In this document: piece after piece, positions 1 to 54,240 of the stretch
Position numbering within the stretch: the stretch's first letter is position 1
Layout: each line of letters starts with the position of its first letter
Assembly (NCBI GenBank): GCA_946624575.1
Contig: CAMOSH010000004.1
Span: 1-54,240, forward strand
DNA length: 54,240 nt
From: an uncultured Verrucomicrobiota bacterium
GTDB taxonomy: Bacteria > Verrucomicrobiota > Kiritimatiellia > RFP12 > UBA3636
Direction of reading: 5' to 3'
Position numbers and translations under genes: made by a program
The notes under the pieces: generated by a model
Databases searched by the model: none
What the model was told of the DNA's origin: nothing
What the model saw: the letters and a program-made list of their open reading frames with translations, nothing else

Positions 1-55
1 GCCTCCGTGCCTCTGTGTGAGAAAGTCTGTTCGTGTCAACTGCGTTTTTTAGGTT
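1..55. repeat. Dispersed repeat copy A (gcctccgtgcctctgtgtgagaaagtctgttcgtgtcaactgcgttttttaggtt)
   Basis: Matches 28693-28747 with a single difference (position 35 g vs a); window edge truncates it. Confidence 0.9.
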
Positions 56-245
56 AACATTTGCGAGCAATGGGTATGATGAAATTCAAATTGTCAATGT
101 GCCAAACCACTAGCCCGCGTCCCAGTCGGCTTTGCGGCCATTTGTCGAGTCCCCTCCGACCGGTATCCGGCCATCCGCCGTCAACTTGACGGCGCGGCCG
201 TTCATGTCCCGTCCCCGGTCACTCGCCATCACCATGTTGAAAAAG

Positions 246-371
246 TTGATAATATCTTCACAATTTGCGTTTTTCCAACATATTATCAAGTTGATAATTG
301 CCCAACAACCAAAAACGTGCATTGGGAAATCAACGCAATTATCAACAATTCAATCAACAAGTGTTGATAAC
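246..371. promoter_or_regulatory. Cluster of TTGATAA/TTATCAA inverted repeats, candidate operator of the downstream XRE regulator
   Basis: Perfect 17-bp palindrome ATTATCAA-G-TTGATAAT at 283-299; ATCAACA-AG-TGTTGAT at 353-368; additional GTTGATAAT at 246 and ATTATCAAC at 338; AT-rich patch in a GC-rich genome immediately upstream of an HTH gene. Confidence 0.55.
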
Positions 372-414
372 TTTTTCTTGCATCGAAACTGGGGGTGTGG
401 GAGAATCTTGGGCC

Positions 415-1170
415 ATGCAACCCATGCTATCAAATGAACAGCCATTTCATCTTCAGGCGCGCAAGGCGCGTCTGAACGCCGGGTTGTCGCAGATGGAACT
501 TGCGGCGAAAGTAGGCTGCCGCCAATCGCAGATTTCAACGTTCGAAGCCGGGATTTCCGGCAAGATTTCGCGCGAAACCCTGGGCCGCATTGCCGAAACG
601 CTGGGAATTGCCGCACCGGCCGCCGAAACTGGAGCAGAAAATGCTCCGGGGCCGGCAACCGGCGCCGCCGGCGCGGTCGCGGCGGGGCAGTTCGGCTGGA
701 GCGGGGCCAATCCCGGAGCGTTCGCCCCGTCCGGAGACCTGAACGCCGCCATGTTCCCGGCGGCGCCCGCGCTCGCGTACTGCCCGGACTGCTCGTGCCT
801 TTCCAACATGCCCTACTTCATGGGCGGCGAGCTTCGTTTTCTGCCACTTGGCCTGTGCGGCGCCGGCGCCAGATGCACGGTTTGCGGCGAAGTGCTTGAG
901 CGCCGCTGCCCGCATTGCAAGGCGCCTGTGCGCGGGCGCGGCGGCTGCTGCGCGGCCTGCGGCGGCGCGCTGATGGCCCTGCCGCAGGGCGCGGTGGCCG
1001 ACGTCGAGTCCTGGGTCCGGGCACAGCGCGCCGCAGTGTCGGCGTACTTGGCGGCATTCACCGGCGCGGGGCCGTGGGCTCCGCCGCCTGCCGCTCCGGC
1101 CGCCGCGCGCTTTGCCAACGGCGCGGCCATGCCGGCCGCTCCCGGCATCTGGCAATTCGGCGTGGGATAG
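415..1170 (+). CDS. XRE-family HTH regulator with Cys-rich (zinc-ribbon-like) C-terminal region
   Basis: LQARKARLNAGLSQMELAAKVGCRQSQISTFEAG is a HTH_3-type motif; several CxxC motifs (CPDC, CTVCGE, CPHC, CAACGG). Start placed at internal ATG 415 of ORF 298-1170. Confidence 0.75.
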   Translation: MQPMLSNEQPFHLQARKARLNAGLSQMELAAKVGCRQSQISTFEAGISGKISRETLGRIAETLGIAAPAAETGAENAPGPATGAAGAVAAGQFGWSGANPGAFAPSGDLNAAMFPAAPALAYCPDCSCLSNMPYFMGGELRFLPLGLCGAGARCTVCGEVLERRCPHCKAPVRGRGGCCAACGGALMALPQGAVADVESWVRAQRAAVSAYLAAFTGAGPWAPPPAAPAAARFANGAAMPAAPGIWQFGVG

Positions 1171-1174
1171 AGCC

Positions 1175-3898
1175 ATGACCGCCGCCTCTGGCACGGACGA
1201 CTGGGACGCCCTGTGCGCGGGCCTGCCACAGGAGGCGCTCGCCATCGTGTCCGAGCTGCTCGGCGCGTCTGAAGACCCGGCCGCACGCGCCGCGGGGCGC
1301 AGGATAGAGTCCCGCATGGGGCTTGTCCTCAGCGCCGAAAGCCCGGACGGGCACCGCCGAATTTTCACGGCGCTGCCGATGTTCCGCCCCGAATTTCGCC
1401 GCCGCGAACCGTTCAATCCCGCGAACTGCAGACAGCTTTCGCCAAACGACGTCCGCGCCTGGTTTTCTCCGGGCGGCCGATTCTCCGAAGCGTCCCCCGG
1501 ATGGGAGAGCCGCCCGGAGCAAATCGAAATGGCCACCGCCGTGGCCGACGCCTTCAACGGCTCCCACCACGCGGTTGTGGAGGCGGGCACCGGTGTCGGC
1601 AAGACGTTCGCGTATCTCGTGCCCGCGGCGATGTGGAGCGTTGCCAACGACACTCCGGTAATCGTCAGCACCAACACCAAGAACCTCCAGGAACAGCTTT
1701 TCCGGAAGGATCTGCCACTGGTGGCGCGATTGCTGCGCTCGCCTGTGCGCTTCGCGCTCGTCAAGGGGCGCGGCAACTACCTATGCCTCTCCCGCCTGGA
1801 AAACCTGATCGAACGACGAGAGGCGGAACTGGTGCGCGGGGAGCTGCCGGCGCTAGCGCGCGCCGTCGCATGGGCCTTTTCCACGCAGGACGGCGATCTG
1901 GCGTCCTTCCATCCCGGCCCGCCGCCCCCGGACGCCGCGCCCGGAATGCGCTTCGCCGACAGGATTTCGTCCAATGGCGATGACTGCCGCGGCCGCAAAT
2001 GCCCGTATTTCCAGCGCTGCTTCGTGCAGAAGGCGCGCGACGCGGCGCTTGCGGCCGACGTGGTCGTCACCAATCACGCCGTGTTTTTCGCGGAACCGGA
2101 CGACAAGCCGCTGGCGCTGCCCAAGGCGGCGCACGTGATCTTCGACGAGGCGCACAATCTGGAGGAGGCGGCCACGGCACATTTCGAGCGCGAAATCGGG
2201 CCGCGTTCGCTAAGGCGGCAGCTGCGCAGGATTCTCGCGCCTCAGCGCCGCGCCGCCTCAGGCGGAAAGGGCGGCGCCGCCGCCGCACTTGGAACGGGCC
2301 TGCTGCCCGATCTTGAGAGGACTCTGCTTTCCGGGCCGGTCATGGCGACTCCGCAGGCGCGCGACGCGATGTTCGCGCTCGTTTCGCGTGCCCGGAGCGC
2401 CTGCGAGGCCGCGGGGCGTTCTGGTGCCGCTTGGTTCCGCGCCCTTGCCCTCTCGCTCGCGGCCGACGGCAATCCACTGCGTCTGCGCCAGCAGACGCTC
2501 GAATCGCGCCACTGGCAGGAGGCCGCGCCGCTGCTGGCGACGTTTCAGGACGATCTCGAAGCCGTCTTTTCCCTCGTTTCGCTTTTTGCCAAGGTCTTCG
2601 CCCCGCGCGTCGACTCCGACGGAGCAGCGGTGCCGCCGCCGCGCACCCCGGTGCTGCCCGCCAGCGGTCATGGAGCCGCAGGCGGCGGTCGCGCCGGAGG
2701 GGAAATCCCCGCCGGAATCCCGCTTGAACTCTCGCCCGCAGCCACCGCCCCGGCTCCGCCATTCTCCGCGCCGTTTGCCCCGCCCTCCCCCGCTTCGCCA
2801 TTCTCCGCGCCATTTGCACCGGGAATCGCCGGCGCAGGCGGGCCGCAGGCGCGGCCGCTTGGATCCACGGTGACCGACCTGGCGCGCCGACTGGAAATCG
2901 CCGTAGCCGCGCTTTCCGAAACGATTGCCGACGTCGAATTCCTCTCCGCCGTCTCCGACGAAGACTGGGTCTACTGGATCGAGCCGGCATTCGCCCCCGG
3001 CGGAAGGAGATTGCCGGAAGCGGGGCTGCGCGCGGCGCCGGTGGAAATCGCCAGATTCCTGGCGGAGGGACTTTTCGCCAAGCGCGACAGCGTCGTTCTC
3101 TGCAGCGCCACCATGAGCGCCGGCGGCAGCACGAAATTCCTTTCGCGCAGGCTGGGACTGGATTTGGTCAGGACGGCCAATCCAGGCGGCGTGGTGGAAA
3201 CGCGCCTTGGTTCGCCGTTCGACTATCAGCGCCAGTGTCTGGCCGCGGTGCCGATGCACCTGCCCGAATCCATGGGGCCAGGCGGCGGCGGCGACTCCCC
3301 GGACGCCCCCTTCCCGGTCGCTTTCGGCGACATGACGGCGCGTCTGGCCATCGCCGCCCGCGGCGGGACCCTGGTGCTTTTCACCAGCTACCGCACGATG
3401 AGGGCCGTCGCCGCAAGAATGCTGCCCGCGCTGCAAGAAGCCGGCATCGCGCTTCTCATGCAGGGTGCGGGAGCCTCGCGCGAGGAAATTACCGCGCGCT
3501 TTCGCGACGGCGACTCCCCGTCGGTCCTGCTTGGCACCGACTCGTTCTGGGAAGGAGTGGATCTCGTTGGCGACGCCCTGCGATGCCTCGTCATCGCAAA
3601 ACTCCCCTTCGATTCCCCGGGCAACCCGCTCGTGGACGCGCGCGGCGAACGCGTCGCACGCGACGGCGGCAATGCATTCAGGGACTATTCTCTGCCCGCC
3701 GCCGCCATACGCCTGCGCCAGGGATTCGGCCGCCTCATACGCAACAAGGGCGACCGCGGAGTCGTAGTAATAGCCGATCCTCGCATCTGGACGAAAAACT
3801 ACGGCGGCGTGTTCCGCAGGGACCTACCAGTAGAGGCGCGCCGCTTTTCGGACACCGATTCGCTCTGCGCGGCCGCAGCGCCTTTCTTCGCGCGTTGA
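1175..3898 (+). CDS. dinG: DinG-family ATP-dependent DNA helicase
   Basis: Walker A EAGTGVGKTFAYLVPA, DEAH box VIFDEAHNLEEA, C-terminal TDSFWEGVDLVGDALRCLVIAKLPF and RQGFGRLIRNKGDRGVVVIADPR; ATG 4 nt after the preceding stop. Confidence 0.88.
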   Translation: MTAASGTDDWDALCAGLPQEALAIVSELLGASEDPAARAAGRRIESRMGLVLSAESPDGHRRIFTALPMFRPEFRRREPFNPANCRQLSPNDVRAWFSPGGRFSEASPGWESRPEQIEMATAVADAFNGSHHAVVEAGTGVGKTFAYLVPAAMWSVANDTPVIVSTNTKNLQEQLFRKDLPLVARLLRSPVRFALVKGRGNYLCLSRLENLIERREAELVRGELPALARAVAWAFSTQDGDLASFHPGPPPPDAAPGMRFADRISSNGDDCRGRKCPYFQRCFVQKARDAALAADVVVTNHAVFFAEPDDKPLALPKAAHVIFDEAHNLEEAATAHFEREIGPRSLRRQLRRILAPQRRAASGGKGGAAAALGTGLLPDLERTLLSGPVMATPQARDAMFALVSRARSACEAAGRSGAAWFRALALSLAADGNPLRLRQQTLESRHWQEAAPLLATFQDDLEAVFSLVSLFAKVFAPRVDSDGAAVPPPRTPVLPASGHGAAGGGRAGGEIPAGIPLELSPAATAPAPPFSAPFAPPSPASPFSAPFAPGIAGAGGPQARPLGSTVTDLARRLEIAVAALSETIADVEFLSAVSDEDWVYWIEPAFAPGGRRLPEAGLRAAPVEIARFLAEGLFAKRDSVVLCSATMSAGGSTKFLSRRLGLDLVRTANPGGVVETRLGSPFDYQRQCLAAVPMHLPESMGPGGGGDSPDAPFPVAFGDMTARLAIAARGGTLVLFTSYRTMRAVAARMLPALQEAGIALLMQGAGASREEITARFRDGDSPSVLLGTDSFWEGVDLVGDALRCLVIAKLPFDSPGNPLVDARGERVARDGGNAFRDYSLPAAAIRLRQGFGRLIRNKGDRGVVVIADPRIWTKNYGGVFRRDLPVEARRFSDTDSLCAAAAPFFAR

Positions 3899-4034
3899 TT
3901 CTCCGCTTTGCCGGATTTCCGGATCGTCAGATCACCGGATCGTCGGATTGTCATCTTGAAGTAGCGGCCCTTAGGCCGTACCCAACCTTTTCAGGTCATT
4001 CGGTTACAAACTTCATTGAAATCGACTTCCGCGC

Positions 4035-7000
4035 ATGACCGACATCATCGAAGAACTGAAGCAAAACAAGGAGCTCGGCGCCAAAAGGCTGGTCGGCGAA
4101 TACAGGGCCGGTCTGCTCGTCCTGGCGCAGCGCCTCTGCAACGACGCCGGCGACGCCGAGGAGCTGGTGAACCGCACGTTCGCCGCCGCGATCGACGGCA
4201 TCGACGGCTTTCTCGCGCAGTCGTCGTTCTTCACCTGGCTTTGCCAGATTCTCGTGAATCTCAACGCCAACGACACGCGCCGCAAGTCCTGCACCAACGA
4301 AATCTACCCCGGCGAGCTGCCCGACGTCGCCGACGATTCCGCGAATGACGCGGTGTACAAGGCGCTCGACGCCAAGGCGTTGCGCGACGCGATCTCGACG
4401 CTCCCCGCCGACATCCGCAAAACGCTCATGATGCACTACTTCATGGACCTTTCCGTGAAGGATGTGGCGCGGCTCCTCGCAATCCCGGTGGGAACCGTGA
4501 AGTGGCGACTTCTCTACGCGCGCCAGATTCTCGCGGTGAAGCTCGGCGCCGCCGCCAGAAAACCCGGCGTGAAAACGCTCCTGATGGCGCTCGCCCTCTG
4601 CGGCCTCACCGCCCTCGGCGCGGCGGTTTACCGCATCGCCGTTTCCTCCGGCGTTTCACAGGACACGGGCGGCGAAGCCGCAATCCTGGAGAGTGCAACC
4701 GCCGATCTCCCCGATCTCCCCGATCCCTCCGATCAACCCGATTCCCCCAATCCCCCCGATCCATCCGATCCATCCGGAATCACCGGTTGGACCGGAATCA
4801 CCGGGTGGACCGGAACCAACCTTCTACTTTCAACCAAAAGAACAACAGACATGAAGAAAAAATCACTCCTCGCAGCCGCGCTTGGCACGGCCGCCCTTGC
4901 CACCACCACCGCCTCCGCCGACACGCTCCACCTCACCGCAAGCGACGCTTCCGGCAAGTCGTCCTTCATCACCTGGAACGTTTCGGGCGGCGGCACTGCC
5001 ACGCCGTCTTCCGGAAACGACTATGTGAACGAAGGCTACACGATTCGCACTCCAAACAAAACGAGCGGCAATCCAATAACGCAAGTGTTTTCAGGTGGTT
5101 CGCTGACAATGGGAGATTACTCTGCAGGCAAAGCAGGAAATCTCGCAATCACCCAAAACACGAACCAGGTCATCCGGTTCGACAACGACGGCGTGGTTTT
5201 GAGATATGGCCGCTTCGTGCCGTACATCAGCAGAAAAGAGATTACATACGCGGGCACGATTACTGTCGAGTCACCGAAAGGTCGCCCATATCTTTTTGAA
5301 ATCGCCGATACATCAGGCCACCCTGCCAACACCAACGTATTTTCGGCCACGATTAAAGGCGGGGCGGACGCCGAATTCGCGATTGTGAACAGCGGAGCCG
5401 AAAACCCCAATGGCTATGCGATCCTTCAGCCCTCGACCGATACCTCATTCGCGGGAACGTTGACAATCGGCAAAGTTGATTACGGTTTACGCCCGACCGC
5501 ATCACTCTATCCCGTCCGCGCCGAATACAGAAGCACAAGGACATGGCCCGGAACGATTCACGTAAAGGAAGGATCGCTGCTGCGGGCGCAATACGGAAGC
5601 ACGCGATGGACGATGGGGACCCTCGTCCTCGACAGCGGCGCGACTCTCCATCTGCGCGTGAACGGTAGCAACTTCTCAACCATTACCCTCACCGAATCGC
5701 TTGATGTCGCGGAGGGGGCGATTCTCGACATTGGGGGAGCGCCAGGGGAAAGCGACAAGTCTGCCAAGGAGTGGGTTGTCATGACGCTTCCGCAGGAAAA
5801 GGGAACAATACCTCTCGAAAACTTCACTCTTTCCGGCGTCCCGTCCTTCCCGTCCGACCTCCCCAAGTACACTCTTGAAACCAACGCCGTGGATGGAGTC
5901 TGGCAGTTGATTCTCAAGAAATCCGCACATGACTACCTCGCCGTAAATGACGACACTGGCGGTTATTCGGCGGTCGCGGAGGTTCCTTCGGCCATGACGA
6001 CAGGAACGTCCTGGGCGGGCGGCGCCGCGCCAGGCCCGGGATGCGACTATGTCGCGCAAAAGGACAAAGGCGGTCTGACTGCCTATCCGATAATCCGCAC
6101 TCCGTATCAAAAAACACCGTATGTTTTCCCCGGCGACTCCCTCGTCCTCGGATCGGGAGGCCAGCTTCTTTCATGCTCCAAGGAAGTGGAGTTCCCGCTG
6201 CTCGTCCTCTCCGCTAACACGACATACATTCTGTCGCTTCCCGGCAATGGTACGCATCTGCGCGGCGCAATCCAGACGGTCGGCGGCTCCGACACCTATC
6301 CGCAGAAGATCCAGGCCTACATGAGGGGACTCAACACCGTGGACGCCGACATGTCCGGAAATGGCGCGATTTGGGTGACGGGGCGCAATTCTTCAACCAA
6401 TCCTTTCGGCGACATAGAGTTCACGGCGCTCAACACGAATTTCACGGGCAAGATCAAGGTCTGCGCCGTGGGGCCGACTGAATCATCGGCTGCCAATCCG
6501 CCATCGAATTCGGATTACAGGCACGAGCGCGTCTTCGTGACGGACGCCCGCAACCTCGGCGGGGCGCTCGACGAGTTCCGCGCCGACGCGCTGGAACTGG
6601 CCGACTACTCCGTCCTGGAGGCCCGGAACGACGTTGACCTCAACGTCGCGAACCGCGGCGTGAAGGTGACCGGCAACGCCGGCTTCGCCGCGCCCGCAGA
6701 CGTCACGCTCGCGATCTCGAACGACATCACGTGGAACGGCGCGGCCAGCAAGACCGGCGCCGGAACGCTCGCCCTCGGCGGCGCGCCGCTCATCGCCTCC
6801 GGCGCCACCGCCGAGCTTGAGGTGCAGGAGGGCTTCCTCCAGGCGCTTTCAACCAACGCCGTGAACGGCGTCTCCGTTTCGTTCACTGACGGCGCGTACC
6901 TGCTGGTCGATCCAGCGGCGACTGGAGACGTCGCGACCTTCGGCGCGGTCGATCTCTCGGATAATCCTTTCGGCGGCGATCTGCCGGTGGCGTTCGCGCT

Positions 7001-7211
7001 TCCCGCGCTGGCAGGCGAGTCCGACAGCTACCGCTACCCCAACGTCGCCGTCGCGACCGTGAAGGACTCTGCAACGGCCTCGGCGCTCAGTCTCTCGGCA
7101 AAGAAGATCAAGGGCCATGGCGTCACCTTCGCCACCCGCACCAACGATGACGGCACAGTGACCATCCTCGCCTCGATCAGCCAGAACGCCTTCGTCATGG
7201 TAGTGCGATAA
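4035..7211 (+). CDS. ECF sigma factor with TM segment, frame open into a secreted beta-strand-repeat protein
   Basis: Sigma70 r2-like region (AQRLCNDAGDAEELVNRTFAAAIDGIDGFLAQSSFFTWLCQILVNLNANDTRRK) and r4-like region (LPADIRKTLMMHYFMDLSVKDVARLLAIPVGTVKWRLLYARQ), TM KTLLMALALCGLTALGAAVYRIAV, linker, then a signal peptide; no stop codon between. Confidence 0.7.
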   Translation: MTDIIEELKQNKELGAKRLVGEYRAGLLVLAQRLCNDAGDAEELVNRTFAAAIDGIDGFLAQSSFFTWLCQILVNLNANDTRRKSCTNEIYPGELPDVADDSANDAVYKALDAKALRDAISTLPADIRKTLMMHYFMDLSVKDVARLLAIPVGTVKWRLLYARQILAVKLGAAARKPGVKTLLMALALCGLTALGAAVYRIAVSSGVSQDTGGEAAILESATADLPDLPDPSDQPDSPNPPDPSDPSGITGWTGITGWTGTNLLLSTKRTTDMKKKSLLAAALGTAALATTTASADTLHLTASDASGKSSFITWNVSGGGTATPSSGNDYVNEGYTIRTPNKTSGNPITQVFSGGSLTMGDYSAGKAGNLAITQNTNQVIRFDNDGVVLRYGRFVPYISRKEITYAGTITVESPKGRPYLFEIADTSGHPANTNVFSATIKGGADAEFAIVNSGAENPNGYAILQPSTDTSFAGTLTIGKVDYGLRPTASLYPVRAEYRSTRTWPGTIHVKEGSLLRAQYGSTRWTMGTLVLDSGATLHLRVNGSNFSTITLTESLDVAEGAILDIGGAPGESDKSAKEWVVMTLPQEKGTIPLENFTLSGVPSFPSDLPKYTLETNAVDGVWQLILKKSAHDYLAVNDDTGGYSAVAEVPSAMTTGTSWAGGAAPGPGCDYVAQKDKGGLTAYPIIRTPYQKTPYVFPGDSLVLGSGGQLLSCSKEVEFPLLVLSANTTYILSLPGNGTHLRGAIQTVGGSDTYPQKIQAYMRGLNTVDADMSGNGAIWVTGRNSSTNPFGDIEFTALNTNFTGKIKVCAVGPTESSAANPPSNSDYRHERVFVTDARNLGGALDEFRADALELADYSVLEARNDVDLNVANRGVKVTGNAGFAAPADVTLAISNDITWNGAASKTGAGTLALGGAPLIASGATAELEVQEGFLQALSTNAVNGVSVSFTDGAYLLVDPAATGDVATFGAVDLSDNPFGGDLPVAFALPALAGESDSYRYPNVAVATVKDSATASALSLSAKKIKGHGVTFATRTNDDGTVTILASISQNAFVMVVR
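4702..4815. repeat. Short tandem array of GATC-centred 9-mers followed by an 18-nt unit (ggaatcaccggktggacc) x2
   Basis: ccgatctcc ccgatctcc ccgatccct ccgatcaac ... ccgatccat ccgatccat; all in multiples of 3. Confidence 0.75.
4851..7211 (+). CDS. Secreted autotransporter-type beta-strand repeat protein (internal start within ORF 4035-7211)
   Basis: ATG at 4851 begins MKKKSLLAAALGTAALATTTASA (typical signal peptide); later SNDITWNGAASKTGAGTLALGG resembles PATR motifs. Confidence 0.6.
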   Translation: MKKKSLLAAALGTAALATTTASADTLHLTASDASGKSSFITWNVSGGGTATPSSGNDYVNEGYTIRTPNKTSGNPITQVFSGGSLTMGDYSAGKAGNLAITQNTNQVIRFDNDGVVLRYGRFVPYISRKEITYAGTITVESPKGRPYLFEIADTSGHPANTNVFSATIKGGADAEFAIVNSGAENPNGYAILQPSTDTSFAGTLTIGKVDYGLRPTASLYPVRAEYRSTRTWPGTIHVKEGSLLRAQYGSTRWTMGTLVLDSGATLHLRVNGSNFSTITLTESLDVAEGAILDIGGAPGESDKSAKEWVVMTLPQEKGTIPLENFTLSGVPSFPSDLPKYTLETNAVDGVWQLILKKSAHDYLAVNDDTGGYSAVAEVPSAMTTGTSWAGGAAPGPGCDYVAQKDKGGLTAYPIIRTPYQKTPYVFPGDSLVLGSGGQLLSCSKEVEFPLLVLSANTTYILSLPGNGTHLRGAIQTVGGSDTYPQKIQAYMRGLNTVDADMSGNGAIWVTGRNSSTNPFGDIEFTALNTNFTGKIKVCAVGPTESSAANPPSNSDYRHERVFVTDARNLGGALDEFRADALELADYSVLEARNDVDLNVANRGVKVTGNAGFAAPADVTLAISNDITWNGAASKTGAGTLALGGAPLIASGATAELEVQEGFLQALSTNAVNGVSVSFTDGAYLLVDPAATGDVATFGAVDLSDNPFGGDLPVAFALPALAGESDSYRYPNVAVATVKDSATASALSLSAKKIKGHGVTFATRTNDDGTVTILASISQNAFVMVVR

Positions 7212-7218
7212 CTGGAAG

Positions 7219-7385
7219 CCTAGGAAGTCCTGGGTAGCCCTAGGAACCCTAGGAACCCTAGGGAGCCCTAGGAGCCCTAGGGAACCCTAGGAAGCCCTAG
7301 GAGCCCTAGGAATCCTAGGAACCCTAGGGAGCCCTAGGGAGCCCTAGGAACCCTAGGGAGCCCTAGGAGCCTAGGAGTCCTAGGG
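7219..7385 (+). repeat. CTAG array 1 (units like CCCTAGGAA / CCCTAGGGAG)
   Basis: 17 CTAG tetramers in about 170 bp, period about 9-10 nt, purine-rich spacers on the + strand. Confidence 0.9.
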
Positions 7386-7403
7386 AGCCACAGTCAAATA
7401 AAT

Positions 7404-9092
7404 TTGAACAGCATGAGCATCAGAGTTTTGCAAATCGGAGTTCTTTCGGCCGCCATTGCCGCCACCGCCGCCACCGCCACAGCAAACTCCGCCTCCCCCT
7501 CCGCCGCCACCGCCACAGCAAACTCCGCCACCCCCTCCGCCGCCGCCCCTGCGCTTTCCTGGCACCTTCCCCCCACCGCCCGCATCGAGGGCGACAGGCT
7601 GATCGTGGAAGTGCCGAAGGGCGACCCGGAGCGAACAGTCGAAGCCCACGCGCAGTGCACGACGCAGCTCGACCTCTCGCCCTACCTCGCCGGCGGGCGC
7701 GGCCTGCATCTCTCCGTCCGCGTCCGCGCAAGCGATATCACCAAGCCGGACTACCGCTGGAACGGCGTCAAGTGCATGTTCCGGTATGTTTCCGACTCGA
7801 CCGGCCAGCTCGCGCACCCCGGCGCCGTGCTGCCGATCGGCTCGTTCGACTGGCGCACGGCCAATCTGCATCTGAGTTTCCTCAACACCCACGGCCTGCC
7901 CGTCGATGGCAAGGCGACGCTCGTCCTCGGCCTCCAGGGCTGCTCGGGCCGCGCCGAGTTCGACCTTTCGTCGCTCTCCATCGTCTCCGAGGACGTGGGC
8001 GTCCCGTTCGCCGAATACCGCGACTACGCAGTGGAATACCCGGAGGGCGAAGGGCCGGATGATCCCGGCCGCCGGCGCTGGCGCGGCTGCATGTCTCCGG
8101 GCGGGCGCTACACGACGGAGGAGGACGTCGAAACCCTCCACCAGTGGGGCGCGACCCTCATCCGCTACCAGATCAACCGCAACTGGTGGAAGCTGGATGA
8201 CAACCAGGACCTCGACGAATACGCGCGCTGGGTTGACTGGCGCCTCGACAACGTCGAAGACGTGCTGCGCTGGTGCGAAGCGCGCGGCATGAAGGTCTGC
8301 ATCGACCTGCACGCCCTGCCTGGCGGCAAGTGGGGCGAGCGCGAACGCGAGCCGCTGGAAATGAACATGTTCAGCGACGACCGCTACGCCGCCGCCTTCG
8401 TCGATACCTGGCGGCGCATCGCCACGCGCTTCAAGGGACACCCCGCGCTCTACGGCTACGACCTCGTGAACGAGCCCTCGCAGCGCCGTCCGCTCAGGCA
8501 CAGCTTCTGGCAGATCCAGCTCGACGCCGCCCGCGCCATCCGCGAAATCGACCCCGTGACGCCGATCGTCTTCGCCGGCAACAACGCCTCGCACGCACCC
8601 GACTTCCGCTACCTCGTGCCGATTCCTCTGGACAACGTCATCTACGAGGTTCACTGCTACCACCCGCACTCCTTCACGCACCAGGGCGTGTCCGGAAATG
8701 CGTTTTCCACGGCCGAGCACCCGATCACTTGGCCGGGCGCCGATCCGCGCACCGGCGAAGTCTGGAACAAGGACTGGCTGCGCAAGCAGCTCCAGCCCGT
8801 GCGCGACTTCCAGCTGCGGCACCACGCGAAAATCTTCGTCGGGGAATTCAGCGCAGCGGCCTGGGCGCCGGGCGCGGAAAACTACCTGCGCGACTGCATC
8901 GACCTCTTCGAGGAATACGGCTGGGACTGGACCTACCACGCCTTCCGCGAAGCGCCGTGCTGGGATGTCGAGAAAATCCTGCCGGAAGGCATTGAGCCCT
9001 CTACCAGCAACAACAAGCTGCTGATCGACGCCCCGGCCGACACGCCCCGCAAGCGCGCCCTGCTGGACGGCCTTGCGGAAAAAAACAGTTGA
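7404..9092 (+). CDS. Secreted glycoside hydrolase family 5-like (cellulase/endoglucanase-type)
   Basis: Ala/Thr-rich signal/linker, YDLVNEPSQ acid motif, YEVHCYHPHSFTHQG, IFVGEFSA; (beta/alpha)8 GH5-like layout. Confidence 0.75.
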   Translation: MNSMSIRVLQIGVLSAAIAATAATATANSASPSAATATANSATPSAAAPALSWHLPPTARIEGDRLIVEVPKGDPERTVEAHAQCTTQLDLSPYLAGGRGLHLSVRVRASDITKPDYRWNGVKCMFRYVSDSTGQLAHPGAVLPIGSFDWRTANLHLSFLNTHGLPVDGKATLVLGLQGCSGRAEFDLSSLSIVSEDVGVPFAEYRDYAVEYPEGEGPDDPGRRRWRGCMSPGGRYTTEEDVETLHQWGATLIRYQINRNWWKLDDNQDLDEYARWVDWRLDNVEDVLRWCEARGMKVCIDLHALPGGKWGEREREPLEMNMFSDDRYAAAFVDTWRRIATRFKGHPALYGYDLVNEPSQRRPLRHSFWQIQLDAARAIREIDPVTPIVFAGNNASHAPDFRYLVPIPLDNVIYEVHCYHPHSFTHQGVSGNAFSTAEHPITWPGADPRTGEVWNKDWLRKQLQPVRDFQLRHHAKIFVGEFSAAAWAPGAENYLRDCIDLFEEYGWDWTYHAFREAPCWDVEKILPEGIEPSTSNNKLLIDAPADTPRKRALLDGLAEKNS

Positions 9093-9117
9093 CTGCAAAA
9101 GCGCGCTGCGGTAGCAT
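9089..9117 (+). promoter_or_regulatory. Sigma70-like promoter for rpmH: TTGACT-17-TAGCAT
   Basis: -35 9089-9094, spacer 17, -10 9112-9117. Confidence 0.65.
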
Positions 9118-9164
9118 CCCTCCCCGAATTTCACGAATTTCCGCAACATAGACCCCAAAAAGAC

Positions 9165-9302
9165 ATGAAGCAGATATACCAGCCCTCCAAGATCAAGCGC
9201 GTCCGCAAGATCGGATTCCGCGCCCGCATGGCCACGGCCGACGGCCGGAAGGTTCTCAAGCGCCGCCGCCAGAAGGGCCGCGTCCGCCTCACGCAGGTCT
9301 GA
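9165..9302 (+). CDS. rpmH: 50S ribosomal protein L34
   Basis: Translates [45 protein letters not shown]; below the ORF-track length cut-off; directly followed by rnpA. Confidence 0.95.
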
Positions 9303-9308
9303 CAAACC

Positions 9309-9866
9309 ATGGCCGGGGATTCACCGGCAGGCGATACAGACACATCGCCCAAAGCTGCCGCCGCGCGCCCCGCCGCGCGGCGGCGGGTTTTTTCTTTCCC
9401 GAAAGAGGCGCGCATCGCCAACCGCGCCAGATTCCTCGAACTGTACGCCGCTCCCGGTCGAAAACTCGCGGGCAAGTTCTTCGTGCTGTTTTCAGGACCC
9501 GCGCCAGAAGGCGCGGAGCGCCATCGGCTTGGCGTGACCGCAGCCAAGCGGACGTTCCACGAGTCGCACGAACGCAATCGCGCGAAAAGACTGCTGAGAG
9601 AGTCGTTCAGGCTGGCGTGCGGAAGCATTGGCGGCCAACCGCGCGACTTCGTGCTGGTGGCGCGCCGTCCCATTCTTGGCGCGAAATGCGGGCAAGTCCG
9701 CGCCGAATTCGAGCGGCTTGCAAAAAAGGCCGTCAAAAACGGCGCCCCTCAGGGCGGACAGTCCGCCGCCAGTGACTCCGCAATGGACGCCACCCACGGC
9801 GCCGCAACGACCGCCGCCAGTGACTCCGCAACGACCGCCGACCACGGCGCCGCAACAGTATCATGA
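9309..9866 (+). CDS. rnpA: Ribonuclease P protein component
   Basis: HRLGVTAAKRTFHESHERNRAKRLLRESFRL signature; follows rpmH; has an Ala/Thr/Asp-rich repetitive tail. Confidence 0.9.
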   Translation: MAGDSPAGDTDTSPKAAAARPAARRRVFSFPKEARIANRARFLELYAAPGRKLAGKFFVLFSGPAPEGAERHRLGVTAAKRTFHESHERNRAKRLLRESFRLACGSIGGQPRDFVLVARRPILGAKCGQVRAEFERLAKKAVKNGAPQGGQSAASDSAMDATHGAATTAASDSATTADHGAATVS

Positions 9867-10108
9867 AGTTCATCGGGATATTCCTGGTGCGCGCCTACCA
9901 GGTGATTCTCGGTCCGCTCATGGGCGGGTCGTGCCGATTCGAGCCATCATGTTCCAACTATGCGCTGGAGGCACTTGAGCGACATGGACTGCTGCGCGGA
10001 TCCTGGCTTACGCTCCGCAGGCTGCTGCGGTGCCATCCGTTCGGAGCTCACGGCCCGGATCCGGTGCCGGAGCGCTGGCCGGGCTGGTTTTCCAGGTCCC
10101 GGAAATGA
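9863..10108 (+). CDS. yidD: Membrane protein insertion efficiency factor YidD
   Basis: IFLVRAYQVILGPLMGGSCRFEPSCSNYALEALERHG...RCHPFGAHGPDPVP; ATGA overlap with rnpA. Confidence 0.95.
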   Translation: MKFIGIFLVRAYQVILGPLMGGSCRFEPSCSNYALEALERHGLLRGSWLTLRRLLRCHPFGAHGPDPVPERWPGWFSRSRK

Positions 10109-10192
10109 ACTGACGAGTCGGGGAGCGCGGCGTTCACGGCCTCACTGTGCGCGGCGGCCGCGCGGACGAGCGCGGCTGAATGCAATCGGCGA

Positions 10193-10624
10193 TCAGGACC
10201 TTGAGGTCACGAGCGCGATGCCGGCCAGGCACAGGGCGACGCCGAGAATCTGGCGCCAGCCAACGCTCTCCCCAAGGAAGAGCGCCCCGACGAGCAGCAG
10301 CAAAACGGCGACGGCGCTGTAGGTGACAATCGGCCCGACGCTCGCGCTCCATCCCGCGCGGTACAGGCACAGGAAGCCGCCTTCGAGCCCGATGATCGCC
10401 AGGCCCAGCAGGTAGTTTGCGATGTTGAGCGAACGCAGCTGCGGGACGATCTCGGCGCCCCTGGTCGTGACAAGCAGCATCGCAAGCGACGCAACCCCAG
10501 CGATTCCGTAGGCGACGACGAGCGCGGCGAACGGGTTCACTCCCTTTGCCGCTCCGCGCGACGAGAGCTGATAGACGAGATTAGAGCCGACGATCAGAAA
10601 GAGAGGCCAGACGGAGTGTCCCAT
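10193..10624 (-). CDS. EamA/DMT-superfamily 4-TMS transporter
   Basis: Four hydrophobic helices, GESVGWRQILGVALCLAGIALV C-terminal motif. Confidence 0.7.
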   Translation of the reverse strand: MGHSVWPLFLIVGSNLVYQLSSRGAAKGVNPFAALVVAYGIAGVASLAMLLVTTRGAEIVPQLRSLNIANYLLGLAIIGLEGGFLCLYRAGWSASVGPIVTYSAVAVLLLLVGALFLGESVGWRQILGVALCLAGIALVTSRS

Positions 10625-10758
10625 GGCGGTGCGGTGTGAAATGCTGTAAGGGAGGCGAGAAGGGGAAAGGTCGGCCGATTATGAACCGCCGCGGAAGGAT
10701 GTCAAGCGCAAGCGTCCAAGCCAACTGCGGAAAACCGCCGCGAAAAACGCGCCAAGGC

Positions 10759-10787
10759 TTGACGCGAAAGCGGCGGTCGGATATTCT
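10759..10787 (+). promoter_or_regulatory. Sigma70-like promoter for efp: TTGACG-17-TATTCT
   Basis: -35 10759-10764, spacer 17, -10 10782-10787. Confidence 0.65.
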
Positions 10788-10825
10788 TCCCCCCGTTTTA
10801 CGAAACCGCATACACTGGAACAATC

Positions 10826-11398
10826 ATGCCCTACACAGCATCCGATCTCCGCAAGGGCCTCAAGCTCCGCTACGAGGGCCAGCCCTACACCATCACGGAA
10901 TACAACTTCACGAAGCCCGGCAAAGGGCAGTCGATCTACACCTGCCGGCTCAAGCACATGCTCACCGGCAACACGTTCGTGAAGAACTTCCGCGAAATCG
11001 ACACCTTCGACGAACTTGACCTTGAGGAAAAGACCGTCAATTTCTCATACGAAGACGGCGACAATTTCGTGTTCCTCGACTCCGACAGCGAGCAGATCGA
11101 CATCCCGGCGTCCCTTCTGGGCGACAAGAAGTACTTCCTCGAAGACGATCTCGAGTGCAAGATCCTCTTTCTCGACGGCAACCCGGTCGAAGTGACGTTC
11201 CCGACGTTCGTCGAGCGCAAAGTCGAGTGGTGCGACGCCGGCGCCAAGGGCAACACCGCCGCCGGCAAGGTGATGAAGAACTCCCGAGTCGAGGGCGGAT
11301 ACGAACTCAAGGTCCCGATTTTCGTGAACGAGGGCGACTGGATTCGAATCGACACGCGCACCGGCGAATACGCCGACCGCATCATGGGTCGCCGTTGA
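10826..11398 (+). CDS. efp: Elongation factor P
   Basis: MPYTASDLRKGLKLRYEGQPYTITEYNFTKPGKGQS..., C-terminal VPIFVNEGDWIRIDTRTGEYADR; conserved PGKGQ loop retains Lys. Confidence 0.96.
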   Translation: MPYTASDLRKGLKLRYEGQPYTITEYNFTKPGKGQSIYTCRLKHMLTGNTFVKNFREIDTFDELDLEEKTVNFSYEDGDNFVFLDSDSEQIDIPASLLGDKKYFLEDDLECKILFLDGNPVEVTFPTFVERKVEWCDAGAKGNTAAGKVMKNSRVEGGYELKVPIFVNEGDWIRIDTRTGEYADRIMGRR

Positions 11399-11421
11399 TT
11401 CGGCTGGCGGCGACCTCTCAC

Positions 11422-12930
11422 ATGGAGACATTGGCTCCACACCGCGGTCGCAGGCGGACGGCGGCATTTCTCCGCGCCGCCGCGTCGGCGCTTGCAGCTG
11501 CTTTTGCATTCGGGGCGGCCGCCCCCGCGTTCGCGATCGGCCCGCATGAAGTCGCACTGGTCGTCAACGAGGAATCCCTCGACTCGATATTGGTGGCTTC
11601 GGTATGGGCGCGGCTGCGCTCCGTGCCAGCGCCGAACATCGTCCGCGTCCGCATTCCGCGTGGCGCGGACGGGCGCTTCCCTCTCGCCATCTCCAAAGAG
11701 AAATTCAAGTCGGAAATCTTCGAGCCCGTCCGCGAAGCGCTCGAACTCGGCGGCGCCGGGCCGCGCATTCTGGCATGGGTGTACTCTTGCGACTTTCCCC
11801 TGCGCGTAGCCGCGACCGAGGACGGCTCGGTGCCAGGCCCGTCAACCAACGATCTCTCGCTTGCCGGCGCGACATTCCTCGGGACCGCGACCTGGCCCAG
11901 TCAGGGATCCGTGGCTTCGGGTTTCCTCTCATCCCCGCTTTACGCCGGACCGGACGGCCCGGACAACGGCACGGCGCTTCCCGCGACCGCGTTCGACCGC
12001 GCTCGCACCGACCTGCTGGACCGGATGCCGATTCCTTCTGCCATTCTCGCCGTAACCGCCAAGGGCGGAATTTCGGCAACTGAGGCAGTGGCGGCGCTGG
12101 AGCGCGCGGCGGCGGCGGACTCCACTTGCGCCACCGGAGTCGTCTGCTTTGCGCGCCGCGACGGCATTCGCGACGAAAGCCGTGCCTGGCAATACGGGCG
12201 CGTGGCGGAAACCGCGTTTCCCGCAGACGGGCCGCTGCATCCGCTCGAAGTCCCCGTCGGGTCGCCGACGCCGCACGTCCAGTACGCCGGCTACATGACC
12301 GGGGCCACGACGGTCGATTCGCCGCCGCAGCTGGCGCCCGGATCCTACGCCGACCATTTCACGAGCTACGCGGCCGCGTTCGAACTGCCGCAGCAGATGA
12401 AGGCCACACGCTGGATTTCTGCGGGGGCGGCGTTCACATCCGGCATGGTCTGCGAACCATTTGCAATCTGGCCAAAGTTCCCGACGGCGTGGATATTCCC
12501 GCGTCTCGCCGCAGGCGCGACGATGATCGAGGCGTTCTACTCCTCCGTGCGCTCGCCGCTTCAGATACAGCCCATCGGAGACCCCCTTTGCGCGCCCTGG
12601 GCGCCGAAGACGCAGACCGAAATCGACATAATCGGGGAAGACGGCGCCACCAGCGCCTCCGCCACGTTCTCGGGGCTGGTGCGAATGCGCGCTAAGCTTG
12701 AATTCAACGCCGACGACGCCGCAGACCCCCCGCAGTTCAGGTACTCCTGGTTCGTTGACGACAAGCCACGCTCCACCGGAGAGCTTTTCATGTGGGACGC
12801 CGGCATGGAGGAACCTGGTTTCCACGAGGTGCGACTCGTCGCAAAGCGCACCGACATGCCTGAACGGCCACAGACATTCGCGATCCGCGTTTTCGAAACC
12901 GAAAAGCCTTCATACGGGGGACCGTGGTGA
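11422..12930 (+). CDS. Secreted TIGR03790-like protein
   Basis: Signal peptide, VALVVNEESLDSILVASVWARLRSVPAPNIVRVRIP and a C-terminal Ig-like region; family call from motif memory. Start is an internal ATG of ORF 11155-12930. Confidence 0.55.
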   Translation: METLAPHRGRRRTAAFLRAAASALAAAFAFGAAAPAFAIGPHEVALVVNEESLDSILVASVWARLRSVPAPNIVRVRIPRGADGRFPLAISKEKFKSEIFEPVREALELGGAGPRILAWVYSCDFPLRVAATEDGSVPGPSTNDLSLAGATFLGTATWPSQGSVASGFLSSPLYAGPDGPDNGTALPATAFDRARTDLLDRMPIPSAILAVTAKGGISATEAVAALERAAAADSTCATGVVCFARRDGIRDESRAWQYGRVAETAFPADGPLHPLEVPVGSPTPHVQYAGYMTGATTVDSPPQLAPGSYADHFTSYAAAFELPQQMKATRWISAGAAFTSGMVCEPFAIWPKFPTAWIFPRLAAGATMIEAFYSSVRSPLQIQPIGDPLCAPWAPKTQTEIDIIGEDGATSASATFSGLVRMRAKLEFNADDAADPPQFRYSWFVDDKPRSTGELFMWDAGMEEPGFHEVRLVAKRTDMPERPQTFAIRVFETEKPSYGGPW

Positions 12931-13760
12931 GGCGGCCGGATTCGACTGCGGAATTTCCGGCGGCGGTGCCGTGTCGCGCCGCCGCCAGTTTGTTTTTCGC
13001 CGGTCTTTTTTCCGTTGCGGTCTGCGGCTGCGGCGCGGGACCGCGCTCGCGGCTGGAGGCGCTGCAGCGCGCCGAGACCGCCGACGCCGAATTCGCCGCG
13101 GCGCGCGAGGCGCAGCTCGACGGTCGCATTGACGACGCCCGCCGGATATACTCAGACTTGACTATCGCGCGCCCGCTCAACGCAATGGCGCATCTCCAGC
13201 TCGGCATACTGCTTCAGGACAGCGCAGGGGATCCAGTCGGCGCCATCGGGCAGTACGAAGCGTATCTGCGGTTGGCGCCGGATTCGGAAAAGGAAGCACT
13301 TGTTCGCGAGAGGTTGCAGCTGTCCCGCGACCAGGTCGCACGCCGCCACGGCGCAATCGAGCGCGCAAGCGCAAGCGATGCCGACGTCGAGCGCGTCTCC
13401 TCCGAACTCGCCGCCGTCAAGGCTGAACTCGATTCCACCCGCGACGCCCTGGCGGAAGCGGAGGCGCAGCGGGACAAGGCGCAGGATGACGTCCTGCGCC
13501 TGCATCGCACGATATCTGGACTTCAGCGCCAGATTGACATTCTCCAGGGCGGCGGCGCCCCGGTTCGCGGATCTTCGGCGGTTCCGCCAACCGGCGACGG
13601 CGCCCGCACCTATCGCGTGAAGCGCGGCGACACGCTTCTCTCGATCGCGCAGCGCACATACGGCGACGCGACGCGCAACCGGGACATCCGCGACGCCAAC
13701 CCGGGAAAGGTCGGCGAGGGCGACGTCATCCGCGAAGGCGACGTTCTGGTCCTGCCCTAG
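12924..13760 (+). CDS. LysM-domain lipoprotein with TPR/coiled-coil region
   Basis: [50 protein letters not shown] is a LysM domain; lipobox-like VCGCG; GTG start overlaps upstream stop. Confidence 0.75.
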
Positions 13761-14431
13761 AGTTCCGGCAAGGGAACCGCTTCCGGGGCCGCCGCCCCGA
13801 GCCTGCGGAAAAGAGCAATTTCCGCTGCCATGTCCGCGGCGCGGAAAAGCGATGTACCGGCGACAAATGCGTCAGCGCCGGCCGCCGCCGCGACCGGAAG
13901 CGTGTCCCGCCCCACCCCGCCGTCGACCATGAGCCGCAGGTCCGGCGCGACCGCGCGAAGGGCGCGAAGCGTGTCCATCGGCTCCGTCATGAACCGCTGC
14001 CCGCCAAAACCGGGAAACACCGTCATGCACAGAACCTCGTCCACCAGGTCGAGCCGTTCAAGAGCCGGCGCGGGCGGCGTGCGGGGATTGAGGACCAGCC
14101 CCGCGCGACAGCCAAGCGCGCGTATCGCACGCAGCGTCGCGGAGACGTCGCAATCCGCTTCCGCGTGGATCTGGATCGTCGTGGCGCCGGCCTTGGCGAA
14201 CGCCTCGACGTAGCGATGCGGATGCTGCATCATGAGATGCACGTTGCGCGGCAGCGCCGGCGCGACGCGCGTCGCAAGCCCGACAAAATCAGGACCGAAC
14301 GACAGATTGGGCACGAAATGCGCGTCCATCACGTCGATGTGCAATTCGTCGGCGCCCGCGTCCGCGCAGCGCAGGATTTCGCGTTCGAGATTGCCAAGGT
14401 CGGCGGCAAGAAGAGACGGAAGGATTGTCAT
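13757..14431 (-). CDS. rpe: Ribulose-phosphate 3-epimerase
   Basis: [55 protein letters not shown]. Confidence 0.95.
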
Positions 14432-14488
14432 GGGAAAATTCCAGAAAATGGCACCGGGTGCGCGCGGTGCCGCAAGCCCGTGACGCGG

Positions 14489-14517
14489 ATTGTATCCCCG
14501 CGCAACCACCCGGTCAA
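14489..14517 (-). promoter_or_regulatory. Sigma70-like promoter for rpe: TTGACC-17-TACAAT (minus strand)
   Basis: -35 complement at 14512-14517, -10 complement at 14489-14494, spacer 17. Confidence 0.65.
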
Positions 14518-14544
14518 TGGCGCCGCCCAAGGTTTCCCAGACTA

Positions 14545-14759
14545 CCTAGTTTTTCTAAGAGGTTCTAGGAATCCTAGGAAACCTAGGCTCCCTAGGGGTC
14601 ATAGGTTTCCTAGAGACCCTAGGTTTCCTAGGTTCCCTAGGGTTCCTAGCGGCCCTAGGTTCCCTAGCGGCCCTAGGCTCCCTAGAGGTCCTAGGAGTCC
14701 TAGGGGTCCTAGGTTCCCTAGCGGCCCTAGAGTTCCTAGGCTCCCTAGGATTCCCTAGC
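14545..14759 (-). repeat. CTAG array 2 (units like TTCCCTAGG/GGCCCTAGG on + strand; opposite polarity to array 1)
   Basis: About 22 CTAG tetramers in about 215 bp with 9-10 nt period between rpe(-) and ligA(+). Confidence 0.9.
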
Positions 14760-14780
14760 AACCCAGCTGGAGGCCGCGCT

Positions 14781-14808
14781 TTGAAGTTCGTCGCGGATGT
14801 GGTATCCT
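14781..14808 (+). promoter_or_regulatory. Sigma70-like promoter for ligA: TTGAAG-16-TATCCT
   Basis: -10 ends at 14808, 7 nt before the ATG at 14816. Confidence 0.55.
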
Positions 14809-14815
14809 CCCGGCC

Positions 14816-17335
14816 ATGCAAACCGAACTGCAACTTCCCGGAGCTTCCGGCGACGGCGACGCCGAACGGATCGCGCACCTCCGCGCAGAACTTGAGCGCC
14901 ACACCTTGCTTTACTACCGCGACGCAAAGCCGGAAATCCCCGATTCGGATTTCGACGCCATGATGGCCGAACTTGCGGCGCTCGAGCGAAAACACCCCGA
15001 ACTGGCCGACCCGAATTCGCCAACGCAGCGCGTAGGCGGCGCACCGACCGAAGGCTTCGAGCCCTTCGAGCATCTGCTGCCAATGCAGTCGCTCGAAAAC
15101 ACCTACGACGAATCCGACCTTGACGCCTTCGACGCCTCGGTGCGCGCGGCGACGGGACTGGAAGCCGTCCCCTACGTTGTGGAACCGAAAATCGACGGCC
15201 TCGCGTTCTGCGCCGTTTACGAACACGGCGCGTTCGCCGCCGCCGCGACGCGCGGCGACGGACTCACGGGAGACAACGTCTCGGCTTGCGTGCGCGGAAT
15301 CCGGGCCCTGCCGCTGCACGTGGCGACGGACGCACCGCGGCTCGAAGTGCGCGGCGAAATCTACCTTCCCAAGAAGACTTTCGCGGACATGGTCGCGGAG
15401 GCAACCGAAAACCCGGGCATCGACAACATTCCGGAAAACCCGCGCAACGCGGCCGCGGGGCTGGTGACGGGCTTCGGATCGGCGGCAGCCGCCGCACCCG
15501 GTTCCGCGAAATTCGAGCAGAAAAAGCTGCAGGCCGAATTCCGCAGACGGCTCGCGGTAGTGCTGTACGGTCTCGGATGGTGCCAGGGCTGGAAGGAGCC
15601 AGACTCGCAAAGCGGGCTCCTTGAGGCGCTCCGCGAGCTGGGATTCCCGTCGCAGCCCGCCTTCTGGCGCTGTTCTGGAATCGCGGAAGTCCGCCGCGCG
15701 ATCGAGGAACTCGGCGCAAGAAGGCACGAGTTTCCGTTCGAAATGGACGGCGCTGTCGTCAAAGTCGACGACCGGTCGCTGCACGCGCAGCTTGGCGCCA
15801 CGGCGAAGGCGCCGCGCTGGGCGCGCGCGTTCAAGTACGCGCCCGAACGAGCCGAAAGCATCGTCGAGGCAATCACTGTGCAGGTGGGGCGCACGGGCGT
15901 GCTCACGCCGGTGGCCGAGCTGCGCGCCGTGCGCCTGGCCGGTACCACGGTGGCGCGCGCGACGCTGCACAACGAGGACGACGTCCGCCGCAAGGACATA
16001 CGCGTCGGCGATCGCGTCTGGGTGGAAAAGGCGGGCGAGATAATCCCGGCGATCGTGGGCGTCCGCAAGGAGCTTCGCACGGGCTCGGAACAGGAGTGGC
16101 ACATGCCGGAAACATGTCCGGCATGCGGCCATCCCGTGTCGCGAACTCCCGGGGAAGTCGCCGTGCGGTGCACCAACCTGCTCTGCCCTGCCCAGCTGGA
16201 GACGCGCATCGTGCACTTTGCCTCGCCTGCCGCGCTGGACCTGGAAGGCGTGGGGCCGGACGTCGCCAAGGCGCTCGTTTCCGACAAGGGCATCCGGCAT
16301 CCGATCGAACTATTTTCGCTCCTGCCGGGCGAATGGCGCGACCTGCGCTTCGACCGCCCGGCGCGCAAGGCCGCGCCCGACGCAGAAAAGGACGCCGCCG
16401 CGCCCGCATCCACGGGAACTTTCGACTTCTACGGCTCCATGCAGTCGGAGGAGGGCGACGAGCGCCCGCGGTTTGGCGAAAAGCGCGCCCAAACCGTACT
16501 TGACGCGCTTGCCAAGGCGCGCTCACTGCCGCTTTCGCGCTGGATTGCCGCGCTTGGCATTCCCGACGTCGGGGAGGCGGTCTCCCGCGACGCCGCCAAG
16601 ATACACCGCGACCTGCGCGACCTGGCGCATTCGGAAATCGTGTCCGCCGCGCTCAGGCTCCACAAACTCCAGGACAAACTGGCCGAACTGTCGCCGAACA
16701 GCCGCGCCAACCGCGCCCTCGGACTTGCAGCGCGCGTGGCCAACGCGGAAGCCTACGAGAAGACTCTGCGCGAGGCAGAGGAACTCGGGGAAAGGCTCGT
16801 GCGCGAAGGCGTGGGTTCTCGGCTGAAATCCGGAGGGGCCGCGCCGTACACCTGCGTGATAAAGCCCGAGGCCGCCAGAGCGCTGCGCGGTTACTTCGAG
16901 TCGGAAGACGGTAAGACCTTCATGCGCGGAATGGAAGCCATGGGCATCAATCCCGTCGGCGGCGCCGCCGCCAAGGGCGCCGCCACCGGTCACGCCGCCG
17001 AATCCGCGCAACCGGACGGCGCGACGGCGGTGGCGGCGTCCGAAGCGCCGCCTTCCGAAGCAAAGGCGAATGATGCCTTCACGGGCAGGACGATCGTCGT
17101 CACGGGCACCTTCCATGATCTCAAGCGCAAGGAACTGGAGCGCATGCTCCTGGAACGCGGCGCAAAGATCGTCGCCTCGGTATCCAAGAACACGGACATG
17201 CTTGTCGTAGGAAAGAACCCCGGCGCGGACAAAACCGCAGCCGCCCGGCGCTTCGGCACTTCGCTGCTGGACGAATCCGCGCTCCGCGCGGCGCTCGGGC
17301 TGCCGCCAGTGGTGGAACAGGGCACGCTTTTCTGA
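14816..17335 (+). CDS. ligA: NAD-dependent DNA ligase LigA
   Basis: LLYYRDAKPEIPDSDFDAMM, VEPKIDGLAFCAVYE (KxDG), VGRTGVLTPVAEL, Cys4 zinc finger, C-terminal BRCT. Confidence 0.95.
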   Translation: MQTELQLPGASGDGDAERIAHLRAELERHTLLYYRDAKPEIPDSDFDAMMAELAALERKHPELADPNSPTQRVGGAPTEGFEPFEHLLPMQSLENTYDESDLDAFDASVRAATGLEAVPYVVEPKIDGLAFCAVYEHGAFAAAATRGDGLTGDNVSACVRGIRALPLHVATDAPRLEVRGEIYLPKKTFADMVAEATENPGIDNIPENPRNAAAGLVTGFGSAAAAAPGSAKFEQKKLQAEFRRRLAVVLYGLGWCQGWKEPDSQSGLLEALRELGFPSQPAFWRCSGIAEVRRAIEELGARRHEFPFEMDGAVVKVDDRSLHAQLGATAKAPRWARAFKYAPERAESIVEAITVQVGRTGVLTPVAELRAVRLAGTTVARATLHNEDDVRRKDIRVGDRVWVEKAGEIIPAIVGVRKELRTGSEQEWHMPETCPACGHPVSRTPGEVAVRCTNLLCPAQLETRIVHFASPAALDLEGVGPDVAKALVSDKGIRHPIELFSLLPGEWRDLRFDRPARKAAPDAEKDAAAPASTGTFDFYGSMQSEEGDERPRFGEKRAQTVLDALAKARSLPLSRWIAALGIPDVGEAVSRDAAKIHRDLRDLAHSEIVSAALRLHKLQDKLAELSPNSRANRALGLAARVANAEAYEKTLREAEELGERLVREGVGSRLKSGGAAPYTCVIKPEAARALRGYFESEDGKTFMRGMEAMGINPVGGAAAKGAATGHAAESAQPDGATAVAASEAPPSEAKANDAFTGRTIVVTGTFHDLKRKELERMLLERGAKIVASVSKNTDMLVVGKNPGADKTAAARRFGTSLLDESALRAALGLPPVVEQGTLF

Positions 17336-17372
17336 AACGTCCGCGCCAGCGCCCGAAACCAGGACGGTCCGG

Positions 17373-19721
17373 CTAGCGCAGGACGCGCACTTCGCGGGCG
17401 AGTCGCACTCCGCTCGCCGCCTCCACGCGCGCGGCGACCACCTTGAAAATGGCCTCGACGTCGCTAGCCGTCGCGTCCGGTCCGGTGGCGATCACGTTGC
17501 CGTGCCTTTCCGACACAAACGCGCCGCCGATGCGCGTCCCCTTGCATCCGGCCGCGTCGGAAAGGGCTCCGGCCGGGCGCTCCGGGGCCGGCGGATTGCG
17601 AAATGCGCTCCCGCAGGAGCGAAGTCCGGAGAAATCGAAGCGCCGCCGCCGCGCCTCGTCCATGGCCGCGGCTACCGCGCGAGAGTCTCCGCGAACGAGC
17701 CGCAGCCGCACCGACAGCGCGATGCATCCGGCCAGTCCGGGGCACTCCCGGTATCCGGGCGCGAGTTCGGCGACTCCCAGCCGCAGCACCGCCCCGTCGG
17801 AAAGGCGCAGGACGCGAGCATCCGCGACGACGTCGCAGAACGAGCCGAACCTGGTGCCGGCGTTCATGGCCAGCCAGCCACCGACCGTTCCGGGAATCCC
17901 GGCCAGCGCCTCCAGTCCCGAAAGCCCGAACGCCCGGCAATAATCCAGCAAGTGGACGCCCGGATACGCGGCCCCAACCTCCAGTTCGCAGTCGCCGACG
18001 CGCGAAACGAACGAAAACTCCTCGCCGCGCAGCCGAAACACGGGAACATGGCAACCGGTGGGCGCGACAAACGTATTCGTGCCCGCGCCGACCACGCATG
18101 GCGTCACCCCGGCCGCGCGCGCGGCGGCGACCGCCGCGCGAAGCTCCCCTTCCGATCCGATTTCGGAAAAAAACGGCACGGGGACGCGCGTCCCGTATCC
18201 GGAAATCGCCGGCATGGCGGGCGGCTCCGCAGGCGGAATCACCGCGGCAAGGCGCGGTGCAAGCGAATTGACATCCCCGGCACCGACGACCAGCACCAGA
18301 TCGCCTGGCCGGATCGTCGCGGCCAGATAACGGAAAGCTCCCTCCAGACCGTCCGCCAGAACCGGCGCCGGAACGCCCGCCGCCGCCTGCCGCCGGAATT
18401 CGGCGTACAGGTCCAGTTCCGTGCCACCCGGGACCGGCGCCTCGCTGGCGGCGTACACTGGACACAGCACAAGCGAGTCCAGCCCCGCAAATGCAATCGG
18501 AAAATCGCGCAGGAATGTGCGCGTCCTGCTGTAGCGATGCGGCTGGAAGACCGCAATCACGCGCTCAGGACCAAGACTGCGCGCCGTGGCGACGAGTGCC
18601 GCGATTTCCGACGGATGGTGGGCGTAATCCGACACGACGGTAAATCCCGCCGGCGACCCGATGCGCTCGAAGCGCCGGGCCGGGAGCGACGCGCGCTCGC
18701 GCAGAACCGCGGCCGCGTCCGCCGGAGCGATTCCCAGCGCGGCCGCCGCTGCGATCGCGGCCGCCGCGTTGAGGGCGTTGTGCCGCCCGGGCACGCCAAG
18801 GCGAAGTTCGACGACGGGACGCGCCGCCGCGCCGGAGCTTCCCGGAAGCCGCAGCGTGAAGCTCTGGCCGCCGCAGTTGCCGCGCCAGTCCTCGACCCTC
18901 CAGTCCGCGTTTTCGGAAAAGCCGAACGACGCGCGCGCGCCGCCGCCGGGCGACGAAACCGCCACGTGCGACGCGCGCGGATGATCCGCGCCGTATATCA
19001 CCGGACCGGAAGTGCGCGCAATCGCGCGCCGGAAAACATCCTCGAACTCGTCCACCGACCCGAAGCGATCCACATGGTCGAGATCGAGATTCGTAAGAAC
19101 GAGCGCCGCCGGCCGGTACTTAGCCAACGTGCCGTCCGACTCGTCGGCCTCGGCCACGAGAACCGTCCGGCGCGCCGCGCCGAAGGAGCCGCCCGCAACG
19201 CCGCCGGGAAACGCGGATTCGCCGCCTATGCACCAGGCCGTGGTCTCCGGTCGCAGCGCCTTCAGGATCGCGGCCAGGAAAGTCGAAGTCGTGGTCTTGC
19301 CGTGCGAGCCGCAAACCGCGACCGTGGGAACGCGCTCCGAGAGCGCGGCGAGGACGTCGCCCCTCGCAACGACCGGGATGCCGGCCGCGCGCGCCGCCGC
19401 CAGTTCGGGGGCCGTGTCGGCTACCGCCGGGGTGCGGACCACCAGGTCCGGCGGTCGCGAATCTCCGGTCCGGCAAAGGACGTGACCAGGATCGTGCGGA
19501 CCGCAAAAAGGAATTCCCTCGCGCTCCAGCCAGTCTGCCAGGCCACCGCGCCGTTCGTCGCACCCTGTCACCTTCCAGCCCAGGGAATGCAGAAGCCAGG
19601 CCACGCCCGCCATCCCGACGCCGCAGGCGCCGACGAAGTGCGCGACTCCGGGCCGCGCCGGGAGCCAGACCGCTTCGCCGGCCACTCCCGCAGTTTCTTC
19701 TCTTGTCGTCGTTTCCTGCAT
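17373..19721 (-). CDS. murC-murB: Fused UDP-N-acetylmuramate-L-alanine ligase (MurC) and UDP-N-acetylenolpyruvoylglucosamine reductase (MurB)
   Basis: N-half: HFVGACGVGMAGVAWLLHSLGW, VCGSHGKTTTSTFLA, SDYAHHPSEIAA; C-half: VVGAGTNTFV, LSGLEALAGIPGTVGGWLAMNAG, CGSAFRNPP, AAGCKGTRIGGAFVSERHGN. Confidence 0.92.
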   Translation of the reverse strand: MQETTTREETAGVAGEAVWLPARPGVAHFVGACGVGMAGVAWLLHSLGWKVTGCDERRGGLADWLEREGIPFCGPHDPGHVLCRTGDSRPPDLVVRTPAVADTAPELAAARAAGIPVVARGDVLAALSERVPTVAVCGSHGKTTTSTFLAAILKALRPETTAWCIGGESAFPGGVAGGSFGAARRTVLVAEADESDGTLAKYRPAALVLTNLDLDHVDRFGSVDEFEDVFRRAIARTSGPVIYGADHPRASHVAVSSPGGGARASFGFSENADWRVEDWRGNCGGQSFTLRLPGSSGAAARPVVELRLGVPGRHNALNAAAAIAAAAALGIAPADAAAVLRERASLPARRFERIGSPAGFTVVSDYAHHPSEIAALVATARSLGPERVIAVFQPHRYSRTRTFLRDFPIAFAGLDSLVLCPVYAASEAPVPGGTELDLYAEFRRQAAAGVPAPVLADGLEGAFRYLAATIRPGDLVLVVGAGDVNSLAPRLAAVIPPAEPPAMPAISGYGTRVPVPFFSEIGSEGELRAAVAAARAAGVTPCVVGAGTNTFVAPTGCHVPVFRLRGEEFSFVSRVGDCELEVGAAYPGVHLLDYCRAFGLSGLEALAGIPGTVGGWLAMNAGTRFGSFCDVVADARVLRLSDGAVLRLGVAELAPGYRECPGLAGCIALSVRLRLVRGDSRAVAAAMDEARRRRFDFSGLRSCGSAFRNPPAPERPAGALSDAAGCKGTRIGGAFVSERHGNVIATGPDATASDVEAIFKVVAARVEAASGVRLAREVRVLR

Positions 19722-19772
19722 CGGGATCTTCTTCTTCGCGCAATTGGCTCGCTTGCCGCCACCGCCCACGGA

Positions 19773-22082
19773 CTACGACGCGGACGGCGCCAATGGCGGC
19801 AGTTTCGGATTCCGCAGGCGCTCCGCCAGCGCGGTGCGGCGCTGCAGTGTGGAATTGTTCTTTATGGCCTCGGCAACCGCCCACGGCGACCCTATCACGC
19901 ACACCAGCTTCCGCCCGCGCGTGATGGCGGTGTAGAGAAGATTGCGCTGGAGCAGCATGTAGTGCTGCTTGGCAATCACGATCACCACGGCCGGGTACTC
20001 GCTGCCCTGCGACTTGTGAATGCTCGTGGCGTACGCGTGCGTCAGCTCTTCCAGCTCCGTAACGGAATAGACGACGGAACGCCCGTCGAAATCAGCCTCA
20101 AGCGAATGGGTCTCCTCGGAAACCGATTTCACGAAGCCGATGTCGCCGTTGAAGACGTCCTTGTCGTAGTTGTTGCGAATCTGCATCACGCGGTCGCCGA
20201 CGCGGTATGCGCGCCCGAACCGCACCAGGGCGGGACCTGTCGGGTTGAGGACGCGCTGGAGCTCGTCGTTGAGATTGTCGGCGCCAAGCAGGTTCTTGCG
20301 CATCGGCGTAAGCACCTGGATGTCCTGAAGCGGCGACAGGTTGCAGCGGCGCGGTATGCGGCGCTCGACCATTTCCAGCACCCGCGAAAGTGTGCGCTGC
20401 GGGTCGTCGCAGGGCACGAAGAAGAAATCCGATGTCTCCGGATCTTCGGCGGGCAGAAACGGCTCGCCCGCATTGACGCGGTGGGCGTTGCGCACGATCT
20501 GCCCTCCGGTTTTCTGGCGGAAAATCGCGTCAAGCCGCGTGAACGGGACCACTCCGGAGTCTATCGCGTCGCGCAGGAAATTGCCCGCGCCCACGGAAGG
20601 GAGCTGGTCGGTGTCGCCGACGAGCACGACCGTGGCCGAGGCGCGCACGGCAGAAAGGAACGCCTGCGCCAGCTCGATGTCGATCATCGAGCACTCGTCC
20701 ACGACGAAGACGTCGGCCTCGACCGGATTTCCGGCGTCGTGCACGAATTTGGCCTCCTGCGGATTCCATTTGAGGAGGCGGTGGATCGTCTTGGCCTCGC
20801 GGCCTGTGGATTCTGACATCCGGCGCGCGGCGCGGCCTGTTGGCGCCACGAGCCTGACGTCCCGCTTCTTCGCGCTCCAGATGTCGCACAGGGCCTTTAT
20901 GATCGTTGTCTTGCCGACGCCTGGGCCGCCGGTGACGATTGAAAACTTGTGCTCCAGCCCCATGCGGACGGCTTCGGACTGCCGCGCGGTCAGGGCGAAC
21001 GGAAGACGCGCGGAGACCCATTCCACGGCCGCCGCCGCCGCAAGCGGCGGATAGTCGGACCGCGTGTCGAGAATTGTCAGTATCCGGCGCGCCACGGCGC
21101 TTTCGGCGCGGTGCAGGCGCCGCAGGTAAAGCCGCCCGCCGTCGTCCACGATCCTGCCGCTTGAGGTTTCTTCGCGAAGCGCGTTTTCCAGCGCGTCCAC
21201 CGGAATGCGAAGCTGTTCGGAGGCGCGAAGAAGCAGTTCCGGCGCCTCCGAGTAGCAGTGCCCCTCTTCGGCCAGCGTCTGGAGAACATGGTAAATTCCG
21301 GCCTTGGCGCGCAGCGGGGAGTCGAACGGCAGCCCGACCTTGCGCGCGATTTCGTCCGCCTTCAGGAACCCGATTCCCCAAATGTCCGCGCAAAGCCGGT
21401 AGGGATTGGCTTTGACCATGGCGACGGTGTTCGATCCGTACTGCCTGTAGATTTTGGCGGAGACTGTCGCGGAAATGCCATGCCCCTGGAGAAACAGCAT
21501 GGCGTCGCGCGTGCCGCGGTTGTTCTCCCAGCCTTTCTTGATTTCGCGCCGGAGCCTTTCCCCAAGTCCGGGAATCTCCAGCAGTCTGCCGGAGTCCCTT
21601 TCCAGGACGTCGATCGTGTTCTCGCCGAACCGCTCGACGATTTTCGACGCGAATTTAGGCCCGACGCCGCGGATGATCCCGCTTGCCAGGTAGCGCTTGA
21701 TTCCCTCGGCGGAAGTGGGCGCGACGCAGATGATTTCGTCCGCCTTGAACTGAACACCGTGCGCGGGGTCGCGGACCCATCGTCCGGTCGCGCGGATGTC
21801 CTCGCCAGCCCAGGCAGTCGGGCAGTGCCCCACGACCGTCGCCACTTCGGCGTCCTTGCGGAAGCCGTCGCCGCCAAGCTTCACCGTGGCGACGAGCCAC
21901 CCTGTCGCGTCGTTGTGGTAAACGATGCCCTTGACGGACCCGGAAATCGTCTCCACGGCGCCGGTGACCTCGTGCTCTGCCTTTTCCTTCCTCGCCGCAG
22001 AGCGTCCGCCGCCATTGGCGGCGGCGCCGGCCCACTTGCGGCGGAACTGGCCGGAGCCGGCGTTTGCGCGCTCCGCGCTCAT
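19773..22082 (-). CDS. recD2: RecD2-like SF1 DNA helicase
   Basis: N-terminal GTVxxI-like domain, HhH region, VTGGPGVGKTTIIKALCDIW Walker A, VFVVDECSMIDI, C-terminal ATSIHKSQGSEYPAVVIV. ATG overlaps upstream stop. Confidence 0.9.
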   Translation of the reverse strand: MSAERANAGSGQFRRKWAGAAANGGGRSAARKEKAEHEVTGAVETISGSVKGIVYHNDATGWLVATVKLGGDGFRKDAEVATVVGHCPTAWAGEDIRATGRWVRDPAHGVQFKADEIICVAPTSAEGIKRYLASGIIRGVGPKFASKIVERFGENTIDVLERDSGRLLEIPGLGERLRREIKKGWENNRGTRDAMLFLQGHGISATVSAKIYRQYGSNTVAMVKANPYRLCADIWGIGFLKADEIARKVGLPFDSPLRAKAGIYHVLQTLAEEGHCYSEAPELLLRASEQLRIPVDALENALREETSSGRIVDDGGRLYLRRLHRAESAVARRILTILDTRSDYPPLAAAAAVEWVSARLPFALTARQSEAVRMGLEHKFSIVTGGPGVGKTTIIKALCDIWSAKKRDVRLVAPTGRAARRMSESTGREAKTIHRLLKWNPQEAKFVHDAGNPVEADVFVVDECSMIDIELAQAFLSAVRASATVVLVGDTDQLPSVGAGNFLRDAIDSGVVPFTRLDAIFRQKTGGQIVRNAHRVNAGEPFLPAEDPETSDFFFVPCDDPQRTLSRVLEMVERRIPRRCNLSPLQDIQVLTPMRKNLLGADNLNDELQRVLNPTGPALVRFGRAYRVGDRVMQIRNNYDKDVFNGDIGFVKSVSEETHSLEADFDGRSVVYSVTELEELTHAYATSIHKSQGSEYPAVVIVIAKQHYMLLQRNLLYTAITRGRKLVCVIGSPWAVAEAIKNNSTLQRRTALAERLRNPKLPPLAPSAS

Positions 22083-23161
22083 GTTCCGCCGTCTCCCGGA
22101 GTTTCGGCAACTGCCCGCTCGACCGCCGCCGCTACTTCCTGCGGCGAAACGGCCGTCATGCACGCCATGTCCCCGCGCGGACAGACCCGCCTGCGGCATG
22201 GGGCGCGCGCGCAGACCGCCTCCGGAGCGCGCAGCACGCGGTGCCGCGATCCGCAGGGGCCGGTGCGCTTGGCGGACGTCGGCCCGAACGGCGCGACGCA
22301 TGGAGTTCCGACCGCCGCCGCAAGATGCATCGGCCCGGAGTCGTTCGTGACAAGCGCGGCGCAACGGCGCAGCACGGCGGCGGACTGAAGTATCGAGAGC
22401 CGGCCGCACAGATTGACGCACGGGACTGCGGCCGTCGCCGCAATTCGTGCCGCGCCGTCGCGATCGCCCGGTCCGCCGAGCAGCGCAATGCGCCCTTTGA
22501 GCCTGTTCGCCACAAGCGAAATCGCGGCCGCGAAGCTGTCTTCGGGCCAGTTTTTGCTCTTCCAGCGGGAATACGGCGCAAACGCGACCAGAGGCCCGGC
22601 GGACTGTGCGGTCTCCGGTTCCGGAACCAGCCCAAGTTCGGCCGCCACGTCATCCGGGACCGGAGGCAGACGCAACGGGAACGCCGGGACTTCAGGAACC
22701 GCGACTCCAAGAAAACGCGCCGCGTCGAAGCACTCGTCGACGGCATGCCGATTTTTGTCGCGGCGCCCGGCAAGCGCGCCATAGAAGAACCGGGAACCCT
22801 CGCGCGCGAACGACGGCCCCAGCAGCAGCGCGCCGGGAACACGCCGCGCCGCGCGCGCCACGACGGCGCTTTTGAGCAGTCCCTGAAAATCAACGACCAG
22901 GTCGTACTGTCCCGCTTCGCGGCGCAGCCGCCGCAACGCCCTGAACCACGCCAGCGGTGACGACGGTCGCGGAATCTCGATTACACGGTCAACGCACGAA
23001 AACGCCGACACCAGATCCGCGCAGGCAGGTTGCACCGCCCAATCGACGGTCATTCCGCCGGCGCGCGCCAGTTCGCTGACCGCAGGCAGCGCATGAAGCA
23101 CGTCGCCAAGCGAACTGAGCTTGACGACAAGCATGCGCCCGCCCGCGGGAAGTCCCGCCAT
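22079..23161 (-). CDS. Glycosyltransferase family 9 (LPS heptosyltransferase-like)
   Basis: MLVVKLSSLGDVLHALPAVSEL, FAPYSRWKSKNWPEDSFA, VTNDSGPMHLAAAVGTPCVAPFGPT. Confidence 0.85.
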   Translation of the reverse strand: MAGLPAGGRMLVVKLSSLGDVLHALPAVSELARAGGMTVDWAVQPACADLVSAFSCVDRVIEIPRPSSPLAWFRALRRLRREAGQYDLVVDFQGLLKSAVVARAARRVPGALLLGPSFAREGSRFFYGALAGRRDKNRHAVDECFDAARFLGVAVPEVPAFPLRLPPVPDDVAAELGLVPEPETAQSAGPLVAFAPYSRWKSKNWPEDSFAAAISLVANRLKGRIALLGGPGDRDGAARIAATAAVPCVNLCGRLSILQSAAVLRRCAALVTNDSGPMHLAAAVGTPCVAPFGPTSAKRTGPCGSRHRVLRAPEAVCARAPCRRRVCPRGDMACMTAVSPQEVAAAVERAVAETPGDGGT

Positions 23162-23171
23162 CTTTGATGTC

Positions 23172-24818
23172 CTAGGCTTCTTCCTCGCCGTCTTCGGGTG
23201 CGTCGAACGGAACGGCCGGCTCGGGCTGCATCGCGTCGAGATTCGCCTCCAGCCAATTGTTCCACGCAGCCTCGCCAAGCGATTCCTCGATCGTCTGCTG
23301 GACGCGGTCGCGAAGCTGGCCGAACACGGTGCCGGCCTGAGGTTCGCGCCCGACAACCTGGAAGAAGAGAACGCCGCCGGGGACTCCGATTGGATCCGGG
23401 CACATGTCGCCGACGCCGAGATGGATCATCGACTGGGCCACGGCTCGCGGCGAGGCGACCGGAGTTGCGCCGGACTGCGCGTCGATCCAGGAGAACACGA
23501 AGTTCGTGCCGGGAGTCAGACCGGCCTGTTCTGCCGCCGCAATGAAGTCGGCGCCATCGGCCATGCTGCGGGAAATCGCGTCGTTGGCCTTGGCGACGTC
23601 GTCCTGGAAAAGACGGGAGGCCTTGTCCGCGCGCGCGTCGTTTTCAACTTTGGCGGCGATTTCGTCCTGCGGGGGAATCCGCGTTTCCTCTTTCCCAAAA
23701 AGGAACGCGACAACTGCGGCCGAACGGCCGTCAGCGCCAATCGCGTCCGTCACCAGATCGCGAACGCTGCCGCCGTCAAGCTCGAACACGGCCTCGGTCA
23801 GATTGCGCCCAAGTCCAGCCGGGACGCCCGAAGGAGCGGAGTCGGCCGAAAACCAGTCCGTCGTGACGACGGTGCGCCCTGCGGCAACCACGTCGGCCGC
23901 GAAATCGAAATCGTCGGGGTTCTGGTCCTGGCGATCGAAGTAGACGTCCGCGAATTCGGCGGCCGCGCGATAGGCCATGTCGGCGGCGCGCTGCGACGCC
24001 AGCGCCTTGCGGATTTCGTCGGAGACCTCCTCGATCGGACGCTGCGTCTCCTCGCCGTCTTCGCCCTTCACGACGTACGACTGAGCATTGGCGTCGTAAT
24101 ACTCGTTGATGTCGTCCTCGACGATTCCCTCCGAACCGTCGAACTCCGAAGCCTTGAAGGCAACGTAGAGCGCCTTGCGACGCTCGGGCACGCGATACGC
24201 CTCCGCATGGGAGTCGTACCAGTTTCTGATTTCCTCGGGCTTGATGTCGACCTTCTTCGCGTCGTGCGTGTCGGAAAGAGTCGCCTGGCGGATCATGAAC
24301 ACGTCCCCGAGGCCACGGGCGCGGTCTTCCACGACCGACGGCGCCGCCCAGGGAGAGCCGGAGACAAGCGCCTGGAGGAGCCGAATCGTCAGTTCGGCGC
24401 GGACCGCCTCCTGGTACGCGACTGGCGTGAAGCCGCGCGCCCGCAGAAGCCGCTCGTACATGACCGGATCGAACGCACCGTCTTCGCCATGGAACGACGG
24501 ATCGTTGCGGATTGCGCGGGCCAGTTGCGCGTCCGACACGGAAATTCCGGAACGACGCGCGGTCTCAAGCGCCGCCAGGCGCTTCCAGACGTCGCGCGAG
24601 GTCACGGAATCGTCGCCGCGAAGAAGGCGTGCAGCGTTGTCGTACGCCGCTGGATCTACGGGCTTTCCACCAAGTCGGCCGACGCGGCCGTCACCTTCGC
24701 GGACGCGGGCCCTGGCGCTGAATATGTCCGACGCTCCGAACGCAAACGCGACGACAATCGCGAATGCCGCCCAGACCCATTTGTTTTTAACCATGTTGTT
24801 GAACTTGATTATGAACAT
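23172..24818 (-). CDS. SurA/PpiD-like periplasmic folding chaperone (single N-terminal TM anchor)
   Basis: MVKNKWVWAAFAIVVAFAFG TM followed by SurA_N-like LGGKPVDPAAYDNAARLL and long helical/PPIase-like region. Confidence 0.7.
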   Translation of the reverse strand: MFIIKFNNMVKNKWVWAAFAIVVAFAFGASDIFSARARVREGDGRVGRLGGKPVDPAAYDNAARLLRGDDSVTSRDVWKRLAALETARRSGISVSDAQLARAIRNDPSFHGEDGAFDPVMYERLLRARGFTPVAYQEAVRAELTIRLLQALVSGSPWAAPSVVEDRARGLGDVFMIRQATLSDTHDAKKVDIKPEEIRNWYDSHAEAYRVPERRKALYVAFKASEFDGSEGIVEDDINEYYDANAQSYVVKGEDGEETQRPIEEVSDEIRKALASQRAADMAYRAAAEFADVYFDRQDQNPDDFDFAADVVAAGRTVVTTDWFSADSAPSGVPAGLGRNLTEAVFELDGGSVRDLVTDAIGADGRSAAVVAFLFGKEETRIPPQDEIAAKVENDARADKASRLFQDDVAKANDAISRSMADGADFIAAAEQAGLTPGTNFVFSWIDAQSGATPVASPRAVAQSMIHLGVGDMCPDPIGVPGGVLFFQVVGREPQAGTVFGQLRDRVQQTIEESLGEAAWNNWLEANLDAMQPEPAVPFDAPEDGEEEA

Positions 24819-24863
24819 GGCGGTGATCCTGTCTCTTGAAAGAAAGCTGTGTTGTTTTTACAT

Positions 24864-24906
24864 TGAAAAGAGGCGCCCCAGCGATGCGGGCCAGGGACGC
24901 CTCTTC
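24864..24906 (-). terminator. Intrinsic terminator (minus strand) after the GDTGATP-repeat gene
   Basis: Minus strand AGAGGCG-CCC...GGG-CGCCTCT followed by TTTTCAATG. Confidence 0.6.
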
Positions 24907-24943
24907 GGACAAACCCGGGCGGCGTTCGCCGCCCGGTCGTCGA

Positions 24944-26293
24944 TTAGAGACCGCGCCAGGGCGTCGGCGAAGGATTGGTCGGCTTTGGCTGCTCGCGCTG
25001 CGGACGAGTACCGGAAGTGCCAGTCGAGGGGCGAGTCGGAGGCGTGAGCTGGCCATCCGTCGGCCTCGCCCCGGAAGGCGTGGTGGGAACCGGATTGTAC
25101 TCGTGCTGCGTGTTGTCGATATCCATCGCGTCGTCGATGATGTTTTCGACCGGAAGGTCGCCATCATCGGCGGGTTCTTCGGTAGAGGAGGGAACTTCCG
25201 GGGTCGTGCCAGTGTCGCCGGGCGTAGCGCCGGTGTCGCCAGGCGTAGCGCCGGTGTCGCCGGGCGTAGCGCCAGTGTCGCCGGGCGTAGCGCCGGTATC
25301 GCCGGGCGTCGTGCCAGTGTCGCCGGGCGTAGCGCCAGTGTCGCCGGGCGTAGCGCCAGTGTCGCCGGGCGTAGCGCCAGTATCGCCGGGCGTAGCGCCA
25401 GTGTCGCCGGGCGTAGCGCCGGTGTCGCCGGGCGTAGCGCCGGTGTCGCCGGGCGTAGCGCCAGTGTCGCCGGGCGTAGCGCCAGTGTCGCCAGGCGTAG
25501 CGCCAGTGTCGCCGGGCGTAGCGCCAGTGTCGCCGGGCGTAGCGCCGGTGTCGCCAGGCGTAGCGCCAGTGTCGCCGGGCGTAGCGCCAGTGTCGCCGGG
25601 CGTAGCGCCGGTATCGCCGGGCGTAGCGCCGGTATCGCCGGGCGTAGCGCCAGTGTCGCCGGGCGTAGCGCCGGTGTCGCCAGGCGTCGTGCCATCAGCA
25701 GCAGTTCCATCAGCGGCGGCGCCATCAGCAGCGGCACCATCAGCAGCGGCCTCGCCATCGGCGGCGCCATCCTTCTTCGCGCCTTGACCCTCGCCAGCTC
25801 CGCCAAGCGGGGAGTCGGAAAGGAATTCCTGAAGGTTGTACTTGTCGGGACGGAGAGCGGCGAGAACCTTCTTGTAAAGGATCTTGAGAGCGTCGCCATC
25901 GGCGATTTCCTCGGAGGAAACGCCAGTCACGACCGCAACGACCGCGGCGGCGCGATCCGCAATCGCTGGATCGGCGATGCCTTCGGAAATGGCGGCAAGA
26001 AGATCGTCCTTTTCAGGCTTTTCACCGGCGACTGCCGCAGCGGCGGCGGCGGCGGCGAGATTGGCCGCCTTGTCGGCGTCCGCCACGTTGGCGAAAGCGG
26101 CCTTGACCGCCGCAATGCCGGCGTCGGCATTTTCCGCCGTGAAGATGCCGCGAGCGATTTCGATGAGCTGCGCGAGATCATCGGCGGAAACGGCTTCCGT
26201 CGTGGCCTCGGCCGCGCCAGCGGGCAGGGTGGCCGCGCCGAAAAGCGCCATAAGCGCCGACGCAGCAATGGTGGTTTGGATTGATGTTTTCAT
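24944..26293 (-). CDS. Secreted repeat protein with (TPGDTGA)n linker
   Basis: Signal peptide MKTSIQTTIAASALMALFGAATLPAGAA; Ala-rich N-domain; about 23 copies of a 7-aa repeat. Confidence 0.8.
   Translation of the reverse strand: MKTSIQTTIAASALMALFGAATLPAGAAEATTEAVSADDLAQLIEIARGIFTAENADAGIAAVKAAFANVADADKAANLAAAAAAAAVAGEKPEKDDLLAAISEGIADPAIADRAAAVVAVVTGVSSEEIADGDALKILYKKVLAALRPDKYNLQEFLSDSPLGGAGEGQGAKKDGAADGEAAADGAAADGAAADGTAADGTTPGDTGATPGDTGATPGDTGATPGDTGATPGDTGATPGDTGATPGDTGATPGDTGATPGDTGATPGDTGATPGDTGATPGDTGATPGDTGATPGDTGATPGDTGATPGDTGATPGDTGATPGDTGTTPGDTGATPGDTGATPGDTGATPGDTGATPGDTGTTPEVPSSTEEPADDGDLPVENIIDDAMDIDNTQHEYNPVPTTPSGARPTDGQLTPPTRPSTGTSGTRPQREQPKPTNPSPTPWRGL
25203..25690. repeat. 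21-nt tandem repeat (gtcgccgggcgtagcgccagt), about 23 copies
   Basis: Directly visible, nearly identical 21-mers with gcc/gtc and ggt/agt variants. Confidence 0.95.
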
Positions 26294-26411
26294 TGTGCTT
26301 TTGGATGTGATTCCGGCGAACGGCCCGCCGTGCGCCTCATGTTGTTGTTTTCAAAAAAATGCGCGATGCGTTCTCTTGCGTCCAAGACCGTGAAATGTCG
26401 ATGCGTTGACG

Positions 26412-27548
26412 CTACCACTCCTCGTCGAACCCGGCAAAGGCGTCGGTGCCGCCGGCGGCCGAATCGTTCGCGTTGCCAGCATCGTCGCCAAAGGACTCGA
26501 ATCCGCCGAAGTCATCAAACCCGGCGGCGTCGCCAGTTGCGGCGGCCTCGCCATCAGCAGCATTTTCAAACGTTGGATTTTCGCCGGAACCACCACCGAC
26601 GCCGGTCTGGCCCTCAAGGTAGTTGAAGCTTATCAGCTCGCCTTCTTCGGCGCCGGGCGCAGCCGGCTGCGAAACCATGACCGAAATGGCCATGCGGTGG
26701 CCAAGCGCCGCGTACTGCCGCCAGATCTTGCCGACGGACCTGGCGCGAAACGCGCAGGTCTCGGTGGCGTCGGCACCCTTTTCGAACACGACCGCGAACT
26801 CGCCGCGCCCGGTCGCAATGCGCGTGAAATCCTCGGTTCCGGACACGACGACTTCGGTGTTGCGCTTGATGCGGTTAACCTTGAACTGGCGGCCAACAAG
26901 CTCCATCTTCCCGGCCGGCGAGACGAAATGGCATTCCCAGGACGGCGTGGCACCGGACTTCAAACGAAGCACACGGATCTGGTTCTGCTCCGACATCCGG
27001 ACAGCTTCGCAAATCGGTGTGCGCACCGAAACCGCATTGAGGTTGGACTCCGCGTCGGCATCGCCGGCTCCGCCGGTCTTGGCAACGGGTGCGGAAAGAA
27101 GAGTAGTGACCGCGCCTTCAACAAGATTCACGACCTTGTGGGGCACAGGCGCCCCGCCCTCGGTCGCGGATTCGGCCGGCTCGTCGAGAACTTCGGCTAC
27201 GGCTCCGGGAGAAAGGCGGAACCGGAAATCCGGGGCGAGGGCGACCAGGGCCTGCGGACGCCCAGGCTCCAGGCCGGCCTTGCGCGCGGACTTCTCCTCC
27301 TCGCGCGTGAGAGCGGCTGGAACTTCAATCCGCGTGCCATAGGGATACGCATGGGCCTCCTTCGCGACATCGGACGAGCCGTCTGGCCTGACGACGCGCA
27401 CCTGCCCCACGACTTTCGACAACACGAAAAGGGGTTCGAACGAGGCCGCTGACGCCTCTAAAACGCCGCCAAACACTGCGGCGACGGCCAAAATCGCGCT
27501 GGTACCGGAAAAACGCATGGACGAAACTCCAAATCGGTGCAACTGCAA
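26412..27548 (-). CDS. Secreted FecR-like protein
   Basis: Signal peptide; LSKVVGQVRVVRPDG...GTRIEVPA and FRFRLSPGAVAEVLD resemble FecR-type beta regions; low-complexity acidic C-terminus. Confidence 0.45.
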   Translation of the reverse strand: MQLHRFGVSSMRFSGTSAILAVAAVFGGVLEASAASFEPLFVLSKVVGQVRVVRPDGSSDVAKEAHAYPYGTRIEVPAALTREEEKSARKAGLEPGRPQALVALAPDFRFRLSPGAVAEVLDEPAESATEGGAPVPHKVVNLVEGAVTTLLSAPVAKTGGAGDADAESNLNAVSVRTPICEAVRMSEQNQIRVLRLKSGATPSWECHFVSPAGKMELVGRQFKVNRIKRNTEVVVSGTEDFTRIATGRGEFAVVFEKGADATETCAFRARSVGKIWRQYAALGHRMAISVMVSQPAAPGAEEGELISFNYLEGQTGVGGGSGENPTFENAADGEAAATGDAAGFDDFGGFESFGDDAGNANDSAAGGTDAFAGFDEEW

Positions 27549-27645
27549 ACGCGGGCGATGATACCCGCATCCATTCGCTTTGTCAACGGATTTTTATCTG
27601 CGGACTATGCGCCTCGCGTTTGCCCTGCGGCCTGCATGGCCCCCC

Positions 27646-27674
27646 TTCACTAATCGCGGGGATTGTGCTACCAT
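27646..27674 (+). promoter_or_regulatory. Sigma70-like promoter TTCACT-17-TACCAT
   Basis: Spacing 17, 38 nt before ATG 27712. Confidence 0.45.
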
Positions 27675-27711
27675 TGGCGCGACGGACAAAACAGTCCGCC
27701 GCACATCTGCC

Positions 27712-27951
27712 ATGAAAAATCACCGCTCCGGCCAGACAATGGTCGAATACATAATAATAGTAGTTGTCATCGCCATCGCGGCGCTGGCCGTGTTCGGACT
27801 CTTCGGGGACGCCATCCGCGAAAAGGTCGGCGGGGCGACGTCGTCGCTCACCACAACCGACATCGCCGACAAGGCGCAGGACGCCGCTAGCGGATCTTCG
27901 GCCTCGACGCTTCGCTCAATGGACGTCAAGGGTGTCGAAATCGACGAATGA
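27712..27951 (+). CDS. Small class III/Flp-type pilin-like protein
   Basis: MKNHRSGQTMVEYIIIVVVIAIAALAVFGLFG: prepilin cleavage-like G/QTMVEY then hydrophobic helix. Confidence 0.7.
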   Translation: MKNHRSGQTMVEYIIIVVVIAIAALAVFGLFGDAIREKVGGATSSLTTTDIADKAQDAASGSSASTLRSMDVKGVEIDE

Positions 27952-28534
27952 CGCGCGCCGCCACGGCGACCGGTCCGGGCAGGCGCTTCTGGAAACGCTG
28001 ATCGCGGCCCTGGCCCTGCTGACGCTGCTTTCCGGGTTGCTACAGCTCGCCCTCCTGTCCGGCGGGCGCGAAGTTCTGCGCCACGCGGCCGCGCGCGCGG
28101 CCCGGGCCAAGTCCGTCGGCTTCAACGACTGGATGGCGCAAAAGGCGATGCGCGTCGCGGCGATTCCGGTCTCCGGCCGCATGACCGTGCCCGGGCATGC
28201 CGTTGACGACGGCGCGGGCGGCGGCGACCCGACCGACTTCGAGCTTTCGCGAATTCCCGGATACCTGGCCGCCGAAAACCACTCGCGGGCGGCGTACGAG
28301 CTTTCCTACGAGGAATGGGAACGCGGAGCCCCAAGCCTCGTCGGCGCGGCTTCGCCGCACGGGCACGGGACAGTGCGCTTCGCCGCGGCCATGGACTATC
28401 CCCTCCGAATGCCCTTCGCCGGGCTGCTTGTGCCGTGGGCGACGCCCGACGACGAGGGCGTCCCGCGCGTGAGCATCGAGGGAGCGGCCACCGCCCCAGA
28501 CCATTCGGCCCTCTACCTTGCGGGGCCGGATTGA
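27932..28534 (+). CDS. TadE/pseudopilin-like protein
   Basis: RSGQALLETLIAALALLTLLSGLLQLALLSGGREVLRHAAARAARA; GTG start inferred, overlapping pilin gene. Confidence 0.55.
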   Translation: MSKSTNDARRHGDRSGQALLETLIAALALLTLLSGLLQLALLSGGREVLRHAAARAARAKSVGFNDWMAQKAMRVAAIPVSGRMTVPGHAVDDGAGGGDPTDFELSRIPGYLAAENHSRAAYELSYEEWERGAPSLVGAASPHGHGTVRFAAAMDYPLRMPFAGLLVPWATPDDEGVPRVSIEGAATAPDHSALYLAGPD

Positions 28535-28558
28535 ACATAAATGTCGCAGTTGAAGTGT

Positions 28559-28747
28559 CACACAGAGGCACAGAGGCACGGAGAACATTGGAAAATGGCT
28601 TTTGAAACCTTTGAAATCGCATGCGAGGCTTTCACCCAAAAGGTGCATTGAAACTGGGAACCATGTGCATCCATAAAACCATCAATCTCTGTGCCTCCGT
28701 GCCTCTGTGTGAGAAAGTCTGTTCGTATCAACTGCGTTTTTTAGGTT
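28559..28747. repeat. Intergenic repeat element bounded by inverted cacagaggcac / gtgcctctgtg sequences; right part is copy B of the 55-bp repeat
   Basis: tcacacagaggcacagaggcacgg at left and ctgtgcctccgtgcctctgtgtga at right are imperfect inverted copies; 28693-28747 equals 1-55. Confidence 0.75.
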
Positions 28748-29516
28748 GAAAGCCGTTCCGGATTTCGCGGATGCCGCCGCGAAGCGCGTCGGCGCGGCTT
28801 TCGGCGCCATACTCGGCTCGCTGTGGCCGCGCTGCTGCGAAAGCTGCGGCGAACCTTGCGACGAACCGCTCTGCGAAACATGCCGCCTGGCTATGCCGCT
28901 GCGCGAAAACGCGCTCTGCTGCGCAAGATGCGGAAAAACGCTGATCGAAAGCGACGAAGCCGCGGGCTGCGTGCAGGGAGTCTGCGCCGCATGCCGCGCT
29001 TCGCCGCCGGCGTTCGACCTGGCTCGCAGCGCGGTGTCGTTCCGCGGTCCGGCGCGCGCGCTCGTACACGCGCTCAAGTATCACGGAGCGCCCTGGATTG
29101 CGCCGGTCATGGCGGAATTCATGCACGCCGCGATCCTCGCGAGCGCCCCGGACGCGCGCCCCGACATGGTGGTTCCCGTGCCGTTGCACCGTTCCCGGAT
29201 GAGGCGGCGCGGATACGACCAGGCTCTCGCGCTTGCCACGGCTCTCGCCGCAAGGCTTCGCGTTCCATGCGCCGGCCGCATCCTACTGCGGACGCGCCGC
29301 ACCCCGACTCAGACGCACCTCGGGGCCGACGAGCGCCGGGCCAACTTGCGGAACGCCTTTTCCTACGCGCCGGAAGCCGCTTCAGAGCTTTTCGGAAAAT
29401 GCGTGATCGTGGTGGACGACGTCATGACCACAGGCGCGACTTTCGGCGCCGCCGCGCAGGCCCTTCGATCCGGGGGCGCGGAGCGGATTCTCTGCTTTTC
29501 GTTCGCCAGAGACTGA
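28746..29516 (+). CDS. comF: ComF-family phosphoribosyltransferase
   Basis: Cys4 zinc finger, LKYHGAPW, VPVPLHRSRMRRRGYDQA, VIVVDDVMTTGATF PRPP motif. TTG start overlaps the end of the repeat and is uncertain. Confidence 0.88.
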   Translation: MKAVPDFADAAAKRVGAAFGAILGSLWPRCCESCGEPCDEPLCETCRLAMPLRENALCCARCGKTLIESDEAAGCVQGVCAACRASPPAFDLARSAVSFRGPARALVHALKYHGAPWIAPVMAEFMHAAILASAPDARPDMVVPVPLHRSRMRRRGYDQALALATALAARLRVPCAGRILLRTRRTPTQTHLGADERRANLRNAFSYAPEAASELFGKCVIVVDDVMTTGATFGAAAQALRSGGAERILCFSFARD

Positions 29517-29573
29517 TGCGGCGCGTTCGGCGCCACCCCGTCCGGCCACCCCGGCAAGCCTCGTGGCGAGGCG

Positions 29574-31517
29574 CTACGAACGGAGGGAGGAAATGAATTC
29601 CTTCATTTCGCCGACGCTGTGGCCCTCGATGCACTGGCGATGCCAGATTTCCAGATTGATCAGCATCCAAAGGCGGAAATTGTGGTCGGCCTTGCCGCCG
29701 ATGTGCTCATCTACCAGACGGTCGATCGCGGACTGCCGGAAAAGGCCGAGCTCCACGAAACGGGATTGGGCGAAAAGCCTTTTCTGGAAAGAGGCAAGGT
29801 CGCCGCGCAGCCATTTGGCGATCGGGAAGCCGAAGCCCTGCTTCTTGCGGTCGATCAGCTCGCGGGGCAGATACCGAGCGGCAACCTGGCGAAGCAGCCA
29901 CTTGAGCCCGCGGTCCCGTCCCTTGAGCTTCAGCCCGCATGGAAGCGACGCGGCGAATTCGGTCACTTTGACGTCGATCAGCGGCGGACGGATTTCGATG
30001 GAATGCGCCATGCTCATGCGATCCGAAATCGCAAGCAGCTGATCGGGCATGCGCGTCATCAGGTCGGTGTAGAGCATCTTGTCAAGATGCTCCGAGGCAG
30101 CGTCGGAATTGAAGAACCCGAGAATCTTGCCGACGGAGTCGGAATCTGCAATCCGCGACTTGGCCTCGTCAGTGAAAAGCGCCTCCTTTTCCTCCTGCGT
30201 GAACCGCAGGACCGACATTGAGCGGGCGTATGCCTCGCCGTCGCTGCGCGCGTGTCCGCCGACGTCGTTGAGCCAGCGCAGCTTGCCGGCAAGGCTCTTG
30301 TAGCCGAAGCTCTCGGGTACGAGACCAATCGCCGGGCCCAGGACCCCGCGGCGCAGGAACCCCGGGATCAGCCCGTACAGGCGCGCGAGCTTCTGCCCAG
30401 CAAAACGGTCGTATCCCGCGAAATTCTCGTCGCCACCGTCGCCGGAGAGAACGACCTTGTCGTGCTTTGCCGCAAGACGCGAAACGAGGTACACCCCCAC
30501 GCCGAACGGATCGGCCGGCTCGTCCATGTGGTGGATCATTTCGGGAATCGTCCCGACAACGTCCGGCTCGGCGATTTCGCTTATCCAGTTGAGGCCGTAC
30601 TGTTTCGCCACGACCTCGGCCCAGGGCAGTTCGGAGAGATCCTGGTCCTTGACTCCGATGGAAAACGCGTCGAACGGCTTGCCGGTGAGCTTGGCCGTCA
30701 TAGCCGTGACGAGCGAGGAATCAATGCCGCCGGAAAGGAACGTGGCAACGGGAACGTCCGAAAGCAAATGAAGCTTCACCGTGTCGAGCAGCAGCGCCTC
30801 CAGCTCGTCGGCCAGCTCCTGCGCCGAGCCCCTGCGCTTTGGCTCGAAGGTCGAAAGAGACCAGTATTTTTGCGTGCGGACGCCCTTGCCTGGCTCCCAG
30901 ACCGCGTATGTGGCTGCGGGCAGCTTGACAACCCCCTTGAAGAGGGAACGGTCGTCCGGAAGGTAGCGCAGCGACATGTAGTGCCAGAGCGCCTCCATGT
31001 CGACCTCGCGCGGAAGCAGTCCGGAGGAGAGGACGGCCTTTGGTTCGGAGGCGAACGCGAAGGAGCCGTCTGCGCCGCTGGCGTAGAACACCGGCTTCTG
31101 CCCCAGATGGTCGCGCGCAAGAAGAAGGCGGCGCCGCGACGAATCCCAGAGCGCAAACCCGAACATTCCCCGCAAGTGGCGGACGCAGTCGTCCCCGTGC
31201 TCAAGATACAGCGGAATGACGATTTCGGAGTCGGAGCGCGTCTTGAACTGGTAGCCCTTGGACTCGTACCTGGCGCGGAGTTCGGGATAGTTGTAGATTT
31301 CGCCGTTGCACACGAGCGCGATCTTGCCGGAGGGATCGAAAAGCGGCTGCCTGCCGCCGGAAAGGTCGTTGATGGAAAGGCGCCGCTGGCCGATGGAGTA
31401 GTCCGGACCGTCGAAGAAACCCGAATCGTCCGGACCGCGATGCGCCATCAAGTCGCACATGGCGCGAACCTTCGCGCCGGAACTGGAACTTCCGAAAAAA
31501 CCGGCAATGCCGCACAT
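29574..31517 (-). CDS. asnB: Asparagine synthase (glutamine-hydrolysing) / amidotransferase
   Basis: MCGIAGFFG, AHRGPDDSG, CNGEIYNYPELR, FLSGGIDSSLVTA. Confidence 0.95.
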   Translation of the reverse strand: MCGIAGFFGSSSSGAKVRAMCDLMAHRGPDDSGFFDGPDYSIGQRRLSINDLSGGRQPLFDPSGKIALVCNGEIYNYPELRARYESKGYQFKTRSDSEIVIPLYLEHGDDCVRHLRGMFGFALWDSSRRRLLLARDHLGQKPVFYASGADGSFAFASEPKAVLSSGLLPREVDMEALWHYMSLRYLPDDRSLFKGVVKLPAATYAVWEPGKGVRTQKYWSLSTFEPKRRGSAQELADELEALLLDTVKLHLLSDVPVATFLSGGIDSSLVTAMTAKLTGKPFDAFSIGVKDQDLSELPWAEVVAKQYGLNWISEIAEPDVVGTIPEMIHHMDEPADPFGVGVYLVSRLAAKHDKVVLSGDGGDENFAGYDRFAGQKLARLYGLIPGFLRRGVLGPAIGLVPESFGYKSLAGKLRWLNDVGGHARSDGEAYARSMSVLRFTQEEKEALFTDEAKSRIADSDSVGKILGFFNSDAASEHLDKMLYTDLMTRMPDQLLAISDRMSMAHSIEIRPPLIDVKVTEFAASLPCGLKLKGRDRGLKWLLRQVAARYLPRELIDRKKQGFGFPIAKWLRGDLASFQKRLFAQSRFVELGLFRQSAIDRLVDEHIGGKADHNFRLWMLINLEIWHRQCIEGHSVGEMKEFISSLRS

Positions 31518-31621
31518 GGGAGGAATGAAACGCTTGGAGGAGTGGGAAAAACGATGACGGAAGGACCGGAACGTCCAACCGCCGCCGACGGAACCGGGAA
31601 AGCACGGAAAAGAGCGAGGAA

Positions 31622-32458
31622 TCAGGCGGCCGGTCTGACCGCATCCGCCTTCCTGCGGGCGCGCTCGGCCTCGGCTTCCGCCTTCTTGCGGGCGCGCTCG
31701 GACTCGGCCTCCGCCTTCTTGCGGGCGCGCTCGGCCTCGGCTTCAGCCTTCTTGCGGGCGCGCTCGGCCTCGGCTTCCGCCTTCTTGCGGGCACGCTCGG
31801 CATCGGCCGCCGCCTTGAGCTTGCGGCGGCGCAAAGCGGAAAGCTCGCGTTTGAGCGGGCCGTGCGAAACGAGCAGCCGCTCGACGTCGACCGCCTCGGC
31901 AAGGGAAGCTTCTGACCCCTCCCGCATGAGAAGGCGCGCAAGTTCGTCATGATTGGCCGGATTCCAGAATTCGCGCTCCACCACGTTGGTTCTCCACCAG
32001 GCGAGCGCTTCGGGAAGACGGTTGTTCGCGACAAGGGTCTCCGCATAGTTCCAGCGGATTTCCGAATCGTATGGATTGAGAGCCAGGGCACGCGCGGCGA
32101 GTTCCGTCGATTCCGCAAGCGCGACCGGCCAGCGCTCTTCAGAAGTTTCCGGATCCGTCGCCTCAAGGTACGTGACACGCGACGCCCACGACGGAAAATA
32201 CCAGTTGTGCGGATAAAGTCGTTCGGCGCGACGGCACAGGGCTACCGCTTCAGCGCCATTGGTGACGGCCGGCACCTCGAAACGCGTGCCGTTGAAAAAT
32301 CCGAACTTGGCGCGGCGATACAGGCGCTGCGCGACCGTGGCCTTCGAGGCGTATACGCCGCCGACGGAACCGACGGCGACCATGACAACCCCGAGCGCGG
32401 CGCAAAGCAGCCGGGACGGAACGGACCGGCGGGTTCCCTCTCTGGAGGCAGCGGACAT
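31622..32458 (-). CDS. TPR-like membrane protein with Lys/Glu/Ala hendecad coiled-coil tail
   Basis: N-terminal TM, TPR-like ALALNPYDSEIRWNYAETLVANNRLPEAL, tail (AEAERARKKAE)n. Confidence 0.65.
   Translation of the reverse strand: MSAASREGTRRSVPSRLLCAALGVVMVAVGSVGGVYASKATVAQRLYRRAKFGFFNGTRFEVPAVTNGAEAVALCRRAERLYPHNWYFPSWASRVTYLEATDPETSEERWPVALAESTELAARALALNPYDSEIRWNYAETLVANNRLPEALAWWRTNVVEREFWNPANHDELARLLMREGSEASLAEAVDVERLLVSHGPLKRELSALRRRKLKAAADAERARKKAEAEAERARKKAEAEAERARKKAEAESERARKKAEAEAERARRKADAVRPAA
31642..31806. repeat. 33-nt tandem repeat encoding 11-aa coiled-coil unit
   Basis: cggcctcggcttccgccttcttgcgggcgcgct repeated about five times. Confidence 0.85.
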
Positions 32459-32475
32459 GTCTCCGCACCCCCGAA

Positions 32476-33132
32476 TCAGAGCCACCGCTCGCGGGCCGTG
32501 AGGATGTCGCCCGGAAGCACAAGCGGATCGTCGATGCGGCCGCGCGCGATAAGATCCAAATCGTAGACGGTCTTCACGCCATCGCGTGAAATCTCGATCT
32601 TGCCGTTGGCGAAATCGTTGACATCGCCGGCCTGGATGATGGCGCGGCGGAGCGTGAGCCCGTCGGTCCACGGAAGGGCACCCGTCTTGCGGGTGGCGCC
32701 ATTGACGTAGTAGACCTGCTCCTGCACGACGTTGGGGCAGACAACCGTGACGTCGAGCGTCCGGTAGTAGCCGGACTCGATGTACGTGTCGCGGATTTTC
32801 TTTTCGGCCTCCGAGGTCGTCATTCCGCCGACCTTGATGTCGCCGACGAGCGGGAGCGTGATCAGTCCCATCTCGTCTACGACGTCGGAGATGGTGCCGC
32901 CCTGGGTGCCGGCCCGCGTGTGGAGCACGACGTTGACCTTGTCGTCCTTGCGCAGGGAGCGCGAAACGCCGCCGTCAGGCAACGCGGGCGCGTCCGGCAT
33001 GCGCGGAATCCAGGCGGAGGAATTGGAATTGGACGGAGGCGAGACGTAGTCGGCGATGTGCCCGGTGGAGGCGCATCCGGCCGAAATCACTGCCGCCAGG
33101 ACGACGACTAGGGCTTCAAAACGTGTCTTCAT
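32476..33132 (-). CDS. Polysaccharide export lipoprotein (Wza/OtnA-like, SLBB)
   Basis: Lipobox VISAGCAS; LRKDDKVNVVLHTRAG...ISDVVDEMGLITLPLVGDIKVGGMTTSEAEKKI; YYVNGATRKTGALPWTDGLTLRRAI. Confidence 0.85.
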   Translation of the reverse strand: MKTRFEALVVVLAAVISAGCASTGHIADYVSPPSNSNSSAWIPRMPDAPALPDGGVSRSLRKDDKVNVVLHTRAGTQGGTISDVVDEMGLITLPLVGDIKVGGMTTSEAEKKIRDTYIESGYYRTLDVTVVCPNVVQEQVYYVNGATRKTGALPWTDGLTLRRAIIQAGDVNDFANGKIEISRDGVKTVYDLDLIARGRIDDPLVLPGDILTARERWL

Positions 33133-33153
33133 CGCAAAATTCACTGAACAAGG

Positions 33154-35490
33154 CTAGGCGTTGCCGGACGACTGGGGGGATCCGCCGGGCGCCGCGCCCG
33201 CCGCCTGGGAATTGGGAGGAGGAGAGCCGGCGGTCGCGCCGCGGGACGCCTGCCGGCGACGGCGGCGCGACGAGCCTTCGACGTCGCTCGCGTAGTAGTA
33301 GTAGTACTGGTGCTCGTAGTAGTACGAGGAGCCGCCGTGCGCCGCGTTGACATTGTTGAGGATGACGCCGATGAAATTGCCGCCCATCGCGATGACGCGC
33401 TCCTTGGCGCGGCGAATGAGGGCGCGCGGGTACTTGCGGTGGTGGACCACGAGGATGACGCCGTCGCAGAGACGGACAAGCTGCGCGGTGTCGGACACGC
33501 CGATCATTGGCGGCGCGTCGACGATGATTCTGTCGTAGCGGTCCTTGACGCTTTGGAACAGGTTGGCCATCTCCTCCGTGTCCATGAGTCCGAACACGCT
33601 GGAGCTGGCAATGCGCCCGGCCGGAAGGAAGTCGAGATTCGGCTGCGGGGTCTTGACTATCGCTGAATCGAGCGACGCCTCGCCGACGACTATGTTCGAA
33701 AGACCCGGCTGGATCGAGACGCCAAGCGTCCGGTGCTGGCGCGGGTGGTAGAGGTCGGCGTCCACCAGAAGCGTGCGCTCGCCGCATTCGGCGTAGATCC
33801 ACGCGAGGTTGAACGCGTTGAGGGACTTGCCCTCGCCCGCGGACGCGGACGTGAGAAGCAGCGCCTTGCCGGAGCCCAGCGCCTTGTTGTTCTTCACGTT
33901 CATGCGCAGAACGCGGTACACCTCGTAGTGGGCGAGACGGGCGTTGGGGCTGTTGAGGGAGCGCTGCTTCTGCGGCACGATGCCGATGACGGTCGCCTGC
34001 AGGAAGCGCTCGACTTCCTCGGCGGTCTTCACCGTGGTGTCGAGGTATTCGACGAAGAACGCGAGAACTATGCCGAAGAAGAGGCCGGCGACCACGGAAA
34101 GCGTGACGTTGAGCGCGAAGTTCGGCGAGACGGGGAGCGGCATTTCGGCGACCTTGGCGGCCTGGATGATCTCGACCGAGGTTTTCGGCAGGTCCAGGCC
34201 GATGCGCTCGTCGTCCATCCGGTTCTCGATCTGGCTGCGGCGCGCCTTCAGGGTCGCGATGTCCTTGTTGAGTTTTTCCAGTTCGATCGAGACGCCGGAG
34301 GAAGTCTTGCGCTCCTGCTCGGAAAGGAGGCGGACCTGTTCGGCGTACATGTTCGCCTCGTCCTGCGCCTGCTCCCAGTCGAGGCGAAGGCCGGCCTTGA
34401 CTTCCTCGACGCGGGAGCGAATCTTGGACGCGAGACCCGCCAGAGCGGTGCGAACCTCGACCACCTGGGGGTGCTGTTCGCCGAAGCCCGCGCTTTCGAG
34501 CGAGGCGAGACGAAGCTCGGCCTGCGTCTGTTCGGAAAGAAGCGGCGTTATGGAATTGTCGCCAGTGAGATAGAAAATCGAAGTCGCGGCAACCGCGGGA
34601 TCCAGTTCGACGATGCGCTCGTAGCGGGTGCGCTTCGCGTTGGCGTTCATCTTGGCGTTTTCGGCCTTTGATGAAAATTCGGCGATGCGGCGGCGGACGG
34701 TCTCGGCGCCGGCGTCGCTGTCACCCAGCAGCGTGACGCCGTACTTGTCGCGAATCGTGCGGAATTCGTCCTCCTTGGCGGATATCTGGCGCTCCAGGTC
34801 GCGGACTTCCTCGGCGAGCTTGGCCAGGCCTTCCTCGATCTGCCCCTTCGTCTTTTCGCGTGTGTAGGTGCGAAAGACATTTGCGATGGTGTTCGCGATT
34901 CGCGCGGCGACCTTGGCGGCCTCGCCCTCGGGCTTTTCCGGGCGTTCGAGCTTGACGGTAATCGCGATCAGGTCGGTGTCGCGGAAGATGGACAGCGTCG
35001 TCTTGCGCTTGACGAGGGCGACAGTGCGCTCGAACATGTCCTGAGCCGACGAAGTCGCGCGCCAGCCGTATTCCATGCCAAGCTCCTGGGCGAGATTGCC
35101 CTCGCGCACGACCTGCTCGATCACGGGATCGGACTTGATGATCTCGAACTGGGTGCGCAGGAAGATCGGGTCGTAGCGCACCTGCATCCGGTTGTAGAGG
35201 TTGATGCTGGGAGTTTCGCGCTGAACCTCGATGACGGCCTGCGCCGCGTAGACCTTGGGCATCCGGCGCGTGACGACGATGCCCACCAGAATGAGCAAAA
35301 TGGAAACCGCAATGACGATTTCCTTTCGCGAATACAGTATCTGCCAGTAGTCCAGAAAATGGACGGCCTCGGCCGGTTCCTGCGCCTGGGACTGCGGCTG
35401 CGCCGCCACGACCGTCACCGGCAGCGCCGGAATCGCGGATTGCTGGGATGCCGCCGAACCGGCGGGGGAAGCGGAATCGTTGGCTGTCAT
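33154..35490 (-). CDS. Chain-length determinant / tyrosine autokinase (Wzc-like BY-kinase)
   Basis: Two TMs, long coiled coil, LLTSASAGEGKSLNAFNLAWIYA, LLVDADLYHPRQH, IIVDAPPMIG, Tyr cluster SSYYYEHQYYYYYAS near C-terminus. Confidence 0.92.
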   Translation of the reverse strand: MTANDSASPAGSAASQQSAIPALPVTVVAAQPQSQAQEPAEAVHFLDYWQILYSRKEIVIAVSILLILVGIVVTRRMPKVYAAQAVIEVQRETPSINLYNRMQVRYDPIFLRTQFEIIKSDPVIEQVVREGNLAQELGMEYGWRATSSAQDMFERTVALVKRKTTLSIFRDTDLIAITVKLERPEKPEGEAAKVAARIANTIANVFRTYTREKTKGQIEEGLAKLAEEVRDLERQISAKEDEFRTIRDKYGVTLLGDSDAGAETVRRRIAEFSSKAENAKMNANAKRTRYERIVELDPAVAATSIFYLTGDNSITPLLSEQTQAELRLASLESAGFGEQHPQVVEVRTALAGLASKIRSRVEEVKAGLRLDWEQAQDEANMYAEQVRLLSEQERKTSSGVSIELEKLNKDIATLKARRSQIENRMDDERIGLDLPKTSVEIIQAAKVAEMPLPVSPNFALNVTLSVVAGLFFGIVLAFFVEYLDTTVKTAEEVERFLQATVIGIVPQKQRSLNSPNARLAHYEVYRVLRMNVKNNKALGSGKALLLTSASAGEGKSLNAFNLAWIYAECGERTLLVDADLYHPRQHRTLGVSIQPGLSNIVVGEASLDSAIVKTPQPNLDFLPAGRIASSSVFGLMDTEEMANLFQSVKDRYDRIIVDAPPMIGVSDTAQLVRLCDGVILVVHHRKYPRALIRRAKERVIAMGGNFIGVILNNVNAAHGGSSYYYEHQYYYYYASDVEGSSRRRRRQASRGATAGSPPPNSQAAGAAPGGSPQSSGNA

Positions 35491-35504
35491 CGCTGTGGAA
35501 TTTC

Positions 35505-35546
35505 CAAAAAAGAAAGCCCGCCGGTCTCACGCGGCCGACGGGCTCG
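35505..35546 (-). terminator. Intrinsic terminator (minus strand) between outer-membrane barrel gene and Wzc-like gene
   Basis: Minus strand AGCCCGTCGG...CCGGCGGGCTTTCTTTTTT. Confidence 0.7.
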
Positions 35547-35614
35547 AATCGTCCTGCCCGCAACGGGCGGGCGGCGCGGCGGCGCCACCCGTGTGCCCGC
35601 ACGCGGGAAACGGA

Positions 35615-36925
35615 TTAGTACAGGTCGACTTTGGCTCCGACGCCGATGATGTTCTCGTCGTAGTCGTTGCCGATGTCGTTGTCGACCTTCTCGTAGGAGT
35701 AGTAGAGCGTGCCCGTGAGCCATTCGTAGAACTTATAGCTGGCGGCGACGCGCCCGTAGAGCGTGTTCTTGTCGTACTCCGTGGCGCCGTTGTTGGCGGC
35801 CTTGAGAGCCTCGGCGTAGCCGTAGCGGAACGAACCCTGGTCGATGTCGTCGCTGAGTTCGTACTTGCGGGTGCGGTATTCGCAGGAGGCGTTCACGCGG
35901 AAACGACGGTCGGCGTCGAAGTACTTCGTGAGAGTGACGTAGCCGGCCGTGTCCTTCTGAGAGGAGAACGGATAGGAGTCGGAGTAGTGCGGCAGGAAGC
36001 GGAAGCCGGCCAGCACGCGCGTGTCGGAGAGCTGGAAGAGGCGGAGCTCGACGTTGACGCTCGCGGCGTCCTGATCGTCAACAGAATCGGCCTCGTATTC
36101 GCCGCGGGCCCAGCCGATGCCGGCGTAGACGTAGTTGTCGCGGTTGCCGGCGAAGTCGACGATCGACTGCGCGCCGAGCGTGTAGACCGTGTAGCCCTGG
36201 TCGATCTCGTAGCCGGCGTTGCGGGAGGCGTCGGACGCGCGGTCCCAGTCCTGCCAGTCGCCGAACACGCCGAACGCGAGATAGCGGGACGCGACATGCA
36301 TGAAGTCGAGCCTGGCGCCGTATTCGTCTTCGTCGCTGTAGTCGGCAAGTTCCTTTTCGTCATAGCGCTTCACGCGCCAGCGGCCGCTGACCTTGACATA
36401 GTCCTCGCCGATGAGCTTCTGCGAAACGGACGCCGTGACGCGGTTCTGGTAGTACTCGTGGTCAAGGCGGGTATCACGGTTCGGATCGTAGTCGTAATCC
36501 GTGCCGTAGAAGTAGTCGCGCATTCCGGTCCACCAGTAGTTCTCGCCGAAGGTGACGCGGGTGCGGGGGGTAAGCTTGTAGTCGAGCTTGACGAACACCG
36601 AGTGGTCGACCTTGTGCTTCTCCTTGCCCTTGGTCACTTCGTCGTACCAGCGGATCACGGGCGAATACCCTGCCGAGAAGTCGAGCCTGTCGTCAATCTG
36701 GCGCTTGAGGCGGAGCGTCGGCCCGATGTAGAAGGAAGTCTGGCTCTCCTCCTTCTGCGGGACGCCCGCGCGCAGTGTGCCGTTTTCAACATTGTCGCGG
36801 TTATCGGTATGTGCGACGCCAAACGATGCGGAAAGTCCGAAAAGACGATCCTGCTCCGCGCCTGCGGTCTGAACAAAGCCCGCGACGGCCAAGGCTGTGG
36901 CGAGCGAGAGCGACGTGTACTTCAT
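35615..36925 (-). CDS. Outer-membrane beta-barrel protein (EPS-locus type)
   Basis: Signal peptide, alternating amphipathic strands, many Tyr/Asp, last residues VGAKVDLY; located upstream of export genes. Confidence 0.7.
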   Translation of the reverse strand: MKYTSLSLATALAVAGFVQTAGAEQDRLFGLSASFGVAHTDNRDNVENGTLRAGVPQKEESQTSFYIGPTLRLKRQIDDRLDFSAGYSPVIRWYDEVTKGKEKHKVDHSVFVKLDYKLTPRTRVTFGENYWWTGMRDYFYGTDYDYDPNRDTRLDHEYYQNRVTASVSQKLIGEDYVKVSGRWRVKRYDEKELADYSDEDEYGARLDFMHVASRYLAFGVFGDWQDWDRASDASRNAGYEIDQGYTVYTLGAQSIVDFAGNRDNYVYAGIGWARGEYEADSVDDQDAASVNVELRLFQLSDTRVLAGFRFLPHYSDSYPFSSQKDTAGYVTLTKYFDADRRFRVNASCEYRTRKYELSDDIDQGSFRYGYAEALKAANNGATEYDKNTLYGRVAASYKFYEWLTGTLYYSYEKVDNDIGNDYDENIIGVGAKVDLY

Positions 36926-36986
36926 TGCTTGATTACGAATTCGCGTTGAAACAGAGAAATCTTCCCCTTGTGCGGTTGCGCGGCAA

Positions 36987-37016
36987 AGGATAACCGCCGC
37001 GGGGTGGTCAAGTCAA
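36987..37016 (-). promoter_or_regulatory. Candidate promoter (minus) TTGACT-18-TATCCT with upstream A8 tract
   Basis: Complement of agtcaa 37011-37016 and aggata 36987-36992. Confidence 0.45.
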
Positions 37017-37043
37017 GCGTTTTTTTTCAACCGCCCCCCCCCC

Positions 37044-37072
37044 TTTCAACGCCGCGGGGTTTCCGATATACT
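37044..37072 (+). promoter_or_regulatory. Candidate promoter TTTCAA-17-TATACT abutting a C10 tract
   Basis: -10 TATACT at 37067-37072, spacer 17; C10 at 37034-37043. Confidence 0.45.
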
Positions 37073-37129
37073 TGGCCCGGCGTGCGCTGACGGAGGCGCC
37101 GCACGTCAATTTCCGGCCCCTGCAGGAAC

Positions 37130-38158
37130 ATGCAACGACTTTTTCTCATCTTTTCCATGACGCTCGCATTTGCGGCGCCCACGACCTTTTCCGCGGACGC
37201 TGCGGCGCGAGCCGCCGAAAACACCGGAGCCCCGGCAGGAGCCCCGGCAGGAGCCCCAGCAGGCGACCGGACCAACGTCACCGACGGGCTGGCGGCCCTG
37301 GTCAACGGGACCCCAATCACGATCGGCGACGTCCTTCGCGAACAGCCGCGCTGGCTCCGGGACGAAGTCGCGGGAGCCCCGCGCGACGCAGATCCCGAGA
37401 AGCTTTGGACGACCGCGTTCAGGAAGGCCCTGCGCGCGCTGGAGGACAAGGAGCTCGTTCTGCAGAAGTACCGCGCGGGGGACATGAGGATTCCCCCGCA
37501 CGCCGTGGACAGGGCCGTGTCCTCGATCCTGGCCAACAAGTTCGACGGCAACCGTCCGGCGCTTCTGGCCGATTTGTCAAGGCGGAAGCTCGGCTGGGAG
37601 GAATGGCGGAGCGGACTGGAGGAGGAAATAATCGTATCCTCGATGAAAAACGCCTTCGCCGACGGCAGCGCGACCGTCTCTCCAAGCGAAGTGGCTCGAA
37701 CCTACGAGGAGCAGAAGGCCAGTCGCTTCTCCACTCCGGAGCGCGTCCAGGTGTTTCTGGCGGCCCTGCCAGACTTGAAGGAAGCCGGGGAATTCGCGGA
37801 GAGAATCCGCAGCGGAGCCGATTTCGCGACGCTTGCCCGGGCTCACTCGACTGACTCGCGCGCCGCGTCCGGCGGCGACTGCGGGCTGGTGACGCCGCGC
37901 GACGAATTCGCCCCCGCCCTTGCGGCCGCGGTGGAGACTCTCGGCGAGGGAGAGGTTTCGGATCCCGTCGAGCTTGGCGGAAAGTGCTATGTCGTGAAGC
38001 GCGGAAAGACGGAGCCGGCTGGGGTGCGCCCGCTTCAGGAAGTATGGGAGGAGCTTCGCGAAGAGCTGCTGGAAAAGCGCCGCGAAGAGCTCTTCGCCAC
38101 CTGGACCGGGCATCTGCGCGACGCGGCCGACATACGCGAATTCGCGCCGTTCGACTGA
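37130..38158 (+). CDS. SurA-like peptidylprolyl isomerase
   Basis: Signal peptide; SurA_N-like VNGTPITIGDVL; rotamase ERIRSGADFATLARAHSTDSRAASGGDCGLVTPRD...LGEGEVSDPVELGGKCYVVK. Confidence 0.85.
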   Translation: MQRLFLIFSMTLAFAAPTTFSADAAARAAENTGAPAGAPAGAPAGDRTNVTDGLAALVNGTPITIGDVLREQPRWLRDEVAGAPRDADPEKLWTTAFRKALRALEDKELVLQKYRAGDMRIPPHAVDRAVSSILANKFDGNRPALLADLSRRKLGWEEWRSGLEEEIIVSSMKNAFADGSATVSPSEVARTYEEQKASRFSTPERVQVFLAALPDLKEAGEFAERIRSGADFATLARAHSTDSRAASGGDCGLVTPRDEFAPALAAAVETLGEGEVSDPVELGGKCYVVKRGKTEPAGVRPLQEVWEELREELLEKRREELFATWTGHLRDAADIREFAPFD

Positions 38159-38186
38159 TTTTTCTCCGCGACGAGGGAGCGACAAG

Positions 38187-39368
38187 GTGAGCCTTTTCCA
38201 CGCGTCCGGCCTGATCGGCGCGGCCTGCATGGCCAACTTGAACGACAAGTTCCACGCGGTCGCCGACGCGTTGCGCGCAATCGCGGACGCGGCGACCGCC
38301 GCAGTGCCGGCGACCGGATTCCCGCCGGCCGACACGGGGCTCCTGCCCCCGGCGCCCTGGGCGGTGCTGGCCGCATTCGCGTTTGCATTCGGCGCCTGCA
38401 TCGGCTCGTTCCTCAACGTGTGCATCTACCGGACCCCGCTCGGGCTGTCGGTCGTGCGCCCGCGCTCGCACTGCATGGCCTGCAACTCGGAGATACCCTG
38501 GTACCACAACATACCGATCGCGAGCTATTTCGTGCTTGGCGGCAGGTGCGCGAAGTGCGGCGCGCGCTTTTCGTTCCGGTACGCCGCCGTCGAGATGCTC
38601 GTCGGGCTGCTGTTTCTGGCGGTGTTCTGCGCCTGGCCGGCGGCCGGGGCGGCGCCGCCGTTCGGCATCGCGCCGATACACCTTCCCGTCGCGCCGGACG
38701 GACACGTGCTGTCCCTGCGGCCGCTCTGGCTTGTGCCGCTGCGCTGGTTCGCGCTTTCCGGTCTCGTCGCCGGCGCATTCATCGATCTTGACCACTTCAT
38801 CCTTCCTGACACCGTGACGATAGGAGGCATGATCGCCGGACTGGCGCTTTCTGCGCTTGTGCCGGAAACCCAGGCCCGCATCGGACTTGTCACGCTTCCG
38901 GGGGGGATGATTGCGCCGTGGACGCTCGTTCCGACGACGCGTTTCGCGGCGATCGCGCAATCGGCGCTTGGACTTTGCGCGGGCTACGCGCTGCTGGAGA
39001 CGATCCGCCGCGTCGGTACTTTCGCGATGCAAAGGCTAGGGCGCATAGGGCCGGACGACGAGGCAATGGGCTTTGGGGACGTGAAGCTGCTGGCGGCGAT
39101 CGGAGCGTTCTTCGGATGGCAATGCGCGGTGTTTTCGCTGGTGGCCGGGGCGTTCTCCGGAGTCGCGGCCGCTCTGCCAATGCTGGCTCTCGCAAAAAGG
39201 AACGGCCACGCTTCAGCCGAGGCCGCCCCCCACTCCCCCGCCCCGCCACGTATCCCATTCGGGCCTTTTCTCGCCACGGGCGCCGCGATCTGGATGTTCT
39301 GGGGGCGCAGGCTGGTCGCGGCCTGGCTGTGGACGGCGCCGCCCTGGGCACAGATTCCGGGAATTTGA
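38187..39368 (+). CDS. Prepilin peptidase (A24A, PilD-like)
   Basis: FGACIGSFLNVCIYR, CMACNSEIPWYHNIPIASYFVLGGRCAKCGA, FIDLDHFILPD, MGFGDVKLLAAIGAFFGW; GTG start. Confidence 0.92.
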   Translation: MSLFHASGLIGAACMANLNDKFHAVADALRAIADAATAAVPATGFPPADTGLLPPAPWAVLAAFAFAFGACIGSFLNVCIYRTPLGLSVVRPRSHCMACNSEIPWYHNIPIASYFVLGGRCAKCGARFSFRYAAVEMLVGLLFLAVFCAWPAAGAAPPFGIAPIHLPVAPDGHVLSLRPLWLVPLRWFALSGLVAGAFIDLDHFILPDTVTIGGMIAGLALSALVPETQARIGLVTLPGGMIAPWTLVPTTRFAAIAQSALGLCAGYALLETIRRVGTFAMQRLGRIGPDDEAMGFGDVKLLAAIGAFFGWQCAVFSLVAGAFSGVAAALPMLALAKRNGHASAEAAPHSPAPPRIPFGPFLATGAAIWMFWGRRLVAAWLWTAPPWAQIPGI

Positions 39369-39383
39369 CCCATTCGCCAGACC

Positions 39384-41318
39384 ATGCCCGAATCGACTCC
39401 GCCAATGGCGCTGCACCGCGCCGACGCGCCCGATCTGCGGCGGCGCGCCGTCGCGCGCCGACGCGCCGTCGCCCCGCGCGGCCGCACATGGCGCTCCGTC
39501 GCATCGCTCGTCCTAGCGCTCGCGGCGCTTGCGCTCTGGCTCTTCGTCCGCCACGCTGCCAACGGCCTGCCGGAATTCTGCACCAGGCGACTGGAAGAAG
39601 CGCTGTCCGGGCCGGACTTCACGGTTTCGGTCACGGGACTTTCGCTGGACGTCCCGTCGTTTCGGCTGCGCGCGGGAACGGTGAAGCTCTGGCACAAGGG
39701 CAGTCCAGGCGACGCGCTTCTCTCGGCCCGCGGCATCGAACTGCAGCTCAAGCCTCATTCCGCCACTCCAAGCCCGGACTGGATCGAAAGCGTCGAAATC
39801 GAAGCCATCGCAGTCGCCACGGACTCGTTGCTCGATGCGCTTTCCATGGAGCCGCCCCCGGACGAAACGCCCCCGCCCACACCGCCGGATTTCGCGCCGA
39901 TCCGCATTTCGTGCCGCAGGCTCGACTTCGGGGCGCTCTGCGCCCGCGACTTGGCCGGGTACGTCTCGCGGCATGGCGGCCGCATCGCGCTGGAGGATGC
40001 GGCGGCGGCGTTCCACGACCGCGCCGAAAACGCGCAGGTCATGCACGGCCGCCTCGCTATCGTCCCACGCCCGCTCGCGATCGAGGCGTCCGGCGGCGGG
40101 CGCCTCGACTGCGCGAAGCTGTCGCCTCTCCTGCGGCAGCTGGATGTGCCGGGCCTGGCCGCGGAGCTGGAGCGATTCGAGTTCCCGGTCGCGTGCCCGC
40201 TGCTGGAGGCGGTCTACCGCTACGATCCGGACGCAGGGACAAGGCGGCTGCGAATCGGCGTGTCCGCGGGCGCCTCGCGCTACCGGGGAGTTCCGCTTTC
40301 GGAATTCTCGGGAACCGTGGTCGTATACGGCGACAGCTCCTGGAACACGGTTGACATCCGCGACCTGATCGTCAAAAGGCCGGAGGGAAACGCGACCGGA
40401 ACGCTGCAAATCGACGTGGACGGCGCCGTCATGCGCTTCTCCGCCACTTCGTCCATCGACCCGATCCGCCTTGCCGCCATGATCGGACTCTGCCCCGCGG
40501 ACGCGAAATACGACGTCTCGTTCGAGCCGCCGGTGGAAATCAGCACCGACGGAGCGCTCGGCCTCTGGGACGAACCGGAAAAGCGGACCGACATCGCGCT
40601 CCGCGCGGGCGCAGGCGCTGCCGTGGTGCGCGGATTCAGGTTCTCAAGTCCAACGGTCCTAGGGCGCCATCGCGGGACGACGCTCGATCTGTCGCGCGTC
40701 GAGGCCGGCGCCATGGGAGGATCCCTCAGGGCGGAGGCCTCGATTTCCCCGCCGAACGTGTCGCTTTCCTTCGAACTTTCGGACGCACCGCAGGCGCGCT
40801 GGGCGGAACTGACTGGACACGAGGCCGACGCCGCAGCCGGCGGAACTCTGGACCTGAAGGCGACGTTCGACGGGCCGATGTCGGAAGTCGGGCGCCAGAT
40901 TCCGGCCGCCGGCATCGGATCGTTACTCGCAAAGGTCAGCAACGCGAAGATTTTCCGCATCCCGCTCTTCGCCGGTCTCACGGATCTGCTTGGCGAACAC
41001 GTGCCGGGCATCGACTTTCTGGTCGAGCAGACCGACGCCGAAATGCAGGCCTCGTTCGCCGACGGCCTGATGATCGTGCGGAAATTCACTGCGTCCGGCG
41101 CCGCGTTCGGAATCGAAGGGTCAGGAAGCGTCCGCGCCGACGGCACGGAGCTGGATACAGTCCTTCAGATGCGACTGCTCAACGAGCGCTCGTGGGTTGG
41201 GCGCCAGATTGGCCAGCTGCTGTCGCCGTTCTGGCGGATATTCGCGCTGCGCGGCTCGGGATCGCTGCACAAGCCTCACTGGACGATATCGCCTTTTTCC
41301 CGGCCCGCAGTGCGCTGA
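39384..41318 (+). CDS. AsmA/TamB-like envelope protein
   Basis: N-terminal TM then beta-rich repeats; C-terminal AsmA_2-like VSNAKIFRIPLFAGLTDLLG...ADGLMIVRKFTASGAAFGIEGSGSV. Confidence 0.6.
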   Translation: MPESTPPMALHRADAPDLRRRAVARRRAVAPRGRTWRSVASLVLALAALALWLFVRHAANGLPEFCTRRLEEALSGPDFTVSVTGLSLDVPSFRLRAGTVKLWHKGSPGDALLSARGIELQLKPHSATPSPDWIESVEIEAIAVATDSLLDALSMEPPPDETPPPTPPDFAPIRISCRRLDFGALCARDLAGYVSRHGGRIALEDAAAAFHDRAENAQVMHGRLAIVPRPLAIEASGGGRLDCAKLSPLLRQLDVPGLAAELERFEFPVACPLLEAVYRYDPDAGTRRLRIGVSAGASRYRGVPLSEFSGTVVVYGDSSWNTVDIRDLIVKRPEGNATGTLQIDVDGAVMRFSATSSIDPIRLAAMIGLCPADAKYDVSFEPPVEISTDGALGLWDEPEKRTDIALRAGAGAAVVRGFRFSSPTVLGRHRGTTLDLSRVEAGAMGGSLRAEASISPPNVSLSFELSDAPQARWAELTGHEADAAAGGTLDLKATFDGPMSEVGRQIPAAGIGSLLAKVSNAKIFRIPLFAGLTDLLGEHVPGIDFLVEQTDAEMQASFADGLMIVRKFTASGAAFGIEGSGSVRADGTELDTVLQMRLLNERSWVGRQIGQLLSPFWRIFALRGSGSLHKPHWTISPFSRPAVR

Positions 41319-42286
41319 AGCGCGTCAAGCAGCCGTGCGAAGTCCTCCGGTGGCGGCGCCTCGAACCGAAGCGTCTCGCCCGTGACCGGATGCGGCAGTT
41401 CGAGGCGCCAAGCGTGGAGCATCTGGCGGTCGGGGCGCCATGGCAGGCGCGCCGAGGAATCCGCCGCGGCGCCGCCGTAGTCGCGGTCCCCGGCCACAGG
41501 ACACCCGATCGACGAAAGATGAACCCGTATCTGGTGCGTCCGCCCCGTATGTATCCGAACCTTCAGCAGCGCCGCCTCGCCAAAATCCTCCACGACTTCC
41601 CAGTCCGTGCGCGCCGGCTTGCCTCCCGTCTCCACGACCGCCATCTTCTTGCGGTCGGTCGCGCTGCGCCCGATCGCGGCTTCCAGCGTCCCCGACGCGG
41701 GTTCGGGCACCCCGCAGCAGATGGCAAGGTACGTCTTGCGCACCGCGCCCGCCTTGAAGCCCTCCTGAAGCGCCGCCAGCGCCGCGTCGGTCTTGGCGAC
41801 GACGATCAGCCCGGTGGTGTCGCGGTCAAGACGATGGACTATGCCGGGGCGGCGCTCGCCGCCGACGTCGAGTATGCCCGGACAATGGAAAAGCACGGCG
41901 TTGACAAGAGTGCCGTCGGGATGTCCCGCCGCGGGATGCACGACGAGCCCCGCCTGCTTGTCGATTACGAGGATCGCGTCGTCCTCGTGGACTATCGAAA
42001 GCGGTATGTCCTGCGGCTCCAACGGCGCGTCGGCGGGAGGCGGCCTCACCAGACGATAGGTGGCGCCAGGCGCCGGCCCCCGCCTGGAGGCCGAGCGCGT
42101 CACCGCTGTCTCGGCCGCGCCGGGGACCGATACTGTCACTGCGCCCGCCCGCAGAAGGCGCTGCACCGCCCCGCGCGAAAGCCCGGTGCTCGCCGCCAGC
42201 CAGGCGTCGAGCCGCACCGTCGAGTCGCCGCCTTCCGGCGCAACCGCCTCGACGACTTCCCCGCGCAGGAGTTCAGGATCATCCAT
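41276..42286 (-). CDS. RluA/RluD-family pseudouridine synthase
   Basis: GIVHRLDRDTTGLIVVAK catalytic motif, RTHQIRVHLSSIGCPVAGDRDYGG, S4-like N-terminus; true start inside ORF 41276-42799. Confidence 0.92.
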   Translation of the reverse strand: MDDPELLRGEVVEAVAPEGGDSTVRLDAWLAASTGLSRGAVQRLLRAGAVTVSVPGAAETAVTRSASRRGPAPGATYRLVRPPPADAPLEPQDIPLSIVHEDDAILVIDKQAGLVVHPAAGHPDGTLVNAVLFHCPGILDVGGERRPGIVHRLDRDTTGLIVVAKTDAALAALQEGFKAGAVRKTYLAICCGVPEPASGTLEAAIGRSATDRKKMAVVETGGKPARTDWEVVEDFGEAALLKVRIHTGRTHQIRVHLSSIGCPVAGDRDYGGAAADSSARLPWRPDRQMLHAWRLELPHPVTGETLRFEAPPPEDFARLLDALQRTAGREKGDIVQ

Positions 42287-43448
42287 CGCGGGCCTCCACC
42301 GGATCCGGATAGAGAAACTCCTCTCCGCGTCCGTTTCGCAGAAGCGTCGCGCCGGCGCGACGCTCCACGACGCTGTCCGGCGCGAGTTCGATCTTTCCGC
42401 CGCCGCCTGGCGGATCGAGGCAGAAATTCGGCAGCGCCGGCCCGGAAAGCCGCGCGCGCAGTTCGCGCATGAGCGCCGGTCCGGTGGCAAGAGGGGTGCG
42501 CAGATGTTCCGTCCCCGGCGCGAGATCCGCCTGAAAGAGATAGTACGGGCGCACACGCGCGTGATAGAGCGCGCGGAAAAGCCCTTCAAGCGAATCCGCG
42601 TCGTCGTTGACGCCGCGCAGGAGCACGGTCTGGCTGCACACCGGAATTCCTGCGTCCACAAGCCTGCGCACCGCTTCGAGCGTCTCCGGCGAAAGCTCGC
42701 GCGCGTGATTGAAGTGGGCCATAACGTACACCGCGGTCGTCGCGGCGGCGCCGCCTCCGCCGGATCGACTCCGCGCGGGCGCGGCGAGTATCCGCACAAG
42801 CGCGGCGGTGAAGCGCTGCGGCAGAGTGGCGAGCAGCCGCGTGCACACGCGCACTACGCGCACCGACGGCACCGCCGCAAGTGCGTCCAGGATTTCCCGG
42901 ACGCGGCCGTCGGGCAGGCAAAGCACGTCGCCACCGGAGACAAGCACGTCGCTCACCTCGGGATTGTCGCGGAGCCAGCGCGTGGCGGCGGCAAGTTCGT
43001 CCGGGGAGACGGCGGCGTCGGGCGAACCGGACAGCCGCTTGCGAAAGCAATGGCGACAATAGCAGGCGCAGATGGAATCAGCCAGAAGCACCGCCCTGTC
43101 GGGATAGCGCCGAATCAGACGCGGGGCGACAAGAGCCGGCTCCTCCCCGAGCGGATCGCGGCTGGCCCATGGCGCCGACACCAGTTCTCCGGGGGATGGA
43201 ACGCACTGCGCGAAGATGGGATCGGAAAAATCCGGCCTGCGCACAAGCGACGCATAGTGCGGGGTGACCGCCATCGGAAAGCGACGCTCCGCCTCGCGCA
43301 TCCCGTCGGTGATTTCCATTTGCGGAAAGCGCTCGGCGCGCAGCGCGTCGAGCGAGCGCCACGCACGGCGCAGCTGCCAACGCCAGTCCGTCCGCGCCGC
43401 AGCGGCGCCGCGGGGGCGCGCCACTTTTTCGTCTGTCAAATTCGTCAT
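42279..43448 (-). CDS. KamA/EpmB-family radical SAM lysine 2,3-aminomutase-like
   Basis: CACYCRHCFRKR radical SAM motif, VLVSGGDVLCL, VMAHFNHARELSPE, SQTVLLRGVNDD. Confidence 0.85.
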   Translation of the reverse strand: MTNLTDEKVARPRGAAAARTDWRWQLRRAWRSLDALRAERFPQMEITDGMREAERRFPMAVTPHYASLVRRPDFSDPIFAQCVPSPGELVSAPWASRDPLGEEPALVAPRLIRRYPDRAVLLADSICACYCRHCFRKRLSGSPDAAVSPDELAAATRWLRDNPEVSDVLVSGGDVLCLPDGRVREILDALAAVPSVRVVRVCTRLLATLPQRFTAALVRILAAPARSRSGGGGAAATTAVYVMAHFNHARELSPETLEAVRRLVDAGIPVCSQTVLLRGVNDDADSLEGLFRALYHARVRPYYLFQADLAPGTEHLRTPLATGPALMRELRARLSGPALPNFCLDPPGGGGKIELAPDSVVERRAGATLLRNGRGEEFLYPDPVEARDG

Positions 43449-43525
43449 CGCGGCCAACGATACCACAATCCAGCCTTTTTCGCCGAAAAGAAGCAGGATT
43501 GCCCTGAGCCTGCGCGAGACTGCTC

Positions 43526-43554
43526 TTGCGCGGCTCTGCGAGTGGAGCTATGAT
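43526..43554 (+). promoter_or_regulatory. Sigma70-like promoter TTGCGC-17-TATGAT
   Basis: -10 ends 8 nt before ATG 43563. Confidence 0.5.
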
Positions 43555-43562
43555 TCCGGGGC

Positions 43563-45764
43563 ATGGAACCTTCCAACTCGTCTTTGGCGTCCGGATGCCA
43601 GGGGCCGGAACTCTTCCGCGACCGCGAAACGCGGACGACGGGCTTCGGGGTCCGCCGCAATTTCTACGTTTCGGGGCGCATTTCCGCCAAGGTCGCCGAC
43701 ATCGCCGGGGTGTTCGAGCTGAACTATGTCGGCGCGCAGGATTTCAAGGACCAGCGGTTCTGGGAGTCGAACGAGCAGTGTTCGTTCTCCCGCTGCATGG
43801 TGACGCATGTCCTGATCGACGGGCGACCCTACCGGCTCCCTTTCGAAAAGACGGAGCACTATCCGTTCGGCTACCGCAGCGAATGCACGATCGACGGGGT
43901 GAGGCTGCGCCACGAGCTGGTGCTTGACCGGAACGTCCTGTTCCGCCGCGTGACGGTGCTCGAAAACCCGCAGGGCAGAGAGGTTCGCTGCCGCCTCGTG
44001 CAGATGAATCCCGGAATGCGGCACGGCGCGAAGTGGCAGATCGAGGATCGCCATGAGGGCTCGCCACGCCTCTCCGCCGAGGCGCGGTTCGACGGCGGCG
44101 CCGTCGTTCGGATGGAGATCGGCTCCAGCCGGCCGGTCTTCTTTCCGGACAATTCCCTCGTCGATCCGCGCGCATTCCCGCGCTCCCCGGACCACACGCA
44201 GGATTTCCGCTTCGACCTTTGCGAATTGCCAATTGATGACAATTGTAAATTGCCATTTGTGAACAATTGCGAATTGTCAATTGCGGACAATTGCGAATTG
44301 CCAATTGTGAACAATCCCACTCACCTCTTCTGGTGGGTCTTCGACCCGGCCGAAGACGAGGAGCTCACTTCGGCGCGAGTGGATCGCGTGTTCGCGGACT
44401 ACAAAGCGCGGCGCTCCGGCGACGTGCGCTTCGAGACGGGCGATGCGTTTGCGGACTGGCATCTCGGGTTCGTGCCGGCGCTCGCCGCCGCGCTGGAGGT
44501 GGACGGCATCGGCGCCTTCCGGGCCTCGCCGACCTACTGGGTGTGGGGCTGGGACGCGCTTGTCCACTCCGGGGCGCTCGCAGTCGCGGGCCGCGCCGCC
44601 GAAGTCCGCCGGATGCTCGCCTTCTTCCGCGACGCCGCCGGACCCAGTGGCGCCATCCAGCACGCCTACGCGACGGATTTCTCCTGCCAGGAAGCGAATC
44701 TCTCGATGCCGGACGAAGTCTGCTTCGACGCGGTCAATTCCTCGTTCTGGCTGATCCTTCTCGCCGACTACGTCGCCGCTACGGGCGACATGGCGTTCAA
44801 GGCGCAGTGCATGGACTTCGCGCGCTCGCTCGTCGAGCGCAACCGCGCCTCGCTCCGCGCGGGCGACCTGCTTCCGCGCGGGCAGGGCTGGATCCCGGAC
44901 AACCGCTATCCGCTCGGACAGGAGAAGGACGACTTCTGCCTCTCCAACTGCTCCGTCTGGTGGCAGGGGCTTTGCGCCTGGCGCGAACTCTCCGGGGAGG
45001 ACCCCGGCGTGGACACGGCGGCGCGCGAGATCGTCGAAAAGTTCTGGGACGGCGCCGCCGGATACTGGTGCGACTCGTGGGACTCCGCCGCGCGGCGGCC
45101 GCGCCCCTTCCGCCCGCTGCACGGCTTCTACCACGTCTCGCGCTTCGCCCGCGATTTTCACAGGCACATGCCGGACGCGGCGTCGGCCGGGGCCATCGCC
45201 GACTTCATGGAGCGCCATTTCCTCGTCGGCGAGAGACTGGCGATGTATGCCGTCGATTCGTCCGTCCGCCGCGCCGACGGCAACCAATACGGCGCCTACT
45301 ATCCCGTGCAGGACCGTTCGTTCTGGTGCATGGAGAACATGGCCGGGCGCGTCGGGGCGCTTGCGCTTTTCCGGCGCGTCGTCGGATCGCACGGGGCCGT
45401 GCTGACGTATCCCGAAGGGCAGACCGTCGATGTCCTGAACGCCGATCCGTCGGACTGTTCCGACGAACTCGGAAACAAGCAGTTCTTCGCCGCGAAGGGC
45501 TGGCTTTCCGACGCCCTGGAGCTGTGGCTCGGACTGCGCGTCGATCCGGACGGACTCCGCCTCCATCCGATGAACGACGGCATCCCGTTCGCGGTGCACG
45601 GCCTTTCGCCGCGCGGCGCGACGCTCGACGTGGAGATGACGGGATCCGGCTCGGCGGCGCGGTTCTCGCTCAACGGCGAACCGCTGGCGGACGGCTTCGT
45701 CCCGTGGGCGAAACTGCGCGACGGGCGCAACCTTCTTGCAATCATAATCGGAGAAACAAAATGA
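43563..45764 (+). CDS. Six-hairpin (alpha/alpha)6 glycosidase-like protein
   Basis: N-terminal beta-sandwich, YWVWGWDALVHSGALAVAGR, LLPRGQGWIPDNRYP, CSVWWQGLCAWREL; contains in-frame repeat at 44220-44315. Confidence 0.65.
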   Translation: MEPSNSSLASGCQGPELFRDRETRTTGFGVRRNFYVSGRISAKVADIAGVFELNYVGAQDFKDQRFWESNEQCSFSRCMVTHVLIDGRPYRLPFEKTEHYPFGYRSECTIDGVRLRHELVLDRNVLFRRVTVLENPQGREVRCRLVQMNPGMRHGAKWQIEDRHEGSPRLSAEARFDGGAVVRMEIGSSRPVFFPDNSLVDPRAFPRSPDHTQDFRFDLCELPIDDNCKLPFVNNCELSIADNCELPIVNNPTHLFWWVFDPAEDEELTSARVDRVFADYKARRSGDVRFETGDAFADWHLGFVPALAAALEVDGIGAFRASPTYWVWGWDALVHSGALAVAGRAAEVRRMLAFFRDAAGPSGAIQHAYATDFSCQEANLSMPDEVCFDAVNSSFWLILLADYVAATGDMAFKAQCMDFARSLVERNRASLRAGDLLPRGQGWIPDNRYPLGQEKDDFCLSNCSVWWQGLCAWRELSGEDPGVDTAAREIVEKFWDGAAGYWCDSWDSAARRPRPFRPLHGFYHVSRFARDFHRHMPDAASAGAIADFMERHFLVGERLAMYAVDSSVRRADGNQYGAYYPVQDRSFWCMENMAGRVGALALFRRVVGSHGAVLTYPEGQTVDVLNADPSDCSDELGNKQFFAAKGWLSDALELWLGLRVDPDGLRLHPMNDGIPFAVHGLSPRGATLDVEMTGSGSAARFSLNGEPLADGFVPWAKLRDGRNLLAIIIGETK
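44220..44315 (+). repeat. Four in-frame 24-nt units rich in AATT (CELPIDDN CKLPFVNN CELSIADN CELPIVNN) inside the glycosidase CDS
   Basis: Exact 24-nt register at 44220, 44244, 44268, 44292; about 10 AATT tetramers. Confidence 0.9.
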
Positions 45765-46549
45765 CCATGTCAGAAACAAAGACCGACATTCACTACGGGC
45801 CGGAAGAAATGCAGGTCGGCGATCTTTTCCTGCCGGCGGCGATGTCCGCCGACACGCCCGTCGCGCTGAACATCCACGGCGGCGGCTGGTCGGCGATGTC
45901 CCGCCATGACGCCGCCGGCATTTCGCAGTTCCTCGTGGAGAACGGCTGCGCGGTCTTTTCGATCGACTACCGTCTCGCCGGCAAGGAGCATCCCTGGCCG
46001 GCGTGCGGCGACGACAGCCTGAAGGCCGCCGAGTTCCTTCTGGGCGGCGGGCTGGCCGCGCACGGCGTGGCACCGTCGAAAATCTGGACCATCGGCGCGT
46101 CGTCCGGCGGACATCTTGCGTTGTGGACCGGGTTCAACCTCCCGGCAGGGTGCGTGGCCGGCGCGATTTCCGTTTCCGGAATCGCGGACCCGCTTCCCGA
46201 CGCCGAGGCGCACCCCGCGCGCTACGCGACGCTCTTCGGCGGGCGGGAGCCCACGCAAGCGGACTTCGACTCGATGAGCATCATGCGATTCGCGCGTCCG
46301 GGCGGCCCGCGCGTCCTGCTGACCCACGCCACGGAGGACACCGTCGTTCCGTTCGCAAGCGCCGCGAACTTCCATCGCGCCTCCCGGGCCGCGGGCGGCG
46401 ACGTCACGCTCCGGCAGTACTCGACGAACGACGAGCCGAACTGGGGCGGGCACTGCATCTGGCGGCAGGGCCTTCCCATCCGCGCGCGGCTGCTCGTTCT
46501 CGTCGAGGACGCCATCGCCCGCTTCATGGGAATCGCGAAAAACGCCTGA
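45761..46549 (+). CDS. Alpha/beta hydrolase (acetyl-esterase/kynurenine formamidase-like)
   Basis: NIHGGGWSAM oxyanion motif, GASSGGHLALW nucleophile elbow, THATEDTVVPF, GGHCIWRQG; ATGA overlap with upstream CDS. Confidence 0.8.
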   Translation: MTMSETKTDIHYGPEEMQVGDLFLPAAMSADTPVALNIHGGGWSAMSRHDAAGISQFLVENGCAVFSIDYRLAGKEHPWPACGDDSLKAAEFLLGGGLAAHGVAPSKIWTIGASSGGHLALWTGFNLPAGCVAGAISVSGIADPLPDAEAHPARYATLFGGREPTQADFDSMSIMRFARPGGPRVLLTHATEDTVVPFASAANFHRASRAAGGDVTLRQYSTNDEPNWGGHCIWRQGLPIRARLLVLVEDAIARFMGIAKNA

Positions 46550-46640
46550 TTCCCACTGAGGTCCGCATGCCGCGTGTTCCCGCGGAAGCCGGGCGAGAAC
46601 AGAGCGGCCTGGGTGGCGCGCGCGTAACTGCCTGTGAACT

Positions 46641-46737
46641 GCCCATCGTCGCTTGCGCCCGCGCGCGGCGTCTGCTATCCTTTCCCCCGACGCCGCGCAT
46701 GGCTCCATCCCTCCGGGGCCGCGCGCCGCGCGGCCCG
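46641..46737 (+). repeat. Composite repeat copy 1: TTGCGC-17-TATCCT, ATG GCT CCA TCC CTC CGG..., GC hairpin
   Basis: Same sequence as 47154-47255 except for a 4-nt TAGG deletion. Confidence 0.9.
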
Positions 46738-46779
46738 CCCAGGCCGTGATCGCGCGCCATCCACGGATGCGGTGCAATC

Positions 46780-46905
46780 GGCTTGGTCGATTTGGTCGGT
46801 TTGGTCGATTTAGTCGACGACCGACCAAATCGACGACCGACAAAGCCAATCGACATCGACGACCGACCAAATCGACGAGCGACAAAGCCAATCGTCGATA
46901 TTTCG
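46780..46905. repeat. TCGA-centred imperfect inverted array (ggtcgatttggtcgg / ccgaccaaatcgacgaccgac)
   Basis: Left part uses ggtcgattt units, right part their reverse complement, potential long hairpin. Confidence 0.8.
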
Positions 46906-46911
46906 CGCGGC

Positions 46912-46949
46912 TGTGGCATCGGACGCCGCCGCTCAGCGGCTATGCCACA
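46912..46949. repeat. REP-like nested palindrome TGTGGCAT...GCCGC-TCA-GCGGC...ATGCCACA
   Basis: Perfect 8-bp outer and 5-bp inner arms. Confidence 0.7.
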
Positions 46950-46968
46950 AGCCGCCATTTTCCAGAAA

Positions 46969-47000
46969 CTTTGTGTTCTTTGCGTTCTTTGTGGCTAAAA
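46969..47000. repeat. Dispersed-type repeat ctttgtgttctttgcgttctttgtggctaaa
   Basis: Internal (ttctttg) periodicity; resembles repeats recalled from many bacterial intergenic regions. Confidence 0.5.
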
Positions 47001-47153
47001 CAACTTGACCATTCGACATCCCATCCACAGATATTCGGCATCAGACTTATCAACCTTTCAACTTTTCAACCTTTCAACTGGGCAAAGCCCCGGACACATC
47101 GGCCCGCGTGATTGCGGCCTTTGCGTTCTGACAAAGGTTGGTCACACCCAACG

Positions 47154-47336
47154 GCCCATCGTCGCTTGCGCCCGCGCGCGGCGTCTGCTATCCTTTCCCC
47201 CGACGCCGCGCATGGCTCCATCCCTCCGGTAGGGGCCGCGCGCCGCGCGGCCCGCAACCTTTCAACTTTTCAACCTTTCAACCTTTCAACTTTTCAACCG
47301 GATACACCCCCAACCAAATCGTTGCAAAGCGGTCGT
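47154..47336 (+). repeat. Composite repeat copy 2: promoter, MAPSLR-stop, GC hairpin, 5 x YTTTCAAC, block cggatacacccccaaccaaatcgttgcaaagcggtcgt
   Basis: ATG at 47212 to block end is collinear without indels with copy 3. Confidence 0.92.
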
Positions 47337-47344
47337 TCGTGTCC

Positions 47345-47611
47345 ATGCCTGAATTGTCCCGATTTTTCAATATCGTCGTAAAGATGCTGTTTGCCGACAC
47401 CAGACAGCACAACAAGCCTCATGTCCATGTGTTTTATTCCGAACACGAGGCTTCCGTGGGAATCGACGGGGAATTGCTGGCCGGGTCGCTTCCAATGAAG
47501 CAGATGCGCATTCTTTCCGCGTGGCTGGCGATCCACGAAGAGGAATTGTATGCGGCGTGGAACAAGGCCGTTCGAAATGAACTTCCAGGAAAGATTGAAC
47601 CTCTTTCCTAG
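47345..47611 (+). CDS. DUF4160-like small protein
   Basis: MPELSRFFNIVVKMLFADTRQHNKPHVHVFYSEHEASVGIDGELLAGSLP...LSAWLAIHEEELYAAW. Confidence 0.8.
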   Translation: MPELSRFFNIVVKMLFADTRQHNKPHVHVFYSEHEASVGIDGELLAGSLPMKQMRILSAWLAIHEEELYAAWNKAVRNELPGKIEPLS

Positions 47612-47625
47612 ACAAGGAGACACAT

Positions 47626-48006
47626 GTGATTGTTAAAGATGGCATCTGCTACCCGGACAATCCAGCGGCCGAACCACTCCTTTCGGTCGCAGGGTGTTCT
47701 GTCGTGGGAAACTCGACGCTTCGTGTACGTTTCAATTCAGGCGATGTCCGGATCGTTGACATTTCTCCGCTTTTCGAATTCCCGGCTCTTAAACCTCTTG
47801 GAAATCCGGAAATTTTGCGGGCGTTTTCCATTGACCACGGCATATTGAACTGGCTGGACGGAGAATTGGACATCGCGCCAGAATGGCTTTTCGACCATGG
47901 CGTCCCGCCTGGAATCGTGCCGAACATGGCCCCCCTCGTATCTTGCGTCGCCGAACCCGGCACGGAATACAACGCCCGCCCGCCCGCGCCAAGCCCGGCC
48001 CCGTAG
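47626..48006 (+). CDS. DUF2442-like small protein
   Basis: LRVRFNSGDVRIVDISPLFEFPALKPLGNPEILRAFSIDHGILNWLDGELDIAPEWLFDHG; immediately follows DUF4160 gene. Confidence 0.8.
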   Translation: MIVKDGICYPDNPAAEPLLSVAGCSVVGNSTLRVRFNSGDVRIVDISPLFEFPALKPLGNPEILRAFSIDHGILNWLDGELDIAPEWLFDHGVPPGIVPNMAPLVSCVAEPGTEYNARPPAPSPAP

Positions 48007-48026
48007 GGTTTTCCAGGGGCCCCCAT

Positions 48027-48196
48027 TTGACACCCACCGCCCTTTCTGCCATGCTTTCCCCGTCCCCGCGCATGGCTCCATCCCTCCGGTAGGGGCCGCG
48101 CGCCGCGCAGCCCGCAACCTTTCAACCTTTCAACTTTTCAACTTTTCAACTTTTCAACCGGATACACCCCCAACCAAATCGCCGCAAAGCGGTCGT
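48027..48196 (+). repeat. Composite repeat copy 3: TTGACA-17-CATGCT, MAPSLR-stop, GC hairpin, 5 x YTTTCAAC, conserved block
   Basis: Offset 860 bp from copy 2 throughout. Confidence 0.92.
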
Positions 48197-48205
48197 CGAG
48201 TGAAA

Positions 48206-48297
48206 CCTGAGAAATTTCTACGAAAGACGACACCTTGCAGAGACGGCGCGTAGCGCGCTTGCCTCTCCTCGTGTTTCTTTCAGGGCAAATTCTCAGG
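48206..48297 (+). ncRNA. Structured leader (riboswitch-like candidate, class unknown)
   Basis: P1 CCTGAGAA/TTCTCAGG closes GAAAGA..ACAC/GTGT.TCTTTC and GAGAcGGCGCG-tag-CGC...GCCTCTC. Confidence 0.5.
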
Positions 48298-48332
48298 GCC
48301 TCTCTCGGGATGCGAAGAGAGGCCTTCTTTTT
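48297..48332 (+). terminator. Intrinsic terminator in the 5' leader of the SUMF1-Sel1 gene
   Basis: GGCCTCTCT (48297-48305) / AGAGAGGCC (48316-48324) perfect 9-bp stem followed by TTCTTTTT. Confidence 0.8.
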
Positions 48333-48337
48333 GACTT

Positions 48338-48379
48338 CTTCCTTCGTGTCCGACCCGAGCGGCGGAAACACGAAGGAAG
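48338..48379 (+). promoter_or_regulatory. SD-sequestering hairpin before SUMF1-Sel1 start
   Basis: CTTCCTTCGTGT / ACACGAAGGAAG perfect 12-bp stem; 3' arm contains AAGGAAGG 8 nt before ATG 48389. Confidence 0.7.
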
Positions 48380-48388
48380 GAACTCGAA

Positions 48389-51064
48389 ATGATCCCACAT
48401 GCCTCTTTTCTGCATACAATTGCGATTCTCGTTTTTACACTGACCGCCCAATTAGTGGTGGCTGCTCCGCAAACAATTGCCATGCCGCTTGGCGATGATG
48501 GCTTGACATTGGAAATGGTAAAAACACCTGAAGGCCTCTGGTTCGGGAAGTTTGAAGTGACTCAGGCCCAGTGGCGGCAAATCTCTGGCTCGCTGGTCAC
48601 AGGCGGTCGCGAAGTGGACGAAGGCGCGGACAAACCTGTTCTGGGCGCGACGCCCAATGAGATAGACATTTTTCTGCGGAAACTAAACCTAACGGAGGTG
48701 GCAAAGCGCTCCGGTCTTGTGTTTCGTCTCCCCACGGAAGATGAGTGGACTGCGGCCTGCATGGCAGGCGGTAGCGGCAAGTGGCCGCTCGGCACGGACG
48801 GCCGCGAAGGCTCCCTAGATTCCATGGCGTGGTATTGCTCGCGGCAGAGGAGGGACAATTATACCGCCGATCCCGTGCAGTCAGTCGGGCTTAAGGCTCC
48901 AAACGCATACGGACTTTACGACATGCTCGGCAACGCGGAGGAGATGACATCCACCACGAAACTCGTTGAAAAACCATTCTTGGGCAAGGTCCTTTGCAAC
49001 GTCTGGTGCGGGGGCGGCGTGAACTTCCGTCCGCAGCCGGAACCGATTCTCGACGCATTTGTCGGACAGATCGATGACGGAGGCCAAAACTTCCGCGATG
49101 GTGCCCGCGCAAGGCGCGCCGAAGATGGCCCAATCGGCTTTGGTGGATTCCGTCTCTGCGCAACTGGCGAGGCAAAAGGTGGCGAACCGGCAAATCTGCC
49201 AAATCAGAATCAATCCAAGCCGGCACAGGCACAGGGAAACAAACCGCCAGCACCAGCGGCTGGGGCCAGTGCCACGCTAGAAGCGAAACCGTCAGTGCAA
49301 CCAGTCAAACCGGGAGCATCCTCGCATTCATCCCTCTCTATTTCCCGAGGCGGCGTAACGACATCCTTCTCCGCCACGGTGACAGGAGGCGGCAAAGTAA
49401 GTTCAACGCAATCCTCTACCGTAAATGGCATCACAACGACAGTGAGAACCGTGACGACCGCCAATGGCTCGGAAACGTTGACTGAATATTCTGCGGCAAC
49501 GCCAGAAGCACAGGGGCATTTGGCATACAACCTTCATCATGGCAAGGAAGGTTTTCCAAAGGACATTGCATTGGCAACTTTCTGGTATGAGAAGGCTGCA
49601 GAAGGTGGAGAAGCCATTGCCATGAACAATCTGGGATTGATCCTTCAAGATACGGGAGAGCCAGAGAATGTAAAAAGAGGCTATGAACTGATAGCACAGG
49701 CGGCGGAACTTTGTCCAAACGATTCGGCAATCTGTTTCAATCTCGGCAAATGCTATTACGACGGCAAAGGCGTTACGCAGGATTATGCGAAGGCCGTGGA
49801 ATGGTACCGCAAGGCGGCGGAACAGGACCATGCTACGGCGCAATACAATCTCGGTGTCAGCTATGCCCACGGCTATGGCGTTGCGCAAGACTATGCACAG
49901 GCCGTGGAATGGTACCGCAAGGCGGCGGAACAAGGCCATGCTACAGCGCAAAACAATCTCGGTTTCAGCTATGACCACGGCCAAGGCGTTGCGCAGGATT
50001 ATGCGAAGGCCGTGGAATGGTACCGCAAGGCGGCGGAACAGGGCAATGCCGCGGCGCAAAACAATCTCGGTTTCAGCTATGGCCACGGCCATGGCGTTAC
50101 GCAGGATTATGCACAAGCCGTGGAATGGTACCGCAAGGCGGCGGAACAGGGCGATGCCGCGGCGCAAAATAATCTAGGCGGATGCTACTATTATGGTCGC
50201 GGGGTTGAAATCGATTTTGTCGAAGCAATAAAATGGTACAAGAAAGCTTCGGAAAATGGTGATGAAGTCGCTCAGAAACAACTTGCGCTTTGTTACCAAC
50301 AAGGGACTGGAGTTGAACAGAATTACGCAACCGCCGTATATTGGTATCAAAAGGCCGCAGCGCAAGGAAATGTTGTCGCACAATCAAATTTAGGCCTTTT
50401 ATATTACATTGGAATGGGCGTCGCACAGGATTATGCCGAGGCTGTTAGGTGGTTTCGATTGGCGGCTGAGCAAGGAGATGCGGTACCACAATACAATTTG
50501 GCTGTCTGTTATGAGAAAGGACTAGGAGTCGAAAAAAATTCCAAAGAGGCGGCAAAATTGTATGAACGTGCCGCAAAACAAGGGAATGTTGATGCCCAAA
50601 ATGCGATCGGCGAGGCTTATTTCAAAGGCAATGGTGTTGAGCAAGACAACGAAATCGCCGCAAATTGGTTTAAAAAGGCAGCCACCGGCGGACATTTGAC
50701 AGGAATGTCTAATTTGGCATATTGCTATTCTCAAGGCATTGGAGTAGAAAAAAATGCCAAGAAGGCTGCCGTCTGGTATGAGAAGGCGGCCCAACAGGGA
50801 GATCCCTCAAGCATTAATCATCTAGGAATGTGCTATCTTTGCGGTGAAGGCGTTGAACAGGACAATGAAATAGCTGTCAAATGGTTCCGCAAGGCCGCCG
50901 ATAAAGGTTATGGATGGGCGCAATATAATCTTGGATGTTGCTACCGAGATGGAAAGGGCGTGGAGAAGAACCCCAAGAAAGCGCTAATGTGGTTCCGCAA
51001 GGCTGCCGAACAGGGGCACGAACAAGCCAAGGCGGAAATCAGGAAACTTGAGGCGACAGAGTGA
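48389..51064 (+). CDS. Secreted SUMF1 (formylglycine-generating-enzyme-like) domain protein with about a dozen Sel1 repeats
   Basis: Signal peptide; FRLPTEDEWTAAC, YGLYDMLGNAEEM, GFGGFRLCATGE; repeats AVEWYRKAAEQGxAxAQxNLGxxYxxGxGVxQDY. Confidence 0.88.
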   Translation: MIPHASFLHTIAILVFTLTAQLVVAAPQTIAMPLGDDGLTLEMVKTPEGLWFGKFEVTQAQWRQISGSLVTGGREVDEGADKPVLGATPNEIDIFLRKLNLTEVAKRSGLVFRLPTEDEWTAACMAGGSGKWPLGTDGREGSLDSMAWYCSRQRRDNYTADPVQSVGLKAPNAYGLYDMLGNAEEMTSTTKLVEKPFLGKVLCNVWCGGGVNFRPQPEPILDAFVGQIDDGGQNFRDGARARRAEDGPIGFGGFRLCATGEAKGGEPANLPNQNQSKPAQAQGNKPPAPAAGASATLEAKPSVQPVKPGASSHSSLSISRGGVTTSFSATVTGGGKVSSTQSSTVNGITTTVRTVTTANGSETLTEYSAATPEAQGHLAYNLHHGKEGFPKDIALATFWYEKAAEGGEAIAMNNLGLILQDTGEPENVKRGYELIAQAAELCPNDSAICFNLGKCYYDGKGVTQDYAKAVEWYRKAAEQDHATAQYNLGVSYAHGYGVAQDYAQAVEWYRKAAEQGHATAQNNLGFSYDHGQGVAQDYAKAVEWYRKAAEQGNAAAQNNLGFSYGHGHGVTQDYAQAVEWYRKAAEQGDAAAQNNLGGCYYYGRGVEIDFVEAIKWYKKASENGDEVAQKQLALCYQQGTGVEQNYATAVYWYQKAAAQGNVVAQSNLGLLYYIGMGVAQDYAEAVRWFRLAAEQGDAVPQYNLAVCYEKGLGVEKNSKEAAKLYERAAKQGNVDAQNAIGEAYFKGNGVEQDNEIAANWFKKAATGGHLTGMSNLAYCYSQGIGVEKNAKKAAVWYEKAAQQGDPSSINHLGMCYLCGEGVEQDNEIAVKWFRKAADKGYGWAQYNLGCCYRDGKGVEKNPKKALMWFRKAAEQGHEQAKAEIRKLEATE
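49747..50175. repeat. Near-identical 108-nt tandem Sel1 units
   Basis: gccgtggaatggtaccgcaaggcggcggaacagg recurs every 108 nt four times; later units are diverged. Confidence 0.85.
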
Positions 51065-51085
51065 TTGAACTCCCCCTGATCGACA

Positions 51086-51280
51086 GACCCGCACGAGGAC
51101 TGGACCGACGTGACGGACGAAGCCGACCTGGACGCGGCGGAGTGGCGGTTGCCGTTTCGGCGGCGTTCCGCCGCCTCACTCCGCCTCGTGCGGGGCGGCC
51201 ATGCCTCGCGGTCGCCCGTCGCCTGCGGCTTGGGCTTTGCGCTCGGCATTTTCTTCAAGGTCAAGGTGGAGATGCGGTAA
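51086..51280 (+). pseudogene. 3' remnant of a secreted-protein gene (DPHEDWTDVTDEADLDAAEWR...FFKVKVEMR-stop) with in-frame insertion
   Basis: Open frame to TAA 51278-51280; 102-nt insertion between WR and FFKVKV. Confidence 0.5.
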
Positions 51281-51306
51281 ATGTTGCCAATGTGGAAGTG
51301 TTGCCA
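51142..51306 (+). repeat. 165-bp repeat copy A
   Basis: Same as 54029-54193 with one visible mismatch (gtggaGatg vs gtggaAatg). Confidence 0.92.
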
Positions 51307-51463
51307 ATCGTCAATGCCAATGCCCAATTGGAAACTGGCAACATTTCCACAATGGCACATTTTCGCCGGATGAGAGAGGCGCTCCACGGACCTGCTGGCG
51401 GTCTGGAGACCGCCACCCCTCTGCGGCTCGCCGGGACGGCTCGCCCCACCCGGATCGCGCGCC

Positions 51464-52298
51464 CTACCTGCGGGCAAGATGGCTTCGCGGGTCAAGAAGG
51501 AACGGGACGAGGCCTATGGTTTCGATGCCCGTTTCGTCCGTCCACGATTTGTCAAATCCGTATGTCACGACGATTTTCCGGAAAAAGTCGCCCGTCCTGC
51601 GCAGGGACTCGGTTTCCTGTCTGCGTTTTTCCGCGTCCGGGATGGCGTATGCGGACTGGATATAGACCTTTTCATGGTCCTTCCTTCCAGAGCGAGGCAA
51701 ACGAGTTGGCAATGCGGGTCGGATTCGTGAGGGACCCCACCGCCGAGCAGAGCATGTCCGCCACTCGCGACAGCGCGGCCGTGTCGCGGATTTTCCATCG
51801 TTCCACCATGTCCTTGAGGTAGGTCTTTTCAAAAAGGACCGACAGAAGGCGCCTCTTTTCCGTTTCGTCGCGTTCCAGAACCACCTGGGGAAGCCCTCCG
51901 AACGTCTCGTAGTCGTGCAAGGCGTCTGATTTTTCCCCGCCATGTGCGGGCAAAAACTCCGCGAAAGAAAGTGGCCGCATCCTCAATTCCCACCCTCGGC
52001 CGCGGAACTGCGTCGCGATGTCGGACGAAAGCATTTTCGAATTGCTCCCCGTCACATAGACGTCGGTGTTCGGCAGCGCCGCCAGGGAGTTCAGGACATC
52101 ATGGAAAGAAAGATATGCCGACTCCCGGTCTTCTGGTGCGATGCGATCCGGATCGACACCTTCCTTCAGGACTTTTCGGCAAAGCTGAACTTCGTCGATA
52201 AACACGTAATGCATCTGTTTTCCGGAACGGATGCGCCTTGCGAAATAGTCAGGTTTCAAAACGAAATGGAGTCTAGTACAACCCGGTTTCCATGTCAA
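51464..52298 (-). pseudogene. Decayed AAA/DUF4143 ATPase paralogue
   Basis: Matches the intact neighbour (YVFIDEVQL, TDVYVTGSNSKMLSSDIAT, AVGSLTNPTRIAN, YIQSAYAIPDAEKRRQE) but lacks Walker A and a central segment. Confidence 0.8.
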
Positions 52299-52365
52299 AT
52301 CCTATTTTGAAATCTGGTGGAATTCCACTAAATCGGAAAGTCCGCAACGAACAATTGAACCTAAA

Positions 52366-52551
52366 CCGAGTACGCGAACAAGGTCTGGGAGTGCTACGTC
52401 GCGGGGATCAGTCCGACGAACGCGGCGGCGCGGTTCGAAGTGACGATTGAAATTGGCGCGGACGGGAAGCCCGTGGTGCGCTGGAACCCGCCGCTTGCGC
52501 CGGAAGAGAATGTGGAAGTGTTGCCAGTTGTCAATTCCAGTTGCCAATGAC
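52366..52551 (+). pseudogene. 3' fragment of a secreted protein (TEYANKVWECYVAGISPTNAAARFEVTIEIGADGKPVVRWNPPLAPEENVEVLPVVNSSCQ-stop)
   Basis: In-frame fragment preceded by TAA and joined to the gtggaagtgttgcca repeat tail. Confidence 0.55.
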
Positions 52552-52564
52552 GGGGCGGAACGGA

Positions 52565-53890
52565 TCAGCCGCCAAAGAGAATCGATGGATCGAGAAGAAA
52601 AGGAATAATGCCGACGTGGACGATTCCGTCGCCATCGGCAAGCGGTGGCCGGAATCCTGACGTAACGACGAGCTTCCGGAAGAAATCCCCGCTGGCGCGG
52701 AGCGGAGCCGTTTCCTGCCGCCGTTTTTCCTCGTCGGGGATCGCAAATGCGCTCTGGACGTATGCGCGGCGCGGACCGTCGTTGACGATGAAATCGATTT
52801 CCAGCTGCCGTTTGGTCCGTTTGCCGTTGGCGGAGGTCGTTTCTTCGACGAAACCCACGTCAACGGAATGTCCTCGTGCGGTCAATTCGTTGTAAATGAC
52901 ATTTTCCATCAAGTGCGTTTCCTCGACTTGACGGAAGTTCAGGCGGGCGTTTCGGAGTCCGACGTCCTCGGCGTAATACTTCGACGGATATTCAAGGTAT
53001 CTCCTTCCCTTGACGTCGTATCTGTCGGCCCGGTTAACGAGAAAGGCGTCTTCGAGAATGTCGATGTATTTCTTGACGGTCGGCTGGCTAACGGGCGTCA
53101 TGCCGGAAGAATTCGCCGTGTTCGCGATTCTCGTCGGATTCGTCAAGGAGCCCACGGCAGAAAACAAGGTGTCGGTCACGGTTTCCAGGAGTTGATCGTG
53201 CCGAAGGGCATGTCGCTCGACGATGTCCTTGAAATAGACCTTTTTGAACAGTTGGGAAAGATAGTCGCGCTTCCTTTCCGGATTTTCGGCAAGAACGGCC
53301 CCCGGCATTCCTCCGTAAACGAGATATTGCTCCCACGCTTCGGCTTTCTCCAAGCGCGACACCGCAAGACATTCGGAAAATGTCAGTGGATGGAGCCTGA
53401 TTTCCTCGCCGCGGTCGCGGAAATTCGTGGCGATGTCTGACGAAAGCATCTTTGAGTTCGATCCGGTGACATATATGTCCGTTTCGGGAATTTTCAGGAG
53501 CCCGTTCAGCACGTCGTAGAACGTGATGTATGCGCTTTCTCGGTCATCTGGCGCGATTTTGGACAAGTCCACACCATCGGGAAGGGTTTTCCGGATCATT
53601 TGGATTTCATCGATGAAAACGTATTTCCATCCGTGTCTGCGCCCGCGCAAACGGCGCCGGAGCCAATCGCCCAGCAGAATGGGGTTTCGAAGATCGCTCA
53701 TGTCGTCATCGTCAAGGGCGACCATGACGATGTCCGCCGGTTTGACGCCTTCCTCGATCAGCCTTTCACGGAACAGGCGGAACAGAAGGTGGCTTTTCCC
53801 GCATCGGCGGATGCCGGTGACGATTTTCACGAAACCGTCGTGACGGCTTGACAACAGCCGATTTAGATACATGTCACGTGGTATGTTCAT
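52565..53890 (-). CDS. AAA_14/DUF4143 ATPase, intact
   Basis: IVTGIRRCGKSHLLFRLF Walker A, YVFIDEIQM Walker B, YVTGSNSKML, SQPTVKKYIDILEDAFLV. Confidence 0.9.
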   Translation of the reverse strand: MNIPRDMYLNRLLSSRHDGFVKIVTGIRRCGKSHLLFRLFRERLIEEGVKPADIVMVALDDDDMSDLRNPILLGDWLRRRLRGRRHGWKYVFIDEIQMIRKTLPDGVDLSKIAPDDRESAYITFYDVLNGLLKIPETDIYVTGSNSKMLSSDIATNFRDRGEEIRLHPLTFSECLAVSRLEKAEAWEQYLVYGGMPGAVLAENPERKRDYLSQLFKKVYFKDIVERHALRHDQLLETVTDTLFSAVGSLTNPTRIANTANSSGMTPVSQPTVKKYIDILEDAFLVNRADRYDVKGRRYLEYPSKYYAEDVGLRNARLNFRQVEETHLMENVIYNELTARGHSVDVGFVEETTSANGKRTKRQLEIDFIVNDGPRRAYVQSAFAIPDEEKRRQETAPLRASGDFFRKLVVTSGFRPPLADGDGIVHVGIIPFLLDPSILFGG

Positions 53891-54028
53891 TGAATCCCTA
53901 CTTTGAAGTTGGGTGTGTTTTCACGCAAATCAAAAACGGCGACATTCTTGACGATCTTCTGATCGATGTCAACATGAAAAATCGGTGACATGGACCGAAA
54001 CGGACGAAAGCGATCTCGAAGCGGCGGG

Positions 54029-54193
54029 GTGGCGGTTGCCGTTTCGGCGGCGTTCCGCCGCCTCACTCCGCCTCGTGCGGGGCGGCCATGCCTCGCGGTC
54101 GCCCGTCGCCTGCGGCTTGGGCTTTGCGCTCGGCATTTTCTTCAAGGTCAAGGTGGAAATGCGGTAAATGTTGCCAATGTGGAAGTGTTGCCA
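54029..54193 (+). repeat. 165-bp repeat copy B
   Basis: See copy A; lies at the 3' end of ORF 53985-54167. Confidence 0.92.
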
Positions 54194-54240
54194 GTTGCCA
54201 ATTCCAGTTGCCAATTGGGTGGCGCCTCTGCGCTGATCTA

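Follow-up and report, generated by a model that had tools for sequence, protein, structure and literature searches.

Why does the tetranucleotide CTAG, scarce in the genome of this uncultured Kiritimatiellia bacterium, recur 22 times within 213 bp between two divergent genes? A first-pass annotation of the window (the whole 54,240-nucleotide stretch of DNA that was analyzed) had estimated about 22 copies in about 215 bp, filling the interval between two back-to-back promoters, and had read them as a multi-site binding platform, a nucleoid or bridging element, or a phase-variable spacer. Here, we ask what kind of element the array is, and which protein, if any, goes with it.

RESULTS

A CTAG array lies between the rpe-like and ligA-like genes

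Our exact count agrees closely with the earlier estimate. The CTAG copies are spaced at 9 bp throughout, except for single steps of 10, 18, and 19 bp, and the 18- and 19-bp gaps contain degenerate units. The repeating unit is CTAG-N5 with a free 5-bp linker, mostly CCTAGG followed by N3. We defined the CTAG-N5 array family by at least five CTAG at 9-bp spacing together with at least three different linkers, and the window array belongs to it. Over 310 kb of the genome, CTAG outside arrays has a density of 0.37 per kb, whereas base composition predicts 3.3 per kb, an approximately ninefold depletion that bears out the rarity that had been assumed for CTAG. Since CTAG is so rare outside arrays, 22 copies in 213 bp lie far beyond chance. 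The count for the window as a whole is near expectation (58 observed versus 52 by dinucleotide shuffle), but this total only seems ordinary because 39 of the 58 copies fall in two arrays. The second array begins 8 bp past the stop codon of a co-directional gene.

Table 1. Arrays and neighboring gene features in the window
Feature	Coordinates	Strand	Basis or remark
CTAG array, 22 exact CTAG, 9-bp period	14546..14758		CTAG count and spacing
Second CTAG array, same family, 17 CTAG spaced 9-10 bp apart	7220..7383		CTAG count and spacing
rpe-like gene, 224 aa	13757..14431	-	Name from the first-pass annotation, sequence consistent with it; start codon 114 bp left of the array
rpe promoter-like site with TTGACC and TACAAT 17 nt apart	14489..14517	-	Consensus match only
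ligA-like gene, 839 aa	14816..17335	+	Start codon 57 bp right of the array
1058-aa gene immediately before the second array, C-terminal ..AFVMVVR	4035..7211	+	C-terminal ending recurs beside other arrays in the genome

The array had been described as lying exactly between two promoters, and one side of this description was recovered. A consensus scan found the promoter-like site of rpe, with its -35-like hexamer at 14517-14512 on the minus strand (10 of 12 matches), but the same scan found no promoter for ligA. We found no transcription terminator in or beside the array, which also had no match in Rfam.

Proteins encoded directly before arrays frequently end in F-[VMT]-[ML]-[VI]-[VI]-R (window 7180-7211; loci L195, L196, L198, L201, and L203), a shared ending that may be a C-terminal sorting or anchoring signal. 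The window also holds two tandem repeats unrelated to the array family: a 21-bp repeat in 23 copies (25208-25694) and a Sel1-like 108-bp repeat in about four copies (49752-50239).

The array belongs to a dispersed and patchily distributed family

The window's genome contains about 17 array loci, and arrays with the same core and period and unrelated linkers were present in 21 of 59 relatives. More widely, 31 of the 288 class genomes have CTAG arrays, as do 40 of the 201 from Bacteroidaceae, and a scan of GTDB contigs returned, among the matches listed, mostly Bacteroidales along with some Victivallales, Kiritimatiellae, and Verrucomicrobia. Their presence is patchy, with many species having none and others dozens. 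Since isolate genomes also carry arrays (Prevotella sp. tc2-28, P. conceptionensis, and Prevotellamassilia timonensis), the family is not a binning artefact. A reversed control pattern was almost missing from array-rich genomes. Many 9-bp GATC arrays were picked up by the control pattern in three genomes of the class (G279, G311, and G354, of genus g45 in family f23), and these perhaps represent another core type. A phage origin was rejected: six-CTAG arrays turned up in only 76 of the 2.9 million viral contigs, and our searches recovered no relative of the TIGR04258 protein described below from viruses or phages.

Short arrays of other types were also seen. The window holds a short 9-bp array of the GGTCGATTT / CCAAATCGA type (46778-46894), a type that recurs in the same genome at a distance of about 1.1 kb from a TIGR04258 domain (L461 3162-3275), and 8-bp arrays of CAACCTTT/CAACTTTT (47045-47079, 47255-47299, and 48115-48159), a type found on other contigs as well (L207, L211, and L212). 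AACT arrays with an 8-bp period are present in P. conceptionensis loci.

Arrays show no preference for promoters and also lie in frame within coding sequences

Using gene calls made in this analysis, we classified the context of 174 arrays from many species. We found 105 in co-directional intergenic regions, 35 within genes, 24 between convergent genes, and only 10 between divergent genes, and thus no preference for promoters. The ligA genes that we found in congeners have neither an array nor the rpe-ligA arrangement, which speaks against the role at divergent promoters that had been proposed. Nor did we find the conserved position upstream of orthologous genes that marks a promoter operator array.

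Arrays within genes encode tripeptide repeats, such as LDx, SRx, and PRx. Spacings off multiples of three were absent from coding arrays (0 of 235) compared to 108 of 1,335 in noncoding arrays, and, when set against solved homologues, the array-coded tripeptides appear as in-frame insertions in IleRS, GH127, glutamate synthase small chain-like (GltD-like), and GH95 proteins. We rejected the array as a translational stop, since 8- and 10-bp steps break the TAG frames in noncoding arrays. Directly outside arrays and reading outward (loci L073-L192 and L239-L276), five-A runs occur at 15% of ends versus a background of 1.3%, and five-C runs at 4.1% versus 0.5%.

CTAG cores are retained while linkers and unit number change

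Nine array loci are common to the window's genome and its congener G001, and their unit number and linkers differ. Mismatches in orthologous arrays amounted to 2 of 381 in CTAG (0.5%), compared to 72 of 484 in linkers (14.9%) and 43 of 1,064 in flanks (4.0%), and across 192 arrays degenerate cores made up 45 of about 1,850 internal units (about 2.4%). The array is therefore not junk in the simple sense, as had been argued: CTAG, rare elsewhere, is preserved in arrays while linkers change.

Units are gained and lost in 9- or 18-bp steps, and a clean 38-bp duplication is one example. Adjacent linkers are less alike than permuted ones (0.541 versus 0.569 ± 0.007), while every second linker is more alike (0.632 at lag 2), indicating that amplification often copies two units and that the 9-bp step is not simply a duplicated 9-mer. 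Unit number varies between closely similar loci, which agrees with the earlier reading, but a role of the array tied to the rpe and ligA promoters is unsupported. Array loci of the window's genome (L193-L204) are 92-98% identical to those of G001 (L226-L238), compared to only about 67-74% for ligA and a 10-kb control stretch in the same genome pair, which points to recent exchange of array-bearing loci or to DNA shared between bins.

As RNA, the window array folds strongly (z of -6.4 and -9.0) because its CTAG cores are palindromic. Linker complementarity in nested order was 48.2 versus 46.1 ± 1.1 when permuted, and an RNA hairpin reading was rejected since linkers are not complementary beyond permutation.

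A TIGR04258 protein is associated with arrays

Clustering of the 335 proteins encoded next to arrays gave an unexpected lead. The largest cluster was a protein of 210-250 aa, with 13 entries from about ten loci. All seven array-adjacent proteins scored over the TIGR04258 cut-off (53-71 bits; NCBIfam curated cut-off 40 bits), and the protein also exceeds the cut-off for TIGR02436, with an N-terminal domain that matches PF05635 weakly. Each of the 10 distinct TIGR04258 homologues in array loci abuts an array, four of them being flanked on both sides, and at several TIGR04258 loci the stop codon of the gene is the TAG of the first CTAG.

Since these first loci had been fetched by their arrays, we ran the reverse test from protein to array. 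Of 66 loci fetched by the protein, 37 had an 8-10-bp array no farther than 900 bp away, compared to 22 of 1,000 control windows (p about 5e-35), and in the same 66 loci and 1,000 windows no other repeat period was significantly enriched. On a complete Prevotella nigrescens replicon, also found by protein, a four-CTAG 9-bp array lies just downstream of the TIGR04258 gene. We found TIGR04258 in 198 of the 288 class genomes, in 67 of the 201 Bacteroidaceae genomes, and in none of 14 control genomes. Within the Bacteroidaceae, it is present in 31 of the 40 genomes with CTAG arrays versus 36 of the 161 without (Fisher p = 1.5e-10, phylogeny ignored). The nine array-positive genomes that have no TIGR04258 match include the array-rich G127 and G241, and in G233, rich in CTAG arrays as well, the single TIGR04258 gene adjoins GTCnGAC arrays.

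A search for defense systems with PADLOC gave no convincing match, and a defense system was rejected on these grounds; among the genes neighboring arrays, reverse transcriptases, which a diversity-generating retroelement would have next to its Avd-like gene, formed no recurrent cluster. In the open-access literature searched, we found no mention of TIGR04258 or its suffix domain and no paper linking CTAG arrays and Prevotella.

Array core and period follow the protein clade

Several array types occur beside TIGR04258 genes, some with CTAG cores in 9-bp or 10-bp periods and some with GTCnGAC, TTTAAA-like, GAGT, GGGAC, or other cores. Mapped onto a phylogeny of 63 proteins, array labels required 9 changes compared to 24.5 when shuffled, and none of 200 shuffles was as low. 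Proteins with 9-bp and 10-bp CTAG arrays fall together with strong support and separate by period into sister groups, in a sample where most of the 9-bp CTAG proteins were found through nearness to CTAG arrays. One genome (G144) has a TIGR04258 gene between TCCGGA-type arrays, with further 9-bp CCGG-type arrays in sampled stretches elsewhere.

The structure model of a CTAG-clade protein (mean pLDDT 84.7) comprises a four-helix bundle and a long C-terminal helix. The bundle matches the S23-type four-helix proteins 2gsc and 2rld with a Foldseek probability of 1.00 and weak E-values (0.03 to 0.4). In the C-terminal helix, a conserved GGI(K/R)ERM..AR segment is followed by a heptad-like coil, and this tail could be a bZIP-like arrangement of basic region and leucine-zipper-like coil that contacts DNA.

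Four TIGR04258 genes are present in the window's assembly (288 contigs, 92% complete). They are not of the CTAG clade and do not lie beside CTAG arrays; the arrays next to them are of GGGAC type with 9-bp period, of 8-bp period, or not clear. The absence of a CTAG-type gene among these four weakens the protein-array link for this genome. In the congener G001, a CTAG-type TIGR04258 gene lies between CTAG arrays (L237). The TIGR04258 variants encoded at loci L460, L461, and L462 (G000 contigs C87, C63, and C85) carry a topoisomerase-like zinc ribbon at the C-terminus (CPxCGxPMR..GCSxYPxC), and one of these variants sits between near-identical 8-bp TCGTC arrays.

DISCUSSION

We conclude that the window array is probably one member of a dispersed family of tandem sites that a TIGR04258 ("four helix bundle suffix") protein recognizes as its cognate DNA target. 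A multi-site binding platform, as proposed at the outset, is still the best kind of reading, with array type tracking the protein family and binding being what we infer from it. The S23/Avd-like four-helix bundle would mediate oligomerisation and the long C-terminal helix would contact DNA, with successive protomers or dimers sitting on successive CTAG cores, so that protein geometry would set the period (9 bp in one clade and 10 bp in its sister clade). Array units would be gained and lost in their 9- or 18-bp steps by slippage or unequal exchange, and we propose that binding requires an intact core, which would keep CTAG in place while linkers drift. New copies could arise wherever a 9n-bp insertion is tolerated, either between genes or in frame in enzyme loops. 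Because of the placement of arrays, their patchiness, and the layout of the gene between arrays, we consider it more likely that arrays spread in trans for their own sake than that they serve a host function.

If they did serve the host, the same protein might coat or bridge arrays for chromosome organization, segregation, or gene insulation, with CTAG kept by selection for that role. A conserved core with free linkers, depletion of CTAG elsewhere, arrays of many units, and an oligomeric protein fold would suit such a platform, but we think it unlikely given the patchy presence even among close species, the array location that is not conserved at ligA, the in-frame arrays in essential enzymes, and the lack of a preferred gene context. 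Regulation of the divergent rpe-ligA promoters, or a phase-variable spacer between them, is very improbable. The array does lie between both start codons with one promoter-like site beside it, and unit number varies at comparable arrays, but ligA lacks an array in congeners, few arrays lie between divergent genes (10 of 174), and the same kind of array occurs inside coding sequence. The first-pass annotation had made its reading depend on CTAG being uncommon genome-wide and on arrays being placed with respect to promoters, and the former is the case but the latter is not. We give hardly any credence to an ordinary neutral minisatellite that arose by replication slippage and is associated with the protein incidentally. 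Such an origin would fit arrays that grow and shrink by 9 or 18 bp at a time, including the 38-bp duplication, but slippage leaves unexplained why CTAG is kept in 97-98% of units while linkers change, why distant phyla have the same core, and why core and period follow the protein phylogeny.

Beyond the target-site family itself, we tentatively suggest that TIGR04258 proteins and their cognate 8-10-bp arrays could form a previously undescribed class of genetic element, in which a four-helix-bundle protein maintains arrays of the core that it targets and spreads them along the chromosome, even in frame into essential genes. The protein clade would set core and spacing, and the system would have been exchanged between gut-bacterial phyla. 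Our findings connect bacterial minisatellites of a widespread, unexplained class with a protein family that has a name but seems not to have been studied. Since protein clade predicts core and spacing, the protein-repeat pairing is directly testable in a family of small proteins with readable, clade-specific putative DNA targets. If true, this would provide a mechanism for in-frame low-complexity insertions into bacterial genes, even essential ones.

Several known systems share features with these arrays. REP sequences are 20-40-bp hairpins accompanied by RAYTs, which are REP-associated tyrosine transposases of the Y1 type. As in REP/RAYT, short repeats are dispersed in many copies, the gene is flanked by its own repeat on both sides, protein subfamilies have their own repeat types, and many solo copies of the CTAG array occur elsewhere. 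On the other hand, the TIGR04258 protein is a four-helix protein rather than a Y1 transposase, with no Y1 transposase cluster among the 335 array neighbors, and its arrays are tandem with a period of 9 or 10 bp, their linkers not being inverted repeats beyond chance, unlike the arms of REP hairpins. Rickettsia palindromic elements are fixed palindromic selfish DNA in protein genes, and they resemble the arrays in lying in frame within conserved protein genes, where they are tolerated as surface insertions; the arrays differ in being tandem, with a constant 4-bp core, variable linkers, and variable unit number. In MetJ met boxes, omega heptads, and ParR-parC, short cores repeated in tandem every 7-11 bp are bound by small proteins that form dimers or oligomers. 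The short tandem cores here have similar steps and would be bound in a similar way, but they occur in dozens of copies, also within genes, rather than at a few fixed promoter or centromere sites, and the TIGR04258 protein fold is unrelated by sequence to those proteins. On the protein side, there is a likeness to S23, the 23S rRNA intervening-sequence protein, and to Avd bundles, as seen in the weak PF05635 match, the TIGR02436 score over cut-off, and the fold shared with 2rld and 2gsc. TIGR04258 proteins extend this bundle by their suffix, and those of the CTAG clade also by a coiled C-terminus. Their genes are found with DNA arrays instead of in rRNA, and reverse transcriptases formed no recurrent cluster among the array neighbors.
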